From contig NZ_CP053557.1 of assembly GCF_014524545.1 (NCBI RefSeq), positions 1,947,501 to 2,011,500 of the forward strand: a DNA stretch of 64,000 bases, given 5' to 3'. Of this stretch, positions 1 to 64,000 are shown one piece after another. Under the pieces are notes generated by a model, which was not told the DNA's origin, made no database searches, and was given only the letters and a program-made list of their open reading frames with translations. A program made the position numbers and the translations under genes. The number at the start of each line of letters is the position of its first letter. The first letter of the stretch is position 1. This DNA comes from Exiguobacterium sp. Helios. Lineage in GTDB: Bacteria > Bacillota > Bacilli > Exiguobacteriales > Exiguobacteriaceae.

Positions 1-318
1 GGCGGCTTCGTCGGCGGTCTTGTAACGGCTTCCGCACTCGTCTTGATCTTGCTTGCCTTTGATATCAAGACGCTTCGGCAAATCCTGCCCGTCGATTATA
101 AACAGATGACAGCTATCGGGATGTTGATTTCCGTCCTGACAGCGTCAGGTGCCCTGTTGTTCAACAAACCATTTTTCACACATGCCCACGACTATTTTAA
201 TTTGCCGCTGTTCGGAAAAACGTCCTTACATACGGCGATGCTGTTCGACTTAGGCGTGTATCTTGTCGTCGTCGGTGTGACGATGACGATTATTCAAACG
301 ATTGGGGAGAGTGATTAA
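1..318 (+). CDS. mrpB: Mrp antiporter subunit B, 3' part
   Basis: The reading frame is open from the first base, so the gene starts before the window. The visible C-terminal part has hydrophobic segments and ends in a membrane helix rich in V, T and I, as in the MnhB domain of Mrp/Mnh antiporters. These multi-subunit complexes exchange Na+ for H+ across the cytoplasmic membrane and support pH and salt homeostasis. It lies 3 bp before mrpC, and the C-D-E-F-G order that follows makes the assignment firm. The N-terminus cannot be seen. Confidence 0.85.
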   Translation, partial: GGFVGGLVTASALVLILLAFDIKTLRQILPVDYKQMTAIGMLISVLTASGALLFNKPFFTHAHDYFNLPLFGKTSLHTAMLFDLGVYLVVVGVTMTIIQTIGESD

Positions 319-321
319 CGC

Positions 322-663
322 ATGGAAATCATCATGGCGATTGCAGCAGGCATCCTGACGATGTGTGCTGTGTATCTCATTCTTTCAAAAAGTGTCTTAC
401 GGATCATCATCGGAACGGGTTTACTCAGTCACGCCGCTCATTTGCTCGTCATGACGATGGGCGGTTTGAAGACTGGTGCCGCTCCCGTCCTCAAAGACGG
501 AGTCACCCAGTATACGGACCCACTGCCACAAGCGCTTGTCTTGACGGCTATCGTCATCAGCTTTGGGGTGACCGCATTTTTCCTTGTCCTTGCTTATCGG
601 GCTTATCAGGAACTGGGAACAGACAATCTGGAGGAAATGAAAGGAACCGATACGCATGATTAA
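322..663 (+). CDS. mrpC: Mrp antiporter subunit C
   Basis: This 113-residue protein has three predicted membrane helices and the usual length of MrpC/MnhC, a homologue of NuoK of complex I. The central stretch [16 protein letters not shown] and the loop [15 protein letters not shown] are typical of the family. It starts 3 bp after mrpB and overlaps the start of mrpD by 8 bp, so translation is likely coupled. The subunit belongs to the membrane part of the Na+/H+ antiporter. Confidence 0.93.
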
Positions 664-2140
664 TTTACCGTTACTACCGCTTTTGATTCCACTTATCACC
701 GGGGTCATCTTGATGCTGTTTCCGAGTCGTCTCCGTCTGCAACGGACGCTTTCACTCGTCTCGACCTTCTTGACCATCGTTGCAGCCGTCTATCTCGTTT
801 ACAGTATCCGCCAAGATGGCATTCTGACCGTCACACTTGGTAGTTGGCCGGCTCCGTTCGGTATCACTCTCGTGTCGGATATGTTATCAGCCTTGCTCGT
901 CCTGACGACCAGCTTACTTGTCTTTTTTGTCGTCTGGTATTCGATCTATTATTTGTCGGATCTGCATCAACGGTTTTACTATTACATCGCCGTCCAGTTT
1001 TTACTCGTCGGTGTCAACGGTGCCTTCACGACAGGTGATATTTTCAACATGTTCGTCTTTTTCGAAGTGTTTCTGATTTCGTCTTACGTCTTGATTGTTC
1101 TTGGAGGCAAGCCGGCCCAACTTCGGGAGTCGCTGAAGTATTTGTTGATTAACGTCATTTCATCCGCATTGTTCGTCATGACGGTTGCCTTTTTATATGG
1201 TGTCATCGGTTCCCTGAGTATGGCCGATATTTCACAAAAGATTACTGAAATCAATCAACCCGGTATCCTCAGTGTCATCGCGGTTCTGTTTTTAATTGTC
1301 TTTGGCTTAAAGGGTGCCATCTTCCCGTTGTACTTTTGGCTTCCCGGCTCCTACCAAGTACCACCGACACCTGTTCTCGCACTGTTTGGTGCATTACTGA
1401 CGAAAGTCGGTGTCTACGGGATCTTGCGGACATACAGCCTGTTTTTTTCGCACCAGCAAGAGTTTACGCACCAAATTCTCGGGTGGCTTGCACTGGCAAC
1501 AATCATCATTGGTGTCATCGGTGCGCTGGCGACACGTGACGTCAAACAGATCTTAATCTACAACATCATCGTCGCAGTCGGTGTCATCTTATACGGTGTC
1601 TCCGTCATGACCCGTCAGTCGCTCGAAGGAGCAGTGTTCTACCTGGTCCATGACATGTTGATCAAGGCGGCCTTATTCCTGCTGATCGGCGTCATGATTG
1701 GTATTGCCGGATCAAGTCGTCTAAAAGACATGGGCGGCATGATCAAAGACTATCCCTTACTCGGATGGACGTATTTCATCGCTGCATTGTCGCTCGCCGG
1801 AATTCCGCCACTCAGCGGTTTCATCGGAAAACTGCTCATCGTCCGGGGTGGTTTCGAAGCCGGGGATTTAGTCGGTCCATTCGTCGTCTTGATTTCAAGT
1901 CTGCTCGTGCTCTATTCCGTGATGCAGATTTTCATCCGTGGATTCTGGGGAACACCGAAAACCTACAGTGGTCCGAAACACCACCTGATGAAGCAGTTGC
2001 TCGCACCGGCATTCGTTTTGGTTGGAATTACCGTTTTGTACGGTATCGGAACGGAAGCGGTCCGGCCGTTCATCTCGCAGGCGGTCGATCCACTTGTCGA
2101 CCCCTCAATCTATATTCAAGCTGTACTGAAGGAGGATTAA
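656..2140 (+). CDS. mrpD: Mrp antiporter subunit D (proton-channel subunit)
   Basis: A 494-residue polytopic membrane protein of the NuoL/M/N-like family, the normal length for MrpD. A glutamate at residue 137 in NMFVFFEVF matches the conserved helix-5 glutamate needed for proton translocation in this family. Conserved charged helices such as [17 protein letters not shown] and [14 protein letters not shown] follow. The gene overlaps mrpC by 8 bp and ends 3 bp before mrpE. Together with MrpA it is expected to form the ion-conducting core. The sequence shows no disruption. Confidence 0.95.
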
Positions 2141-2143
2141 CCC

Positions 2144-2620
2144 ATGCCATTTCAGTTATTACTCAACATCTTGCTTGCGTTCCTCTGGATGTTTCTTGCT
2201 AACTCCTTCTCGGCGTCATCGTTCATCATCGGCTATTTACTAGGATTGATTGCGATGTTCGCGATGCGACGGGGTTTCAGCAGCCGGTTTTATCTCGGAC
2301 CGTTCATCGCCTTGATCCGACTTTTCATTCGTTTTTTATATGAACTGGTTGTTGCGAACCTTCAGGTGCTGTCCATCATCCTGAAACCGCGTCTTGATAT
2401 TAAGCCCGGTATCTTTGCCTATGAAACCGAACTCGAACACAATTGGCAAATTACATTGCTATCGATGCTGATTACGTTGACACCGGGGACATTGGTCGTC
2501 GATATTTCGGACGATAACAAAACGTTGTACATTCATGCCCTACACATGCCGGAGGCGGATGATGCCGTCGCCTCGATCCGCAACAGTTTTGAGAAAGCCA
2601 TCTTGGAGGTGAGCCGCTAA
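2144..2620 (+). CDS. mrpE: Mrp antiporter subunit E
   Basis: This 158-residue protein has two or three N-terminal membrane helices and a soluble C-terminal half containing LTPGTLVVDIS, the conserved Thr-Pro-Gly segment of MrpE/MnhE. The length is normal. It starts 3 bp after mrpD, and its stop shares one base with the mrpF start. In studied Mrp systems MrpE is needed for full complex assembly and activity. Confidence 0.94.
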   Translation: MPFQLLLNILLAFLWMFLANSFSASSFIIGYLLGLIAMFAMRRGFSSRFYLGPFIALIRLFIRFLYELVVANLQVLSIILKPRLDIKPGIFAYETELEHNWQITLLSMLITLTPGTLVVDISDDNKTLYIHALHMPEADDAVASIRNSFEKAILEVSR

Positions 2621-2904
2621 TGTTAGAGATGTTACTATTCATCGCTTTAGGAGGCGTCTTTCTATCCATGCTCGGTTTATTTTACCGGGTCATCAAAGGA
2701 CCATCCGTAGCTGACCGGGTCATCGCTCTCGACTCGATCGGGATCAGCTTGATTTCCGTCGTCGGTCTCGTATCCATCATCCTTCGGACAAGCGACTATC
2801 TTGAAGTCATTTTATTGATTGGGATATTAGCTTTCATCGGGACCGTCGCCTTCTCTAAATTCATCGAGAAAGGAGAGATCATCGAACGTGACCGCAATCA
2901 GTGA
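2620..2904 (+). CDS. mrpF: Mrp antiporter subunit F
   Basis: A 94-residue protein with three membrane helices and the family signature YRVIKGPSVADRVIALD after the first helix, typical of MrpF/MnhF. The start codon shares a base with the mrpE stop, and the 3' end overlaps mrpG by 17 bp, so the last three genes are tightly coupled. It is a small membrane subunit of the Na+/H+ antiporter. Confidence 0.94.
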   Translation: MLEMLLFIALGGVFLSMLGLFYRVIKGPSVADRVIALDSIGISLISVVGLVSIILRTSDYLEVILLIGILAFIGTVAFSKFIEKGEIIERDRNQ

Positions 2905-3268
2905 TTATTTTGTAGCCGCCTTTGCGTTGATCGGGGCATTTTTCAGCCTCGTGACGGCACTTGGCCTTATCCGGTTACCTGACCTCTACACGCGCGCGCA
3001 TGCCGCCTCTAAGAGTGCGACACTCGGCGTCATGAGCATCCTCATTGGCGTCATCATCTATTTCGTCGTGGAAGATGGATTTTTCTCTTCCCGCGTCCTG
3101 CTCGGAATTCTGTTTGTTTTGATTACAGCACCAATCGGCGGACATTTAATTGCCCGCGCCGCCTATTACAGTGATGTTCCGTTGTGGAAAGGATCTGTTC
3201 AAGATGACCTTGCCAAAAATCCGGAACATGTCACTCCTAAAAAACGGTCCGGTCCAAAACTAAAATGA
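2888..3268 (+). CDS. mrpG: Mrp antiporter subunit G
   Basis: A 126-residue protein with three membrane helices and the MrpG/MnhG segment LGLIRLPDLYTRAHAASKSA. The start is a GTG inside mrpF, with the ribosome site AAAGGAG upstream within mrpF. A polar lysine-rich tail ends the protein. This is the last gene of the operon, and a terminator hairpin follows about 40 bp downstream. Confidence 0.93.
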   Translation: MTAISDYFVAAFALIGAFFSLVTALGLIRLPDLYTRAHAASKSATLGVMSILIGVIIYFVVEDGFFSSRVLLGILFVLITAPIGGHLIARAAYYSDVPLWKGSVQDDLAKNPEHVTPKKRSGPKLK

Positions 3269-3301
3269 GTGGACTTTTTTTACTAAACTAGACGAGTATA
3301 C

Positions 3302-3352
3302 AAAAAATGGATGCCCCCGTTCACTTAACGTGAAGGGTTGGCATCCGTTTTT
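3302..3352. terminator. bidirectional terminator between mrpG and nsrR
   Basis: Inverted repeat GGATGCC/GGCATCC with extra inner pairs is flanked by A-rich DNA on the left and T-rich DNA on the right. It can end the mrp transcript (+) and the nsrR transcript (-), and it overlaps the last codons of nsrR. Confidence 0.85.
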
Positions 3353-3771
3353 GCAAATAACAAGTTCAGTTCGTATGGGTTTTTGAGTAGTTCGGCTAAT
3401 GTATGTTGTTCCAGTTCACGGATAAAGGCGCGCAACGCACGACCGAGAATCCCTTTGAGTTGACATTGAGGTTCGATGACACAATGCCCGTCTGCCGCAA
3501 AACATTCGACGATATCCATCGGCTCCATCTCACGAACGACTTTCCCAATATTGATTTCTTCCGGATCGCGAATTAACCGAAGACCCCCAGTCCGTCCACG
3601 TGTCGATTCCACGTACCCGAGCCTCGTTAATTGTTGCGTGACTTTCATTAAATGATTGGAAGATATCCCATAATGATTGGCAATCGTCGGCATCGGTGTC
3701 ACTTCTTCGCGATGAATACCTAAATAGATCAGAACGCGGAGTCCATAGTCTGTATATTGAGTGATTCGCAT
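3325..3771 (-). CDS. nsrR: Rrf2-family regulator, NsrR-like
   Basis: This 148-residue protein begins MRITQYTDYGLRVLIYLG, a typical Rrf2 winged-helix start. The ATG at 3771 is chosen because GGAGAGG sits just upstream; a longer frame up to 3825 lacks such support. Three cysteines at about 90, 97 and 103 (CFAADGHC, then EPQC) match the Fe-S ligand pattern of NsrR, the nitric-oxide-sensing repressor of hmp and related genes. The recognition helix region contains SSNHLMKVTQQL. It stands alone, convergent with the mrp operon, and no hmp or nitrite gene is nearby, so its targets are elsewhere. The NsrR subtype is inferred from the cysteine spacing. Confidence 0.85.
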   Translation of the reverse strand: MRITQYTDYGLRVLIYLGIHREEVTPMPTIANHYGISSNHLMKVTQQLTRLGYVESTRGRTGGLRLIRDPEEINIGKVVREMEPMDIVECFAADGHCVIEPQCQLKGILGRALRAFIRELEQHTLAELLKNPYELNLLFAKTDANPSR

Positions 3772-3921
3772 TGCATTCCTCTCCATTCTCTGTTCATGGA
3801 ACCCGTTTAAAATCCCACTTAACACTGTTGTTACATCGTATCATGTTCGATACCAATCGAAAAAAAAGAATGTGCTTTTATGAGTATACGTAACGGAAAG
3901 CGATTTAGATGTCATCTGAAC

Positions 3922-3957
3922 AAAAAAAGTCAATTTCCTGAAAAGGAAACTGACTTT
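3922..3957 (-). terminator. terminator after the glycerophosphodiesterase gene
   Basis: Stem AGTCAATTTCC paired with GGAAACTGACT and, on the minus strand, a run of seven T. It lies a few bases beyond the stop at 3966. Confidence 0.85.
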
Positions 3958-3965
3958 CGGGGAAG

Positions 3966-4856
3966 TTATTTCTTTTTTGGGTGTTGCAATACTTCGTTAA
4001 ATCGATCGGCGAAGTTCGTGAAGACGCCAGTTACACCGTAATCGAGCATCCGTTTCATATCTACTTTCTCATTGACGGTATACGGATGCAGTAACAACCC
4101 TGCACTTCGGATTTGTCTGGTGTTTTCTCGTGTCAATGATTTAAAAGATGGTCCGACGCCAACCGCATAAGACTTGATGGCTTTTAATGTATTTGGAGTC
4201 ATATCCGTCATTTGCGGTGCCTCAAGAAGCTGGACGAGCGGAAGTTTCGGATCTAATTGCTTCACCTTCAACAAGCTGTCCCGACTGAACGATTGAATCA
4301 TGACTTGTCCCGGTTTGACCTGCTTGCTCGATAATCCGTGACGTCGTAACGTATCTAATAGTTTTTTCTCCATCCCCGGGTAAACCTCCGGTGATTTCGT
4401 CTCGATATAGTAATTGGCTTGTTTGCCGTACCGGTTAAAAATTTCGTTTAACGTCGGCACTTTCAATCCCTTATATGTTTTCTTCGCATAGGCCGGATAG
4501 GATTCGTTAAACCAGCTGCCGGCATCGAGGCGTTTGATTTGCGCGAGTGTTTGATCCTTGACGGCGCCGGTACCATTTGTCGTCCGATCGACCGTCTCGT
4601 CATGCATCGCAATCAACTGACCGTCCTTCGTCATTTGTAAGTCAATCTCAATATAATCGGCTTTGAATTTTTTATGACCCATCTCATATGCGGTCATCGT
4701 ATGTTCCGGTGCATACCCGGATGCTCCGCGGTGAGCAATGTTGACAATCCGGTTTGGATCGAGCAGTCCTTTTGCTTTCCCCGCTGCTTCAATGCTCGTT
4801 GTGCTGCTTGCGACAATCATTCCCGCGACTACCGTGACACCGATTTGTTTCAACAT
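3966..4856 (-). CDS. secreted glycerophosphodiester phosphodiesterase
   Basis: A 296-residue GDPD-family protein. Residues 1-24 form a signal peptide (KQI, hydrophobic VTVVAGMIVASS, then cleavage near IEA-AG). The catalytic start NIAHRGASGYAPEHT carries the HR pair and the metal glutamate pattern. ADYIEIDLQMTKDG and MHDETVDRTTNGTG supply further metal and acid-base residues. It should hydrolyse glycerophosphodiesters outside the membrane to glycerol-3-phosphate and an alcohol, like GlpQ. The ATG at 4856 has GGGGGAACC upstream. The gene is monocistronic with its own terminator. Substrate range (lipid head groups or teichoic acid) cannot be read from the sequence. Confidence 0.9.
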   Translation of the reverse strand: MLKQIGVTVVAGMIVASSTTSIEAAGKAKGLLDPNRIVNIAHRGASGYAPEHTMTAYEMGHKKFKADYIEIDLQMTKDGQLIAMHDETVDRTTNGTGAVKDQTLAQIKRLDAGSWFNESYPAYAKKTYKGLKVPTLNEIFNRYGKQANYYIETKSPEVYPGMEKKLLDTLRRHGLSSKQVKPGQVMIQSFSRDSLLKVKQLDPKLPLVQLLEAPQMTDMTPNTLKAIKSYAVGVGPSFKSLTRENTRQIRSAGLLLHPYTVNEKVDMKRMLDYGVTGVFTNFADRFNEVLQHPKKK

Positions 4857-4984
4857 TCATGGTTCCCCCTTTGAAGTAACGTACAGATGTATCTTATCGG
4901 CTTTCAATGAAGGATTTATGAATTCCATGTAATCTTCTGTTTAGATTCGATGACAGAGTTGTCATATCCGCTCAATCCGGTACA

Positions 4985-5020
4985 CAAAAACTCCCTGCTT
5001 CAGTTACAGAAACAGGGAGC
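4985..5020 (-). terminator. terminator of odhAB
   Basis: Stem CTCCCTG/CAGGGAG with a T-run on the minus strand, 13 bp after the odhB stop. Confidence 0.85.
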
Positions 5021-5032
5021 AGGAATATTCGA

Positions 5033-6286
5033 TTAGGCTTCAAAGATCAATGATTCCGGATCTTCGAGCAAATCTTTGATGTGCTTCAGGAAAGTCACGG
5101 CTTCTTTCCCGTCAACGATCCGGTGATCATAGGAAAGCGCGACATACATCATCGGACGGTTTTCCATCCGCTCGGCGTCGATGGCGATCGGACGCAGGTT
5201 GATTGCATGCATTCCGAGAATCGCAACTTGCGGTCCGTTGAGGATTGGTGTCGACATCAATGAACCAAACGTTCCACCGTTTGTAATCGTAAATGTCCCG
5301 CCTGTCAAATCCGATAAACCGAGTTTGTTGTCCCGGGCTTTGACCGCCAGATTGATGATATCTTTTTCGATTTCACCGAAGTTCTTTTTATCAGCGTCAC
5401 GTACGACCGGTACAACTAAACCATCCGGTGCTGAAACCGCAATTCCGATATCATAGAATTTCTTGAGCACGATTTCGTCTCCTTGAATTTCGGCATTCAA
5501 ATATGGCATTTTTTTCAAAGCGGCGACGGCTGCTTTTGTGAAGAACGACATGAAACCGAGTTTGACTTCATTGTCCTTGACGAATTTTTCTTGGCGGCGT
5601 TTCCGTAACGACATCACAGCAGACATATCGATTTCATTGAACGTCGTCAACATTGCCGCTGTTTGTTGCACTTCGACTAAGCGATTGGCAATTGTTTTAC
5701 GGCGGCGCGACATTTTAATCCGTTCTTCCGGTTTGCCAGGGGCAACAGCAGGCGGTGCGGCTTGCGGTGCCGGAGCTTGTGGTGCTTTTGCTTGTTCGCG
5801 TGGTGCGACTTCAAATGTCGCAACGTCCTGCACACGAATGCGACCGAGTGGATCTTGTGTCGCGACTTGCGCTAAATCAATTCCTTTTTCACGTGCCATT
5901 TTCCGGGCAGCGGGTGAAGCGATTGGACGATCGGCGCGTGACGTCGCTTCTGTTGCTGCGACGGCTGCCGGTTGTTCTTTTTTCGGTTCTTGTGCAACAG
6001 GTGTTTCTTTTTGTTCAGGTGCTGGAGCTGCTTCTGTCGGTTGTGCCGCTTCTCCACCTGCTGTAATGATAGCAATCGTTTCTCCGACGCGGACTGTATC
6101 CCCTTCGGCAGCCATTACTTCAGACAGAATTCCAGCTTCGTCAGACGGTACTTCGATGTTGACTTTATCTGTCTCCAGTTCGACGATGGCTTCCCCTTTT
6201 TCTACCTGATCGCCGGGCTGTTTTAACCACGATGCGACCGTACCTTCCGTAATCGATTCTGCAAGTTCTGGCACTTTGATTTCCAT
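5033..6286 (-). CDS. odhB: 2-oxoglutarate dehydrogenase E2 (dihydrolipoyl succinyltransferase)
   Basis: At 417 residues this is a normal-length SucB/OdhB. Residues 1-75 are a lipoyl domain with the lipoyl-lysine motif [11 protein letters not shown]. An Ala/Pro/Glu-rich linker follows, then a peripheral-subunit-binding domain around 122-160 ([15 protein letters not shown]). The acyltransferase domain ends with the catalytic [13 protein letters not shown]. The enzyme transfers succinyl groups from the E1 subunit to CoA in the TCA cycle. It lies 51 bp after odhA in one operon. No E3 (lpd) gene follows, so E3 must come from elsewhere, as in Bacillus. Confidence 0.96.
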
Positions 6287-6337
6287 GTTAATTCGTCCCC
6301 CTAAGACTTTTCGTGTTTGACCCCACTTGATTTTAGA

Positions 6338-9202
6338 TTAGACATTTGTTTCGGAAGTAGCTGATGTGCTTGGTTGATCGACTGTCGTTCGTGTCAAAGC
6401 TTCTGTCAGGATTCGCGCCTGTTCGACTTTGTGCCCTGTCGGATCACCTTCCGCTGTACTCGAACGTCGACGACGACCGATGTAACGGACGGTTGTGATT
6501 CCGTTGATAGCAACTGATTCAAGACGTGGCTCGATGTATGTCCAGGCTCCCATGTTTTTCGGTTCTTCCTGAACCCAGACAAATTCACCGACATTCGGAT
6601 AACGTTCCAACAACGCGTTTAACTGTTTGGCCGGGAATGGATAAATTTCTTCAATCCGTACGATGTGCAACCAGTTGAAATCATCGTCTGATTTCGAGAC
6701 GGCTTCTGCCAAGTCAATTGCAACTTTTCCGCTGCAGAAGACAATCCGCTCAACCTGTTCCGGTGTTTGTCCCAAACCATCCTGTTCGACAATCCGTTTG
6801 AATGAACCGTCTGTCAGTTCAGATAAATCGGACGTCGCGAGTGGATGGCGGAGTAAACTTTTCGGTGTCATGACGACTAGCGGACGTACTTCTTCTTTTC
6901 CAAGAATCGCGGCTTGACGGCGAAGCAGATGGAAGTACTGTGCCGCACTTGAAACATTGGCGACTGTCCAGTTCTTTTCGCCTGATAACGTCAAGAACCG
7001 CTCCAATCGGCCACTTGAGTGCTCCGGCCCTTGTCCTTCGTATCCATGCGGTAATAGCATGACAAGTCCGGACGTCTGCCCCCATTTTGCACGGCTTGCC
7101 GAGATGAACTGATCAAAGATGACTTGACCGGAGTTTGCGAAGTCGCCGTACTGGGCTTCCCATAAAACAAGTGTTTCCGGCGCAAAGACGTTATAGCCGT
7201 ATTCGAATCCGAGAACGCCTGCTTCCGATAATGGACTGTTGTATACAGCAAACGATGCTGTTGCTGACTTCAGACTGTGCATCGGTGAAAACGATTTGCC
7301 GGTCTTCACATCATTCAGATTAATGTTTCGTTGGGCAAATGTTCCCCGTTCCGAATCCTGACCACTTAATCGAATCGGTGTGCCATCGGAAAGAATTGAA
7401 GCAAATGCCAATGTTTCGGCATGACCCCAGTCGATGCCGTTTTTCGTCGTCAACGCATCCGTGCGGCGTTTCAGGACTTTCTCAAGTTTATGGAAAACGT
7501 TAAATCCACTCGGCCACTCGAGGAGTTGCTCGTTATAGTCCGTCAATTTCTCGACCGCAACCCCTGTCTCGATGTGCGGGACTCCTTTGAAGACGACATC
7601 CGGCATGACTCCGCCGTATTCTTTTTCCACATTCGGGACTTTCTCCCGGGCCGCTTTCATCATCTCATTGATGTCAGCTTCAATCTTCGTCACATCTTCT
7701 TTTGCGACATCGCCCTGTTCTACCAGTTGCTTGGCATACAGAACGCGTGCTGAATCATGTTTATGGATTAAATCGTAGAGAACGGGATTCGTATTCATCG
7801 GCTCATCCATCTCGTTATGTCCGAAGCGACGATACCCGATCAAGTCAATCAAAACGTCCTTGTTGAATGTTGCACGGTATTCGCTAGCGAGCAATGCTAC
7901 GGCCAGACAACTTTCCGGTTCATCCGCGTTGACGTGGAAAACAGGAATCTCGTAGCCTTTTGCCAAATCACTCGAATAGCGTGTTGAACGGGAATCAGTC
8001 GGTTCTGTCGTAAAACCAATCGTATTGTTGGCAATGATATGAATCGTTCCGCCCGTATTGTATCCTTTTAAGTTAGTTAAATTAAGCGTTTCAGCAACAA
8101 TCCCCTGTCCCGGGAACGCAGCATCACCGTGAATAAGAATGGCAGCCGCTTTTCCCTGTTCCTGACGAGGTGCTCCTTTTTGTGAGCGGTCGTCTTGCGC
8201 AGCCCGTGTAAACCCTTCGACGACAGGATCGACGAATTCAAGGTGAGACGGATTGTTGGCAAGCGTCATTCGAACGTTGCTCGATTGTTGCTCCATCTTC
8301 CGGTTTAATCCGAGGTGATACTTGACGTCCCCCGTCCAACCGTACGTGATCCCGATTGATCCTTCTGAGGGAACCAAATCATGGTTCGGCGCATGTTGGA
8401 ACTCTGCAAAAATCATTTCATATGGTTTTCCTAAAACGTGCGCTAAGACATTCAGTCGTCCCCGGTGCGCCATTCCGATGTTGATCGTTTCCGATCCGTT
8501 GGCAATCAGATGTCCAACAATCGTATCGAGTAACGGAACCATCGCATCAAGTCCTTCGATTGAAAAACGTTTTTGTCCAACGTATGTTTTATGCAAATAT
8601 TTCTCAAATAATTCGGTTTCCGCTAAACGTTTGAACAATTGCTTTTTTTGATCAATTGTCAGCTTAGCTGTCAATGCCCCTTGTTCAATCTTTTGCCGCA
8701 ACCATTTCTTTTCATCCAAGTCATCGACATGTTGAAATTCAACCGCTGCCGCCCCCGTGTACTGAGCCTTTAAGTGCTCGATTCCTTCAAAAGCATCTTG
8801 AAGATGAGCCGGTGGTTCTGGACAAACGAGTGTGACAGGCATGGCGCGTAAATCGGTTTCTGTCAATCCGAATTGACGGAGCTCGAGCAGTTCTGTTTCC
8901 CGTGGATGATCTTTGAGCGGATAAATATCAGCTGCAAGATGACCTTTCGCCCGAATCTGATCAGCTAATCGACTCGCGGCCAAATACTTTTCGAAATCTC
9001 CCGTTTCGACCGTTTGCTTCGTTACACGTTCTGAAACCGGAGCACCATTTTGTTCAAAATATGCCCGTGTTTCTTCATCGACTGAAGAAGCATCTTCTAA
9101 AAAGCGTTCATACAATTCAATGATGTACCCAAGGTTTGGTCCATAAAATGCTTGTTGGTCCTGGCTTGCCATGTACGGTTCCCCCCGTTTCATTCGTTTC
9201 AC
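6338..9202 (-). CDS. odhA: 2-oxoglutarate dehydrogenase E1
   Basis: A thiamine-diphosphate-dependent E1 of up to 954 residues. The N-terminus has FYGPNLGYIIELYERF. The ThDP/Mg site is in GDAAFPGQGIVAETLNL, and the C-terminal half holds the transketolase-like pyrimidine domain (HGYEGQGPEHSSGRLERFL). It decarboxylates 2-oxoglutarate and succinylates the E2 lipoyl domain. The start is uncertain: GTG at 9202, ATG at 9193 (AGGAG at good distance) or ATG at 9172 (GGGGGG upstream). A cre box lies 37 bp before the longest start, which suggests glucose repression. Confidence 0.96.
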   Translation of the reverse strand: MKRMKRGEPYMASQDQQAFYGPNLGYIIELYERFLEDASSVDEETRAYFEQNGAPVSERVTKQTVETGDFEKYLAASRLADQIRAKGHLAADIYPLKDHPRETELLELRQFGLTETDLRAMPVTLVCPEPPAHLQDAFEGIEHLKAQYTGAAAVEFQHVDDLDEKKWLRQKIEQGALTAKLTIDQKKQLFKRLAETELFEKYLHKTYVGQKRFSIEGLDAMVPLLDTIVGHLIANGSETINIGMAHRGRLNVLAHVLGKPYEMIFAEFQHAPNHDLVPSEGSIGITYGWTGDVKYHLGLNRKMEQQSSNVRMTLANNPSHLEFVDPVVEGFTRAAQDDRSQKGAPRQEQGKAAAILIHGDAAFPGQGIVAETLNLTNLKGYNTGGTIHIIANNTIGFTTEPTDSRSTRYSSDLAKGYEIPVFHVNADEPESCLAVALLASEYRATFNKDVLIDLIGYRRFGHNEMDEPMNTNPVLYDLIHKHDSARVLYAKQLVEQGDVAKEDVTKIEADINEMMKAAREKVPNVEKEYGGVMPDVVFKGVPHIETGVAVEKLTDYNEQLLEWPSGFNVFHKLEKVLKRRTDALTTKNGIDWGHAETLAFASILSDGTPIRLSGQDSERGTFAQRNINLNDVKTGKSFSPMHSLKSATASFAVYNSPLSEAGVLGFEYGYNVFAPETLVLWEAQYGDFANSGQVIFDQFISASRAKWGQTSGLVMLLPHGYEGQGPEHSSGRLERFLTLSGEKNWTVANVSSAAQYFHLLRRQAAILGKEEVRPLVVMTPKSLLRHPLATSDLSELTDGSFKRIVEQDGLGQTPEQVERIVFCSGKVAIDLAEAVSKSDDDFNWLHIVRIEEIYPFPAKQLNALLERYPNVGEFVWVQEEPKNMGAWTYIEPRLESVAINGITTVRYIGRRRRSSTAEGDPTGHKVEQARILTEALTRTTVDQPSTSATSETNV

Positions 9203-9238
9203 TCCTGTACTGCATCAGTACGTTTCCAGCTCTCTACC

Positions 9239-9252
9239 TGTTAGCGCTTTCA
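9239..9252 (-). promoter_or_regulatory. cre box (CcpA site) before odhA
   Basis: On the minus strand this reads TGAAAGCGCTAACA, a full match to the cre consensus TGWNANCGNTNWCA. It lies between a possible -35 TTGACA (9331-9336) and the odhA start, downstream of the presumed promoter, where CcpA would act as a roadblock. odhAB is catabolite-repressed in Bacillus. The rest of the 9203-9491 gap holds only this leader and an AT-rich stretch. Confidence 0.75.
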
Positions 9253-9491
9253 AATCATATGACATAAAAATTCGATAATCGTCATGTTCCTGACATTTCA
9301 TCCGAACATAACCCTTAACGAAGGCCTGTATGTCAAAAGTGTTTGCCTTAGTTATTATATTACTACTTCTTTTAGGTCAGTGCGTTTCGAATTCCCAATT
9401 TCTCCGTCACAAATGTATAAGTTTTTCTTATGACTGTACCCTGTGTTCTTTATGATTGAAACGTCTCTAGGCGAAAACAGGGGTTTTCATC

Positions 9492-9532
9492 AAAAAAAAG
9501 CAGGAATGACCTCCCTGAAGGTCATTCCTGCT
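9492..9532 (-). terminator. terminator of the amino-acid ABC operon
   Basis: Perfect stem GCAGGAATGACCT/AGGTCATTCCTGC followed on the minus strand by eight T, 13 bp after the ATPase stop. Confidence 0.93.
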
Positions 9533-9544
9533 TCATTTCATCAT

Positions 9545-10273
9545 TTACAAAACTTTACTTAAAAAAGACTGTGTCCGTTCGTGTTGCGGAGAATCAAACA
9601 ATAAACTCGGAATGTTTTCTTCGACGATAAAACCACCGTCCATGAAAAGAACACGATCCCCGACTTCACGGGCAAATCCCATCTCGTGCGTAACGACAAT
9701 CATCGTCATCCCTTCGAGTGCCAATTGCTTCATAACGGCAAGAACATCCCCGACCATCTCTGGATCGAGTGCGGATGTCGGTTCGTCAAACAACATGATT
9801 TTCGGATTCATGGCCAGAGCACGGGCAATGGCGACCCGTTGTTTTTGACCACCGGACAGTTCACCCGGATAATTATCCGCTTTTTCCCGTAATCCCACTT
9901 TATCCAGCAATTCGAAAGCCCGCTGTTTCGCTTGAGTTTTATCCGTTTTCCGAACCTTCATCGGTGCAAGCGTCACGTTCTCGAGCACCGTCTTATGCGG
10001 AAACAAGTTGAAGTGTTGAAACACCATCCCTACTTCTTCCCGTACTTTATTGATATCGACTTTCGGATCCGTAATGTCGTGTGTATCGACAATCACGGTC
10101 CCTCCTGTAATATCCTCCAGCCGGTTTAAACAGCGGAGAAACGTACTTTTTCCGGATCCTGAAGGTCCGATGACACAAACGACTTCTTTTTCTTGAATCT
10201 CAACCGAAATATCCTTTAACACTTCGTTTGAACCAAATGACTTTTTTAATTGTTTTACTTCAATGATACTCAT
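9545..10273 (-). CDS. polar amino-acid ABC transporter ATPase (GlnQ-type)
   Basis: From ATG 10273 the protein has 242 residues; an upstream extension of the frame runs through the permease gene and is rejected. It shows Walker [10 protein letters not shown], the signature [15 protein letters not shown], Walker [13 protein letters not shown] and the switch histidine in VVTHEMGFA. It powers uptake of a polar amino acid with the two upstream genes. The start overlaps the permease stop as ATGA, with GGAGG 11 bp before. Glutamine, arginine or another polar amino acid are all possible substrates. Confidence 0.93.
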
Positions 10274-10914
10274 CGCAGTGTAAACCTCCGTTCCAAGAAT
10301 TTCCCTAACAATGAAAGGAGATAGATGACGACGAAGTACATCAGACCGACAACTGTCCAAACGATGAACGGTTCAAATGTCGTCGCCTGTTGCACTTGTC
10401 CCTGTTGCGTCAAATCCGCGATCCCGATGATCGATAGTAACGACGTATCTTTTAGACTGATGATCGATTGGTTCGTAATCGTCGGCAACATCCGGCGGAA
10501 GGCTTGCGGTAAAACAATTTGCGTCATCGTTTGACGTCCTGTCATCCCGAGTGATCGTGAGGCCTCGGTTTGACCTTTATCAATCGATTGAATCCCTGCC
10601 CGGATGATTTCAGCAAAGTAGGCTCCGGCATTAATCGCAACTGTCAGGATTCCGGCATACATCCGGTCCATGGACAACCACTCGAGCGAGTTGAGTCCAA
10701 AATAGATAAAGAACAATTGGACGATAAAGGGGGTTCCCCGAATAACATCGATGTAGACGATGGCGATACCGTTTAAAATCTTAAGTGGTGATAAACGCAT
10801 CAATGCGACGATCAAGCCGATTAAAAATCCGACGATGACCGCGATGATAAAGATATAAAGGGTGATCTGTAACCCTTCCAAGAAAAACGGAAACGCCGTT
10901 TTTGCGACTTCCAT
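10270..10914 (-). CDS. polar amino-acid ABC transporter permease
   Basis: A 214-residue permease of the HisM/GlnP type with about five membrane helices. The segment [16 protein letters not shown] and the EAA loop around [14 protein letters not shown] are typical of this family and contact the ATPase. It begins 36 bp after the binding-protein gene, with GGGAG upstream, and overlaps the ATPase gene by 4 bp. A single permease gene implies a homodimeric channel. Confidence 0.93.
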
Positions 10915-10950
10915 CAGTGACTCAACTCCCTTGTCATTCGTTCAAATAGC

Positions 10951-11715
10951 TTATTTCAAATACGTATCGACGATTTTGTCGTACTCGCCGCTTTCTTTCA
11001 GGTTAGCCAGTCCTTTATTGATTTTTTTCAACAACTCTTCGTTTTCACCTTTTAAGACAGCGATTCCGTAGTTATCCCCGTTCAAACGGTCTCCGACGAG
11101 TTTCAGACCAAGATTTTGTTGTTTGTTGGCATACGAGATGACCGGATAATCTTCAATCAATGCTGCAGCATTTCCGTTTTTGACTTCTTGGAACATGGCT
11201 GGACTGTCATTGAATTGTGTGACTGTGATACCGAGTTTATCTGCATTGTCCGTCGCATATTTTGCACCTGTCGTTCCTTTTTTGACCGCGACTTTCTGTC
11301 CTTTTAAATCATCGACCGACTTGATTTTATTGTTGTCATCTTTGACGACTAAAATCAATCCGGCTTTAAAGTACGGATCGGAGAACGTGACGACTTTTTT
11401 CCGCTCCGGCGTGATACTCATACCGGCAATTGCAACATCCAACTGGTTCGCTTGAAGAGCCGGAATGATTCCGCTGAAGTCCATTGCTTCAAACTTGATT
11501 TTAAACCCTTGATCCTTTGCAATGGCTTTGATGAGATCGATATCGATCCCCTTGTACGTGTCCCCGTCTTTATATTCGAACGGTGGATACGTGACATCGA
11601 TTCCGACTTTATACGTCTTGTCTTTCGACACCTCGTCCTGTGATCCGATACTGCATGCACTCAATACCATTAAACAGCTGAGCAGTAAAAATAAAACCGA
11701 TAAATGCTTTTTCAT
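10951..11715 (-). CDS. amino-acid ABC transporter binding lipoprotein
   Basis: A 254-residue family-3 solute-binding protein. A lipoprotein signal with lipobox LSAC at about residues 18-21 anchors it to the outer membrane face. VGIDVTYPPFEYKDGDTYKG and the FDVAIAG-like stretch QLDVAIAGMSITPERKK are typical of polar amino-acid binders. It is the first gene of a three-gene operon (binding protein, permease, ATPase). Substrate is not resolved; GlnH/ArtP-type proteins are the closest by eye. Confidence 0.92.
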   Translation of the reverse strand: MKKHLSVLFLLLSCLMVLSACSIGSQDEVSKDKTYKVGIDVTYPPFEYKDGDTYKGIDIDLIKAIAKDQGFKIKFEAMDFSGIIPALQANQLDVAIAGMSITPERKKVVTFSDPYFKAGLILVVKDDNNKIKSVDDLKGQKVAVKKGTTGAKYATDNADKLGITVTQFNDSPAMFQEVKNGNAAALIEDYPVISYANKQQNLGLKLVGDRLNGDNYGIAVLKGENEELLKKINKGLANLKESGEYDKIVDTYLK

Positions 11716-11850
11716 GTTGTTACTCCTCTCTTGAAGACAAATGCCTTCTCCCTTGTAATTTCCTTAAAATCTTTTCCTTAACACATATTTTATCAGAAAA
11801 ATTCAAATTTTACGAACAAACTTGTTAAGGACATGAATCAAAAATTTTTA

Positions 11851-11896
11851 TAAAAAAAATAGAAGCCCACTTCTTACGAAGAGTACTCCTATTTTC
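11851..11896 (-). terminator. terminator after tRNA-Leu
   Basis: On the minus strand AATAGGAG pairs imperfectly with CTTCTATT, with an inner CTTCGTAAGAAG hairpin and then a run of eight T. It lies about ten bases after the tRNA 3' end. Confidence 0.65.
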
Positions 11897-11905
11897 ACTT
11901 AAAAA

Positions 11906-11989
11906 TGCCGCCGAGAGGACTTGAACCTCCACGGTGTTGCCACCACTAGATTCTGAGTCTAGCGCGTCTACCAGTTCCGCCACGACGAC
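11906..11989 (-). tRNA. tRNA-Leu (anticodon CAG)
   Basis: The acceptor stem GTCGTCG/CGGCGGC pairs fully with two G-U pairs. The anticodon stem CTAGA/TCTAG holds loop CTCAGAA, giving anticodon CAG for codon CUG. A long variable arm, as expected for tRNA-Leu, precedes the T arm with TTCAAGT. The discriminator is A and no CCA is encoded, since TTTTT follows directly. Confidence 0.95.
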
Positions 11990-12005
11990 TTCTATTTATG
12001 TTATT

Positions 12006-12034
12006 AGAATACTAAATAGTGTTTTTGATGTCAA
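12006..12034 (-). promoter_or_regulatory. sigma-A promoter of tRNA-Leu
   Basis: On the minus strand TTGACA and TATTCT are separated by exactly 17 bp. The -10 ends 17 bp before the tRNA 5' end. Confidence 0.8.
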
Positions 12035-12052
12035 CGATTTCACGCATTTTTT

Positions 12053-12997
12053 TTACACGCGTTCCATTGGTTCGCCTAAAATCCGACGGACAAATGTTTC
12101 GACGACCGCATCATAAGTGTCCGGATCTTCAAAGTAAGCCATCGCGTGGGCAGCATTCGGAATGACTACCAATTCTTTTTCTGTCGGACAGGCTTGATAC
12201 AATTCATAGACCATCGAGGTTGGAACAAACGTATCCGCTCCACCGTGTAAAAACAGAATTGGCACCGTCGCCCGCTTCACTTGTTTAAGTGCAGACGCTT
12301 CACTGAAAAAATAACCTGCTTTCATTTTCGTCAAAATGCTTGTCATCGTCAAAAATGGAAAATGGGGCAGACGGTACATCCGTTTCATTTGATAGGCAAG
12401 GACGGCATTGACCGACGTGTAGGCACAATCGGAGATAATTCCTTTGATTTGCGGCGGCAAAACTTCACCACTTGTCATCAGAACGGTCGCTCCCCCCATT
12501 GAGACACCATGTAAGAAAATCGCACTTTCTTGTCCAAGACGGGCCACCAGGTACTCGGTCCACCGAAGACAATCTTCACGGTCATGCCAACCAAATCCGA
12601 TATAGTTCCCGTCACTTTTTCCGTGTCCTCGGTTGTCCGGCATCATGACATGGAAACCGGCTTGATGATACAGATACGCAAATCCGGCTAAGTCTGTTCC
12701 GACTCCACCGTATCCGTGAACTAAAATGACGACCCGATTCGATGGAACAAGCGGCGGTAAGTAATGCCCGCGTAAGGTTAATCCATCATGCGCCTTTACT
12801 TCAATCAGCTCCAGCGGCTGTTCTTTGATCCACGTTTGACCCGGTTGCATCAGACGAACCATCTCGTCACTCAAATCACGGTTGTTGGATAAAAAGGGTT
12901 TCGGATTGGTCGCAATCGCCATTTCATAAAAGTAATAACTCGCCGCGAGCATCCCTGAACCGATTACACCTAAGCCGATTTTTGTTCGTGTTCGCAT
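12053..12997 (-). CDS. alpha/beta hydrolase, membrane-anchored
   Basis: A 314-residue hydrolase from the ATG at 12997 (GAGGAG eight bases upstream; a GTG at 13006 touches that site). An N-terminal hydrophobic segment (LGVIGSGMLAASYYFY) likely anchors it. The oxyanion segment HGYGG, nucleophile elbow GVSMGG, acid GGADTFVP and final His in NAAHAM form a Ser-Asp-His triad. It resembles the Bacillus YqkD/YfhM-type hydrolases, but its substrate is unknown. It is the last of four closely spaced genes (14770 to 12053). Confidence 0.85.
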   Translation of the reverse strand: MRTRTKIGLGVIGSGMLAASYYFYEMAIATNPKPFLSNNRDLSDEMVRLMQPGQTWIKEQPLELIEVKAHDGLTLRGHYLPPLVPSNRVVILVHGYGGVGTDLAGFAYLYHQAGFHVMMPDNRGHGKSDGNYIGFGWHDREDCLRWTEYLVARLGQESAIFLHGVSMGGATVLMTSGEVLPPQIKGIISDCAYTSVNAVLAYQMKRMYRLPHFPFLTMTSILTKMKAGYFFSEASALKQVKRATVPILFLHGGADTFVPTSMVYELYQACPTEKELVVIPNAAHAMAYFEDPDTYDAVVETFVRRILGEPMERV

Positions 12998-13019
12998 TGC
13001 TTCCACTCCTCATCTGCTC

Positions 13020-13361
13020 TTATAAATCAATTTGTAATTGTGCCGAAGACTCGGCATCTTCTTCTTGTAAAATTTGTTGCCGCAGACGATGTTCGTGTTG
13101 TGCCTTTCGGTAAGCAAATTCCTGAACTAATTCTTGTCCTGTGAAACCTTCGTCGACGATGTCCGACAGCAAATCCGTTTCCGTCGTGACGATTTCCTGT
13201 GGATTGCGGATAATCAACACTTGACCGACCTGCGCCAACATCAGTTCATCTTTTAACTGTAATGCATCATAAAATGGTTCAGGTAAGGTCATCCGACGTG
13301 TTTCCGGATTGATGTGTATCCGTTTATACGCTGCTAACGATTGAAACTTCCGACTCGCCAT
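13020..13361 (-). CDS. AbrB/MazE-like domain protein
   Basis: A 113-residue protein. Residues 15-52 (HINPETRRMTLPEPFYDAL, then LKDELMLAQVGQVLIIRN) resemble the swapped-hairpin SpoVT/AbrB fold. The rest is acidic and helical (QELVQEFAYRKAQ). No toxin gene lies next to it, so an antitoxin role is not supported; a small DNA-binding regulator is possible. AGGAGGACAGAT precedes the ATG. It sits 20-22 bp from both neighbours in a four-gene run. The fold assignment is by eye. Confidence 0.6.
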   Translation of the reverse strand: MASRKFQSLAAYKRIHINPETRRMTLPEPFYDALQLKDELMLAQVGQVLIIRNPQEIVTTETDLLSDIVDEGFTGQELVQEFAYRKAQHEHRLRQQILQEEDAESSAQLQIDL

Positions 13362-13381
13362 ATCTGTCCTCCTCTTCTAGA

Positions 13382-14398
13382 TCACTGAAACGTCATGTCT
13401 AATCTAGAATCTTTTCCTTGAATCGTGATGGTTGCCGATGCTCCGTTGACGAGTGTCATTTGCGGCGGTTGATGTCCGATGTCGAGATCGTAAAACACCG
13501 GGATATTCAACAGTCTTTTAAACGTTTCATAGACATCTAGGATCGTATAATCTTCGATCGTCCGACCACCTGCCGTTCGTCCGAACACGATTCCAGATGT
13601 CCGCTCGAACCAACCCGCGAGATACATCTGCATCAGTGAACGGTGAACGTCAGTAGCGCTCGCTTCCGACACTTCGAAATACCAAAGAATCGGTTCTTCG
13701 TTAATCTGGTTTTCCTGAAATGCTGCTACGTCTCCATACGGCGTTCCGATGAGATGACGAATCGTCTCAAGACACCCGCCAAGCAACCGCCCGGATACCT
13801 GTTTTTGTGTCGGATCCAGCGTTTTCCACTCTGTCGTTGCATCAAGATGATACATATAACGTTCTGGTCGTTCTGAATGGTTCCATTTGGTTTGATACAG
13901 ATCAGACGTCCACTGAGTGACGGTCCCTCCGGCAGGCGTCGCCAGCACTCGCCGCCAGGCTGTCGTCGTTTCATCCCATTCTTCGCTGCGCATGTCTACA
14001 AAATTCGGTCCATGTGCTGTCGCGATGCCTGTCTTGACTGTGATGACAAACAGGAGCGTACTGATATCCGAGTACCCAAGCAACCATTTTACCGGGATTC
14101 GTTCGAAATCCAAAAACGGTAATACATCAATCGCCCGTTCTCCTCCAAAAGGTGGAAGGATTGCATCGATTTCCGGATTTTTCAGCATCTCATTCAGTTC
14201 ATCCGCTCGTGTTTGAGCCGGAGCGCTTTCCGCCTGATGTTGCGTCCAAACCGTTTGTCCGATTGTGACTGCCATTTGCCGATCCTGGAGACGCAACGTT
14301 GCTTCCTCGAGCATTGAATGTAAGTTTTCCGGCACTCCGGAAGACGGAGCTGTCACACCGATTGTTTGGCCGGTCCAGCCTAAAAAGGGATAGCGCAT
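13382..14398 (-). CDS. LD-carboxypeptidase (peptidase family S66)
   Basis: A 338-residue S66 peptidase of LdcA/MccF type. The N-terminal GVTAPSSGVPEN loop, the nucleophile serine in LLGYSDISTLLF, the GGRTIEDY glutamate region and the C-terminal DIGHQPPQMTLVNG histidine fit the Ser-Glu-His set. LdcA trims L,D-peptide bonds in recycled murein; MccF members inactivate microcin C-like compounds. Sequence alone does not decide between them. AGGAGGAAACAATC precedes the ATG. It follows the thioredoxin-like gene by 30 bp. Confidence 0.9.
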   Translation of the reverse strand: MRYPFLGWTGQTIGVTAPSSGVPENLHSMLEEATLRLQDRQMAVTIGQTVWTQHQAESAPAQTRADELNEMLKNPEIDAILPPFGGERAIDVLPFLDFERIPVKWLLGYSDISTLLFVITVKTGIATAHGPNFVDMRSEEWDETTTAWRRVLATPAGGTVTQWTSDLYQTKWNHSERPERYMYHLDATTEWKTLDPTQKQVSGRLLGGCLETIRHLIGTPYGDVAAFQENQINEEPILWYFEVSEASATDVHRSLMQMYLAGWFERTSGIVFGRTAGGRTIEDYTILDVYETFKRLLNIPVFYDLDIGHQPPQMTLVNGASATITIQGKDSRLDMTFQ

Positions 14399-14428
14399 GA
14401 TTGTTTCCTCCTGACGATGTTGGATTTT

Positions 14429-14770
14429 TCAGTTCATCGAAGCCACTAATCGGCTGAGTTGTTCGACTTTCCGGGTAAACGGTTCGATTGGAACGATTCG
14501 TGCTTCCCGGTGAAGTTCTTTTCCTTGAACAAAAAACAACAAAGAAGGCGCGGTAAACACCGAAAATTCTCCGACAATTTCCGGGACGGTAACCAAGTCA
14601 ACATGTCCAGACCGAAATTCGGGATGATTTGCCAAAATCGGTTCGATTTGTGGAAACAACGAGGCACAAACGCCACAGCCCGGACTGGAAATATAAATGA
14701 AACTTGCCGATTCTTGAAGATAAAAGTCCCTTACGTCTTCAATTGACGTCAATTCTTGAAATGTTGCCAT
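14429..14770 (-). CDS. thioredoxin-like protein
   Basis: A 113-residue thioredoxin fold with the active site SPGCGVCASLFP near residue 32 and the cis-proline region FTAPSLLFFVQGKEL. The CGVC centre differs from the CGPC of classic thioredoxin and resembles the Bacillus YtpP/YdfQ-type proteins. It is probably a cytosolic thiol-disulphide reductase. GAGGAGGGCGAAAC precedes the ATG. It is the first gene of the four-gene run that ends at the hydrolase. Confidence 0.85.
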   Translation of the reverse strand: MATFQELTSIEDVRDFYLQESASFIYISSPGCGVCASLFPQIEPILANHPEFRSGHVDLVTVPEIVGEFSVFTAPSLLFFVQGKELHREARIVPIEPFTRKVEQLSRLVASMN

Positions 14771-14862
14771 GTTTCGCCCTCCTCTTTTTGTAAAATATCT
14801 TTTAATTATAACGTGACGCCGCCTATAAATAAAACGTGACCTCTCATTCAGGTTTTTACGCC

Positions 14863-14925
14863 CAAAAAAACACCTTCGTCTCGAATCTTTAAGGATGATT
14901 CCTTAAAGATTCGAGCGAGGTGTTA
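14863..14925 (-). terminator. very long-stem terminator of the aldehyde dehydrogenase operon
   Basis: An almost perfect stem of about 25 bp (14869-14924, loop TGAT or close) followed by seven T on the minus strand, ten bases beyond the DUF779 stop. Confidence 0.93.
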
Positions 14926-14934
14926 TTTATCGAA

Positions 14935-15303
14935 TTACGATTTGGTAGATGCCGTGAGTTCTGCATATTCTTCAGTCGTAAAAGCACGAGAACGTGTCAA
15001 AAATCGTTTGCCCTCGACACCTTCCAAAGAAAACATTCCGCCTCGACCATTGACGACATCAATGATCAATTGTGTATGTTTCCAATATTCATACTGATCC
15101 TCATGAATATAAAACGGACAACCACCGATTGTGCCGATCAATAAATCCTGATCCCCTAAAAATAAATCGCCTTCCGCAAAACACATCGGGGAACTGCCGT
15201 CGCAACAGCCACCCGATTGGTGAAACATCAACGGTCCGTGTTTCGCTTTCAGCCGTTCAATCAATTCCAAGCCGGCATCGGTCGCAAGTACACGTTCGAC
15301 CAT
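14935..15303 (-). CDS. DUF779 protein, aldehyde dehydrogenase partner
   Basis: A 122-residue protein with four cysteines: GGCCDGSSPMC in the N-terminal third and GGCPFYI later. DUF779 genes are commonly found just after acetaldehyde dehydrogenase genes, as here, 21 bp downstream. Its biochemical role is not established; the conserved cysteines suggest a metal or redox function. AAAGGATGTGGCGAC precedes the ATG. It shares the promoter and terminator of the dehydrogenase. Confidence 0.88.
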   Translation of the reverse strand: MVERVLATDAGLELIERLKAKHGPLMFHQSGGCCDGSSPMCFAEGDLFLGDQDLLIGTIGGCPFYIHEDQYEYWKHTQLIIDVVNGRGGMFSLEGVEGKRFLTRSRAFTTEEYAELTASTKS

Positions 15304-15324
15304 GTCGCCACATCCTTTCTTCGA

Positions 15325-16845
15325 TTAGAAGAAACCAAGTTTATCCGGGCTGTAACTGACGAGAAGGTTTTTTGTCCGTTGGTAATGGTTGAGCATCATT
15401 TTATGGTTTTCACGACCGATTCCTGACATTTTATAGCCACCGAACGCGGCGTGTGCCGGGTACTGGTGGTAACAGTTTGTCCAGACCCGTCCAGCTTCGA
15501 TCGCCCGTCCGAAGCGGTATGCGCGGTTCATATCGCGTGTCCAGACGCCTGCACCTAAACCGTACAGTGTGTCATTGGCGATTTGCAACGCTTCTTCTTC
15601 TGTTTTAAACGTTGTGACCGATAGGACAGGACCAAAAATCTCTTCTTGGAAAATCCGCATTTTGTTATGTCCTTTGAAAATTGTCGGCTGAATGTAATAA
15701 CCATCCGCCAAGTCGCCGTCAAGATGGTTCCGTTCGCCGCCAATCAGGCATTCGGCCCCTTCCGATTTTCCGATTTCAAGATACGAGAGGATTTTTTCCA
15801 TTTGTTCACTCGACGCCTGGGCACCCATCATGACGTCAGCATCAAGCGGATTGCCGAGTTTGATTGCTTTGACCCGCTCCAGTACACGCTCCATGAATGG
15901 TTCGTAGATCGATTCTTCAATCAAGGCACGCGATGGACATGTACAGACTTCGCCTTGGTTCAAGGCAAACATCAATAATCCTTCAATCGCTTTATCGAAG
16001 AAGGCATCATCGGCATCCATGATGTCGGCAAAGAAAATGTTTGGTGATTTCCCACCGAGCTCGAGTGTGACCGGAATGATGTTTTGCGAAGCATACTGCA
16101 TGATGAGCCGTCCTGTCGTCGTTTCACCCGTGAAAGCAATTTTTGCGATCCGTTTGCTCGACGCGAGCGGTTTTCCGGCTTCAAGCCCAAAACCGTTGAC
16201 GATATTCAAGACACCCGGAGGTAATAAATCTTCAATCAGTTCCGTCAGTAACAGAATACTTGCCGGTGTTTGTTCCGCCGGTTTCAAGACGACACAGTTT
16301 CCTGCCGCGAGTGCCGGTGCCAGTTTCCAGACAGCCATTAAAATCGGGAAGTTCCACGGAATGATTTGACCGACGACTCCAAGCGGCTCATGGAAATGAT
16401 AGGCGACCGTATCGTTGTCGAGTTCCCCGATTGAACCTTCTTGCGCCCGGATGACCCCTGCAAAGTACCGGAAATGATCGATGGCGAGCGGAAGGTCGGC
16501 ATTCAGTGTCTCGCGTACAGCTTTTCCGTTTTCAAGCGTTTCCGCATAGGCGAGCATCTCAAGATTTTCTTCCATCCGATTCGCAATTTTATTTAAAATG
16601 TTTGACCGTTCTGCGACTGACGTCTTGCCCCAGGCATCTTTTGCCGCATGTGCTGCATCAAGTGCCAGCTCGACATCTTCTTTCCCTGAACGGGCTACTT
16701 GACATAACACTTTCCCGGTAATCGGCGTCACGTTATCAAAATATTCTCCACCGACCGGTGCCGTCCACTTGCCATTAATGAAATTTTCATAACGATCCTT
16801 GTACTGTACCTTCGACCCTTGCGTGTTTGGAATCTCATAAATCAT
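15325..16845 (-). CDS. NAD-dependent aldehyde dehydrogenase
   Basis: A 506-residue aldehyde dehydrogenase with the general-base glutamate in [13 protein letters not shown], the catalytic cysteine in [11 protein letters not shown] and the C-terminal [21 protein letters not shown]. It is of the AldB/AcoD acetaldehyde type and oxidises aldehydes to acids with NAD+. GGGAGGAACAATCAG precedes the ATG. It is the first gene of a two-gene operon with DUF779. The leader contains a promoter and a near-consensus cre box. Confidence 0.93.
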
Positions 16846-16896
16846 CTGATTGTTCCTCCCTCAAATAAAATGGTCAAACGACGAGAAGGTACCTCA

Positions 16897-16910
16897 TGTA
16901 TGCGCTTTCA
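16897..16910 (-). promoter_or_regulatory. near-consensus cre box in the aldehyde dehydrogenase leader
   Basis: On the minus strand TGAAAGCGCATACA differs from TGWNANCGNTNWCA at one position (A for T at position 10). It lies about 35-45 bp downstream of the -10 box, a roadblock position, between the arms ACGAGAAG/CTTCTCGT. Confidence 0.6.
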
Positions 16911-16942
16911 TTTTAACCCTATCGAAATGTCTTCTCGTTTCT

Positions 16943-16970
16943 ATCGTACCAAATGTTTGATAAAAGTCAA
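16943..16970 (-). promoter_or_regulatory. sigma-A promoter of the aldehyde dehydrogenase operon
   Basis: TTGACT and TACGAT on the minus strand with a 16 bp spacer, about 100 bp before the start codon. Confidence 0.6.
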
Positions 16971-17003
16971 AATTTTCCGATATTTTTTATCCAGAAATTT
17001 TTA

Positions 17004-17041
17004 TAAAAAAACACGTCCTCCTAAAACGGGTGGACGTGTTG
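17004..17041 (-). terminator. terminator after the DksA/TraR-like gene
   Basis: Stem AACACGTCC/GGACGTGTT with a T-run on the minus strand, 11 bp after the stop at 17052. Confidence 0.9.
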
Positions 17042-17051
17042 CTCGTTTAAT

Positions 17052-17573
17052 TTAGCGTGTCGGGTCAATACCATCCTCTTTGTCAGAAGGTGTGTCTGAG
17101 TTGCCGAACTCACCGACCTTACTGAATCCGTCGGTTGCCCCGTCGATATCTTTTCCGGTTGCCGTGACGGACGGATCAAGAACCGCTTCTTCACTCGGAC
17201 GGGATGCCGGATCGTTCCCGACTTTTTCTTCTTCTTTTTTAGCGTCTTCAATACATAACAACGTTTCCGGAATGATATCAAGACGTTCGATTTCGATGTC
17301 TTTTCCACAGACTTTACAGACGCCGTACGTGCCATCTTCAATCGCTTTCAACGCTAGATCGACGTCCGATAACATCTCTTCCTGCATGTCCGTCATCGCT
17401 TGATCCCGTTCCCGTAAAAAGAGTTCGTCTCCTGAATCGCCCGGATGGTTATCGTAGCTCGACAGTTCCCCGGTATCGTAATCGACTTCACGATTTTCGA
17501 TATTGGTCTCCGTTTTATCTTTTTCCTTTAACAAACGTGTTTTGAATGTCTCGATTTGCTTTTCTGATAACAT
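17052..17573 (-). CDS. DksA/TraR-type zinc-finger-like protein (YteA-like)
   Basis: From the ATG at 17573 (GGAG nine bases upstream) the protein has 173 residues; TTG and ATG codons just upstream lie in or before the ribosome site. An N-terminal coiled coil (LLKEKDKTETNIE) is followed by YGVCKVCGKDIEIERLD and LLCIED. Canonical DksA fingers have four cysteines; here three are present and the fourth position is Asp. The acidic tail has NDPASRPSEEAVLD. It resembles Bacillus YteA/YocK general-stress proteins, and RNA polymerase binding is inferred only from the family. A possible sigma-B promoter lies upstream. Confidence 0.85.
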   Translation of the reverse strand: MLSEKQIETFKTRLLKEKDKTETNIENREVDYDTGELSSYDNHPGDSGDELFLRERDQAMTDMQEEMLSDVDLALKAIEDGTYGVCKVCGKDIEIERLDIIPETLLCIEDAKKEEEKVGNDPASRPSEEAVLDPSVTATGKDIDGATDGFSKVGEFGNSDTPSDKEDGIDPTR

Positions 17574-17619
17574 ATCCTTCATCTCCAATTCTTTAGCTTC
17601 AGCTTCTTCTCTAAAGGAT

Positions 17620-17645
17620 TTAACCGAAATGAAACCATGTTAAAC
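17620..17645 (-). promoter_or_regulatory. possible sigma-B promoter
   Basis: On the minus strand GTTTAA, a 14 bp spacer and GGTTAA. This resembles the general-stress consensus GTTTAA-N13-15-GGGWAW with one mismatch in the -10. It sits about 50 bp before the YteA-like gene. Confidence 0.4.
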
Positions 17646-17658
17646 GTCAAAGACCCTC

Positions 17659-18456
17659 TCAAGAACATTTATACGAGCGGATCGAACCGTGTAAATCACA
17701 GATGACCGTCATGAATTCTTGACCGTCCTTAAAGCAGATTTGATGGCTTCTGCCGTTTTTGGAAGTCGTAATGTCATCAATCCATAGCCGCGTGGCGTCA
17801 GCAGACGATAACATCGCCACTTTATCACGAATCAAAAACAGATCAAATGGTAACAGATTTAAGGACTGGATGACTAAGCCGTATTTCCGGAACAGCGGAT
17901 CTAGTTGATAATGCGATAAACTGTATAAACTTTTTTCCATCCCGCCGATTAACAATTGAATCGAGTGACACGGTTCCCGGCTGTCGATCCGCTCTTTTTG
18001 TAAAATGATTTGACCGTTGACACCAGATCCGTCGAAGACACGCTGCATTTTCTCTTGATCGACACGGAGTGCTCCCGGTTTAACATGCAAAACCAAATGA
18101 GCAAATTCGGCATAGTCCGGTTTTCCGATTTCAAGCGCTTGAATATGTCTCACTTCTTCTCGTTCAATCAATTCGATCAGTCCGCGTTCCACCTTGTCCG
18201 ACACGTCTAATTCAGAAAAAAGACGGACATCGATCACGTATTGGTCGACGACGGTATTGACTTCGAGTGTATACATCAAGTGCTGGTTCTGTTCCTGATC
18301 GAGTGTCAGACGATTTAACAGCAGTTGATGAAGCAGTTCAACCGGTGTATGCGATGAAAATTGACTTGTATAAATCAAGTGTTTGGCTGTCAAAGAATGA
18401 TTGGTTTTTAATCGTGCGCCTTTTACCATATATACGTTCACTTTATAATTTTGCAT
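17659..18456 (-). CDS. unknown protein, 265 residues
   Basis: I do not recognise this family. The protein begins MQNYKVNVYMVKGARLKTN; AGAGAAGGTGGCATT precedes the ATG. It looks soluble, with alternating beta-like stretches (YVIDVRLFSEL, FAHLVLHVKPGAL, NGQIILQKERID) and no signal peptide or membrane helix. The C-terminus has FMTVICDLHGSIRSYKCS. Codon use looks like its neighbours. It is probably monocistronic, since the YteA-like gene downstream has its own promoter-like element and no clear terminator lies between. Upstream (18457-18658) I see only AT-rich DNA. Confidence 0.75.
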   Translation of the reverse strand: MQNYKVNVYMVKGARLKTNHSLTAKHLIYTSQFSSHTPVELLHQLLLNRLTLDQEQNQHLMYTLEVNTVVDQYVIDVRLFSELDVSDKVERGLIELIEREEVRHIQALEIGKPDYAEFAHLVLHVKPGALRVDQEKMQRVFDGSGVNGQIILQKERIDSREPCHSIQLLIGGMEKSLYSLSHYQLDPLFRKYGLVIQSLNLLPFDLFLIRDKVAMLSSADATRLWIDDITTSKNGRSHQICFKDGQEFMTVICDLHGSIRSYKCS

Positions 18457-18658
18457 AATGCCACCTTCTCTTAACTAAGAATCGGATCGGAGAATAGTTC
18501 CGTTTCTATAGCGTACATCGCAATAACCACAAAAAATATTCGATAACGAATATTCTAAATCTGTTATACACAAGACTATTGATTTATGTTAGAGATTTGG
18601 AAATTTCAACAGCATCTCGATGTTTACAGTGTTTGGCTACAATTTTCATGTCTTTATA

Positions 18659-18693
18659 TAAAAAAACCAGTCTCCGCAAAAACGAGACTGGTT
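18659..18693 (-). terminator. terminator of the mannitol operon
   Basis: Stem ACCAGTCTC/GAGACTGGT and a T-run on the minus strand, 15 bp after the mtlD stop. Confidence 0.92.
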
Positions 18694-18707
18694 GAAAGTA
18701 AGCTCTA

Positions 18708-19853
18708 TCACGCAATCGAATCACTCATCGGATGCATCTGTTCGTATTGACTGACAATCAATTGACTGAGACGTTCTTCAGCCTCCAGACCAAGATAGGT
18801 CGTGACCGTCTGGCGAATCCCATGTTCTTCGATGAACGTGTTTAATTCAGAAGATTCTGAATCATTTGGATCGGAATAGGTTAAGGCGGCTGCAATCCCT
18901 AAGGCTAATCCATTCGCTTCGATTCCGCGATCCATTAATTCCCGGGCCGGTTTGACCAGGCGGTCGCGTGGTCCGAGTTTACGAATCGGCGAACGGGCGA
19001 CGCGGACGATTTCATCATGAATCCGCGGATTTTCAAATCGTTTAATATTTTTCTGGATGTACGCACTGTGATCTTTTGGATCAAAGCCGTATTTTTCAAG
19101 CAACAGCCAACCGGTCTCATACAAAGCGGTCTGGACACCGCGTCGGACACGGACGTCCTGCAGACTTTCAGCAATCGTCTCTTTTCCAAATAACGCACCG
19201 AGGTATGAGGCAATCGCGTGTCCGGTGTTAACGGTGAATAACTTTCGTTCGATGAATGGTGTAATGTCCGTGACGTACGTTACCCCTTCAAACGTCGGAT
19301 ACCCGTCCGGTAAGTCTTTCGTCTCAATGACCCATTCGAAAAACGGTTCGACTTCGACATATAGCGGATCTTCATGATGTTGTAATGGAACGATCCGGTC
19401 GACGGCGGCATTTGGAAAAAAGACGCCCGGCGGCATCGTATCCAGATGTTGCATCACTTCTTGCTGCAAGTGACTGGATCCCTCAATCATGTTTTCACAC
19501 GCGATGACATATACGTTTTTCATTGTCGTCCGCCGTTTGATTCCCTCTGCCAGTAACGGCGCGATTCTTGCGAGCAACGTTGGACCGACTGCCGTCGTCA
19601 CAACATCGGCTGTGGCGATTGCTTCCATCACCTGCTCGGCTTCGGTTTGACTATTCAAGGCAGTCACGTTGGATACCTCCTCTGCCGCCGCTTCTTCTGC
19701 CGCATAGCCAACCGTATATGCCCGGCGCGACTTCAATGCTTCGACGACTTCGGCGTTGACGTCAATGAAACAGACGTCATAACCGGATTTAACCAATTGT
19801 AAGCCGATGAATCCCCGACCGATGTTTCCTGCTCCAAAATGAACGGCTTTCAT
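18708..19853 (-). CDS. mtlD: mannitol-1-phosphate 5-dehydrogenase
   Basis: A 381-residue protein of normal MtlD length. The N-terminal NAD site reads HFGAGNIGRGFIGLQL. VNTGHAIASYLGALFGKETI and NIKRFENPRIHDEIVRVARSP hold the catalytic lysine/histidine region of polyol dehydrogenases. It oxidises mannitol-1-phosphate to fructose-6-phosphate with NAD+. GGAGGTGTAAGGC precedes the ATG, which lies 3 bp after mtlF, so the pair is translationally close. Confidence 0.96.
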   Translation of the reverse strand: MKAVHFGAGNIGRGFIGLQLVKSGYDVCFIDVNAEVVEALKSRRAYTVGYAAEEAAAEEVSNVTALNSQTEAEQVMEAIATADVVTTAVGPTLLARIAPLLAEGIKRRTTMKNVYVIACENMIEGSSHLQQEVMQHLDTMPPGVFFPNAAVDRIVPLQHHEDPLYVEVEPFFEWVIETKDLPDGYPTFEGVTYVTDITPFIERKLFTVNTGHAIASYLGALFGKETIAESLQDVRVRRGVQTALYETGWLLLEKYGFDPKDHSAYIQKNIKRFENPRIHDEIVRVARSPIRKLGPRDRLVKPARELMDRGIEANGLALGIAAALTYSDPNDSESSELNTFIEEHGIRQTVTTYLGLEAEERLSQLIVSQYEQMHPMSDSIA

Positions 19854-19856
19854 GCC

Positions 19857-20297
19857 TTACACCTCCACAGTTAACAATTGAATGATGTCTTCCGCCGTCT
19901 GCGCCTTAACCAACCGTTCGACATTCTCTTCGTCTGAACAGATGATGGCAATATGCGACAGCAGTTCCAAGTGTTCGTCGCCGATTCCCGCGATACCAAT
20001 AATCAGCTTCGCCTGTTCCGCTCCGAACGGGACACCGTTCGGAACTTGCAGAATCGATAATCCCGTTTTCAGGACTTCGCCTTTCGACTCTTCCGTACCA
20101 TGGGGAATCGCGACGTGGTTTCCGATATAGACCGTCGATAAGCGGTGACGGGTTTTCATCGATTCGATATAGTTCGGACGGACATACCCGTGATTAACAA
20201 GTAATTCTCCTGCTGCTTCAATCGCTTCCTCGTCTGAACTAAAGTGTTGATTCAGTAACACCATCTCTTTTTCTAATTTCATCGCTGTTGCCATCAT
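19857..20297 (-). CDS. mtlF: mannitol PTS EIIA component
   Basis: A 146-residue EIIA of the fructose/mannitol superfamily. The phospho-histidine lies in NHVAIPHGTEESK. It accepts phosphate from HPr and passes it to the EIIB domain of MtlA. It is a separate gene here, as in Bacillus subtilis. AGGAGTGAATGC precedes the ATG. It sits between mtlA (21 bp upstream) and mtlD (3 bp downstream). Confidence 0.95.
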   Translation of the reverse strand: MMATAMKLEKEMVLLNQHFSSDEEAIEAAGELLVNHGYVRPNYIESMKTRHRLSTVYIGNHVAIPHGTEESKGEVLKTGLSILQVPNGVPFGAEQAKLIIGIAGIGDEHLELLSHIAIICSDEENVERLVKAQTAEDIIQLLTVEV

Positions 20298-20318
20298 GCA
20301 TTCACTCCTGTCTATTTT

Positions 20319-21752
20319 TTAAGAAATTTTATTTCGTGCTGTTTCAATTTCATGAACCAGTTGATCATAGTATCCGGCATTCAAGAAGTTTTCGACGGAC
20401 CGGTGTTCGGCTTGCGGTACTTGTTCCTTCGCCCGTTGCGTCAAATCCTGGTGCGTAATGATGAACTCTGCGTCTTTCGGGAGTTGACTGATTGACGTGT
20501 TCGTCACTTTAATCGGCAATCCGGCTTTATTGATTTTGTTACGTAAGACGGATGCTCCCATCGCACTTGACCCCATTCCGGCATCGCAGGCAAAAATGAT
20601 ATGTTCGACTTCTGCTAACGAAGTTGCCGATTCAGCCGAGACGAGCGATGAAGCGATCGAATTTTTGCCTTTCATCGCGCTGACATTGGCCGTCGCTTCT
20701 TCAAGTGATGTTTCTTTTGCTTTACTCGTTTTGAGTAAGACCGCCGAGACGACGAACGTTACCGATGCGGAAATCAAGATGCCGGCAACGAGGCCAACGT
20801 ATGAACCGCGGGACGCCATCGCAAGGACAGCAATGATACTTCCGGGTGAAGCGGGTGCGACAAGACCGACATCAAATAAGACGAATGTCAGGATACCGCT
20901 CATTCCTCCGGCAATCATCGCGAGCAAGAGAACGGGTTTCATCAACACATACGGGAAGTAAATTTCATGAATCCCGCCGATAAATTGGATGAAGGCCGCC
21001 CCTGGAGCCGTCTTTTTCGCTGCGCCGGAACCGAAGATTGAATATGCGAGTAACAAACCGAGACCGGGACCCGGATTCGCTTCAAGTAAAAACAGAACTG
21101 ATTTTCCGGCTTCACTGACTTGATCCAAGCCGAGTGGACTTAAAATCCCGTGGTTAATCGCATTGTTGAGGAACAAAATTTTAGCCGGTTCGATGAACAG
21201 ACTGGCGAGCGGTAACAGGTGTGCACTAACAATTGCTCCGACTGCCGCTGCCATGATGTCATCCAGTCCTGTCATTAATGGACCAAACAGTTTAAATCCA
21301 CCGATCATCAGCAAACCGCCGATAATTCCGACTGAGAAGTTGTTGACGAGCATCTCAAGACCCGGTTTGACTTTTCCTTCAATCAATTGATCAAATTTCT
21401 TGATGGTGAATCCCCCGAGTGGTCCCATGACCATTGCGCCGAGGAACATCGGAATGTCTGTTCCGACGATAACCCCCATCGTCGCCAGTGCTCCGACGAC
21501 TCCTCCCCGGACATCATGCATGAGCTTCCCGCCGGTAAAACCAATCAGTAGCGGTAACAGATACGTGATCGTCGGACCGACTAATTCTGCCAGACTTTTA
21601 TTCGGTGCCCATCCGGTCGGAATGAATAACGCTGTAATGATCCCCCAGGCGATGAACGCACCGATGTTCGGCATGACCATTCCGCTGAGGAAACTTCCGA
21701 ACCGTTGAACCTGGACACGCAATCCGCGTTTTCCTGCTTGTGTTGTTGTCAT
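20319..21752 (-). CDS. mtlA: mannitol PTS EIICB component
   Basis: From the ATG at 21752 (GGAGGGTACACCA upstream) the protein has 477 residues; an upstream frame extension is rejected. Residues 1-345 form the membrane EIIC domain, including NNAINHGILSPLG and the conserved GGIHEIYFPYVLM with its substrate-site glutamate. The EIIB domain carries the phosphocysteine at about residue 389 in FACDAGMGSSAMGASV. It imports and phosphorylates mannitol. The EIIA domain is the separate mtlF product. A promoter with an embedded cre box lies upstream. Confidence 0.96.
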   Translation of the reverse strand: MTTTQAGKRGLRVQVQRFGSFLSGMVMPNIGAFIAWGIITALFIPTGWAPNKSLAELVGPTITYLLPLLIGFTGGKLMHDVRGGVVGALATMGVIVGTDIPMFLGAMVMGPLGGFTIKKFDQLIEGKVKPGLEMLVNNFSVGIIGGLLMIGGFKLFGPLMTGLDDIMAAAVGAIVSAHLLPLASLFIEPAKILFLNNAINHGILSPLGLDQVSEAGKSVLFLLEANPGPGLGLLLAYSIFGSGAAKKTAPGAAFIQFIGGIHEIYFPYVLMKPVLLLAMIAGGMSGILTFVLFDVGLVAPASPGSIIAVLAMASRGSYVGLVAGILISASVTFVVSAVLLKTSKAKETSLEEATANVSAMKGKNSIASSLVSAESATSLAEVEHIIFACDAGMGSSAMGASVLRNKINKAGLPIKVTNTSISQLPKDAEFIITHQDLTQRAKEQVPQAEHRSVENFLNAGYYDQLVHEIETARNKIS

Positions 21753-21806
21753 TGGTGTACCCTCCATTTCATTTGCATCGTATGATAAGTGCTTTGCTAT
21801 GCCCTT

Positions 21807-21836
21807 ATTGTATGCGCTCTGGAAACGCTTACTCAA
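21807..21836 (-). promoter_or_regulatory. mtlA promoter
   Basis: TTGAGT and TACAAT on the minus strand with an 18 bp spacer, about 55 bp before the mtlA start. The spacer holds a cre-like site. Confidence 0.65.
21820..21833 (+). promoter_or_regulatory. cre-like box inside the mtlA promoter
   Basis: TGGAAACGCTTACT has 12 of 14 positions of the cre consensus TGWNANCGNTNWCA. It lies between the -35 and -10 boxes, so CcpA bound here would block RNA polymerase. Confidence 0.55.
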
Positions 21837-21876
21837 TCTTTCCTAGTTCACGTTTTGGCAACCTTCTTGGACAAGA

Positions 21877-21911
21877 CTAAAAGAACCATCCGCATCAACG
21901 AATGGTTCTCC
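21877..21911 (-). terminator. terminator of mtlR
   Basis: Stem AGAACCAT/ATGGTTCT, then TTTTAGT on the minus strand, shortly after the mtlR stop. It separates mtlR from mtlA transcription. Confidence 0.75.
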
Positions 21912-21921
21912 TGATTTGCCG

Positions 21922-23958
21922 TCACAATGAAAAATCAAGCGGTTGCTCGACCGTCTGCAGTTCCCGTTCAATGACTTTTCGGAACGTCCGGTTCAAGATC
22001 TGCCGAAGCTGATGGACATCTCCGTATTCAAACTGATGGGTTTGCACATCATTTTCGATGATGGCACCACTAATCGAACTGAGCAGTTGCAACAGCTGAT
22101 CCGTCGCTTCTTCCGGTGCAGCCAGAACTAAAATCCGTTCGACCGGTTGAATCGCTTGATCCATCCCGAGCAGCTCAATCGGTTGTTCGAGCTCATAGAT
22201 GAAAAATCCCCCCCGGTGAATCGAATCGTCGCGACCGTGAAACAATGCCAGGCGTGTACCAGGAATCCCGAGTCCGGACATCTCGTGCCGGCGTAACAAC
22301 TGCGTTGACAACTGAACGGCCGATGAAGTGACATTTTTATCGACCAGTCCGTTGCTGATTTCAAGAAGGATTTCTTCCAATCCTTCCGTTTGTGCGGAAA
22401 TCGTTTCGATGGAAAAGGCGTCACTTAATTGACGGGCCGTCTTAACCAATTCTTCCAATCTGGATAAATCCAGCCAGCCGGATGATTCCTGTCGAGGAGC
22501 GGCTTGGAAGGATTTAGGTAAGGAAACGAGCAACTTCCGGATTCGTTCAACCTCTTCTTTGGGCAATAACGGGTTGACGAGCAGATGAGGTTGACTGATA
22601 TCCGGTAACGGCACCGTCGATAACACAAAGTCATAATCCTTCAACTGTAGACGTCCGATGCCAAAGAGCGACGAACTTTCGACCTGCTCCAATTCCGTAA
22701 ATTCCTGTCGCAACCGGTTCATCAATAATTTGGATGATCCCAGTCCCGCCGAACAGACGACCAGAACACGGTACGGGATTTTCGGCAATGGTTTACTCAA
22801 AACGGCACCAAAGTGCATCACCCAAAATGCCAAATCATAATCTGCAAACGTTTGATCGTTGAAGACGAATTCAGCTGCTTGTTTGACGGCATCAAACAGA
22901 CGCGGATACTCCCGTTCAATTTGTTTGATGACATAGGACGGATTGACGATGTTTTGTTTCGTGTATGACATGATGTGGCTGACTAGACCGTGTTCGAGTG
23001 CCCGGTCTTCCATAAAAGCTTCCCCGTACAATAAGGAGACTTGTTCGATGAGTCGTTTAACACGCAGTCGAATGACCAATTCTTCACCGGTCTCCAGCTG
23101 ATCTTGTTGGAAATTCCGTAATTCCTCAGAAATCCATTGCCGCTCGGCAATCGATAAAGGATACGGCAACCGTTGCTGCAGCGTATCGACGTGATGCAGC
23201 ACTTCGAGCGGATACGCTTTCAGTTCGTAGACCATCGGGAACCGGTCCATCCGGATTGCTTGTACCGCTAAACTCAGTGCCGCCCGCATCAGGAGACGGT
23301 CACTGATATCCTGTTGTTTCGTCAAAGGAACGATGACGGCATACGATTGGTTAATTGCTTCAATCCACTCCCTCTGGTGGATTTGAAGTAAATGAGGCAG
23401 TTGATCGACGTGCCCCTGAAGAAATCGGTAAAAGGACAAGACATCCCATTGGGTGAAAATCAAGGATACCAGCAAGCGGCGTTTGTCGATTTCTTCACCG
23501 ATGACTTCCGCCCCTAATCCTTTTTTACGTTTTAACTCCAGCGCATACTGACAAAACCATTCATCAACCTGTTCTAAATCTTGACTGATCGTACTTGGCG
23601 CGATGTACATGGCATGTGCCAAAGCCTGCAGTTTGATCATTCCTTCTTCTTGTAAGAGCCGATACGCAAGCTCGACTTGCCGATCTTCCGCCGATGGTAA
23701 CTGCCGATGCGATAACAACAATGCTTCACGGAGTTCCCGTTTGTGTCCCTCATCGCCACTCAACTGTAAGCCCCTTCCCCGGATATAACTCATTTCTAAC
23801 TGAAACGGCGCTACCGTTTGTCCAAGCCGCTCGCGTTCCCGTTGAATCGTCCGCTCCGAAGTTTCGAGTGCTTCTGCGATTTCCTGAATCTGAACCGGTT
23901 CTGATTTCGTCAGTAAATAAAATAGGATTTCCCGCTCGCGGGCCGTAAAATCAATCAC
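21922..23958 (-). CDS. mtlR: mannitol operon activator, PRD regulator
   Basis: A 678-residue activator with the MtlR domain order. Two helix-turn-helix segments occupy roughly 1-60 and 105-130. PRD1 is about 190-290; PRD2 about 300-390, with candidate phospho-histidines 323 and 382. An EIIB-Gat-like domain has Cys402 in VVCSAGLGSSK. A C-terminal EIIA-like domain has His574 in ALFHGRDD. In Bacillus these sites let HPr and the mannitol EII proteins tune activation of mtlA. The start overlaps the free EIIB gene by 8 bp, which implies coupled expression. Confidence 0.93.
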   Translation of the reverse strand: MIDFTAREREILFYLLTKSEPVQIQEIAEALETSERTIQRERERLGQTVAPFQLEMSYIRGRGLQLSGDEGHKRELREALLLSHRQLPSAEDRQVELAYRLLQEEGMIKLQALAHAMYIAPSTISQDLEQVDEWFCQYALELKRKKGLGAEVIGEEIDKRRLLVSLIFTQWDVLSFYRFLQGHVDQLPHLLQIHQREWIEAINQSYAVIVPLTKQQDISDRLLMRAALSLAVQAIRMDRFPMVYELKAYPLEVLHHVDTLQQRLPYPLSIAERQWISEELRNFQQDQLETGEELVIRLRVKRLIEQVSLLYGEAFMEDRALEHGLVSHIMSYTKQNIVNPSYVIKQIEREYPRLFDAVKQAAEFVFNDQTFADYDLAFWVMHFGAVLSKPLPKIPYRVLVVCSAGLGSSKLLMNRLRQEFTELEQVESSSLFGIGRLQLKDYDFVLSTVPLPDISQPHLLVNPLLPKEEVERIRKLLVSLPKSFQAAPRQESSGWLDLSRLEELVKTARQLSDAFSIETISAQTEGLEEILLEISNGLVDKNVTSSAVQLSTQLLRRHEMSGLGIPGTRLALFHGRDDSIHRGGFFIYELEQPIELLGMDQAIQPVERILVLAAPEEATDQLLQLLSSISGAIIENDVQTHQFEYGDVHQLRQILNRTFRKVIERELQTVEQPLDFSL

Positions 23959-24241
23959 GTTGCATCAACTCGTTTCTAATGGTCTCAATTAAATCATCAT
24001 AGGACGCCGCTGCCAACAGATGATCGACGGCAAATACCTTGCACGTGGAATCGACCGGTAAATCGGATACGATTTTCCGGGGACCGATTAGAAATGTGGT
24101 CTCTGTCGGGATTTCTTTCGCCCGGCATGTCTCGACTGTTACGTGAAGATGCTCTTTTTGTAATCGATTCCGCAACACTTTGGCTCCCATGACACTGCTG
24201 ACCAGTCCTGAGTCGCAGACAAAGATAATAGTAATGGCCAT
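23951..24241 (-). CDS. free-standing EIIB-Mtl-like domain
   Basis: From the ATG at 24241 (AGAAGGAG upstream; a GTG at 24250 touches that site) the protein has 96 residues. Its start, IIFVCDSGLVSSVMGAKVLRN, clearly parallels the EIIB domain of MtlA in this locus (FACDAGMGSSAMGASVLRN). The phosphocysteine is kept, but the P-loop glycine after DAGM is replaced by V. No EIIC accompanies it. It overlaps mtlR by 8 bp. It may be a soluble regulatory partner of MtlR or a spare phosphocarrier; both are inferences. Confidence 0.85.
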   Translation of the reverse strand: MAITIIFVCDSGLVSSVMGAKVLRNRLQKEHLHVTVETCRAKEIPTETTFLIGPRKIVSDLPVDSTCKVFAVDHLLAAASYDDLIETIRNELMQRD

Positions 24242-24270
24242 CCTAATCACTCCTTCTCTTTCATCCTAGC

Positions 24271-24284
24271 TGAAAGCGCTTCGA
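24271..24284 (+). promoter_or_regulatory. cre-like box before the EIIB-mtlR genes
   Basis: TGAAAGCGCTTCGA matches 12 of 14 positions of the cre consensus, 30 bp before the EIIB start. Confidence 0.5.
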
Positions 24285-24351
24285 AATGGGTACAAGATAA
24301 ACAGGATTATCAATTTTCTTTTTTTAACATTGTCCAACATTCATGACAAAC

Positions 24352-24397
24352 CAAAAAACGTTCGAATCTCCTGCCTGAGGAGTCTCGAACGTTTTTT
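24352..24397. terminator. terminator after gltB
   Basis: Stem AACGTTCGA/TCGAACGTT with inner pairs CTCCT/AGGAG, and T-runs on both strands. It lies 15 bp after the gltB stop. Confidence 0.9.
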
Positions 24398-24411
24398 GAT
24401 TTCACTACTGA

Positions 24412-25881
24412 TCAACCGGTTTGCTGGTGCAAGCTCAGGAGGTGTTGCTCAACTTTTTCAGCAACTTCCCGTCCTTCCCGGATCGCCCAAACAATCAATG
24501 ACTGACCGCGCCGGGCATCGCCGGCGGCAAATACACCCGGTCGGCCGGTCGCGTACGACCGCGTTTTAATCTTCCCGTTTTGTGTCTCAACCGGTAGATG
24601 ACGTAGAACATCCTGCTCGACACCGCTGAACCCGATTGCAATCAACATCGTATCGACCGGATAATATTTTTCGGTGCCCAGAAGCTTCTGAAACTCAACC
24701 CGTCCATCGCCATGGCGGATTTTTTCATTATGAATCGTCCAGACGCCGGTTAATCGTCCGGCTTCATCCGTCGTGTAACGCTCAATCGTAATCAAGTATT
24801 CTCGTGGATCACGACCAAATTGAACGAGGGCTTCCTCATAACCATAATCGAGGCTGTACAGGTTCGGTGTATCCGGCCACATGTTGTCCGGTGTGCGTTC
24901 CGAACCCGGCATCTCGTGTTTCCCGAACTGGACGACGGAGCGGCATCCTTGCCGCAGTGCCGTCGCTACACAGTCTGCTCCCGTGTCACCGCCTCCGATG
25001 ACGAGGACATCTTTCCCCCGTGTATCATGCAGGTCGATTAACGCTTGTCCTGTCAAAAGTTTCCGCGTCACGCTTGTCAAATATTCCATCGCGTATCCGA
25101 CGCCACTACTCGGAGCGTCCGGTATTTTTCTTGGTTCAGTTGCGCCGACACAAAGGATGACGGCATCGTAATCGGCTTCTAGTTGATCCAGTGATAGATC
25201 AAGACCGATCGTGACACCGGTTTTGAACGTGATACCTTCCGTCTCAAGCAAGCGGACACGACGGGCAACGATGTCTTTCGAAAGTTTCATCGCCGGAATC
25301 CCGTATGTCAATAATCCACCAATTTGGTCTTCCCGTTCAAACACCGTCACTTGATGCCCCGCTTGGTTCAATTGATCGGCTGCCGCTAAGCCGGCCGGCC
25401 CTGAACCGACAATTGCAATTCGGTGTTGACTTCTGACCGACGGAATACGCGGTTGGACCCATCCTTTTTCAAAACCGATATCGATGATGGTCCGTTCGAT
25501 CTGTTTGATCGTGACAGCAGGTTCGTTGATCGAGAGGGTGCACGATCCTTCACACGGCGCGGGACAGACACGGCCTGTGAATTCCGGGAAGTTATTTGTC
25601 TCTTGGAGCCGCTGCAGGGCTTCGTGGAAATTTCCCTGTTCGACCAGCACGTTCCATTCCGGAATCAAATTGTAGACCGGACACCCGATTTTGACTTGTC
25701 CATACGTCTCACCGACATGGCAAAACGGTGTCCCGCAATCCATGCAACGGCTGGCCTGCTCCGACGCTTCCGATTCAGAAAAACGTTCTTTGTACTCATT
25801 AAAATCGCCAACTCTTTCCCTGCTGTCACGTTCCTTGCCTGCCTGGCGAGGAACGTTCATAAATTGATCCCGTCTCTTCAT
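24412..25881 (-). CDS. gltB: glutamate synthase small subunit
   Basis: A 489-residue NADPH-GOGAT small subunit (GltD in E. coli naming). The N-terminal Fe-S cysteines are in CMDCGTPFCH, GCPVYNLIPEW and GRVCPAPCEGSC. The FAD fold has VGSGPAGLAAADQL and the NADPH fold VIGGGDTGADCVATALRQG. It passes electrons from NADPH to the large subunit. The start overlaps the gltA stop as ATGA, with CAGGAGGGG upstream. Confidence 0.96.
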   Translation of the reverse strand: MKRRDQFMNVPRQAGKERDSRERVGDFNEYKERFSESEASEQASRCMDCGTPFCHVGETYGQVKIGCPVYNLIPEWNVLVEQGNFHEALQRLQETNNFPEFTGRVCPAPCEGSCTLSINEPAVTIKQIERTIIDIGFEKGWVQPRIPSVRSQHRIAIVGSGPAGLAAADQLNQAGHQVTVFEREDQIGGLLTYGIPAMKLSKDIVARRVRLLETEGITFKTGVTIGLDLSLDQLEADYDAVILCVGATEPRKIPDAPSSGVGYAMEYLTSVTRKLLTGQALIDLHDTRGKDVLVIGGGDTGADCVATALRQGCRSVVQFGKHEMPGSERTPDNMWPDTPNLYSLDYGYEEALVQFGRDPREYLITIERYTTDEAGRLTGVWTIHNEKIRHGDGRVEFQKLLGTEKYYPVDTMLIAIGFSGVEQDVLRHLPVETQNGKIKTRSYATGRPGVFAAGDARRGQSLIVWAIREGREVAEKVEQHLLSLHQQTG

Positions 25882-28800
25882 TTTTCCCCTCCTGTTCCGC
25901 GTCCGATATGCGTCTCAAATGCCAGCAACATCGCTTCTTCTGTATTGTGTCCCTGTTGCGCGTAGCCTGCCATCAGAGTCGTCACAGCTTGGTAGGTCGT
26001 CGGGATGACACGGATGAATGAGCTGAGGACATGATCCCAGTTTGCCAGGATGGCATGACCTTGTTCACTGTTCGTCCGCGCAACATGCCGCTCGATAAAC
26101 GATTTTAAGCGTGTTGCTTCTTCCGGGTCAGAAACAGCTCCCGTTACGACGAGTTCCCGATTGATCCGGGCCTCAAAACGTGTAACATCTTTTGGCAAGA
26201 CGTACGCGACGCCACCCGACATTCCGGCCGCGAAGTTCAGTCCGACATCACCCAAGATGACGACACTTCCGCCCGTCATATATTCGAGACCATGATTTCC
26301 GATCCCTTCAACGACCGCGGTTGCTCCGCTGTTCCGGACAGCAAATCGTTCCCCCGCTTGACCATTGACGTAAAGTTCGCCGCTTGTCGCTCCGTACAGT
26401 GCGACATTTCCGATGATGACCTGATCAGAAGAGACAAAACTGGATTTTGCCTGCGGACGAACGGCGATGACACCCCCTGATAATCCCTTGCCGACGTAGT
26501 CGTTGGCATCTCCTGACACATTCAATGTCATGCCGCGTGGAATATACGCCCCAAGACTTTGACCGGCTGAACCTGTCAGATTCAGCGTTAACCGATCCGT
26601 CGGAAGCCCCATTGCGCCGTAGAGCCGTGTCAAACGTGATCCGGTATTCGTTCCGATTGCCCGGTCTATATTGGTGATCGGGAAGGCAAAGGTTTGTTGT
26701 TCCGTAAAGGATTCATCCGTGATGACAGTTTCCAGTTCCCGTCCGTCAAATGAAGCCGAGACGTAATGCTGTTGATACTGCCGGTTCTCTGCCGAATAAC
26801 CCGGCATGACGAACAGTCGGGATAAATCGAGACTGGAAGCTTTCCAGTGCGTCTTCATCCGGTTGGACGTTTCTAACAGATCGGTCCGACCGACTAAATC
26901 GGCTAAACGTCTCACACCGAGTTGTGCTAAATATTCACGGACTTCTTCGGCGACAAATTCCATGAAATGGACGACATAATCCGCCGATCCTGTAAATTTC
27001 TCACGTAATTTCGGATCTTGTGTCGCGACACCAACCGGACACGTATCGAGGTGGCAGGCCCGCATCATGATACAGCCGACGGCAATTAACGGTGCCGTTG
27101 CAAACCCGTATTCATTGGCTCCGAGCATCGCAGCGATGATGACATCGCGTCCCGTCAATAACTTTCCATCCGTTTCCAAAACGACCCGGTCCCGTAATCC
27201 GTTTAATGCAAGTGTCTGATGGGTTTCGGCCAAGCCCAGTTCCCACGGTAATCCCGTATGTTGAATGCTGGTCTTCGGTGAAGCACCGGTCCCTCCGTCA
27301 TGACCGCTGATGACAATGACATCGGCCAATCCTTTGGCGACGCCGGCAGCAATCGTTCCGACACCGCCTTTGGCGACTAGCTTAACACTGATCCGCGCCT
27401 GATCATTCGCTCGTTTCAAGTCGTGAATCAACTGCGCCAAATCTTCAATCGAATAAATATCATGGTGGGGTGGAGGTGAAATCAATCCGACACCGGGTGT
27501 CGAGGCCCGGACACGGGCAATCCACGGGTAAACTTTTTCTCCCGGCAGCTGCCCGCCTTCTCCCGGCTTTGCTCCTTGTGCGACCTTGATTTGCAGTTCG
27601 TCGGCATGGACGAGGTAATCGCTCGTGACACCGAATCGACCAGATGCAATCTGTTTGATCCGGCTCATCCGGGAATCACCGTTTTCATCCAAATGATACC
27701 GTTCCTCTTCCTCACCGCCTTCACCGCTGTTACTTTTCCCGCCGAGCCGGTTCATCGCAATCGCTAACGTCTCGTGTGCCTCTTTGGACAGCGAACCGTA
27801 AGACATGGCTCCCGTCTTGAAATACTTGACGATTTCGCTGACCGGTTCAACTTCTTCAAGCGGAATCGGAGTCGTTTCCCGGAAAGACATGAGGTGACGC
27901 AAAAACGTCGCCGGTTCTTCCTGGATCCGGGAAGAATAGGTTTTGAACAAGTCATACCGACCGGTTCGGCAAGCATGTTGCAGTAAATGAATCGTTGCCG
28001 GGTTGAACGCATGATGTTCTCCGTCGTGCCGATAGCGGAAGACACTGCCTGACTCAAGGTGTGTCCGTCTGATTCCTTCTTCATGTTGACGAAGAGCTTC
28101 CTGTTCAATCAGTGACAAGTTCAAACCGTCGAGTTGCGAGACAGTTCCTGTGAAGTAACGGTCGATGACCTCTTCGGCAATCCCGACAGCCTCAAAAATT
28201 TGAGCCCCCCGGTAACTGAAGACCGTCGAAATGCCCATCTTCGACATGACTTTGACCACACCCTCTGTCACTGCGGACCGGTATCGCTCCGCATAGTCAG
28301 GCATCGTTTCGACAACGGCATCTTGTAACGTCGCATAGACAAGGTAAGGATGAATGGCATCGGCTCCGTATCCGAGCAAGGCGGCAAAATGATGGACTTC
28401 CCGGATTTCACCACCTTCGATGATTAAACTGACTTTCGTCCGCAGACCTTCCCGTATCAAATGATGATGGACAGCACTTGTGACAAGCAGGATCGGCATC
28501 GGGACAGCACCCGGCCGGACATTCTGGTCGGAAAGAATCAACAGTTCACAGCCCCCTCGGACGGCATGGACAGCTTGCTCGAGTAACGCTTCGAGTGTTT
28601 CCTCAAGCGGACCGTCAAATACGGTCGAAAGCGTCTTGTGAACGAGTTTCGTCTGCTTTAAGGCCGCAGCTTCCGATGGCGTGAGAACCGGGGATGTGAG
28701 ACGAATCCGACGGCAATTCTGCCGGTTCGGCGTCAACAGTTCCCCTTGCTGACCGAGCCAGGTCATCGTCGACGTAACGATTTGTTCCCGCAACGCATCG

Positions 28801-30356
28801 ATCGGCGGATTCGTCACCTGCGCGAATAGCTGTTTAAAATACCGGAACAAGGATTGCGGCCGTTCACTCAGCACAGCAAGCGGGATATCCGTCCCCATCG
28901 CACCTAACGGATCTTTTTTCTCTTCCACCAGCGGAATCAAATACTGATCGATGTCTTCCCGTGTGTAACCAAACAACCGTTGTAACGTTCCGAGATTCGA
29001 GATCTCTTCCGTTTTCACGTCTGCCGGTAATTTTATCATCTCTTCCGCCAACCACTCGGCATAGGGATGGCGCATCGCGAGTTCACGCTTGACCTCTTCA
29101 TCTGAAATCAATTGGCCGGACGCAAAATCAAGCAATAACAGTTCTCCCGGAACAAGGCGTTTCTTAAATAAGATATCGTGTTCAGCTACCGGCAGAACAC
29201 CGGATTCTGAAGATAACATGAAATGACCGTCCCGCATCATCATGTACCGAGCAGGTCGCAGACCATTCCGGTCAAGTGTCGCCCCAATCTGTTTCCCGTT
29301 CGTGAAGACAATCGCTGACGGACCATCCCACGGTTCCATCATACTGCTGTGATATTCATAATACGCCCGCTTTGCCGGCCGGACCTCTGCATGTTCGAAC
29401 GGTTCCGGCACGAGCATCAATGCTGTTTCTGCCAGCGTCAATCCAGACAGATATAAAAACTCGAACGCATTATCAAGCATCGAGGAGTCACTGCCCGATT
29501 CGTCCAAAATCGGTAAGACATCTTTCGCCCGACGGCCGTACGTCGTCTTGGCCAATCCGTTTTCACGGCTCCGCATTGCCCGGACATTCCCTTGTAATGT
29601 ATTGATTTCTCCATTATGGATGAGATAACGGTTAGGATGGGCACGTTTCCAGCTCGGAAAGGTGTTCGTACTGAATCTAGAGTGGACGATCGCGAAACCA
29701 GACTGGTACCGTTCATCCTGCAAATCATCAAAATACAAACCGAGTTGATCCGTCGTCACCAGTCCTTTGTAGACAATCGTCTCGCTGGAGCTGCTTAAGA
29801 CGTATTGTTCGATACCGAGTTGCTCCGCTTCTCGCTCAAACAGTCGACGAATCAAAAACAGTGTCCGCTCGAACGCTAATCCTTCGACGTTTTTGGCTTC
29901 AATAAAGCATTGCCGGATGACGGGTTCCGTTTGACGCGCTTTATCACCGATCACCGTGTTCGTAACCGGGACAGTTCGCCACTCAATTAACCCTTGTCCT
30001 TCTGATAAAATAATCGATTCCAAAACACGTTCCAACCGTTGACGCAAGCGGTCTTCCCGCGGCAAAAACATCATCATTACCCCGTAGTCCCCACTGCGTG
30101 GCAAGTTGATATTTCGTAACGTTTGGCGGAAGAGACGATCTGGTATTTGTGTGAGGACGCCGGCTCCATCGCCTGTTTTGGCATCACTACCTTGTCCCCC
30201 CCGATGTTCCATCTGACACAACATCTTCAAGGCGTTTTGAACGATTTCATGACTTACTCGTCCCGTCCGATGAGCATAAACCCCGATTCCACACGCATCG
30301 TGTTCTTGTCTCGGATCATATAGTCCTTGCCGTTGCGGCATTTGATGAAATGACAT
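25878..30356 (-). CDS. gltA: glutamate synthase large subunit
   Basis: A 1,492-residue GOGAT large subunit. A 21-residue propeptide precedes the nucleophile Cys22 (QEHDACGIGVYAHRTG) of the glutaminase domain. The FMN/synthase domain contains GGKSNSGEGGEE and KPGEGGQLPGEKV. The 3Fe-4S cysteines are in RACHLDTCPVGVATQ plus a cysteine six residues before. The C-terminal glutamate-synthase beta-helix has repeated GxxxxG motifs. It makes two glutamates from glutamine and 2-oxoglutarate. TAGGAGCGTGGTAAT precedes the ATG. Upstream control may involve a palindrome at 30388 and a cre box at 30495. Confidence 0.97.
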   Translation of the reverse strand: MSFHQMPQRQGLYDPRQEHDACGIGVYAHRTGRVSHEIVQNALKMLCQMEHRGGQGSDAKTGDGAGVLTQIPDRLFRQTLRNINLPRSGDYGVMMMFLPREDRLRQRLERVLESIILSEGQGLIEWRTVPVTNTVIGDKARQTEPVIRQCFIEAKNVEGLAFERTLFLIRRLFEREAEQLGIEQYVLSSSSETIVYKGLVTTDQLGLYFDDLQDERYQSGFAIVHSRFSTNTFPSWKRAHPNRYLIHNGEINTLQGNVRAMRSRENGLAKTTYGRRAKDVLPILDESGSDSSMLDNAFEFLYLSGLTLAETALMLVPEPFEHAEVRPAKRAYYEYHSSMMEPWDGPSAIVFTNGKQIGATLDRNGLRPARYMMMRDGHFMLSSESGVLPVAEHDILFKKRLVPGELLLLDFASGQLISDEEVKRELAMRHPYAEWLAEEMIKLPADVKTEEISNLGTLQRLFGYTREDIDQYLIPLVEEKKDPLGAMGTDIPLAVLSERPQSLFRYFKQLFAQVTNPPIDALREQIVTSTMTWLGQQGELLTPNRQNCRRIRLTSPVLTPSEAAALKQTKLVHKTLSTVFDGPLEETLEALLEQAVHAVRGGCELLILSDQNVRPGAVPMPILLVTSAVHHHLIREGLRTKVSLIIEGGEIREVHHFAALLGYGADAIHPYLVYATLQDAVVETMPDYAERYRSAVTEGVVKVMSKMGISTVFSYRGAQIFEAVGIAEEVIDRYFTGTVSQLDGLNLSLIEQEALRQHEEGIRRTHLESGSVFRYRHDGEHHAFNPATIHLLQHACRTGRYDLFKTYSSRIQEEPATFLRHLMSFRETTPIPLEEVEPVSEIVKYFKTGAMSYGSLSKEAHETLAIAMNRLGGKSNSGEGGEEEERYHLDENGDSRMSRIKQIASGRFGVTSDYLVHADELQIKVAQGAKPGEGGQLPGEKVYPWIARVRASTPGVGLISPPPHHDIYSIEDLAQLIHDLKRANDQARISVKLVAKGGVGTIAAGVAKGLADVIVISGHDGGTGASPKTSIQHTGLPWELGLAETHQTLALNGLRDRVVLETDGKLLTGRDVIIAAMLGANEYGFATAPLIAVGCIMMRACHLDTCPVGVATQDPKLREKFTGSADYVVHFMEFVAEEVREYLAQLGVRRLADLVGRTDLLETSNRMKTHWKASSLDLSRLFVMPGYSAENRQYQQHYVSASFDGRELETVITDESFTEQQTFAFPITNIDRAIGTNTGSRLTRLYGAMGLPTDRLTLNLTGSAGQSLGAYIPRGMTLNVSGDANDYVGKGLSGGVIAVRPQAKSSFVSSDQVIIGNVALYGATSGELYVNGQAGERFAVRNSGATAVVEGIGNHGLEYMTGGSVVILGDVGLNFAAGMSGGVAYVLPKDVTRFEARINRELVVTGAVSDPEEATRLKSFIERHVARTNSEQGHAILANWDHVLSSFIRVIPTTYQAVTTLMAGYAQQGHNTEEAMLLAFETHIGRGTGGEK

Positions 30357-30387
30357 ATTACCACGCTCCTAACCGTTCTAAATTTTC

Positions 30388-30410
30388 TGTATATTCTGTT
30401 AAAATATACA
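30388..30410. promoter_or_regulatory. palindrome at the gltA promoter
   Basis: TGTATATT and AATATACA form an 8 bp perfect inverted repeat with a 7 bp spacer, 32 bp before the gltA start. A further TGTATATT copy begins near 30440. It overlaps a likely -10 region for gltA and could be an operator. Confidence 0.4.
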
Positions 30411-30494
30411 TTACACTCTTTTATGTTTATTCGCCACCATGTATATTTCTAAAATCCGGTTCTTCAAATCCCTTGATAGGCCGTCTCTTCTTGA

Positions 30495-30508
30495 TGATAA
30501 CGCTTACA
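30495..30508 (+). promoter_or_regulatory. consensus cre box between gltA and the cystine-type transporter
   Basis: TGATAACGCTTACA is a full match to TGWNANCGNTNWCA. It lies 138 bp before gltA and 133 bp before the transporter gene, so either or both could be controlled. Confidence 0.65.
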
Positions 30509-30641
30509 TATAGGTGAATATTTTTTTTGAATAAAATATTTTTCAAGAGGCTATTCTTTTTTGCGCCAATTCCATTTTCCATGGTACTTTTAAATAGAAA
30601 ATAAATTATCAGTGCTTGTTAGGAAAAGGAGAATTGAAACG

Positions 30642-31484
30642 ATGAAAAACTCTGTGAAATGGACGGGTCTCTTGATTGCAGGAACTGCCCTGGTCCTTAG
30701 TGCATGTGGTCAGGAAGAAAAACAAATGACCGCATACGATAAGATTCAAAAAGAAGGAACCTTGACAGTTGCAACGGCTGGTACACTTTATCCGACCTCA
30801 TTCCATGAAGAAAAAAGCAATAAATTAACCGGCTTTGATGTCGAAGTCGTCAAAGAGATTGCTAAACGTCTTGATTTGAAGGTGGCATTTAAAGAAATGT
30901 CTTTTGACGGTATGTTGACGAGTGTAAACACTGGTCAAGTTGATTTAGCCGCCAATGATATTACGATTACCGATGAACGTAAAGGAAAGTTCGCCTTCTC
31001 TAAACCATACAAATATACGTACGGGACGGCGATTGTCCGTAAAAGTGATTTATCCGGCATCAAGTCTCTGGAAGATTTAAAAGGCAAAAAAGCAGCGGGG
31101 GAAGCGACGACGACCTATATGCAAGTCGCTAAGAAATTCGGTGCAAAAGAAGTCACCTATGATAATGCGACGAATGATCAATATTTGCGTGATGTTTCCA
31201 ACGGACGGACAGATGTCATCTTAAACGATTACTATTTACAAAGTTTAGCTGTCGATTTCTTTAAAGATTTCGACATTACGATTCATCCTGATATCGCCTA
31301 CAATCCAAGTCAAGTCGGACTCATCATGGATTTAGATAACAAAGAATTACAGTCGAACATCAATGCTGAAATCGACAAGATGAAGAAAGATGGAACGCTT
31401 GCTAAACTGTCGAAAACATTTTACGCCAACAAAGACGTCTCGAAAATGCCGGATATCAAGACGACGCTCGTTGACGTGAATTGA
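30642..31484 (+). CDS. cystine-type ABC transporter binding lipoprotein (TcyJ/TcyK-like)
   Basis: From the ATG at 30642 (AAGGAGAATTGAAACG upstream) the protein has 280 residues. A lipoprotein signal ends in lipobox LSAC (CGQEE follows). The body resembles TcyJ/TcyK: GTLTVATAGTLYPTSFHEE, MSFDGMLTSVNTGQVDLAAN, NGRTDVILNDYYLQ. These bind L-cystine and related sulphur compounds. It runs divergently from gltA. The next gene is its permease. The match to TcyJ/K is from memory of the family, not a search. Confidence 0.88.
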   Translation: MKNSVKWTGLLIAGTALVLSACGQEEKQMTAYDKIQKEGTLTVATAGTLYPTSFHEEKSNKLTGFDVEVVKEIAKRLDLKVAFKEMSFDGMLTSVNTGQVDLAANDITITDERKGKFAFSKPYKYTYGTAIVRKSDLSGIKSLEDLKGKKAAGEATTTYMQVAKKFGAKEVTYDNATNDQYLRDVSNGRTDVILNDYYLQSLAVDFFKDFDITIHPDIAYNPSQVGLIMDLDNKELQSNINAEIDKMKKDGTLAKLSKTFYANKDVSKMPDIKTTLVDVN

Positions 31485-32167
31485 ACAGCTTCTTTGAAAT
31501 TGAATGGCGGTCCGTCTTTAATCCAGAATTAGCACGAGAAGCGTTTCCTTACATCTTAGGTGGTCTTAGTCATACTCTTTGGATTTCGATTCTCAGTATG
31601 GTGATCGGCCTTGGGCTCGGCTTGTTACTGGCTTTGGCTCGGTTATCCACATCACGACTGTTACGGACGATTGCCACCCTCTATATTTCATTTATGCGCG
31701 GTGTCCCGATTCTTGTCTTATTATTCATGTTTTATTTTGGTTTACCGGTCATCAACATTCAACTGGATGCCTTGACCGCTGCCATTGCCGGCTTCAGTCT
31801 GAACAGCGCTGCCTATATGGCTGAAATCATTCGTTCATCCCTTTTGTCGGTGGACCGTGGTCAACAGGAGGCTGCCCAATCACTAGGACTTTCCAGATAC
31901 CGTGTGTTCGTCGGCATCATCTTGCCTCAGGCTGTTCGACTGGCAATTCCTCCGCTGTCAAATGTCCTTCTTGATTTGGTGAAAGCCTCTTCGCTTGCCG
32001 CCATGATTACAGTCCCGGAGATTTTTCAACGGGCAAAGATTGTCGGTGGACGGGAGTTCGACTACATGACAGTTTATTTTGTCATCGCCTTCATTTACTG
32101 GGGAATCTGTGCCGTCATCGCTGCCGGTCAGGAAATGCTCGAACGGCGTTTCGCCCGCTATTTATAA
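31481..32167 (+). CDS. cystine-type ABC transporter permease (TcyL/TcyM-like)
   Basis: A 228-residue HisM/GlnP-type permease with about five helices. It carries YISFMRGVPILVLLFMFYFG and the EAA loop QEAAQSLGLSRYRVF. The start is a TTG that overlaps the binding-protein stop (TTGA) and has no strong ribosome site, so it depends on coupling; a slightly later start cannot be excluded. No ATPase gene follows. A terminator comes 5 bp after the stop, so the pair must borrow an ATPase from elsewhere. Confidence 0.9.
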   Translation: MNSFFEIEWRSVFNPELAREAFPYILGGLSHTLWISILSMVIGLGLGLLLALARLSTSRLLRTIATLYISFMRGVPILVLLFMFYFGLPVINIQLDALTAAIAGFSLNSAAYMAEIIRSSLLSVDRGQQEAAQSLGLSRYRVFVGIILPQAVRLAIPPLSNVLLDLVKASSLAAMITVPEIFQRAKIVGGREFDYMTVYFVIAFIYWGICAVIAAGQEMLERRFARYL

Positions 32168-32171
32168 CGTG

Positions 32172-32232
32172 CAAAAGCTCAACCGTTTTCTACAGACGTC
32201 TCGTGACGAAAGTGAAAATGGTTGAGCTTTTG
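32172..32232. terminator. bidirectional terminator between the permease and EAL genes
   Basis: Outer stem CAAAAGCTCAACC/GGTTGAGCTTTTG, 13 bp perfect, with an imperfect inner hairpin. It serves both convergent genes. Confidence 0.9.
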
Positions 32233-32234
32233 TA

Positions 32235-34067
32235 TTAGGCTTCTAACTCGAGTAATGGTTCAATTGATAACGCTTCCAATGGTTTATGGAACAAATAGCC
32301 TTGAAGCGTCTGACACCCTAATCCTGTCAAAAGTTCCGCTTCTACCATCGCTTCAATTCCTTCCGCGACAATTGTCATCTTCAATCGACTTCCCAGCTGA
32401 ATGATTGTCTCGACGATGGCTCGTTTTTCTTCCGAGTCAATCGCCGCCCGGACAATCTCTTTCGGAATTTTTAACTGATCGAAAGGTAATTCGACGAGCG
32501 TCTGCATCGATGAAAAGCCCGTTCCGAAATCGTCAAGCGCAATCCGGATCCCGTGAAGATGCAATTCATTTAAGGTTTTGATGATTTGTACCGTTCCTTC
32601 GATAAAAATATGTTCCGTCATTTCAATTTCCAATAAGTAAGGCGGAAAACCGGTCGTTCGTAAAATCTCCAATACCTTTTCGGTAAAGTCTTCTTGCCGC
32701 AACTGCCAAGGCGAGACATTAACGGCAATCGTTATTGGTTTTCGTCCTTGTTCCAACCACTGCTGTCCTTGCCGGCAGGCTTTACGCATTACCCATCCCC
32801 CAAGTGTTTCGATGAATCGTGTCCGTTCTGCCAACGGAATGAATTCCAGTGGCGAAATCAGCCCATATTTCGGATGATTCCACCGGACTAGTGCTTCAGC
32901 ACCCGTGATGCGGTGAGTTGCTGCGCTGACTTGTGGTTGAAACAACACAAAAAAGTCCCGGTCAAGATCAGCATCATACAGATCCCGTGTCAGTTGCATT
33001 GCTCGTTTGCGTTCATTTTGGGTTACCTGATCCGTAATCGCAAACGTATTTTTCCGATTTGACTTTGCCGTAAACAAAGCAATCTCGGCATCATTGATGA
33101 CGTGATCAATCGATTCCCCGTTGACGAACGAAACCCCGATGCTTGCCGTTACATTGATTTGCTTAAAATCAATCTGAACACGTTCAGAAATACTGGCTAA
33201 AATCTCATCACATAGTTGATGCGGTGGCGTAGATGTTGCATGTAATAAAAAAGCACTTCCACTCGCTTTCGCCACGATACAGTCCGAAAAACGGGTCATC
33301 AAGCGCTTGCCGATAACATGAAGCGTCCGATCCCCCGTCCGGTAACCGAATGCATCATTAACTGTCTTAAAATCATCCAAGTCAATCAGACAGATGATAT
33401 CTCCTGTAACTGCTTTTTTCTCCGTTTCAATGACAAAAAAGGACCGATTCGCCAGTTCCGTAACCGGATCGAAGAAAGCTTGTTCTTTTAATCGTGTCAG
33501 GTAATCGATGTTTCTTTCTAAATGCGTGACATATTGTCTATGAATCAACAGACTGATGAGTGTAGCAATCAGAATCAATCCAATTCGCGCGATATGATCA
33601 GTCAAACTAAAGGTCGAGATTCCTGTCGGTGCTTTTAACCAGACATACAACAGGGACAGGACACTGATTCCCGTCGCATACAGCAACATCGTCCGATTGA
33701 TCACGACAAGAGACGTCAAGACAAACAACAACGAGGCTGCCCAAACCGTCTGTGCTCCATTGTCGATGTATGGATAGTAGATGAAAGGTATCAATAAGAA
33801 GACGCTCGACATCACATGGGGTTTCCATCGATCGGTCAGATTACTTTTTCCAATTAAAAATTGAACTACACCCACGATAAAAATTAGAAATGCCCGCCAT
33901 CCGACAGACCGCTCCAACCCAGTTTGACTGATGCTACTTGAAAAAACATACAGAGCGGCACCGCAAGTAGTCAGCACAAAAATAATCATTCCGAACAGCC
34001 GATAATTTGCGTTTACTTCGCGATGATAGTGAAGATTTGCTGATGAAGGACGGTTATGCGCCTTCAT
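32235..34067 (-). CDS. membrane protein with degenerate GGDEF and intact EAL domains
   Basis: A 610-residue protein. Residues about 20-200 hold six membrane helices. The GGDEF domain (about 215-345) has KASGSAF in place of GGDEF, so cyclase activity is unlikely. The EAL domain (about 360-605) keeps GAEALVRW, NVSPWQLRQ, EIEMTEH, LDDFGTGFSSM and VAEGIEAMVEAE, the usual metal and catalytic set. I infer a c-di-GMP phosphodiesterase whose GGDEF remnant may bind GTP as a regulator. It is divergent from azoR. No ribosome problem is seen. Confidence 0.9.
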   Translation of the reverse strand: MKAHNRPSSANLHYHREVNANYRLFGMIIFVLTTCGAALYVFSSSISQTGLERSVGWRAFLIFIVGVVQFLIGKSNLTDRWKPHVMSSVFLLIPFIYYPYIDNGAQTVWAASLLFVLTSLVVINRTMLLYATGISVLSLLYVWLKAPTGISTFSLTDHIARIGLILIATLISLLIHRQYVTHLERNIDYLTRLKEQAFFDPVTELANRSFFVIETEKKAVTGDIICLIDLDDFKTVNDAFGYRTGDRTLHVIGKRLMTRFSDCIVAKASGSAFLLHATSTPPHQLCDEILASISERVQIDFKQINVTASIGVSFVNGESIDHVINDAEIALFTAKSNRKNTFAITDQVTQNERKRAMQLTRDLYDADLDRDFFVLFQPQVSAATHRITGAEALVRWNHPKYGLISPLEFIPLAERTRFIETLGGWVMRKACRQGQQWLEQGRKPITIAVNVSPWQLRQEDFTEKVLEILRTTGFPPYLLEIEMTEHIFIEGTVQIIKTLNELHLHGIRIALDDFGTGFSSMQTLVELPFDQLKIPKEIVRAAIDSEEKRAIVETIIQLGSRLKMTIVAEGIEAMVEAELLTGLGCQTLQGYLFHKPLEALSIEPLLELEA

Positions 34068-34223
34068 ATCATCCCCTCTTTTCCGTCAATTCATCCTTTC
34101 CTTTTCCTTATCAAGTTGGAATTAAAACCTAAATCCTCCATCAATTTGCTTTTCATTCTCCCACGTCTAAAGAAGTCTTCAATCGGGTATTTGACTAGTA
34201 AAGATTGAAAGGAGTGTTATGTC

Positions 34224-34853
34224 ATGAGCCGTTTGTTATTTATTGAAGCAAATGATAGTACCCATCAAAAGAAAGGAATCAGCTCGCACATGAACGAAGC
34301 GTTTCTCGCGAGTTACCGGACACATCATCCGGATGATGAAGTCGTCGTACTCAATTTATTCGAGGAACGGTTACCGTTTTTTGATTTACGTCTCGCCACT
34401 GCTGCCGCCAAACTATTTCGTGGAGAATCCGTCGAGACCGATGAACATGTGCCGCTCGACAAATTACAAGAATATCTGACCGGGTTTCTCGACTCGGATA
34501 AAGTCGTTTTTTCTTTCCCGATGTGGAATCTGACCGTTCCGGCTCCGCTTCATAATTATATGGACTATCTTGCACAAGCAGGTCAGACGTTTCGTTATAC
34601 AGCAGAAGGGTCTGTCGGCTTAGTAACGGGCAAACAAGTTTTGTTGCTGCATTCACGCGGCGGGGACTATTCTACAGCGGATAAAGCTGATTCCGAACAT
34701 GCCGTTCGTTACATGCTCGATATCCTTCGTTTCTTCGGGATTGAAGATGTCCAGACCATTATCCTGGAAGGACATCAGCAATATCCTGACCGGGCGGAGG
34801 AACTCGTCAAAAAAGCCCTCTCTGCATGTGAGAAGGCCGGGGGAACATTTTAA
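34224..34853 (+). CDS. azoR: FMN-dependent NADH-azoreductase
   Basis: A 209-residue flavodoxin-like quinone reductase of the AzoR/AcpD family. It contains FSFPMWNLTVPAPLHNYMDY, the typical FMN-contact region, and HSRGGDYS. It reduces azo dyes and quinones with NADH in the cytosol and is usually linked to thiol or electrophile stress. GGAGTGTTATGTC precedes the ATG. It is monocistronic and converges with the regulator gene at 34850, overlapping it by 4 bp. Confidence 0.93.
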   Translation: MSRLLFIEANDSTHQKKGISSHMNEAFLASYRTHHPDDEVVVLNLFEERLPFFDLRLATAAAKLFRGESVETDEHVPLDKLQEYLTGFLDSDKVVFSFPMWNLTVPAPLHNYMDYLAQAGQTFRYTAEGSVGLVTGKQVLLLHSRGGDYSTADKADSEHAVRYMLDILRFFGIEDVQTIILEGHQQYPDRAEELVKKALSACEKAGGTF

Positions 34854-35728
34854 AATGTAAACAGTAGAAATCGTTCTTTTCCTTTAAGAACGATTTCTTC
34901 ATATGTGTGTAGATGAAATGCACGAAACAAAGCATATGCTATCGTATAGTCACGTTGAATGGGTGAGCTATCGTCAGTCATCATCACCTCATAAAAATAA
35001 CCACGTTGATAATAAAAATGAGCGACGAAAGAAGCATCATTTAACGATAAGCTATAGCTTAATCCTTTTTCCGTTATTTTTAAGCCGGCTTCGTATTTTT
35101 TCTCATAGGTTAACAATTGAGAATGGTTGTAATAAATCTTGATCAATTGTTTTTTCAATTCTTCCGTATCGTACGTCAATTGTTCCAATTCTTCATATAC
35201 TTTTTCAGCCAGATGGTACTGCTCATTTTCTGCGTATAAATTCGAGATGGCCATCTTTATTCGAATATACATCTTGGGCGATTCGTACCAAATATCTTCC
35301 CGATCCGTCAATCGTGATAATAAAGTGGAAGCAGTACGGTAATCAATTTTATCTGTTTTCACCTCTAAAAGTATTGAAAAATACGCTTTTAGCAAAAGGA
35401 TTTCGTTATGATGCGTTGCATCATTTTTCGATAATTCTTGTTTCATCTCTTGATATTTTTTCTCCCGAAACAGACTCGATAAATGGTTATCAGTCTCTCG
35501 AAAGGTGTCACTCTCTAATTGATCCCGGAATAGTAAAGAAAGCGGCACGCGCAATCGCTTGGCAATTTGTTGTAACAAATCGATTGTTGGCGAATTACGT
35601 CCATTTTCAATCTTACTGATTTCTGCCTGACTACATATCCCATCACACAATTCTTTTTGTGTCATTTTCTTTTCTTTACGAATCCGTTTGATTTCATTTC
35701 CAATCATGTGAGGCAATGATTTCATCAT
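34850..35728 (-). CDS. XRE/PlcR-like regulator with TPR region, copy 2
   Basis: A 292-residue protein. Residues 8-66 form an XRE helix-turn-helix (IGNEIKRIRKEKKMTQKEL, GICSQAEISKIENGRNSPTI). The rest is all-helical and TPR-like, the layout of PlcR/Rgg (RNPP) receptors that bind exported peptides. The HTH is nearly identical to that of the gene upstream, 41 bp away, while the helical part is less alike; the two arose by duplication. No short peptide gene is visible close by, so the ligand is unknown. The region looks more AT-rich than its neighbours. Confidence 0.85.
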   Translation of the reverse strand: MMKSLPHMIGNEIKRIRKEKKMTQKELCDGICSQAEISKIENGRNSPTIDLLQQIAKRLRVPLSLLFRDQLESDTFRETDNHLSSLFREKKYQEMKQELSKNDATHHNEILLLKAYFSILLEVKTDKIDYRTASTLLSRLTDREDIWYESPKMYIRIKMAISNLYAENEQYHLAEKVYEELEQLTYDTEELKKQLIKIYYNHSQLLTYEKKYEAGLKITEKGLSYSLSLNDASFVAHFYYQRGYFYEVMMTDDSSPIQRDYTIAYALFRAFHLHTYEEIVLKGKERFLLFTF

Positions 35729-35769
35729 AATTTACCTTTCTCTTCTGACTATTGTTGCATGACTAGTTC

Positions 35770-36654
35770 CTAGATTGATTTTAATGAAAAATACATCACA
35801 TCTGATAAGTGATCCTCTAATATGGTCGCAAACGAAGTGTTTTCTGTAGCCAAAAAGATTCCGTAGGCAAGCGTGTATGCTTCTTGAATCAACTCTAAGG
35901 AGCTGTTTAACTGTTCCAATGCGTATCCCCGCTGATAATAAAAGTGTCCGAGATAACTTAAATCATCCAAATGATTACTTTCATTAATCGCCGTCTCAGT
36001 TTCTTTTAAGATCGCAGAAAAATCTTTTTGTTTGATTAAGTTTCGGATGTAATTGTATAAAATCTTCAATTTCATTTTTTTATATTCGACCGTATGATAG
36101 TCAATCTTAAACAACATTGAATAAATTGAATCCGCATGGCGGTACTCACCATAGTTCGTATATAAAATCGCAATCGACATCTGAATTCTTAAGTATAGTA
36201 GAAACGATTCTTCAATTAATTTTTCTTCTGCAGTTATATTCAAAAGTTGTGAAATACACGTTCGGTAATCAATGATGTTTGTTTTTTCTTCAATGATCAA
36301 TTTGTGATAGCGCAATAAAATGCTAATTTCTTTATCCGTTTCTGTTATCAGATATTGATCAATCTGTAGAAATATTTCAGAATAACGGTTTAGGCGCGTA
36401 AGTTGAATTATTTCTTGATCAATCATGCGAAAATTTGTTTTTTTGTTTTCATTTATAAAAAAAGACGAGACCGGAGTGTGTAACCGTTCTGCAAGTTGTT
36501 GTAATAAATCAACCGTCGGTGAATTACGTCCATTCTCGATTTTACTGATTTCTGCCTGACTACAAATTCCCTGGCACAGTTCAGCTTGTGTCCAATTTCG
36601 TTCTTGCCGGATCCGCTTAATTTCGTTACCAATCGAAATATTTAATTGATTCAT
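35770..36654 (-). CDS. XRE/PlcR-like regulator with TPR region, copy 1
   Basis: From the ATG at 36654 (GAAGGAGACATCC upstream) the protein has 294 residues. The HTH shows IGNEIKRIRQERNWTQAEL and GICSQAEISKIENGRNSPTV. The helical C-terminal part, ending near MYFSLKSI, has repeated 30-40-residue helical pairs such as HLDDLSYLGHFYYQRGYALE, also present in copy 2. It lies just behind the tRNA-Thr terminator, so its promoter region is very short. RNPP function is inferred from architecture. Confidence 0.85.
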   Translation of the reverse strand: MNQLNISIGNEIKRIRQERNWTQAELCQGICSQAEISKIENGRNSPTVDLLQQLAERLHTPVSSFFINENKKTNFRMIDQEIIQLTRLNRYSEIFLQIDQYLITETDKEISILLRYHKLIIEEKTNIIDYRTCISQLLNITAEEKLIEESFLLYLRIQMSIAILYTNYGEYRHADSIYSMLFKIDYHTVEYKKMKLKILYNYIRNLIKQKDFSAILKETETAINESNHLDDLSYLGHFYYQRGYALEQLNSSLELIQEAYTLAYGIFLATENTSFATILEDHLSDVMYFSLKSI

Positions 36655-36686
36655 GGATGTCTCCTTCAAGATCAGTCCCTGTTCTA

Positions 36687-36740
36687 AACAAAAACAGGTC
36701 CTCCGTTCAAGTGATTGACTTGTGACGGAAGACCTGTTTA
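36687..36740 (-). terminator. terminator after tRNA-Thr
   Basis: Stem AAACAGGTCCTCCGT/ACGGAAGACCTGTTT, nearly perfect, followed on the minus strand by TTTTTGTTT. Confidence 0.88.
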
Positions 36741-36746
36741 TTTTGA

Positions 36747-36817
36747 TGCTTCCGGCGAGAATCGAACTCGCACTGCAGCATTACCATTGCTGAGGTCTGC
36801 CATTAACCTACGGAAGC
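36747..36817 (-). tRNA. tRNA-Thr (anticodon GGU)
   Basis: Acceptor stem GCTTCCG/CGGAAGC and anticodon stem CAGCA/TGCTG are perfect. Loop ATGGTAA gives anticodon GGU (codon ACC). The T arm is GCGAG-TTCGATT-CTCGC; the D loop has GG. It is only 71 nt, with a four-base variable loop and a short D loop. No CCA is encoded. G1-C72 and C2-G71 fit threonine identity. Confidence 0.92.
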
Positions 36818-36834
36818 CTGTTTTTTCTAATATT

Positions 36835-36863
36835 AGTATAACGTAAGCCTAAATGAATATCAA
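36835..36863 (-). promoter_or_regulatory. sigma-A promoter of tRNA-Thr
   Basis: TTGATA and TATACT on the minus strand with exactly 17 bp between, 18 bp before the tRNA 5' end. Confidence 0.8.
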
Positions 36864-36880
36864 CTTTTTCAAGAAAATAC

Positions 36881-36921
36881 AAAAAAAGCAGTTAAGGGAA
36901 ATTTACTTCCCCCTAACTGTT
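36881..36921 (-). terminator. terminator after the Cse60-like gene
   Basis: Stem CAGTTAAGGG/CCCTAACTG with a T-run on the minus strand, just after the stop at 36932. Confidence 0.88.
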
Positions 36922-36931
36922 TCATGATGCA

Positions 36932-37129
36932 TTAAAGGACTGTTTTAGTTAATGAGTTATCAAAGACAATCAACACAGAATAATGTTCATCCGCTTTCGA
37001 TGCGACGAATGTCGAGAATTTAAGTGTGATGATTGAATTTGAACCGACACCATTTTCCTCAAAGAAATGATTAAGTCGTTCTTCGAGTTCTTCTGGTGAT
37101 CGTCCTACTAACACTTTTGAATGTAACAT
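36932..37129 (-). CDS. small protein, Cse60-like
   Basis: From the ATG at 37129 (GGGGTGGATTTT upstream) the protein has 65 residues; the longer frame to 37177 has a weaker site. The pattern of an early strand, a helix SPEELEERLNHFFEENG and two strands ending HYSVLIVFDN resembles the small Cse60/YesE family of Bacillus, whose function is unknown. The match is weak and from memory. It is divergent from the aminotransferase. Confidence 0.6.
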   Translation of the reverse strand: MLHSKVLVGRSPEELEERLNHFFEENGVGSNSIITLKFSTFVASKADEHYSVLIVFDNSLTKTVL

Positions 37130-37278
37130 AAAATCCACCCCGTCCTTTTTTTTGTGTACGATATTGAGTTTTCCCATGCGCCCTTTTTTTAAAACCTCTA
37201 TTTTTCTAACTTGCCGAAATGAGACCTGTTCGGTACTGTGAAGATATAGTTAAGTTTATATCGAAAGGATTGAACAAA

Positions 37279-38457
37279 ATGAATGAGCATATGTTTGATG
37301 AAGTTTTAGAGAAAAGACAAACCGGGTCCGCCAAATGGGATGGTTTGAAACAACTGTTCGGATCGGATCAACTGATTCCGATGTGGGTTGCAGATATGGA
37401 TGTCCGTCCTGCCGACTCGATAACGAAAGCTTTGACAAGACGGGCTGCAAGCGGCAACTTCGGCTATTCTCTGTTCGAAGAAAAAGCAAAACATGCCATT
37501 CAACATTGGTTTGACAAACGTTATGACCAATCGGTCGATCCGGCAACGATCCTCTATTCGAGCGGCGTCGTTCCCGCACTCGCACATAGTGTATTAGCAT
37601 TGACGGAAGAAAATGATGAAATTATCATCCAGACTCCTGTCTATCCCCCTTTCCATCATGTTATAGAAGCGAACGGACGACGTTTAGTCGAAAATCCGCT
37701 TTCTTTACAGAATGACCGGTATGAAATCGACTTTACATTGCTCGAACAACAGATGAAGTCAGCACGCATGATCATTTTATGTAATCCGCATAACCCGACC
37801 GGTCGCGTGTTCAGCTTCGATGAATTGAAACGATTGGTTGCACTTGCTAAACAATACGGTGTCTACGTCTTGTCGGATGAAATCCATGCCGATTTGCTGT
37901 TTTCGAATGTAACGCATCATCCGATTATCGCGTTTGATTACGATCAGGTAATACTGGTCAGTGCTCCATCTAAAACATTCAATATCCCGGGACTTTATGC
38001 TTCTTATCTGATTGTACCGAACGCTGACTTGCGTCTTAAAATCGAGCAGGTGCAACAGGCGAACTTCGTGCATCCGAATGCTTTTGCGGCAACAGCTATC
38101 ATTGCTGCTTATGAGGACCCGGAAAGCGAGCGCTGGTTACAGGAGTTGTTGGTTTACCTTGAAGAGAACCGTAACCATGCCATACAACGAATTCAAACAG
38201 AAATGCCTCGTCTCACCGTCGTTACACCGGACGCCACTTTCTTGCTTTGGATTGACTGTGCCGCTCTTCCTTTTAATTCGAAAGAGCGGGCTGACTGGTT
38301 AGTCAAGCAGGCTGGTCTTGCCCTGACACACGGAGAACCATTTGGAAAAAATGCTTCGACGTTTGAACGCTTGAATTTCGGATGCCCGCGAAGTCAGTTG
38401 GACGAAGCACTTAACCGTCTTCAAACGGCTTACCAAGCGATTGTCTTTACAGATTAA
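37279..38457 (+). CDS. PLP-dependent C-S lyase/aminotransferase (MalY/PatB type)
   Basis: From the ATG at 37279 (AAAGGATTGAACAAA upstream) the protein has 392 residues. It has the class-I fold with MWVADMDVRPADSI near the start, the PLP contacts NPHNPTGRVFS and LSDEIHADL, and the Schiff-base lysine in SAPSKTFNIPGLY. MalY/PatB enzymes cleave cystathionine and cysteine-type C-S bonds. A role in methionine/sulphur metabolism is likely. It is monocistronic with a strong terminator. Confidence 0.92.
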   Translation: MNEHMFDEVLEKRQTGSAKWDGLKQLFGSDQLIPMWVADMDVRPADSITKALTRRAASGNFGYSLFEEKAKHAIQHWFDKRYDQSVDPATILYSSGVVPALAHSVLALTEENDEIIIQTPVYPPFHHVIEANGRRLVENPLSLQNDRYEIDFTLLEQQMKSARMIILCNPHNPTGRVFSFDELKRLVALAKQYGVYVLSDEIHADLLFSNVTHHPIIAFDYDQVILVSAPSKTFNIPGLYASYLIVPNADLRLKIEQVQQANFVHPNAFAATAIIAAYEDPESERWLQELLVYLEENRNHAIQRIQTEMPRLTVVTPDATFLLWIDCAALPFNSKERADWLVKQAGLALTHGEPFGKNASTFERLNFGCPRSQLDEALNRLQTAYQAIVFTD

Positions 38458-38472
38458 GTTACGTTCCCACTC

Positions 38473-38513
38473 GCGATTCAAGTGATTTTTATATCACTTG
38501 AATCGCTTTTTTC
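38473..38513 (+). terminator. terminator of the C-S lyase gene
   Basis: Perfect 14 bp stem GCGATTCAAGTGAT/ATCACTTGAATCGC, then six T. From here to the putP start (38514-38795) I see only an AT-rich leader with a possible -35 TTGACA near 38568, and no gene. Confidence 0.94.
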
Positions 38514-38795
38514 ATACAGACAAATTTTTAATTCTACCTTTTTTGACAACACCATTCATTTCGATTACCTTGCCATTTGACAACATTTCCATGACTGAAT
38601 TTCGAAAATTAGAACTTCTAGAGGGACGAAAACCGTTCCAACCCCTTGATAGACGAGGGCTGAAACCACTTTTCATGACATTGTGAAGACTTGCTTTGTC
38701 GTTTTAGACCCTGTAAGGTGGGGAACAAATCGATTGTGCTTATTTGACAGATGAACGAACAGCGCAAAAAAAGATTAATTGGAGGCTTTATTGTT

Positions 38796-40268
38796 ATGAC
38801 GCAAGAATGGATTTCAATCAGCTTGTATCTGGTCATGATGCTTGCCATCGGTTACATTGCCTACAAGCGAACGACAAACACAGAAGATTATATGTTAGGT
38901 GGTCGAGACTTAGGTCCCGGAGTCACGGCACTATCCGCCGGAGCATCCGACATGAGTGGCTGGATGTTGATGGGATTACCCGGAGCCATGTACGCAACTG
39001 GTGTATCTGCTTTATGGCTTGCTTTAGGACTGTTAATTGGTTGTTACGTAAATTATTTGATTTTAGCGCCACGTTTTCGTCTTTATACGGAAATGGCAAA
39101 TGATTCAATTACGATTCCTGACTTCTTAGAAAATCGTTTTAAAGATACGTCACGTGTCTTACGGACTGTTTCTGCAGTTGTCATTATCGTTTTCTTCACT
39201 TTCTACACATCAGCTGGTATCGTATCCGGCGGTAAATTGTTTGAAAGCTCATTCGGCTTTGATTATCATTATGGTATGCTCTTGACGATTGCGGTCGTCG
39301 TCGCCTATACACTGTTTGGCGGTTTTCTCGCAGTCAGTTGGACCGACTTCGTCCAGGGTTGTATCATGTTCATCGCCCTTGTCCTCGTGCCGGTCGTTGC
39401 CTTAACGGACGTCGGTGGCATCGATGGTGCCTACAACTATGCAGAAAACCTGGATCCTACATTGTTTGATCCATTAAAAGGCACAACATTCCTCGGAATC
39501 ATCGGATTCCTAGCCTGGGGACTTGGTTATTTCGGACAACCGCACATCATTGTTCGTTTTATGGCCATTCGTTCGGTCAAAGATTTGAAAAAAGCTCGTC
39601 GTATCGGAATTGGTTGGATGTTTATCTCGATTCTCGGTGCCATGATGACAGGACTTGTCGGGATTGCTTATTTTGAAGGGCAAGGCAATGGACTGGGCGA
39701 TCCGGAGACCGTATTCATCCGTTTCTCTGACGTCTTATTCCATCCTTACATCACAGGATTCCTGATGGCAGCGATTTTAGCCGCTATCATGTCGACGATT
39801 TCGTCGCAGTTGCTCGTCACATCAAGTGCTTTAACAGAAGATTTTTATAAAACGTTTTTAAATAAAAAAGCAACAGACAAACAGCTCGTCTTGACAGGAC
39901 GAATTGCCGTCCTGGTCATCGCTGTCATCGGTTCCGTTTTAGCCTGGAATCCGTCAGCCACGATCTTATCACTGGTCGGTTATGCCTGGGCTGGTTTTGG
40001 TTCCGCCTTTGGTCCAATCATCCTGCTTTCGCTTTACTGGAAACGGATGACGAAACAAGGTGCACTCGCCGGTATGTTATCCGGTGCAATCACCGTCATC
40101 ATTTGGGTTCAGCTCGGTCTCAGTACGACACTCTATGAGATGGTACCTGGGTTCTTCACTAGCTTATTCTTCACAGTTGTCGTTAGTCTCTTGACGAAAC
40201 AACCGGTTGAATCGGTTCAAGAGAAATTTGACGATATGGAAGAAGAATTAAAAGAAGCAGTCGAATAA
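38796..40268 (+). CDS. putP: sodium/proline symporter
   Basis: From the ATG at 38796 (TTGGAGG ten bases upstream) the protein has 490 residues and about 13 membrane helices of the SSS family. Near the start are LGGRDLGPGVTALSAGASDM and GWMLMGLPGAMY, with the conserved Na+ site region. GWMFISILGAMMTGLVGIAY and AAIMSTISSQLLVTSSALTED follow, as in PutP/OpuE. It imports proline with Na+ as nutrient or compatible solute. No putA lies beside it, so an osmolyte role (OpuE-like) is as likely as catabolism. Confidence 0.94.
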   Translation: MTQEWISISLYLVMMLAIGYIAYKRTTNTEDYMLGGRDLGPGVTALSAGASDMSGWMLMGLPGAMYATGVSALWLALGLLIGCYVNYLILAPRFRLYTEMANDSITIPDFLENRFKDTSRVLRTVSAVVIIVFFTFYTSAGIVSGGKLFESSFGFDYHYGMLLTIAVVVAYTLFGGFLAVSWTDFVQGCIMFIALVLVPVVALTDVGGIDGAYNYAENLDPTLFDPLKGTTFLGIIGFLAWGLGYFGQPHIIVRFMAIRSVKDLKKARRIGIGWMFISILGAMMTGLVGIAYFEGQGNGLGDPETVFIRFSDVLFHPYITGFLMAAILAAIMSTISSQLLVTSSALTEDFYKTFLNKKATDKQLVLTGRIAVLVIAVIGSVLAWNPSATILSLVGYAWAGFGSAFGPIILLSLYWKRMTKQGALAGMLSGAITVIIWVQLGLSTTLYEMVPGFFTSLFFTVVVSLLTKQPVESVQEKFDDMEEELKEAVE

Positions 40269-40283
40269 TTTCAACCAATAAGT

Positions 40284-40316
40284 AAAACCCCTTTGAGTCT
40301 GACTCAGAGGGGTTTT
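40284..40316. terminator. bidirectional terminator between putP and the methyltransferase gene
   Basis: AAAACCCCTTTGAGTC pairs with GACTCAGAGGGGTTTT, with T-runs on both sides. Confidence 0.93.
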
Positions 40317-40320
40317 GTCG

Positions 40321-41118
40321 TCATAATTCAAGGACACCATAATGCAGTTTGGATGATTTTCGTTTCGTCCGCACGAATCCGTATCGTTCAAATAACTCAC
40401 TCTCAAAATGAGCTTTTAAGACGATTCTTTGTCGGGCGACTCGTTTGGCTTCGGCTACTACTTGTTCGGTCAACGGTTCAAAGTTTGCCAGTTGTCGCAG
40501 TCCGTCAAGATGCGTTGATTCTGAAACGGTTTTTTCAAACATCGGATCAAAATAAATGACATCTATTGATTTGCTGGCACATTGCTTCAGGTACGTGAAG
40601 TGTTCCGCCAACTGAACTTCAATCTGTCGCATCGCATCAATGATTGGTTGGTATCCTTCGATCCATTGTTGTAACCCTTCCCGTACGATCAAGGCTGTCA
40701 CCGGATTGCTTTCTAAACCGATAACTTGACCAAACTGTCCGACTGCGTGACTCATGACGATTGCATCCGCTCCTAAGCCTAACGTACAATCAAGAACTGT
40801 CATCCCCTTTTGCAATCGGGCGATTGTAATCAATGGATCATGACCATTCCGGTCAAATTGTTTGATTCGAAAAACCGCACTGGACGGATGAAAGAAAAAA
40901 GAGCTGTCCGCATCTTGCGGATAATATTCCAATCGGTTTTTATCCACGACAAGAATGGGACGCTGATACTGCTCGTGAAGTGCCTGCAGTCCTATTTTTT
41001 TTCGCTCGATGACATCGAAGTCAATGGTTTGCTCCATTTCATAAAGTCGCTGTAATCTGGTCCTGACTTCATCTGTGGGCCTTAAGCACGTCGTCAATAC
41101 GACTTTTTGTTTGTCCAA
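40321..41118 (-). CDS. SAM-dependent methyltransferase, RsmJ/YpiP-like
   Basis: A 265-residue Rossmann methyltransferase. Motif I is MTVLDCTLGLGADAI, the acidic end of strand 2 is GLESNPVTALI and the catalytic loop is DVIYFDPMFE. The DPMF motif and the length match RsmJ (16S rRNA m2G1516 methyltransferase, formerly DUF548) and Bacillus YpiP. Whether Firmicutes members share the RsmJ target is not proven. The start has no unusual feature. It converges with putP. Confidence 0.85.
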   Translation of the reverse strand: MDKQKVVLTTCLRPTDEVRTRLQRLYEMEQTIDFDVIERKKIGLQALHEQYQRPILVVDKNRLEYYPQDADSSFFFHPSSAVFRIKQFDRNGHDPLITIARLQKGMTVLDCTLGLGADAIVMSHAVGQFGQVIGLESNPVTALIVREGLQQWIEGYQPIIDAMRQIEVQLAEHFTYLKQCASKSIDVIYFDPMFEKTVSESTHLDGLRQLANFEPLTEQVVAEAKRVARQRIVLKAHFESELFERYGFVRTKRKSSKLHYGVLEL

Positions 41119-41133
41119 TCCGTTTCACTCCCA

Positions 41134-41166
41134 GAAAAAAATAAGCTAGCCTGCGCCAGCTTATTT
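41134..41166 (-). terminator. terminator overlapping the end of the coiled-coil gene
   Basis: AAATAAGCTAGC/CAGCTTATTT with T-run on the minus strand. The stem includes the stop codon at 41161. Confidence 0.85.
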
Positions 41167-41484
41167 CTTTTTCTTCAATAACCCTTCGATATCTTCGATG
41201 AGGGCTTTTTTAGAAATTAAATCTTCTTGTTTTTCCTGCTCGACTTTGGCATCAACAGTCGTCCGTTGTAACAAGGCCTGCAACGTCTCATCGATACTTG
41301 ATTTCAAGTGGTCGCGATCTTCTTTATTTAATGCAAGATCATGACGGACTTCGTCCCCTTGTTCGTCAAGTTGGCGTAACCGCTCCGTCAATTGTTTCGC
41401 TTCCCGATTCAAATCAGAATATAAGCGTTCGATTTGTTCTAAGCGTAATTTGATTCCATCCCGTTCTGTGAACACATTTTCCAA
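41161..41484 (-). CDS. small coiled-coil protein, 107 residues
   Basis: Almost entirely heptad-like and charged: LRLEQIERLYSDLNREAKQL, LKSSIDETLQALLQ, ending LLKKKK. No signal, membrane helix or domain is recognised. AAGGGGTTGGAAAATG precedes the ATG. It lies between the methyltransferase and GNAT genes with its own terminator. Function unknown. Confidence 0.75.
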   Translation of the reverse strand: MENVFTERDGIKLRLEQIERLYSDLNREAKQLTERLRQLDEQGDEVRHDLALNKEDRDHLKSSIDETLQALLQRTTVDAKVEQEKQEDLISKKALIEDIEGLLKKKK

Positions 41485-41679
41485 CCCCTTCCAGCATCCA
41501 GATGTCTACATCATTACTTTACCATATTCATCACGAATTGAAACAATCACAATCCGTTTACAACTTACTTTTTCGCTTTCCTACCGTTCCTTACTTCTCC
41601 AGCTATCTTTTGCAATTTGTTTCCTGAAGTCGCTATAATAAATGAGCAGAGTGAATTGCGATCAGAGGAGGACACCGTC

Positions 41680-42159
41680 ATGGATTTAAAACGTCGAACA
41701 CTACGTCATGTAGATCAGACTGAATTCGAACATTTTTTAAAGTACGGCGAACAGGCTTACGGATTATCTCGTCAGGAAATTCAAGGATACGACCATGAGC
41801 TCGGGGCCGAGCGCGCTTTTGATTCTGTTGAACACAGTTATTCCGAAGACTTCTACTTTGATCTTCTTGTCGACGAACAACTGATTGGTCGTGTACTCTT
41901 ATTAAAAATGGGACATTATTTCCAACTTGATTTGATGATATTCGACCCATACAGCGGTCGCGGTTTTGGAACAAAGGCAGTACAACAGGCACTCGAGCAA
42001 TCAAACGTATTGTCTCTTTACGAAGTACGTGCCCGTGTCTTACCGACGTCTCCCCATCAAGAGATCGCTTCTCAAATTTTGAAGACAAACGGATTCGTCA
42101 AACAAGACGATTATTTTAGTAAGGGTCGTCGTAAACGATATTCCTTACAACGCCCTTGA
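41680..42159 (+). CDS. GNAT-family acetyltransferase
   Basis: From the ATG at 41680 (GAGGAGGACACCGTC upstream) the protein has 159 residues. The acetyl-CoA loop is in YSGRGFGTKAVQQAL, after strand LIGRVLLLKMG. It ends with RGRRKRYSLQRP-like residues (KGRRKRYSL). The substrate is not predictable; the RimI/RimJ group is the general home. It has its own terminator. Confidence 0.85.
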   Translation: MDLKRRTLRHVDQTEFEHFLKYGEQAYGLSRQEIQGYDHELGAERAFDSVEHSYSEDFYFDLLVDEQLIGRVLLLKMGHYFQLDLMIFDPYSGRGFGTKAVQQALEQSNVLSLYEVRARVLPTSPHQEIASQILKTNGFVKQDDYFSKGRRKRYSLQRP

Positions 42160-42164
42160 GGCTC

Positions 42165-42193
42165 GACCGACGCAATCAGGCGTCGGTTTTTTT
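42165..42193 (+). terminator. terminator after the GNAT gene
   Basis: Stem ACCGACGC/GCGTCGGT, loop AATCAG, then seven T. Confidence 0.94.
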
Positions 42194-42220
42194 GACATCG
42201 ATCCAAAAAAAGCGTAAAAT
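42192..42220 (+). promoter_or_regulatory. sigma-A promoter of the queuosine-precursor transporter
   Basis: TTGACA and TAAAAT with a 17 bp spacer, close to ideal. It starts in the T-run of the GNAT terminator and ends 33 bp before the start codon. Confidence 0.8.
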
Positions 42221-42253
42221 TTTGGATTGTATGATTCAGAAAGGAGTTCTCAC

Positions 42254-42952
42254 ATGAACGAATGGTTATGGTTTCCTTCCATCTTACTTACGATGGGATT
42301 GTTATTACTCAGTTATCGTCTGTTTGGTAAAACCGGTTTGATGATGTGGATTGCCATCGCAACGATTATTGCCAATATCCAAGTCACACAACAAGTTGAA
42401 CTTTATTCTTATATTTTCACATTAGGGAACGTCGTATACGGAAGTTGTTATTTGGCTACCGACATCTTAAATGAAAAGTACGGAAAAAAAGTAGCGCGGC
42501 AAGGCGTCTACATGGGATTTTTCTCATTGATCACGACAACGTTATTGATGCAATACAGCTTATTGTACACACCACTTAATGACACCCTGGCGAAAGACAT
42601 GTCGAGTTCTTTGAACCTGTTATTTGGTTTACTTCCTTGGATTGCGCTTGGTAGTTTGTCTGCCTACCTGGTATCACAATTGTTTGATGTCTTTATCTAT
42701 TCAAAGATCCGTCAAAAGACGGGGGAAAAGAAACTTTGGTTACGGACAACCGGATCGACTGTCCTCAGCCAATTGATTGATACGTTGACGTTTTGTGCGA
42801 TTGCCTTTCACAACTTACCATTTGATATTTGGTGGCAGATTTTCATTACCACTTATCTCGCTAAATTCGTCATTGCCTGGGTCGCCACTCCTTTCATGTA
42901 TCTTGCTAAAAGGATTCACCCGACCACTCCATCTAAAGATTTAGCAGCTTGA
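42254..42952 (+). CDS. queuosine precursor transporter (YhhQ/VUT family)
   Basis: From the ATG at 42254 (AAAGGAGTTCTCAC upstream) the protein has 232 residues and about six helices. The family motif LATDILNEKYGKKVA is clear, as is QLIDTLTFCAIAF. YhhQ proteins import queuine, preQ0 or preQ1 for tRNA modification. No preQ1 riboswitch is seen in the short leader. Monocistronic. Confidence 0.9.
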   Translation: MNEWLWFPSILLTMGLLLLSYRLFGKTGLMMWIAIATIIANIQVTQQVELYSYIFTLGNVVYGSCYLATDILNEKYGKKVARQGVYMGFFSLITTTLLMQYSLLYTPLNDTLAKDMSSSLNLLFGLLPWIALGSLSAYLVSQLFDVFIYSKIRQKTGEKKLWLRTTGSTVLSQLIDTLTFCAIAFHNLPFDIWWQIFITTYLAKFVIAWVATPFMYLAKRIHPTTPSKDLAA

Positions 42953-43034
42953 TACAATCACCTTCCTGATTTTCAACATTTCGCTAGAAGATTGTCCTCT
43001 TTTAACGGATAATGGAAATCAGGAGGTGTTCATC

Positions 43035-43391
43035 TTGAAGATCAAACGCAACGAATCTTTCCGGTTTCATTTTGATGAACCGGTTGCTGGTGAATTTTAT
43101 CTTGTCAAAGGTGGACAACGGACGCCGATTGGATCGATGAATATTCATAATATCTCACCTAGTGGCATGGCGATTGCAACACCGCTGAAGCTGCCGATTG
43201 ACCGTTCGATGTCGATTGTCGTCGAATTTTCTCTTATACGTGGTCTCGAACCATTGAAGCTGAACGGACGAATTTTGCATGAAAAATGGCTCGATTCCCA
43301 GCGTTTGTATGGCATACGACTCGAAACAACTAAAGATGAGCAACAGCAGATTATCGATACGATTAAACAAGTCGTCAAAGCGACCTCTTGA
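43035..43391 (+). CDS. PilZ-domain protein (c-di-GMP receptor-like)
   Basis: The start is a TTG at 43035 placed 8 bases after AGGAGG; a GTG at 43026 lies inside that site. The 118-residue protein has KIKRNESFRFHF, then NISPSGMAIA, the NxSxxG half of the c-di-GMP site. The usual first motif RxxxR appears as RNESFR, with Asn at the first-arginine position. It may bind c-di-GMP with changed affinity. It stands alone, near other c-di-GMP genes. Confidence 0.8.
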   Translation: MKIKRNESFRFHFDEPVAGEFYLVKGGQRTPIGSMNIHNISPSGMAIATPLKLPIDRSMSIVVEFSLIRGLEPLKLNGRILHEKWLDSQRLYGIRLETTKDEQQQIIDTIKQVVKATS

Positions 43392-43460
43392 ATGTCGTGT
43401 ATTTTACTTAAAGTAGAAGTTCGTGACTTTTCTTTAATCGAAAGAACGGTCTTCAACAAC

Positions 43461-43508
43461 CAAAAACAAGGATGGCGGATTTCATGTCCGCCATCCTTGT
43501 TTTTTTCC
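43461..43508. terminator. bidirectional terminator between the PilZ and glucosidase genes
   Basis: Perfect 15 bp stem AACAAGGATGGCGGA/TCCGCCATCCTTGTT with T-runs on both strands. Confidence 0.94.
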
Positions 43509-43529
43509 TTGTTTACATACTGTTCTTTT

Positions 43530-45203
43530 TTACCGGAATATTCGGTAGACGATTGCTTCATATGGCCGAAGGACCAACTCTTCTTTTGAGACCAACGGAG
43601 AGTCGTTGTAATTTCCGATGACTGAATCAGAGGTATCGTGTGAAAGTGGAACGGTTACTTTGTCTTTACTGAATGAGCAGTAAACGTACCATGTTTCATT
43701 TTCATATGTTCTTGTATAGGCATAGATATCGGTCTCATCTTCTAAAATCAACGCATATTCGCCGTATACGATTAAATCGTGCTGATGACGTAACGCAATC
43801 AGCTGTTTATAGTAATAGAAGGTTGAATCAGAATCTGCTAAGGCCTGTTCGACGTTAATGGATGGATAATTCGGATTGATCTTCAACCAGGGTGTTCCTG
43901 TCGTAAAACCGCCGTGCTCGGTCGCATCCCATTGAATCGGTGTCCGGGCATTATCCCGCCCCTTGATGTGGATAGCACGCAATAACTCTGCCGGTGAAGC
44001 CCCCTGCTCGGTCCGCTCTTTCCACATATTGCGGATTTCGATATCCTCATATTCCTCAATCGATTCAAAGGCAACGTTCGTCATGCCGATTTCTTCCCCT
44101 TGGTAAATGTAAGGTGTTCCTTTTAACATGTGAAGCAATGTCGCTAACATTTTAGCGGATTCAACACGATACGTCGTATCGTCTCCGAATCGACTGACGA
44201 CCCGCGGCTGATCATGGTTATTCCAGTACAACGAGTTCCAGCCTTTCTCATGTAAGGCAACTTGCCACTTCGTAAAGTTTTCTTTTAGCTTTTGAAGATT
44301 GAACGGTTGGACATCCCATTTGCCTCCTGGACCGGAATCCAAGTCCATATGTTCAAATGTAAAGACCATGTTGACTTCTTTCCGTTCCGGATCCGTATAC
44401 AGGATCGCATCTTCGGTCGTCGCTCCTGGCATTTCCCCGACCGTCAATACATCATACTGACCAAACGATGCATCATTCATCTCTGTTAAAAATTCATGAA
44501 TTCTTGGTCCATTAATATAATGTTGTCCGCCGTCTCCATATAGAGCACCGGGAGGAACCGTCGCATCCGGAAGACCGGGTGTCTTCGAGATTAAATTGAT
44601 GACGTCCATCCGGAAGCCGTCAATCCCGCGATCCAACCAGCGGGTGATCATCTGATACACTTCTTGACGGAGTTTTTCATTTTCCCAGTTGAGGTCGGGC
44701 TGTTTTTTAGAAAACAGATGTAAAAAATATTCGTTTGTCGTTTCATCTAATTCCCAAGCCGGTCCGGAAAAAATCGATCCCCAGTTGTTCGGCAACGTAC
44801 CGTCTTCGTTGGCACTTCTCCAAATGTAATAATCGCGATACGGGTTGTCCTTGCTTTTCCGTGACTCGGCAAACCAGGCATGCTCGTCCGAGGAATGGTT
44901 GACTACGAGATCCATTACGATTTTGATGCCCCGCTCATGCGCCTGATCGAGTAGACGATCAAAGTCCTCCATCGTTCCAAACTCGGCCATGATGGCTTCA
45001 TAATCCCGAATATCATATCCATTGTCATCGTTTGGTGAGTCGTAGACAGGGCTCAGCCAAATGACATCAATTCCAAGTTCTTTTAAGTAATCCAATTTTT
45101 CAATGATACCGACAAGATCTCCAATTCCGTCTCCATTGGAATCCTTAAAACTACGCGGATAAATTTGATAGACTACACTGTCATGCCACCATTTTCGTTC
45201 CAT
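43530..45203 (-). CDS. malL: alpha-glucosidase/oligo-1,6-glucosidase (GH13)
   Basis: From the ATG at 45203 (GAGGAG 12 bases upstream) the protein has 557 residues. GH13 motifs are present: DLVVNHSSDEH, the nucleophile in GFRMDVINLI, the acid in TVGEMPG and NHDQPR. The second-Ile stretch and the QPDLNWENEKLR segment fit GH13_31 enzymes like MalL. It hydrolyses isomaltose, sucrose or maltose-type glucosides in the cytosol. No transporter or regulator is adjacent. Two LacI-family-type operators lie just upstream. Confidence 0.94.
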   Translation of the reverse strand: MERKWWHDSVVYQIYPRSFKDSNGDGIGDLVGIIEKLDYLKELGIDVIWLSPVYDSPNDDNGYDIRDYEAIMAEFGTMEDFDRLLDQAHERGIKIVMDLVVNHSSDEHAWFAESRKSKDNPYRDYYIWRSANEDGTLPNNWGSIFSGPAWELDETTNEYFLHLFSKKQPDLNWENEKLRQEVYQMITRWLDRGIDGFRMDVINLISKTPGLPDATVPPGALYGDGGQHYINGPRIHEFLTEMNDASFGQYDVLTVGEMPGATTEDAILYTDPERKEVNMVFTFEHMDLDSGPGGKWDVQPFNLQKLKENFTKWQVALHEKGWNSLYWNNHDQPRVVSRFGDDTTYRVESAKMLATLLHMLKGTPYIYQGEEIGMTNVAFESIEEYEDIEIRNMWKERTEQGASPAELLRAIHIKGRDNARTPIQWDATEHGGFTTGTPWLKINPNYPSINVEQALADSDSTFYYYKQLIALRHQHDLIVYGEYALILEDETDIYAYTRTYENETWYVYCSFSKDKVTVPLSHDTSDSVIGNYNDSPLVSKEELVLRPYEAIVYRIFR

Positions 45204-45235
45204 ATGATTGATCGACTCCTCTTGTGAACAATTTA

Positions 45236-45249
45236 TGCAAGCGATTGCA
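45236..45249. promoter_or_regulatory. LacI-family operator before malL
   Basis: TGCAAGCGATTGCA is a 14 bp palindrome with a central CG, typical of LacI/GalR-family operators and close to MalR-like sites. It lies 33 bp before the malL start. Confidence 0.55.
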
Positions 45250-45256
45250 CTTTTCA

Positions 45257-45270
45257 ATAAAGCGCTTCCA
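45257..45270 (-). promoter_or_regulatory. second cre/LacI-like site before malL
   Basis: On the minus strand TGGAAGCGCTTTAT keeps the AAGCGCTTT core of cre with about three mismatches. It lies 8 bp upstream of the palindrome. Confidence 0.4.
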
Positions 45271-45413
45271 TTCATTTCATCGTTAGCGTATCACGAATAT
45301 TGTAACCAGTACAAGAGGATTCCCTTATCCGGATTCCGGTATACTGGAACTAGCGTTTTACGTTTGAATTTTTCCGATAGAGGAAAATGATTTAAGAGAG
45401 GAGGCGTACCAAC

Positions 45414-46031
45414 ATGTACCGTCGTTATTTATTGTTTCTAGTCTGGGCTGTTGCCATTGTCTTCATTCTACTATTTGGGAATAACAGAGTTTTTCCTTCC
45501 GGTTTTCTTTTGTCCTTTTTACGGTTTGATCAAAGCCAGTTCGATACGTCTGCACTCAGTTTATTTACATTACTTGGCATCTATCCAGCCGCCTTTTTCA
45601 TGCTCTTTTTAGATGAAAAACGGTTCTTAAAACCTTCACCGATGTTAGCAAGTTTTGGCGCATTTGCGTTAGGATCATTTATCCTCATGCCGTATCTAGC
45701 TCTCGCCATCCCGCGTCAAACGTTTTTGCCGTTTCGACGTCGGAAGTTCATCCCTTACGTTGTCGCCCTGCTGGCTGTTCTGTCAGCCGTCATCATCTGG
45801 TTAGCTTTAGCACGTTCAGACTGGTCTATTTTCCAAGTCTATTTCATGACAAATCAATTCGTTCGGACGATGACTGTCGATTTGGTGATGTTTTATATTT
45901 TACAGCTGTTCATGTTACACAGAATACGGGCGCGACAAGACGGACGCCTTGGCTGGCGGGATATCGTACCGTTGTTTGGCCTGTTCAGTCACTTGTTCCG
46001 GCTTCACCTTCCAACTTCTTCCAACAGTTGA
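45414..46031 (+). CDS. membrane protein of unknown function, 205 residues
   Basis: Five or six predicted helices, beginning RYLLFLVWAVAIVFILLFG and ending before a basic tail (RARQDGRLGW). ASFGAFALGSFILMPYLALA and a short loop with FLPFRRRKF recall DUF2834-like proteins, but I cannot assign it. GAGAGGAGGCGTACCAAC precedes the ATG. It lies 58 bp before thyA and may share a transcript. Confidence 0.75.
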   Translation: MYRRYLLFLVWAVAIVFILLFGNNRVFPSGFLLSFLRFDQSQFDTSALSLFTLLGIYPAAFFMLFLDEKRFLKPSPMLASFGAFALGSFILMPYLALAIPRQTFLPFRRRKFIPYVVALLAVLSAVIIWLALARSDWSIFQVYFMTNQFVRTMTVDLVMFYILQLFMLHRIRARQDGRLGWRDIVPLFGLFSHLFRLHLPTSSNS

Positions 46032-46089
46032 TTCAATCCAGGATGTTCGGCTACAATAGGAAGATAGCTTTAATAGGGGGACATTATTC

Positions 46090-46884
46090 ATGAAACAGTA
46101 TCATCAACTTTGTCAGGAAATCTTAACGAACGGCATCAAAAAAGAAGATCGGACGGGAACCGGGACCATCAGTATTTTTGGTCATCAAATGCGGTTCCCT
46201 TTACAGGATGGTTTTCCGATGATAACGACGAAAAAGTTACATATGAAGTCCATCATTCATGAATTGATTTGGTTTATCTCCGGTGAAACCAACATCTCCT
46301 ACCTGCAAGAACATGGAGTCCGCATCTGGAATGAGTGGGCGGACGAAGATGGCAATCTCGGACCGGTCTATGGTGCCCAGTGGCGTTCTTTCCCTAAACC
46401 GGACGGCACGACAGTCGATCAATTAGCAGATGTCATTGAACAGATCAAAGTGAATCCGGACTCGCGTCGTTTAATTGTCAGCGCTTGGAATCCTGGTCAA
46501 TTGGAAGAAATGGCTTTACCGCCTTGCCATTTGCTGTTCCAATTTTATGTGGCGGACGGAAAACTATCTTGTCAGCTTTATCAGCGGTCAGCAGATGTCT
46601 TCTTGGGTGTACCGTTCAATATTGCTTCTTATGCCTTATTGACCCATATGATTGCCCATGTGTGTAAACTTGAGGTCGGCGATTTTGTTCATACTTTAGG
46701 TGATGCCCATATTTATTCGAATCACTTGGATCAAGTCAATCTCCAATTGAGCCGGAATCCAAAACCTTTGCCGACGATTCGTTTTGCCCGGGAAGTGGAA
46801 CGTATTGAAGATTTTACGTTTGACGATATCATCATTGAAGGATATGATCCCGATCCGCATATTAAAGGAGTCGTCGCCGTATGA
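46090..46884 (+). CDS. thyA: thymidylate synthase
   Basis: A 264-residue ThyA of normal short-form length. It contains [18 protein letters not shown], the catalytic cysteine in [13 protein letters not shown], and [20 protein letters not shown], with [12 protein letters not shown] near the end. It makes dTMP from dUMP with methylene-tetrahydrofolate. GGGGGACATTATTC precedes the ATG. The stop overlaps the dfrA start by 4 bp, giving the classic thyA-dfrA pair. Confidence 0.97.
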
Positions 46885-47366
46885 TTTCGCATATCGTTGC
46901 CTATACAAAAAACCGGGTCATTGGTCGGGATAACGAGATGCCCTGGCATCTCCCCGCTGATTTGGCCCATTTCAAGAAAACGACTTACGGCAAACCGGTC
47001 ATCATGGGCCGAAAAACATTTCTGTCAATCGGACGTCCATTACCGGGTCGCGAAAATATTGTCATTACGCGTGATCCAAATTTCCATTCAGAAGGAATCA
47101 CCATCTGGCATGATTTAGACGGACTGGCTGCTTTCGCGGAGTCGGAAGAGGAAGTCTTTTTGATTGGCGGTGGTGAACTGTTCCAACAAACACTGTCACT
47201 TACCAAGCGGATTTATGCGACGGAAATCGATGCCATCATTGAAGGGGATGTTTATTATCCCGAGATCCCGGTTGACTTCGTTTGTTTGTCCGAGATGTTT
47301 CATCCGGTTGATCCACAACATTCAGAAGCTTTTACGATCAAACAGTTTGATCGTCCTCTCCGTTAA
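46881..47366 (+). CDS. dfrA: dihydrofolate reductase
   Basis: A 161-residue DHFR with the substrate-site acid in [18 protein letters not shown] and cofactor region [20 protein letters not shown], then [11 protein letters not shown]. It regenerates tetrahydrofolate from the dihydrofolate produced by ThyA. The ATG overlaps the thyA stop (ATGA-type), with AAAGGAG upstream. A strong terminator follows. Confidence 0.97.
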
Positions 47367-47380
47367 CATTCTTTTGTTTT

Positions 47381-47421
47381 CAAAAGACACCTCGACTTCT
47401 ATAAAGTCGAGGTGTCTTTTT
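47381..47421. terminator. bidirectional terminator after dfrA
   Basis: Perfect 17 bp stem AAAAGACACCTCGACTT/AAGTCGAGGTGTCTTTT between the convergent dfrA and cyclase genes. Confidence 0.94.
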
Positions 47422-47433
47422 AGTATACTGCCG

Positions 47434-48954
47434 TTACGGAAGACGAATCACCCATTGTCGAATTTGCTCTTCTAATTGATGTGGATCGAGAGGAGACAAA
47501 CAATAATCTGTAACGCCTCGTTCAAGCGCTTGACCAAGCAATTGATTTTCTTCGCCGGCAATCGCAATCACGTCAATGATTTGGTCACGTGTCTGCTTCC
47601 ATTCATCGACAAGCTTAAAATTTGATGCTGCCAGTTCTTCAAGCGGCATGACATACAATTGAATCGCGCCAACTGTTTTTTGATTGTCCGCCACGAGATC
47701 AAAATCATATTTCGGATGGCTCGGGATTTCCATCAGCGAAAGAGATGGAAGAATCGACTTTTCGATTTTAATGACGGCTTTCACTTTCTCTTTTTCAGTT
47801 GCCATTGCATAGACGATAACCTGATTTCTCCCATTTCGCTTGGCTTGATACAGCGCTTCGTCCGCTTCCGATGTCATTTCCTCCAAATCCAGCATTACAT
47901 CATCAATGACTGTTAATCCGATGGAAACCGTCACTTTCAATCCATTTGGAAATGTATGACGTTCAATCCGTGCCCGAACTTTCTCCATCATTTCTGTAGC
48001 ATGATTCGAATCATCCGCACTAAACAACACCATGAATTCTTCTCCACCAAAACGAATCAATTCGTCGTCTTGTCGAAGAGCTTGTTTCGTCAAGGCAGCC
48101 AGTTCGGTCAACACAAGATCCCCCGTTGGATGACCATGTGAATCATTGATCCGTTTAAAGTGATCTAAATCAAAGATGGCAAGGGCAAAAAATTGACCAT
48201 CACGTTCTAACCGGGATGTCCGTCTCCGGTAAGCATTTTGGAGGTATTTCCGGTTAAAGGCTCCTGTCAATTCATCGACTAACATCGACGAAGAAACTGT
48301 CCGTAGTTTTCGGAGCAAACGCTTCAGACGAATTTTACGTTCATCGATTCCGACGGTTTCATCCCAATAGTCGTCTGTCCCGAGCGCATAACAAGCTTGA
48401 CGGACACCCGGGTCATTTGGACCAATCAAAATCAGGGGAATAAACGATGCTTCTAATTTTTTAAACAACTTCACAATCAATGCGTCATTCGTCATTCGGA
48501 TGATTTCGTAGTCGATCAACATCGCATCGACATGCAAATCGTATCCGACTTCCAATGTATCTTCGATGGATCCAAAGAAACGGGTCATGTATCGTTCTTG
48601 TTCCAGTGCTTTTTTCCACTGAATATTATCTAAAAACCGTTTTGTGACCGAAAGAATCATTTCTTTCCGGACGACTTTTTTCCGTCCCCGTTCTGATAGA
48701 TGATCGATGACCGGTGCGAGTAGTGTCACGATCTGTTCATGCGGCACTTCTTCTACCACACTGTCCAACTCACTCACCCAGCGAGCAGTCTGCCGTTCGA
48801 AAAATTCTGCTTGATCGTGTTCGCTAAACCGGTTAAGCCACTGTGCGAAAACAAGCAACTCCGATTTTGGAACAGAATCCATCCGGAGTAAGCGTTCGAC
48901 CATGAGAATCGTTTGATCGATTTGTTTTTCAATTTGTTTTTTTGTTGTTTCCAC
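47434..48954 (-). CDS. diguanylate cyclase with receiver-like flanks
   Basis: A 506-residue protein without membrane helices. Residues 20-120 are helical. About 120-215 is receiver-like (VDAMLIDYEIIRMTND, LILIGPNDPGVRQACYALGTDDY) with the phospho-acceptor region around LIDYE. The GGDEF domain (about 225-385) has DELTGAFNRKYL and the active RFGGEEFMVLFS. The C-terminal 110 residues again look receiver-like (VIDVIAIAGEENQLLGQALERGVTDYCLSP). I infer c-di-GMP synthesis with sensing by the flanks. It is monocistronic. Confidence 0.88.
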   Translation of the reverse strand: METTKKQIEKQIDQTILMVERLLRMDSVPKSELLVFAQWLNRFSEHDQAEFFERQTARWVSELDSVVEEVPHEQIVTLLAPVIDHLSERGRKKVVRKEMILSVTKRFLDNIQWKKALEQERYMTRFFGSIEDTLEVGYDLHVDAMLIDYEIIRMTNDALIVKLFKKLEASFIPLILIGPNDPGVRQACYALGTDDYWDETVGIDERKIRLKRLLRKLRTVSSSMLVDELTGAFNRKYLQNAYRRRTSRLERDGQFFALAIFDLDHFKRINDSHGHPTGDLVLTELAALTKQALRQDDELIRFGGEEFMVLFSADDSNHATEMMEKVRARIERHTFPNGLKVTVSIGLTVIDDVMLDLEEMTSEADEALYQAKRNGRNQVIVYAMATEKEKVKAVIKIEKSILPSLSLMEIPSHPKYDFDLVADNQKTVGAIQLYVMPLEELAASNFKLVDEWKQTRDQIIDVIAIAGEENQLLGQALERGVTDYCLSPLDPHQLEEQIRQWVIRLP

Positions 48955-49000
48955 AAGTCTTCCCTCTCTTTCTATACAGCCGAAATCATCCGTTCGACTG

Positions 49001-49031
49001 AAAAGAAAACGAGGGAGGACCCTCGTTTTCG
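49001..49031 (-). terminator. terminator of fumC
   Basis: GAAAACGAGGG/CCTCGTTTTC stem directly beyond the stop, followed by TTTTC on the minus strand. Confidence 0.85.
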
Positions 49032-49032
49032 A

Positions 49033-50427
49033 TTATGCCTTTAGGTTAGGATGGACCATCTCTGCTGGAACGATCCACTGGTCATACTGTTCTTCTGTCA
49101 ACAAACCGGTTGCAAGCGCAGCCTCTTTTAAAGTTGTACCCTCTTTATGAGCAGCTTTAGCAATCCGAGCTGCATTTTCATAGCCGATATGCGGATTCAG
49201 TGCCGTGACAAGCATCAGCGACCGTTCGACGTTCTCGGCAATGACCGTCCGTTCCGGCTCGATTCCGATCGCACAATGGTCATTAAAGGACTGAAGAGCG
49301 TCCGTTAATAAACGAACCGATTGGATGTAGTTATACATGATGACCGGTTTAAAGACATTTAATTCAAAGTTCCCTTGGCTTGCTGCAAAACCGATTGTCG
49401 CATCATTCCCGAGAACTTGAGCGGCAACCATTGTCAGCGCTTCACTTTGTGTCGGGTTGACCTTTCCAGGCATGATTGAACTTCCCGGTTCATTTTCCGG
49501 TATCGTGATTTCACCAATTCCCGCACGGGGACCCGATGCCAACCAGCGGACATCATTGGCGATTTTCATCGCATCCATCGCCAGGGCCTTGATGGCGCCA
49601 TGGGAAAAGACAAGTTGATCATGACTTGTTAAGGCATGGAACTTATTTTCTGCGCTGACGAATGATTTCCCGGTTTCTTGACTCATTTTTTCAGCCGCCC
49701 GGTCTCCGAATTCTGGATGGGCATTGATTCCGGTTCCAACTGCAGTCCCGCCAATGGCTAGCTCCGTCAATGGCTCTAACGTCAACTCAATCATCTTTTT
49801 CGAAAGCTGTAACATACGGACCCAACCACTGACTTCTTGTCCCAGTGTGATTGGTGTTGCGTCCTGTAAATGTGTCCGTCCAATTTTGACGATGTCTGAG
49901 AAAGCTTTTGCTTTCTCATCGAGCGTCGCATAGATGGCATCAATCGCTGGTAACAGTTGATCGATGACAATCGTTTTCGCTGCGATATGCATCGCGGTCG
50001 GATATGTATCGTTCGAACTCTGTGATTTGTTGACATCGTCATTCGGATGAATGACTTGCTTGCTTCCCCGTTCGGCAAGTTTTCGTGTCGCGACCCGTGC
50101 GACGACTTCATTGACGTTCATGTTCGACTGTGTACCTGATCCGGTTTGCCAAACGACCAGTGGAAATTCTGCGTCGAATTGTCCGGCGATGATTTCGTCA
50201 CATACTTCAGCAATCACTTCGGCTTTCTCTTGATCCAGGACACCTAAATCACGATTGGCTAAAGCCGCCCCTTTTTTGAGAACCGCAAATGCCCGAATGA
50301 TTTCAATCGGCATTTTTTCTGTTCCAATCTTAAAGTTTTCCAGGCTCCGTTGTGTTTGTGCTCCCCATTCTTGTGCTTCCGGGACACGAATTTCCCCCAT
50401 CGTGTCGTGTTCTAAACGGTATTCCAT
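49033..50427 (-). CDS. fumC: fumarate hydratase, class II
   Basis: From the ATG at 50427 (AAAGGGGGAAATTAGC upstream) the protein has 464 residues. Substrate-site motifs include [34 protein letters not shown], the catalytic loop [16 protein letters not shown] and [17 protein letters not shown]. It interconverts fumarate and malate in the TCA cycle. Monocistronic; divergent from the CBS-domain gene. Confidence 0.97.
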
Positions 50428-50543
50428 GCTAATTTCCCCCTTTATCTGCTTATACATTAATAGTTTAACGGAAACCGTGACGAATGGGAATGATAGAGGC
50501 CAGTTTGGGGAATAGTTTGTTATCGAAAAGGAGTGAATGCTTG

Positions 50544-51860
50544 ATGTGGTTGATTAATTTAATGATTGTCCTGCTGTTGATTTTAGCAAACGGTGTGTTC
50601 GCGATGACAGAGCTCGCCTTGTTATCTTCGAAGAAATCAAAACTACAGCAATATGCCGATGAAGGAAAAAAATCGGCTCAAGTCGCACTGGACTTTTTAG
50701 AACGTCCAACAGATTTACTATCGACGGTTCAAGTCGGTATAACCTTGATTGGCATCATCAACGGAGCATTTGGCGGTGCTGCATTATCCGCCCCTTTGAT
50801 TAGCTGGCTGTCCGGCTTTTCATGGCTGGCTCCTTATGCCAGTACGGTCGGCTATATCGTGGTCGTCACCATCATCACCTATTTATCGCTGGTTGTCGGT
50901 GAACTGGTCCCGAAACGGATCGCCCTTGTCAGTCCGGAGCGTGTCACGATGGTCTTGGCACAACCGATGCGCTTATTCTCGAGTATTTTAAGACCGTTTA
51001 TCTTCATCTTAAGTAAATCAACAAGTGTTATTTTTCGGATGATCGGACTTGATCGTCTTCAAACGGAAGACGAGACGGAAGATGAGGTCAAACAATTACT
51101 GATTCGCGGGACGAAAGAAGGAACGTTCGCCATGTCAGAAGCAGAACAGGTCTCTCGGGTATTTGCCTTTCATGATCAGTTAGCGTATGAATTAATGGAA
51201 CCGCGTACGGTAACGGAATGGATTGACTTAACGGACTCACCGGAACAAATTTTAGCAGATTTACGGACTGCAAAACACCGGAATCTTCCCGTCGGTCACG
51301 GTGATTTGGATCACTTTGTCGGATACATCGATGCGAAGGAAATCCTGGCTGCCGAGCAACCGATTGCTGTGATCGAGTCGATGATTCATACACCGCTCAT
51401 TGTCCCGAAACAATTGCAAGCGACCGTCCTGCTCGAACGAATGCGAAAAGAAACGGTTTCGATTGCCTTTGTGCTCGACGAGTATGGCGGCTTTTTGGGG
51501 ATGATTACGCTGTTTGATATTCTCGAAGCATTTGTCGGTGAAATTACAACTGTTGAAGAGGAGCCGGAACTGGTGCAACGTACGGATGGATCTTACCTGG
51601 CGGATGGATTGTTGCATATTGATGACCTAAAGCGTGTTCTTGGTATCAAAACAGATTTACCGGGCGAAGCAAAAAATACGTATCATACGGTGGCTGGACT
51701 AGTCTTATATCTGCTCGGCGAATTTCCGGTCCGGGGAAGTCATGTCACGAGCGACGGCTACCGTTTTGAAGTCGTCGACTTGGACGGTCGACGGATTGAT
51801 CAAATCTTAATCGAACGACTGGAGGAACCTTTCGACGATATATCCCTACCAAAAAGCTGA
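50544..51860 (+). CDS. CNNM/CorC-type membrane protein with CBS pair
   Basis: From the ATG at 50544 (AAAAGGAG ten bases upstream) the protein has 438 residues. The N-terminal DUF21 domain has about four helices and includes [19 protein letters not shown] and [12 protein letters not shown]. The CBS pair covers about 190-330 ([18 protein letters not shown]). The C-terminal CorC/HlyC domain ends [17 protein letters not shown]. Such proteins affect Mg2+/Co2+ export or resistance (YhdP, MpfA). Hemolysin naming is historical. Confidence 0.92.
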
Positions 51861-51887
51861 CCGGGTCATAGATCCGGTCAGCTTTTT
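51851..51887. terminator. bidirectional terminator overlapping the CNNM stop
   Basis: AAAAAGCTGACCGG/CCGGTCAGCTTTTT with T-runs on both strands; it serves the convergent RNase H-like gene too. Confidence 0.93.
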
Positions 51888-51895
51888 GGTTGATG

Positions 51896-52291
51896 TTAAT
51901 ATTCATTTAACGCGTCTTTTGCCACACGATCGGCTTTGTTTTCTGATCGTGGAATCCACTTGACGAAAGCAAGCGGTAAACGGGAAAATCGCTCAAATGC
52001 CGGATCAAAATAGATTTGAATCCGTTTGTTTTTAGCAAATTCGCGTTCGACCGCCAACGAAACTGCTTCTGAATCCGTTCGGAAAGAAAATACACTTTCC
52101 CCTTGTGCCAATAATTCTTCTGCTAATTCGACGGCTTTTAAAAACGCCTGAAATTCAGCTTCATGATTATTCTCAGCCGTAATTCTAAACGTCCGTTCGA
52201 TGACCTGACCTTCTGAATTTTTGCAAAAAATCCCGACTGCCGCATCATCATTCGAGGGACGGACTGCTCCGTCAAAATATAACTCAACCAT
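51896..52291 (-). CDS. RNase H-like protein (YpeP-type)
   Basis: A 131-residue RNase H fold. The catalytic acidic set can be seen: LYFDGAVRP, NNHEAEFQAFL, FRTDSEAV and ENKADRVAKDAL. It resembles Bacillus YpeP and other RNase HI-like reverse-transcriptase-type domains; RNA-DNA hybrid cleavage is plausible but Bacillus relatives vary in activity. It overlaps the end of the CobW gene by 8 bp and so is probably co-transcribed with it. Confidence 0.87.
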   Translation of the reverse strand: MVELYFDGAVRPSNDDAAVGIFCKNSEGQVIERTFRITAENNHEAEFQAFLKAVELAEELLAQGESVFSFRTDSEAVSLAVEREFAKNKRIQIYFDPAFERFSRLPLAFVKWIPRSENKADRVAKDALNEY

Positions 52292-53243
52292 GTTCTCTCG
52301 CCGCCTTTATACCTTTTCGAATCGCTTGTTCATCTAAATTTTTTCCGATGAAGACCAGCGTTGTTTGTTTCAATCCTTCAAATTCACCACGTGTTGCCGT
52401 TCCGTAAATCATGCCTGTTCCTTGTAAAATGATTTTCCGATTCGTATCCGAGAAATGAATGATTCCTTTATAACGATATAAATCTTCCGCATACGCTTCG
52501 AGAATTTCCCGAAGAACGGCACCAAAGCGTTGCCGGTGCAACGGGAATTGTTCTGTAATCGTCAACGCGGTGAAGGACTCCGCTGCTTTCTGCATACCGT
52601 CTGTTTGTTGTGCCAGCCGCTCTTCTTCCTGCTTCGGGAAATGAAACGTTTCGAATAACTGTTGAATCGGCGTGTCCGATTCGATCGTCGGTAGAATCAA
52701 TGCCGTTGGATTTAGTTCCGATAACCGTTTGGCTGCCACCGTGACCTCGTCCGCCGAAATCAAATCGGTTTTATTTAACAACAAAGTGTCTGCAAAGCCG
52801 ATTTGACGAACATTTTCTTCAAACGTCAATTGCCGTTCCAGTTGATAGGCATCGACGACTGTAATGACACTCGAGATGTGATACTGTTGCTCGACTGCCG
52901 GTTCAAAGTAAAACGTCTGTAAGATAGGACCCGGATCGGCAATCCCTGTCGTTTCGACAATCAAACGGTCAAAGACCATCTCACCGTCCCGTCTTTTTTT
53001 AGCAATACGGAGCAACGCATCCCGCAAATCACCACGAATGGAACAGCAGATACAGCCGTTTGTGAGTTCAATGACTTCCTCGTCACTGCGTTCGATTAGC
53101 GCCTCATCGATGTTTACGGCACCTACTTCGTTGACAAGTAAAGCCACTTTTTCAATCGGACTCGCAACAATCCGGTTCAATAATGTTGTTTTCCCTGCCC
53201 CTAAAAAGCCGGTGACGAGGGTTGTTTGAATTCGTGCTGACAT
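52284..53243 (-). CDS. CobW/COG0523-family GTPase
   Basis: From the ATG at 53243 (AAGGAGTGAACAC upstream) the protein has 319 residues. The GTPase has Walker A TGFLGAGKTTLLNRI, the metal motif CICCSIRGDL and LLNKTDLI. The C-terminal CobW domain includes RYKGIIHF. These are metallochaperones, often for zinc. No Zur box is visible just upstream. It follows the YhaM-like gene by 11 bp and overlaps the RNase H-like gene, so the three form an operon. Confidence 0.92.
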   Translation of the reverse strand: MSARIQTTLVTGFLGAGKTTLLNRIVASPIEKVALLVNEVGAVNIDEALIERSDEEVIELTNGCICCSIRGDLRDALLRIAKKRRDGEMVFDRLIVETTGIADPGPILQTFYFEPAVEQQYHISSVITVVDAYQLERQLTFEENVRQIGFADTLLLNKTDLISADEVTVAAKRLSELNPTALILPTIESDTPIQQLFETFHFPKQEEERLAQQTDGMQKAAESFTALTITEQFPLHRQRFGAVLREILEAYAEDLYRYKGIIHFSDTNRKIILQGTGMIYGTATRGEFEGLKQTTLVFIGKNLDEQAIRKGIKAAREHG

Positions 53244-53254
53244 GTGTTCACTCC

Positions 53255-54445
53255 TTAAGTTAACTGCGACTGCCGCCATTTTTCTTTTCGTGCATCCAGT
53301 AAGTCGATGGCATGTAAATACCAGGCGTCTGTCGTCTGCGGGGTGACGCTTGATCCCCACTCTTTTTTGCCATGATGCGATAAAATCATATGTATCAACC
53401 GGTGGTACTGATCAACCGGAAGTCGGACAGCTTCTGTTTGTAGCGCTTGTTCCAGAACAAAACATCCATATGGCATATGTCCCATTAACACACCGTTCGG
53501 ATCTAAAGCAATACCGGACAGTTTTTCATCGACCGGTTCCGCTTGGACCAAACGGGAAAAACGGTCATCGCTCGCTCCGAGATGGGTATATTCAAAGATT
53601 TTTCCAATATCATGCAACAAAATCCCCAACAGTAATTCATCCTGGTGTGGACGTTCGTTCAACAAGGCAATCGAACGTGCAGCCTGATACAAGGCATCAA
53701 AACTGTCATCCCAGGCAAACTGACGCATATCCCGTTCACCCGCCTGGAACAAGTCGTTTTTATGATCCGCTTCGGCTTCTTGAATACATTGTAAGAGCGT
53801 CAAGTCCGGTCGTTCCGATTGACAGATTCCAAAACCAATCGTCATCATACAAGCCGTATGTTTCAACAATCCGCCGATATAGGCATGGTGATGATACAAT
53901 GCCGCCGGGCGGGTCGAAAAATCTTCCCAATATGTCGATAAAACACGGTGTGCCACTTGTCGAAGCGGCGCCTGCATCTCGTCGATCAGACCAATTAATT
54001 GATTACGATAGTCACGTGCAGATTCACCGGCAGGCATTTGCGGTAAAAATGCCGTACCGGATTGATCGTGAACGGCTTTCACCCGCTGGACGGTTAATGA
54101 CTTGTTGCCGGAATCAGCGGGATATTCTTCGACTTTGGCAGAGACATGCACGATACCGGTCTCAAGATAAGGACGCATCGCCTCTTCCGCTGTCACTTGG
54201 TTCAACCATTGTTTTCCTTTACATGCACCACTTGGAGAGTTGAAGGTAAATTGTAACCATTCACGACCTGTCTGGCTCGTTTTAATTTCAGCCGATGCGA
54301 CAAGTAGGGTTTCTTCTACCTGTTCTCCCGGAACATGATTGGAAATCAGAAAGCCTGATGTCGTCTCCGTTCCTTCGAGTGGATAGTCTTGTCCGCTATA
54401 AACCGGCATCTCATGCTCTGGAATGGCTTTAAATAATCGAATCAT
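53255..54445 (-). CDS. HD-domain 3'-5' exonuclease, YhaM-like
   Basis: From the ATG at 54445 (GAGAGGAGTGTTGACG upstream) the protein has 396 residues. An OB-fold-like region (about 50-135) precedes an HD domain with HHHAYIGGLLKHT, LLHDIGKIFEY and MILSHHGKKEWG. This is the YhaM/CbfA layout, but the protein is longer than the 314-residue Bacillus YhaM, with an added N-terminus and an insertion between the second and third HD segments. It is expected to trim RNA or DNA 3' ends. First gene of a three-gene operon. Confidence 0.88.
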   Translation of the reverse strand: MIRLFKAIPEHEMPVYSGQDYPLEGTETTSGFLISNHVPGEQVEETLLVASAEIKTSQTGREWLQFTFNSPSGACKGKQWLNQVTAEEAMRPYLETGIVHVSAKVEEYPADSGNKSLTVQRVKAVHDQSGTAFLPQMPAGESARDYRNQLIGLIDEMQAPLRQVAHRVLSTYWEDFSTRPAALYHHHAYIGGLLKHTACMMTIGFGICQSERPDLTLLQCIQEAEADHKNDLFQAGERDMRQFAWDDSFDALYQAARSIALLNERPHQDELLLGILLHDIGKIFEYTHLGASDDRFSRLVQAEPVDEKLSGIALDPNGVLMGHMPYGCFVLEQALQTEAVRLPVDQYHRLIHMILSHHGKKEWGSSVTPQTTDAWYLHAIDLLDARKEKWRQSQLT

Positions 54446-54592
54446 CGTCAACACTCCTCTCATTTACTCTGCCTTTCATGATAACAAATCTTTTCTGTTC
54501 CTGCATATGTTAAAACATTCATTGTAAGCGCTTCATTTATGATTTAAAATGACAAGTGAAGACAAATTATCCATGATAAGGAGGAATGCCGG

Positions 54593-55075
54593 ATGATTTT
54601 TTCATTATCGACTTGTTATGACATGGTTCAAGATTCAGCATCGGAGCCGAATCCATCTACCGTAACACGTGAACAACTTCGCCAAGCCGTCTCTGTTTAT
54701 GATCCGCTTGTTCTGAAGGAACCTTGTTTGTTACACCAACTCATATATCGAGAAATGGTCTTAGCATGTCAACAGGTTGAAGCACTTGGTTTATCGCTTG
54801 ATGCTACTCCTGTTAAGCTGTTGATTATATCCTCATTTAATCCGGGAGCGGGTTTCGGTGCGGATGAAATCAATCAGATGTCCCATACAACATTAAAACG
54901 GCAACTCGCAACGAACGATGTCGTTTTCTCGCGGTTCATCCAACAACTGTTTCTTCATCAAACACAACCGGACATTCTCTGCCAACGTTTGCTGACGGTG
55001 TTAGCCGGCGCGACAGCGAAAAAGGCGCTCATTCGAGCCGAGCGGCTTCAAACTTCTTGGTCTATTCTGCAGTAA
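54593..55075 (+). CDS. unknown protein, 160 residues
   Basis: I do not recognise it. AAGGAGGAATGCCGG precedes the ATG, so it is surely translated. It looks soluble and helical (REQLRQAVSVYD, LIYREMVLACQQVEALGL), with NPGAGFGADEINQMSH in the middle and no membrane or signal segment. It has its own terminator and is divergent from the YhaM-like operon. Codon use resembles its neighbours. Confidence 0.75.
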   Translation: MIFSLSTCYDMVQDSASEPNPSTVTREQLRQAVSVYDPLVLKEPCLLHQLIYREMVLACQQVEALGLSLDATPVKLLIISSFNPGAGFGADEINQMSHTTLKRQLATNDVVFSRFIQQLFLHQTQPDILCQRLLTVLAGATAKKALIRAERLQTSWSILQ

Positions 55076-55081
55076 TCATAC

Positions 55082-55117
55082 AAAAAGTCCTGACTCAAAT
55101 GAGTCAGGACTTTTTTT
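55082..55117 (+). terminator. terminator after the 160-residue gene
   Basis: AAAAAGTCCTGACTC/GAGTCAGGACTTTTT with loop AAAT and seven T. Confidence 0.94.
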
Positions 55118-55233
55118 CAACGACCTGGCATTCCAGCTCCTTGATAGACAATTCTAATGAAAATGCGGCATTCCGCTTCGTCATATTCTATATACATCAT
55201 TGCAGAATATTGGAAATATGTCAATTTATTTTT

Positions 55234-55271
55234 CAAAAAAAAGTGGGACAACTTCGTCTGAAGTTATCCCG
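55234..55271 (-). terminator. terminator of the dCMP deaminase gene
   Basis: Stem GGGACAACTTC/GAAGTTATCCC (one G-T pair) with a run of eight T on the minus strand, 64 bp after the stop at 55335. The remaining part of 55118-55334 holds no gene. Confidence 0.85.
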
Positions 55272-55334
55272 AATGGAAGAGTGAATAATTACCATGGCAA
55301 TGCTTAATTTCATAATACAATGTGATGGAAGCGT

Positions 55335-55919
55335 TTACAAGTCTTTATCGAAAATTCTTTCAAGAAAATATTCTTCTGTTAAGGGACGATGAAGCACTTC
55401 AATCCCGCTTTGACGCATGAGTGTTAATCCATCCCCATATTCATATCCTATCGAATAAACAACACGGTCGATTTTTGAAGCAATCAAAGCTAAACTGCAG
55501 GCATGGCATGGACTGTGGGTTACGTATGCTGTCGCATGACGGGCACTGGTCGAATCTGCCGCCAGTTTTCCCAATGCATTGATTTCAGCGTGAATCTCAT
55601 TCATCTTCGACCACTCATGGTGTTCTTCCTGATTGTCACAGCGGTGAAACATTTGACCGTTATGTACGATAGACAAGTCAGGATGCTTTTGACTTTGTCC
55701 TTCTGCTGCGGATTTATAAAGAATGTTATCTTGTTTTAAATAAATTTCATTGCAGTTCATGTGTCCACTCGGTGTTCCGTTGATTCCGATTGAAATGGGT
55801 TTTTCATCCTTGACGATGACACAGGCAACGGATTTTGAAGCACATTTCGAATGCCGATCCGCCATCATCCGCGCAAACAAAAGCCAGGTCGTATCCCATT
55901 GATGTTGTTTTTTCATCAT
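55335..55919 (-). CDS. dCMP deaminase-family protein
   Basis: From the ATG at 55919 (AAGGAGAGACGT upstream) the protein has 194 residues. The zinc motif is MNEIHAEINALGK plus SPCHACSLALIAS. SKCASKSVACVIVKDEKPIS and the cysteine/histidine insert CDNQEEHHEWSKMNE, carrying extra zinc-like ligands, fit ComEB/T4-type dCMP deaminases, which make dUMP for thymidylate synthesis. It follows telA and a hairpin that spans the telA stop. Confidence 0.88.
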   Translation of the reverse strand: MMKKQHQWDTTWLLFARMMADRHSKCASKSVACVIVKDEKPISIGINGTPSGHMNCNEIYLKQDNILYKSAAEGQSQKHPDLSIVHNGQMFHRCDNQEEHHEWSKMNEIHAEINALGKLAADSTSARHATAYVTHSPCHACSLALIASKIDRVVYSIGYEYGDGLTLMRQSGIEVLHRPLTEEYFLERIFDKDL

Positions 55920-55943
55920 ACGTCTCTCCTTTTTAAATAAACC

Positions 55944-55973
55944 ACTAAGGAACACATAAATGTGTTCCTTAGT
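55944..55973 (-). terminator. hairpin over the telA stop codon
   Basis: Perfect 13 bp stem ACTAAGGAACACA/TGTGTTCCTTAGT. On the minus strand it is followed by GGTTTATTT, a weak T-tract. It may partly terminate or protect telA mRNA before the deaminase gene. Confidence 0.5.
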
Positions 55974-57189
55974 AAGGGCGGTTTGGTAATTCACGATTTT
56001 TTGAAGCCACTTCCATGACTTTTTGTTTTAATTCATTTTCCATTCGTTCCAGCTCATGTTCCGCATCACGACGTTTTTGTTTACCGTCCTGTTGAATCCG
56101 TAACGTTTCGTCCAACGTTTCAATCAGATTTTGATGCGCCACTTTCAAGGATTCGACCGATACGATTCCTTTTTCATTTTCTTCTGCAATCTCGATGGAA
56201 GAATCTTTTAGAAGCCGCGAATTTTGTTCCAGTAATTGATTGGTCGTATTCGTGACGTCTTTCTGCATCTGCAAGGCAGTTTTTTGTCGTGATAGACTCA
56301 GCGAAAGCACCACTTGGTTTTTCCAGAGTGGAATCGTATTAACGACCGCCGATTCAATCTTTTCTGCTAAGATTTGATTGTTTTGCTGAATTACACGAAT
56401 TTGCGGAGCCATTTGTAAACTGATTGTCCGCGATAGTTTTAAATCGTGAATTTTCTTTTCGAATCGATCGGCAAGCTGAATCATATCATTCAACTCCTGT
56501 AACCGGGTCTGATCCTGTGACCGTTCGACTTCCATCCGTAACGGTTCGATTTCATGTTCTCTGACGTGTGCGATTTTTGTTTCCCCTGCTGCAATGTAGA
56601 GATTCAATTCTTCGAAGTATCGTTTGTTTTTTTGATACATTTGATCAAGCAACGTAATATCTTTCATCAGACCAAATTTGGACCGATCCAGATTATGGAC
56701 GACTTCTTCCAGATAAGCACTCATTTTTTCATACTGTAAAAAGTACGTTTCTGCTTTTTTCTTCGCCCGACCGATGACCGGAACATTTGACCAGAAACTT
56801 TTCTTTTCCTGTAACGTGTCAGGATCCATCTGACGCACCCGCTGCATTAAATCCGACAACAGCTTCCCGGCATCACCGCCGTCTTTCATTTTCACTTCAC
56901 TCAACACTTGATCTGAAAACTGTGACAATTCGCGTTGAACCGGTGCTCCGTACTGCATGACGGCATCTGATTTTTTTAAATCGATGACTTGAAGTAACCG
57001 TTCAATTTTTTGGCGTTGTTCGACCGGAACGTCGCTTGGAATCATGTCTTCAACCGGACGGACCGGTACAGAGGGTTGGGATGAAGTTTCCGTAAGATTT
57101 AAATCAACGGACGGATCTGAAATCGTCGGTTGTGTCGTTGATTCTTCCTCCGGCCATTGTTGCCAGCTATTGTTATCAGAATGGGTCAT
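55969..57189 (-). CDS. telA: TelA-family protein (toxic anion resistance)
   Basis: From the ATG at 57189 (AGGAGGAGAGTTATAAAC upstream) the protein has 406 residues. It is mostly helical: NVPVIGRAKKKAETYFLQYE, LDRSKFGLMKDITLLDQMY and LHREHEIEPLRMEVERS-like segments (VREHEIEPLRMEVE) mark PF05816. KiaA/TelA proteins are tied to tellurite and cell-envelope stress. It overlaps xpaC by 14 bp, the usual pairing. Function at the molecular level is not known. Confidence 0.92.
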   Translation of the reverse strand: MTHSDNNSWQQWPEEESTTQPTISDPSVDLNLTETSSQPSVPVRPVEDMIPSDVPVEQRQKIERLLQVIDLKKSDAVMQYGAPVQRELSQFSDQVLSEVKMKDGGDAGKLLSDLMQRVRQMDPDTLQEKKSFWSNVPVIGRAKKKAETYFLQYEKMSAYLEEVVHNLDRSKFGLMKDITLLDQMYQKNKRYFEELNLYIAAGETKIAHVREHEIEPLRMEVERSQDQTRLQELNDMIQLADRFEKKIHDLKLSRTISLQMAPQIRVIQQNNQILAEKIESAVVNTIPLWKNQVVLSLSLSRQKTALQMQKDVTNTTNQLLEQNSRLLKDSSIEIAEENEKGIVSVESLKVAHQNLIETLDETLRIQQDGKQKRRDAEHELERMENELKQKVMEVASKNRELPNRPY

Positions 57190-57922
57190 GTTTATAACTC
57201 TCCTCCTGTTTTCGTTGTTCTGACTCTTGTGCCAAAACCTTTTCAATCGTCAACAATTCACGTTCTAAATCTACCGTATCGCCTTCCAACAACAGTGTTT
57301 GCTGTTGTTTTAGTTTTTCAGCGATGAGTTTTAGGTTGGATTGTAATTGTTCCCGTGTCTCCATTTGAACTTGCGCCCCTCGTCGTTCGAGGTCCGCAAA
57401 TTTTTCTGAGATCGAGAGCAGGGAATCTAAATAGAATGTAAAGAAATCACGGACTTTTTTGACTTCACGCGGCGCTGTAAATAGTTCTTCAAACAAGACA
57501 TGGGCTTCACGGGAAACGATCCGCATCTCGGACCGGATTTCACTATCACGAATCGTCGGAATGATTTGATCAAAGGATTGAAGTTTGACGAATCCTTCTT
57601 CGACTGTTCGTTGTAAGACCTGAAGCTCTAAGTCATCCGTTTCATCAAATCTGCGTGTTGCTTGTTCTGGTTTTAAGATGACACTTCCGACAAACTCGTC
57701 TTCGTCATCCAGTAACAGTTTCTTTTTAACGTTTTTTCGTTTTAACTCCGTTGATTTCCGTTCAGTCCGATACCGCTTTCCCGGTTTAGCGCGATAACCG
57801 CTCCAGATGAACCAGAGACCTAATGCAATGAAGATACCGGAAAAATTCAAGGCATCCGCCACTTGAAGAAATACGAACATCAGACCGATTGATCCAAGGA
57901 CCCACCATGTAGAAGGCTTCAT
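57176..57922 (-). CDS. xpaC: XpaC-like protein
   Basis: A 248-residue protein with two N-terminal helices (STWWVLGSIGLMFVFLQV and FSGIFIALGLWFIWSGY), a basic stretch and a helical body (RDFFTFYLDSLLSISEKFAD). This matches the XpaC family named for 5-bromo-4-chloroindolyl phosphate hydrolysis. It regularly pairs with TelA, as here. AAGGGGTGGTGATGAA precedes the ATG. Upstream 57923-58117 is AT-rich and holds no gene. Confidence 0.88.
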   Translation of the reverse strand: MKPSTWWVLGSIGLMFVFLQVADALNFSGIFIALGLWFIWSGYRAKPGKRYRTERKSTELKRKNVKKKLLLDDEDEFVGSVILKPEQATRRFDETDDLELQVLQRTVEEGFVKLQSFDQIIPTIRDSEIRSEMRIVSREAHVLFEELFTAPREVKKVRDFFTFYLDSLLSISEKFADLERRGAQVQMETREQLQSNLKLIAEKLKQQQTLLLEGDTVDLERELLTIEKVLAQESEQRKQEESYKHDPF

Positions 57923-58120
57923 TTCATCACCACCCCTTTTGATTGTTTCTTCTATCTGTCTTCAAGTTAGTTATTTATTACTTATATCTTACCATTACGA
58001 ATCATATAACAAAAAGTTTCCCGTTTTAGCGAAATGTTAGTCCTCTGTATTTCTTATTTCACCATAATCTTTGACGTGTTGCATCCGCCTCAAGTTTGAT
58101 TTCTGCGACCTTACCAAAAA

Positions 58121-58162
58121 CAAAAAAAGCCCATCCGCAAAAAAATGCAGACGGACTTTTTC
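58121..58162 (-). terminator. terminator of the NSS symporter gene
   Basis: Imperfect stem AAGCCCATCCGCA/TGCAGACGGACTT with T-run on the minus strand, 28 bp after the stop. Confidence 0.82.
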
Positions 58163-58189
58163 AAAAGACAAGTAGTTACTATATGTTCC

Positions 58190-59536
58190 TTAAGAACCGA
58201 ACAACGGCCAAATCAAGATAATCAAAATCGCAACCGGACTCAGATAACAAATACTAAAACGCCAGAATGGCAGTAAGCGTTTCATCATCGGGCTTGTCAC
58301 AAGTTCTTGTTCAACCAGGGTCCGGTCCAATTTAAATCCGGCAAAAAATGAAATCAACAAGGCACCAATCGGCATAAGGATATTGGAAACGGTAAAGTCC
58401 ATCCAGTCAAAAACCGTTTTATCCATCCATGTGATGTCAGCTGCCATACCAAATGAAAGAGCCGATGGAATACCGATTACCCCGATTAATATCGTGGCAA
58501 TGATCGTATTTCGTTTTTTATCTCGGAACGTTGCGGTTTCTTTCCGGTCCGTAATAGCGGACACCACCACTTCAAGCATCGCAATGGAAGAAGTGATCGA
58601 TGCGAATGCAAACAAGAGGAAAAACAGGACCAAAAACAACGATCCGAATTGGATTTGACTAAACACCGTCGGCAGGACGATGAACAATAACGAAGGTCCT
58701 TCCGCCGGATCGAGACCGGATGCGAAAACAGCCGGGAAAATAGCGAATCCTGCAAGCAAAGAGACGACTACATTCAACGACACGATCCAGATCGCGGAAC
58801 GATTGATTTGTCCCCGTTCCTTCATGTATGAAGCATAAGTCAGCATCGCTGATACGCCTAACGATAAAGAAAAGAATGCTTGCCCTAACGCACTAAGGAC
58901 CGATGTCCGGTTTAAGGCGGAGAAGTCCGGTTCGATAAAGAAGCGGACTCCTGCCCCTGCGCCTTCAAGCGTCAACGAACGGACGACAAGAATAATGAAA
59001 CACAGAAACAGTAGCGGCATCATGATTTTACTCATTTTTTCGATTCCTGCCTGTACGCCGCGTAAGACGATCACGCATGTAATGAGCAAGAAGATCAGCT
59101 GTCCAGTAATGGCGTAAGCGGGAGAACCGGAGACTGTCGCAAATAATTCACCCAAATCGGCTCCGTTCATCGCCGTTAAATTACCGGAAAATCCTAACAC
59201 GATATAGATGAGTACCCAGCCACCGATGACACTGTAAAACGAGAGTAACAGAAAACAGGCGATGACACCGAGCCAACCAATAAACGTATATTTTTTATGA
59301 CCAAGCTCTGAAAAAGCCTGTAACGCTGTTTTTCCACTTGTCCGACCGATTAAAAACTCTGCAATCAGGACCGGTAATCCGAGCAAGAGCGTAAAGGCTA
59401 AAAATAATAATAAAAATGCCCCACCTCCGTTTGTTCCCGTTGTATAGGGAAACTTCCAAATGGCGCCCAGCCCAATCGCTGATCCAGCTGCCGCTAAAAT
59501 AAATCCGACCTTCGAAGCCCATGCATTTCCTTTCAT
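58190..59536 (-). CDS. sodium-dependent amino-acid symporter (NSS family)
   Basis: From the ATG at 59536 (AAGGAGGTCGAGTGCC upstream) the protein has 448 residues, about 11-12 helices. The unwound first helix reads AAAGSAIGLGAIWKFPY, then GTNGGGAFLLLF, both NSS signatures. FFSLSLGVSAMLTYASYM is helix 6. Similar to MhsT/LeuT, it imports hydrophobic amino acids with Na+. Monocistronic. Confidence 0.95.
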   Translation of the reverse strand: MKGNAWASKVGFILAAAGSAIGLGAIWKFPYTTGTNGGGAFLLLFLAFTLLLGLPVLIAEFLIGRTSGKTALQAFSELGHKKYTFIGWLGVIACFLLLSFYSVIGGWVLIYIVLGFSGNLTAMNGADLGELFATVSGSPAYAITGQLIFLLITCVIVLRGVQAGIEKMSKIMMPLLFLCFIILVVRSLTLEGAGAGVRFFIEPDFSALNRTSVLSALGQAFFSLSLGVSAMLTYASYMKERGQINRSAIWIVSLNVVVSLLAGFAIFPAVFASGLDPAEGPSLLFIVLPTVFSQIQFGSLFLVLFFLLFAFASITSSIAMLEVVVSAITDRKETATFRDKKRNTIIATILIGVIGIPSALSFGMAADITWMDKTVFDWMDFTVSNILMPIGALLISFFAGFKLDRTLVEQELVTSPMMKRLLPFWRFSICYLSPVAILIILIWPLFGS

Positions 59537-59671
59537 GGCACTCGACCTCCTTTTCAAAAATACTTTTCCATTGTACAAAAGTTCGTCCGGGAAGTCATCC
59601 TTTATCAAACATTTTCTTTAAAGCGTCAAAGCATAACCGCATATTCGCGATAAATCGAATGGATTTTAAGA

Positions 59672-59707
59672 TAAAAAAATCGAAGTCCGCGTAATGGACT
59701 TCGATTA
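59672..59707 (-). terminator. terminator of the opu-lipid kinase operon
   Basis: AATCGAAGTCC/GGACTTCGATT with T-run on the minus strand, 26 bp after the stop. Confidence 0.92.
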
Positions 59708-59732
59708 GTAAATGTTTCAATTGGTGGACACT

Positions 59733-60617
59733 TTATACTAATGTATCGATTCGACCACTGTACATCTTTAAATATTCCGGTAATACTTTGACTTCGATTG
59801 GCGAATGCATCGCCTTTTCTCCATCCGTATCAATGACTTTCGGAGAGTCGGTTTTTAGAGTGAAACCGCTAGTCAAAACATGCGTAAACGACGGTTCCGT
59901 CGCTAGACCGATTTTTTGTAAGATGACATCGCGGATCGTCGTCAAGTTCACTTCGTCGACGATTACGAGATCCAGTTTTCCATCATTGTAAGCCCCTTGC
60001 GACAGGTTGGTTTCAATGCCGCCAAGTGATTCGCCGTTCGCTGCTAAAATCAAGACCGCTTCCCCGGTCATTTTTTGACCTTCCGCTAACTCCAGTTCGT
60101 ACGAAAAAGGCTCTGCTTCCATACTCGACCGGATTGTCGAGAGGTAATATCCCATTTTACCCAAGCGTGCTTTTTCTTCCGTATCAATCCCGATGGACGC
60201 TTCCGCAACAAGACCCAGACCAACGAAGTTCAAGAAGTACGTATCATTGACTTGACCAAGATCGACTTCGACGATTTGCTGGGTCGCAATCATCTCAGCG
60301 GCTAGTCTTGGAACCATCGGCAAGCCCAAAGTCCTTGCAAAGTCGTTACATGTTCCTCCTGGAATGATACCGAGAATCGGACGGTTTTCTAGTTTCGCAA
60401 TCCCGTTGATGACTTCAAAAACTGTTCCGTCTCCGCCAATGACGACGAGCGCGTCAAAACCATCCGCTTCTTCTGCGAAACGTAAGGCATCGAGGGCTTG
60501 AGCCGTCTGACGGATGACGATTTCATCAAACATCGCTGCCAACGGATCAATCACATCCTGTAAAAGTCCGGCGCGGTTCGTTCCTGCCGTCGGGTTACTG
60601 ATCAATAATAATCTCAT
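59733..60617 (-). CDS. diacylglycerol/lipid kinase (DagK/YegS family)
   Basis: A 294-residue lipid kinase. The nucleotide loop is VVIGGDGTVFEVING, preceded by LISNPTAGTN; GIIPGGTCNDFARTLGLP supplies the GGT site. KVIDTDGEKAMHSPIEVKVLP ends the C-terminal domain. It phosphorylates diacylglycerol or a related lipid for recycling. The start overlaps the upstream transporter stop as ATGA, with AAGGAATTTTGAA, so it belongs to the osmoprotectant operon. DgkB and BmrU-type relatives are alternatives. Confidence 0.92.
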   Translation of the reverse strand: MRLLLISNPTAGTNRAGLLQDVIDPLAAMFDEIVIRQTAQALDALRFAEEADGFDALVVIGGDGTVFEVINGIAKLENRPILGIIPGGTCNDFARTLGLPMVPRLAAEMIATQQIVEVDLGQVNDTYFLNFVGLGLVAEASIGIDTEEKARLGKMGYYLSTIRSSMEAEPFSYELELAEGQKMTGEAVLILAANGESLGGIETNLSQGAYNDGKLDLVIVDEVNLTTIRDVILQKIGLATEPSFTHVLTSGFTLKTDSPKVIDTDGEKAMHSPIEVKVLPEYLKMYSGRIDTLV

Positions 60618-62131
60618 TTCAAAATTCCTTCTTTCCGTAAATAGTCGCGTGCGACTTCGCTCGCTGTTTTTCCACCATAAGCGACCGCTTCATTCATTTT
60701 CGACATCTCACTATCGGAAATTTTTCCGTCCAACTGTTTTAATGCCTGTTCGACTTCCGGATACTCATCTAACGTCTCTTGACGAAGAAGAGGTGCTCCC
60801 TCGTAAGGCGGGAATAACTGTTGATCGTCTTCCAGGACAACCATATTGTATTTTGCGATTTCCGGATCGGTCGAATAGGCATCAATGACTTGGATGTCTC
60901 CCGACTCTACAGCTTTATACCGTAATTTCGGCTCCATCGTCACTACTTCTTTAAAATTAACGCCGTACTTTTCCTGGATCCCTTTGTAACCGTCTTGACG
61001 ATCTTTAAATTCTAATGTGAATCCGGCTTTTAATTGATCCGCCACTTGCTGTAAATCGGAAATCGTCTTTAATTTGTATTGATTCGCTACTTTTTTCGGA
61101 ACGGCAACGGCATACGTATTGTTGTAGTTCATCGGTGGCAGTAATGCCAGTTTTTGTTTGACAAGTCCGTCGCGTGCCTGTTCAAAGACGGCTTGTTTAT
61201 CGTTTGAGACCGGCTTTTCGTTGGTTAGACTGGCAAGGACTGTTCCCGTGAATTCCGGATATAAGTCAATGTCGCCGGACTGTAAGGCTTTATAAACAAA
61301 TGTCGTTTTTCCGAAGTTCGGTTTGACTTGGACATTCAAATCCGTCTGGTCTTCGATGACTAATTTGTACATATTCATCAGAATTTCTGGTTCGACACCT
61401 AATTTACCGGCAACGACCAAATCCGGTTGTTCGGTCCGTCCGAGCGCAAACGGAGTGATGATCAATGTCGCGATTAAAGCAAGTGCGACGACGAGTCGAC
61501 CCGTTTGGCGTTTTTTTGTAGCAACTTCCGTCTGTCTTAACAACGCATCAAACAAAAGTGCCAACAAAGCGGCAGGAATTGCACCGAGTAAGAGAAGATA
61601 ATTATCGTTCCGATCAATCCCGAGCAGAATAATTGAGCCGAGTCCTCCGGCACCAATCAAAGCGGCAATCGTCGCTGTCCCGATAATCAGGACCATTGCT
61701 GTCCGGATGCCGGCCATCATGACGGGTAAAGCGAGCGGCAACTCGACTTTCATCAGGCTTTGCATCGGTGTCATCCCGCAAGCACGTGCCGCTTCTTTCA
61801 AGGAAGGGTCTACTTCCGCCAAGCCGGTGTACGTATTACGAACAATCGGAAGAAGAGCATACAAAACAAGAGCGATGACTGAAGGAACCGTCCCGATTCC
61901 AACGAGCGGAATCATCAAGCCAAGCAACGCAAGTGAAGGAATCGTTTGGATGACTGACGTGACGCCGATTGACCATTCACTGAATTTTTGATGCCGCGAC
62001 AGATAAATGCCGAGGGGAATTGCAATCAGACAGGCAATCACAAGTGATAGAACAGACAGTTGAATATGTTCAATTAAAGCTTGCAGTAATTCAGCTTTCC
62101 GGTCCTGATACGTCTCAAACAATCCTGTCAT
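60614..62131 (-). CDS. osmoprotectant ABC permease fused to binding domain
   Basis: A 505-residue fusion. Residues 1-235 are the OpuBB-like permease (VTSVIQTIPSLALLGLMIP, EAARACGMTPMQSLMKVELP, FALG end of helix). Residues about 235-505 are the OpuBC-like binding domain (VAGKLGVEPEILMNMYKLVI, GDIDLYPEFTGTVLASL, EYPEVEQALKQLDGKIS). The family imports glycine betaine, choline or carnitine. It overlaps both neighbours by 4 bp. Fusions like this are known in Firmicutes. Confidence 0.93.
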   Translation of the reverse strand: MTGLFETYQDRKAELLQALIEHIQLSVLSLVIACLIAIPLGIYLSRHQKFSEWSIGVTSVIQTIPSLALLGLMIPLVGIGTVPSVIALVLYALLPIVRNTYTGLAEVDPSLKEAARACGMTPMQSLMKVELPLALPVMMAGIRTAMVLIIGTATIAALIGAGGLGSIILLGIDRNDNYLLLLGAIPAALLALLFDALLRQTEVATKKRQTGRLVVALALIATLIITPFALGRTEQPDLVVAGKLGVEPEILMNMYKLVIEDQTDLNVQVKPNFGKTTFVYKALQSGDIDLYPEFTGTVLASLTNEKPVSNDKQAVFEQARDGLVKQKLALLPPMNYNNTYAVAVPKKVANQYKLKTISDLQQVADQLKAGFTLEFKDRQDGYKGIQEKYGVNFKEVVTMEPKLRYKAVESGDIQVIDAYSTDPEIAKYNMVVLEDDQQLFPPYEGAPLLRQETLDEYPEVEQALKQLDGKISDSEMSKMNEAVAYGGKTASEVARDYLRKEGILK

Positions 62132-62859
62132 TGGAAAGTCCCCCTGACTTGCCCCATGAACTCTTGAACGAATTCATCCTTACTGGCCAAGATTTCTTCT
62201 TTTGTCCCGATTAAAACGATCTCGCCCTCATTCATTAAACAAATCCGGCTGCCGAGTTTTAACGCTTCATTCATGTCATGGGTTACGAATAAGATTGTTT
62301 TACCGAGTTCTGCGTTCAATCGCAATAAATCATTTTGTAATTGATCTCTCGAAATCGGATCGAGTGCCGAGAACGGCTCATCCATTAAGATGACGTCTTG
62401 TTCTGCCGCTAACGCCCGCATGACACCGACGCGTTGTTGTTGTCCGCCTGAAAGTTCACCCGGATACTTTTTTCTTAAATTCTCATTTAATCCTGTGAGT
62501 TGGAACAAGGTATGGACACGTTCTTCCACCTTCTTTTTGTCCCACTTCAGTAAATGCGGCACGACACTTACATTTTCTTCGATCGTCATATGCGGAAATA
62601 AGGCAATTTGCTGAAGGACGTAACCAATTTGACGACGTAACTCATGTTCGTCGATCGACATAATCGGTTGACCATTTATCCAAATTTGTCCTTCCGTATG
62701 ATCAATCAATCGATTGACCATTTTCATCGTTGTTGTTTTCCCACAACCGGACGGACCAATCAGACAAAAGATTTCCCCCTGATTGACTGTAAAGTTTAAA
62801 TCGCGGACCGCTTTCGTTCCATCTGGATATGTTTTTCCAACTGCTTTAAATTCAATCAC
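62128..62859 (-). CDS. osmoprotectant ABC transporter ATPase (OpuBA/OpuCA-like)
   Basis: A GTG at 62859 is chosen because TTGGAGGGATCGTAC stands just before it; 243 residues follow. Walker A GPSGCGKTTTMKMVNRL, signature LSGGQQQRVGVMRAL and Walker B VILMDEPFSALDP are intact. The GTG-start VIEFKAVGKTYPDGTKAV matches OpuCA. It lacks the C-terminal CBS pair of many OpuCA proteins, so it looks like the OpuBA-short form. First gene of a three-gene operon. Confidence 0.93.
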   Translation of the reverse strand: MIEFKAVGKTYPDGTKAVRDLNFTVNQGEIFCLIGPSGCGKTTTMKMVNRLIDHTEGQIWINGQPIMSIDEHELRRQIGYVLQQIALFPHMTIEENVSVVPHLLKWDKKKVEERVHTLFQLTGLNENLRKKYPGELSGGQQQRVGVMRALAAEQDVILMDEPFSALDPISRDQLQNDLLRLNAELGKTILFVTHDMNEALKLGSRICLMNEGEIVLIGTKEEILASKDEFVQEFMGQVRGTFQ

Positions 62860-62967
62860 GTACGATCCCTCCAACACCTTAATGTAATCAAGTCTATTCT
62901 TTAATTATCTTTGTAAAATTTCCCTCATTTAACTTTTCTGAAACCTGCTTTACAAGAATGGAAAACA

Positions 62968-62999
62968 CAAAAAAACCGGCAGAAGATTCTGTCCGGTTC
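62968..62999 (-). terminator. terminator of the DUF2187-like gene
   Basis: AACCGG-CAG/CTG-TCCGGTT with a T-run on the minus strand, adjacent to the stop at 63005. Confidence 0.88.
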
Positions 63000-63004
63000 G
63001 CTGT

Positions 63005-63211
63005 TTATTTTGTTTTACGCTCTAATAATTCAATCTCTGATTTGATCAAAACTTGTTTTTCGAATTCAAAACCGAGAGATTCAAAGTTTTTAGTATGCGA
63101 GAGGTCACCCACTACTGTATTGGTTAATACAGCTGTGACTTCTGCCACCCAACCTTCTTTTGTTTTTACCATATCACCGACGATATAATCAAATAACTCT
63201 TCTTCTTCCAT
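63005..63211 (-). CDS. small DUF2187-like protein
   Basis: From the ATG at 63211 (CAGGAG nine bases upstream) the protein has 68 residues. IVGDMVKTKEGWVAEVTAVL and KQVLIKSEIELL resemble DUF2187 (YkvS), a small SH3/KOW-like fold of unknown function. It has its own terminator. The match is by eye. Confidence 0.65.
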   Translation of the reverse strand: MEEEELFDYIVGDMVKTKEGWVAEVTAVLTNTVVGDLSHTKNFESLGFEFEKQVLIKSEIELLERKTK

Positions 63212-63271
63212 CTTCTTCATCTCCTGACACGTTCAGATATTCTTAATCATATAAAAGAACCTGTGAAAAAG

Positions 63272-63883
63272 CTAGTATTGCGTCAACGTCCGTAACATCT
63301 GCCGTAAAATTTTGGCTGTCAGCCCCCAAATTAAATACTCTTCATGTTCATAAAAATGTTCGACCGTTTTATACGTCCGGTCGACGTATGCATCACGATT
63401 CGCCAGACGATCCGTCGGTACGGTTTTACCGGGACGAATTCGCCACTCCATTTCGCCTTGAATCGGTTCCGCTGCAAGTAAGTCAGCGAGCGCTACATAA
63501 AAGATGTGGTCGACTTCCATCGGGGATGGGTCGATTTCCTCCGCTGTCAGAATGCCGAGGTACGGATAGATGATGGAGCGATGGGGAGTCACGAGTGGTT
63601 CCAATGTCCCGATGATCTCAATATCCGTAAAACTGACGTTCAGTTCTTCCACCGTTTCACGAATCGCCGCTTCTCTTGGTTGTTCGCCCGGATCAATCCT
63701 TCCACCCGGAAAAGCAATTTCTCCCGGTTGCGATCGTAACGTCTTCGCCCGAACTTGGAACAACAGATGCACTTCTCCGTCCCGCTCCACTAAAGGAACT
63801 AAAACTGCAGCGGCATTTTTAGGAAGTTGTTCCGTCGAAGACGTAAATGCACGCTTGACATCATTTAATTGGAAATCCTTCAT
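63272..63883 (-). CDS. Nudix hydrolase, CoA pyrophosphatase-like
   Basis: A 203-residue protein. LLFQVRAKTLRSQPGEIAFP is the UPF0035 signature that precedes the Nudix box in YeaB/NudL-type CoA pyrophosphatases. The box reads GGRIDPGEQPREAAIRETVE then ELNV: catalytic RE and EE are present, but the usual final glycine is Asn. It likely splits CoA or dephospho-CoA. The ATG overlaps the upstream stop as ATGA. Confidence 0.88.
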   Translation of the reverse strand: MKDFQLNDVKRAFTSSTEQLPKNAAAVLVPLVERDGEVHLLFQVRAKTLRSQPGEIAFPGGRIDPGEQPREAAIRETVEELNVSFTDIEIIGTLEPLVTPHRSIIYPYLGILTAEEIDPSPMEVDHIFYVALADLLAAEPIQGEMEWRIRPGKTVPTDRLANRDAYVDRTYKTVEHFYEHEEYLIWGLTAKILRQMLRTLTQY

Positions 63884-64000
63884 CGTGTTTCCTGTGCCAC
63901 TTTCTGATACGCTTCTTCGAGATGGCGCATCCGAACGATTAAATCGGCATTTTTGGCAATTCGATCCGCTAAAATTGATCCGGCTACAACCTTATAATAG
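63880..64000 (-). CDS. 3' end of an unidentified gene
   Basis: Reading leftwards from the window edge, the frame that ends at 63880 encodes about 40 residues, including VVAGSILADRIAKNADLIV and RMRHLEEAYQKVAQETR. The stop overlaps the Nudix start by 4 bp, so the genes are co-transcribed. Too little is visible to name it. Confidence 0.7.
   Translation of the reverse strand, partial: YYKVVAGSILADRIAKNADLIVRMRHLEEAYQKVAQETR

Follow-up and report, generated by a model that had tools for sequence, protein, structure and literature searches.

The described system closest to the receptors presented here is PlcR-PapR of the Bacillus cereus group, whose receptor, like the two genes analysed below, joins an HTH to a TPR domain. 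The PapR7 peptide of B. cereus is ADLPFEF, with LPFEF as its core (PMC6568020), and the PapR glutamate is read by residues Lys89, Gln237 and Tyr275 of PlcR (PMC6568020). The PlcR box TATGnAnnnnTnCATA is described as a 16-bp palindrome with a 6-4-6 layout, for which B. cereus has 69 candidate and 28 active boxes (PMC2464732), and peptide-receptor pherotypes are known in this system (PMC3171730). Multi-copy repeats have been reported in 3 of 15 atypically large propeptides of the PlcR subfamily, with up to six copies (PMC9765709), and Phr propeptides are reported to contain up to eight peptide copies (PMC11343458). Eavesdropper, or orphan, RRNPPA receptors, which have no neighbouring propeptide gene and are found on mobile elements and chromosomes, are also described in PMC9765709; in the part of that text covered here, they are quantified for Rap and AimR, with PrgX mentioned.

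Taken part by part, the circuit that we find in Exiguobacterium is of known kinds (the receptor family, the repeated precursors and the orphan receptors), and it is their combination that is new. Pherotypes occur as in PlcR-PapR, the LPxE[FYH] core of the Exiguobacterium precursors resembles the PapR core, and the box has the same 6-4-6 layout, with TATTCG as half-site in place of TATGnA. Two target promoters are conserved, as compared with the many boxes of B. cereus. Unlike PlcR-PapR, Exiguobacterium possesses a tandem array of orphan receptors without peptide genes, and its precursor is convergent and multi-copy. As in the multi-copy RRNPPA propeptides, each precursor carries several copies of the mature peptide; compared with those described in the sources above, Exiguobacterium has up to nine copies, multi-copy organization in 17 of 17 full precursors, and pherotypes linked to the receptor. 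Its orphans differ from those described in PMC9765709 in being of PlcR type, in forming a chromosomal tandem array and in swapping their ligand domains. The name Exiguobacterium is absent from the main texts of PMC11343458, PMC9765709, PMC12700828 and PMC10075063 (supplements being outside the scope), and a literature search of limited reach found no published description of the circuit. What the analysis adds is an array found across the genus, a pheromone cassette far from it and a box linking the window, that is, the whole 64,000-nucleotide stretch of Exiguobacterium sp. Helios that was analysed, to this cassette.

In the window, a first-pass annotation had noticed two adjacent regulators. 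Gene B (35770..36654, minus strand, 294 aa) and gene A (34850..35728, minus strand, 292 aa), the first and the last gene of the array, are codirectional ORFs separated by 41 bp (35729..35769, minus strand). The Pfam profile RNPP_C (PF18768) is covered nearly entirely and above cut-off in both proteins (1.1e-20 in A, 1.2e-20 in B), HTH_3 is also above cut-off in both, and the N-terminal HTH and the C-terminal RNPP_C/TPR region together span their full length; NCBIfam gave only HTH-level matches, all below cut-off. The best relative of known structure in phmmer is PlcR (4.8e-27 for A and 1.7e-22 for B, over about 275 residues). AlphaFold2 models built from 27-row alignments are all helical, with a mean pLDDT of 90.7 for A and 91.0 for B, and Foldseek places PlcR entries first for both (TM 0.57-0.63 by query length in the top two rows). 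In VIA-align, the Z score against PlcR is 23.5 for A and 24.3 for B, the next entries reaching 18.4 and 17.3 and the best Rgg entries 16.2 and 15.2. The whole-chain rmsd of 7-11 Å to PlcR entries and the TM of about 0.6 are expected if the HTH is placed differently. A and B are full-length PlcR-subfamily RNPP regulators, which agrees with the earlier proposal of RNPP-type receptors with a TPR-like C-terminal domain; the structure comparison with PlcR and Rgg that had been suggested does reveal a TPR-like fold and ranks PlcR best, so that the label "PlcR/Rgg-like" is right for PlcR and not for Rgg. Judged by family and fold, both are likely peptide sensors. Over 59 HTH columns, the identity between A and B is 75%, the GICSQAEISKIENGRNSPT stretch being the same in both, as against 36% for the TPR part, which bears out the similar HTHs with divergent ligand domains that had been noticed.

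Both genes are AT-rich, as had also been remarked: their GC content is 35% (A) and 33% (B) compared with 45.6% for the window, and among 211 stretches of 900 bp, three are as low as A and none as low as B. We searched 19 whole Exiguobacterium genomes with A, together with the stretches around the matches, and found the array site downstream of a tRNA-Thr gene in all of them, with one to six intact receptor genes each (62 in total, counting those of at least 275 aa). That the locus keeps its place throughout the genus shows that the arrangement is more than chance. RNPP_C is present in all 19 genus genomes and in none of 19 sister-genus genomes. Recent acquisition, which the first-pass annotation had offered to explain the base composition, is not supported, given this distribution and the AT-richness of array genes on average (mean GC 34%, range 30-47%, 61 genes). 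Relaxed selection, offered beside it, is visible in part, with broken receptor copies in at least four of the 19 arrays (L044, L045, L050 and L054). Downstream, the array faces a convergent flavodoxin-fold gene (34224..34853, plus strand, identified with Pfam), which is its neighbour in 18 of 19 genomes; this side is readable in 18, the contig of L057 ending at the array. On the tRNA side lies a PLP gene, joined in 18 of 19 genomes by a putP gene.

In 19 of 19 genomes, the array directly follows the tRNA-Thr(GGT) gene (36747..36817, minus strand), and the distance from the end of this gene to the first array HTH is about 117 nt in the window and 105-121 nt in 17 of the 18 others. In L050 (G008), the spacer between tRNA-Thr and array measures 367 nt, about 250 bp more than in the other 18. 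A terminator- or attenuator-like hairpin between tRNA-Thr and gene B (36698..36733, minus strand) can be aligned in all 19 genomes; 4 of its 14 pairs show compensatory changes, and the inner 5 pairs are absent in one genome. It is not among the elements returned by the promoter/terminator scan, whose rule allows loops of 3-8. The scan of the window, in which promoter-like sites were no more frequent than in shuffles, found no minus-strand site of this kind from tRNA-Thr to B, and the nearest one precedes the tRNA. Transcription from the tRNA-Thr promoter may read through into the array. A tree of 82 proteins, made by a quick method with long branches flagged, unites the 61 array proteins with 285 aa or more in one group (SH-aLRT 99) that splits into several old subfamilies, and the 19 single-copy receptors described below in a separate one (SH-aLRT 97). 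Gene B and its counterpart in the sister genome G014 are 95% identical at the DNA level up to about codon 57, after which no DNA match is found, indicating a swap of the ligand domain behind a constant HTH in this one traced case.

Peptide genes near the array were sought by applying a simple signal-peptide rule to ORFs, namely a charged start followed by a 12-residue hydrophobic core, and the longer gaps of some arrays were additionally read by eye. Outside the receptor ORFs, no signal-like ORF was found in 18 of 19 arrays nor in the window, including the gap between B and A and the region that starts about 300 bp before the pair and ends 200 bp behind it, in line with the earlier remark that an adjacent peptide gene is absent. 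As a control, the same rule recovered the precursor in 16 of 19 single-copy loci. In L049, a 30-aa ORF on the antisense side of a gap, with no PapR-like end, is unconvincing as a peptide gene, and two antisense ORFs inside the receptor genes, with LPFEF or LPSEF near their ends, have no signal-like start and look like chance. The PapR-like pattern YTNCCNNNNGARYWYTRR occurs at 10 sites in the Helios genome compared with 13 for the reversed pattern; three of the 10 end in TGG rather than a stop, and among the other seven, a plasmid 49-aa ORF alone is plausible as a precursor. An LPLEY-stop at C1:849450 was discarded, there being no ORF of at least 8 aa at this place.

Beyond the array, the same genome contains two further RNPP_C receptors, one chromosomal and one on a plasmid. 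The chromosomal, single-copy receptor lies at C1:2839931, 0.86 Mb from the array (L061 5830-7434; G000:C1:2834000-2848000), and is followed by a convergent precursor made of a hydrophobic N-terminus and nine NNLPTEF copies in 45-bp repeats. A protein search of the genome with this precursor returned its own locus only. The claim that no peptide gene is visible thus stands beside A and B and is refined at the level of the genus, whose PapR-like pheromone gene adjoins this third, single-copy paralogue. Orthologues of the single-copy receptor are present in 19 of 19 genomes, 17 of them with a full precursor of 2-9 peptide copies; one of the remaining precursors is partial at a contig end, and in the other case the contig ends before it. 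The precursor cores are LPTEF, LPYEY, LPAEF, LPPE[HY], [LI]PLEY and [LI]PFEF.

We compared the distribution of these core classes with trees, using the 18 genomes in which the core could be read (G007, whose precursor was not read, was dropped). On the tree of single-copy receptors, the core class requires 5 changes, which is the minimum, compared with 10.5 in shuffles, and none of 200 shuffles was as low. On the species tree, built from four chromosomal proteins (putP, GGDEF, PLP and the 265-aa protein described below), it requires 11 changes compared with 10.3, and all 200 shuffles were as low. Because the peptide type fits the receptor tree and not the species tree, receptor and peptide travel as a pherotype cassette; they co-vary at the single-copy locus across the 18 genomes compared. 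The B-type array gene, the sole array gene type tested, does not follow the pherotype (9 changes, 200 of 200 shuffles as low, on 13 rows omitting two from G007 and the second G010 copy). In two pairs of close genomes, G011/G012 and G001/G002, flanks with 87-100% identity enclose about 1.1 kb of DNA that is 54-77% identical and runs from just behind the receptor HTH to just past the precursor; the pair formed by the Helios genome and G014 displays the same drop (63-80%) between flanks that are less even (74-99%). Such a low-identity block within similar flanks indicates that the pheromone and the ligand domain of its receptor move jointly, as one cassette.

The box ATATTCG-N4-CGAATAT is present in the pheromone promoter, with no more than one mismatch, in all 17 upstream regions that are complete; the canonical PlcR box is absent from this promoter, and the TATTCG-N4-CGAATA variant with the same layout is present instead. 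The Helios genome has two perfect copies of this palindrome, one of which lies in the window (18536..18553, no strand assigned), none with one mismatch, and 21 sites at up to two mismatches compared with 4 for the reversed pattern. Across the genus, at up to one mismatch, there are exactly two sites in 17 of 19 genomes and three in the other two, and none for the reversed control. The two sites conserved in all 19 genomes are the pheromone promoter and the region upstream of a 265-aa gene; in G007 and G013, the pheromone-side box starts a separate contig and the neighbouring gene was not read. The second box stands 76-79 bp before the start of the 265-aa gene in all 19 genomes (79 bp in the window). 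The 16-bp core of the box has a third exact copy in the Helios genome (C1:2246207) and one extra copy in G015, and single cores occur in 2 of 19 sister genomes, which have no RNPP_C proteins. These additional cores, like the third one-mismatch site of two genus genomes, count against the reading favoured below.

The 265-aa gene (17659..18456, minus strand), a predicted output gene by virtue of its upstream box, is genus-specific: among 121 genomes searched, it is present in 19 of 19 Exiguobacterium and in none of 102 other relatives. Its product matches no Pfam family above cut-off (PF03771 comes closest, at E 0.08), and searches of NCBIfam, PHROG, PADLOC and the PDB sequences gave no match either. 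An identification as ComK was set aside, with no PF06338 match at E <=10 at the locus and an hhalign probability of 0.2% obtained from 19 rows of low diversity. Two ComK-family genes are located elsewhere in the genome (G000:C1:1004662 and G000:C1:2675360). In the array promoter region of the Helios genome, no box was found within 3 mismatches, and there is thus no sign that the circuit controls the array. Array and single-copy receptors have the recognition helix SQAE[IL]SK[IV]E in common, which makes a shared box likely, and A and B are therefore likely to bind the same box as the single-copy receptor. The residues beside this helix differ (SGTHSPT in single-copy receptors versus NGRNSPT in A and B), and the helix match does not prove the same site.

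We favour, with a probability of about 0.6, a role for A and B as orphan array receptors with diverged ligand domains that modulate a small pheromone circuit via a shared box. They would bind the palindrome in common with the single-copy PlcR-like pheromone receptor, and the targets of the circuit would be the multi-copy PapR-like pheromone gene, as a feedback, and the 265-aa gene. Each of them would sense another cue, which may be a foreign or processed peptide or its own tail, and ligand domains would be exchanged as modules behind a constant HTH, in the pheromone receptor and in one array case. Exiguobacterium would thereby gain a PlcR/PapR-like quorum-sensing circuit that is complete and testable and has two conserved target promoters, in which pherotypes are swapped between close genomes and orphan receptors possibly tap the same switch. 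Such a circuit makes testable how receptor-peptide specificity evolves, what purpose orphan RNPP receptors serve and what the 265-aa output protein does.

A and B could instead be extra receptors for the self-pheromone NNLPTEF, so that one signal would evoke graded or staged responses. A PapR-type pheromone does exist in the genome, A and B share subfamily and recognition helix with its receptor, and Asn201 and Gln241 are retained in 61 of 61 array receptors. The positions that read the glutamate in PlcR give a different picture, Lys89, Gln237 and Tyr275 aligning with K, H and Y in A and with N, H and F in B. Gln237 is kept in 19 of 19 single-copy receptors and in the plasmid receptor, whereas in the array, which departs here from PlcR as well, it is replaced by His in 55 of 61 members (A and B included) and kept in 6. 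Similarly, Lys204 is Lys in all 19 single-copy receptors and Gln or Arg in 50 of 61 array receptors. Lys89 is not constant among the single-copy receptors either (Lys in 2 of 19) and is kept in A along with Tyr275, so that peptide reading by A may partly survive. Given that the B-type array gene is also unlinked to the pherotype to which the single-copy receptor is linked, the array ligand domains, as their residues suggest, have diverged, and they probably read the LPxE[FYH] pheromone differently from the main receptor, if at all; a reading of the self-pheromone is unlikely, and less likely than modulation with other ligands.

Less likely still is functionless decay, in which the array would be a relic of receptor duplication that is under relaxed selection and now does little. 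The broken copies, the low GC, the strong divergence of the ligand domains and the lack of an own promoter visible in the window are compatible with it, yet every one of the 19 genomes keeps at least one intact array gene, several old subfamilies persist as intact ORFs over the genus, the HTH is better conserved than the TPR, and both the array position and the upstream hairpin are conserved, all of which makes a relic improbable. That the TPR domains of the array sense a non-peptide ligand or a protein partner would fit the loss of the glutamate reader in 55 of 61 receptors and the failure of the signal-peptide rule to recognise a cognate peptide gene in the 19 arrays, but the RNPP_C domain and the full-length PlcR fold argue against this, and we consider it very improbable. 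To our knowledge, the characterised HTH+TPR relatives among RNPP proteins so far bind peptides.

Within the preferred reading of A and B as orphan modulators, the own tail named above as a possible cue has a recognisable form. In most array receptors, the C-terminus is a hydrophobic tail of the form phi-L-F-x-phi (LLFTF in A, where phi stands for a hydrophobic position), which matches the hydrophobic positions of the PapR-type LPFEF without its glutamate, in proteins where Gln237 is His. In A, this hydrophobic extension (FLLFTF, 34853..34870, minus strand) is modelled as a coil with high pLDDT, the mean being 94 for residues 281-290 and 87 for 291-292; in B, the corresponding means are 87 for residues 281-290 and 64 for 291-294. 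Scored by eye, the tail is present in 50 of 50 array receptors without Lys204 and in 2 of 11 with Lys204, an association confounded by clade. A speculative idea, which we hold to be a long shot, is that array receptors carry a built-in pseudo-pheromone, the tail filling their own groove; they would then bind or compete at the pheromone box independently of any signal, and their ligand domains would be swapped as cassettes while the HTH stays constant.

The plasmid receptor (C2; L062 7484-8588, G000:C2:62000-78000), which has His at position 275, forms a PlcR/PapR-like pair with a convergent 49-aa ORF ending in ELPFEH, and a PlcR box with one mismatch precedes this ORF; the closest relatives in the plasmid collection are found in Planococcus, with 52% identity. 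On plasmid pE73 of Exiguobacterium alkaliphilum, an RNPP-like receptor (L161 3992-4882) with 33% identity to the plasmid receptor adjoins genes annotated as O-methyltransferase and ThiF-family, in an annotation without a peptide gene.
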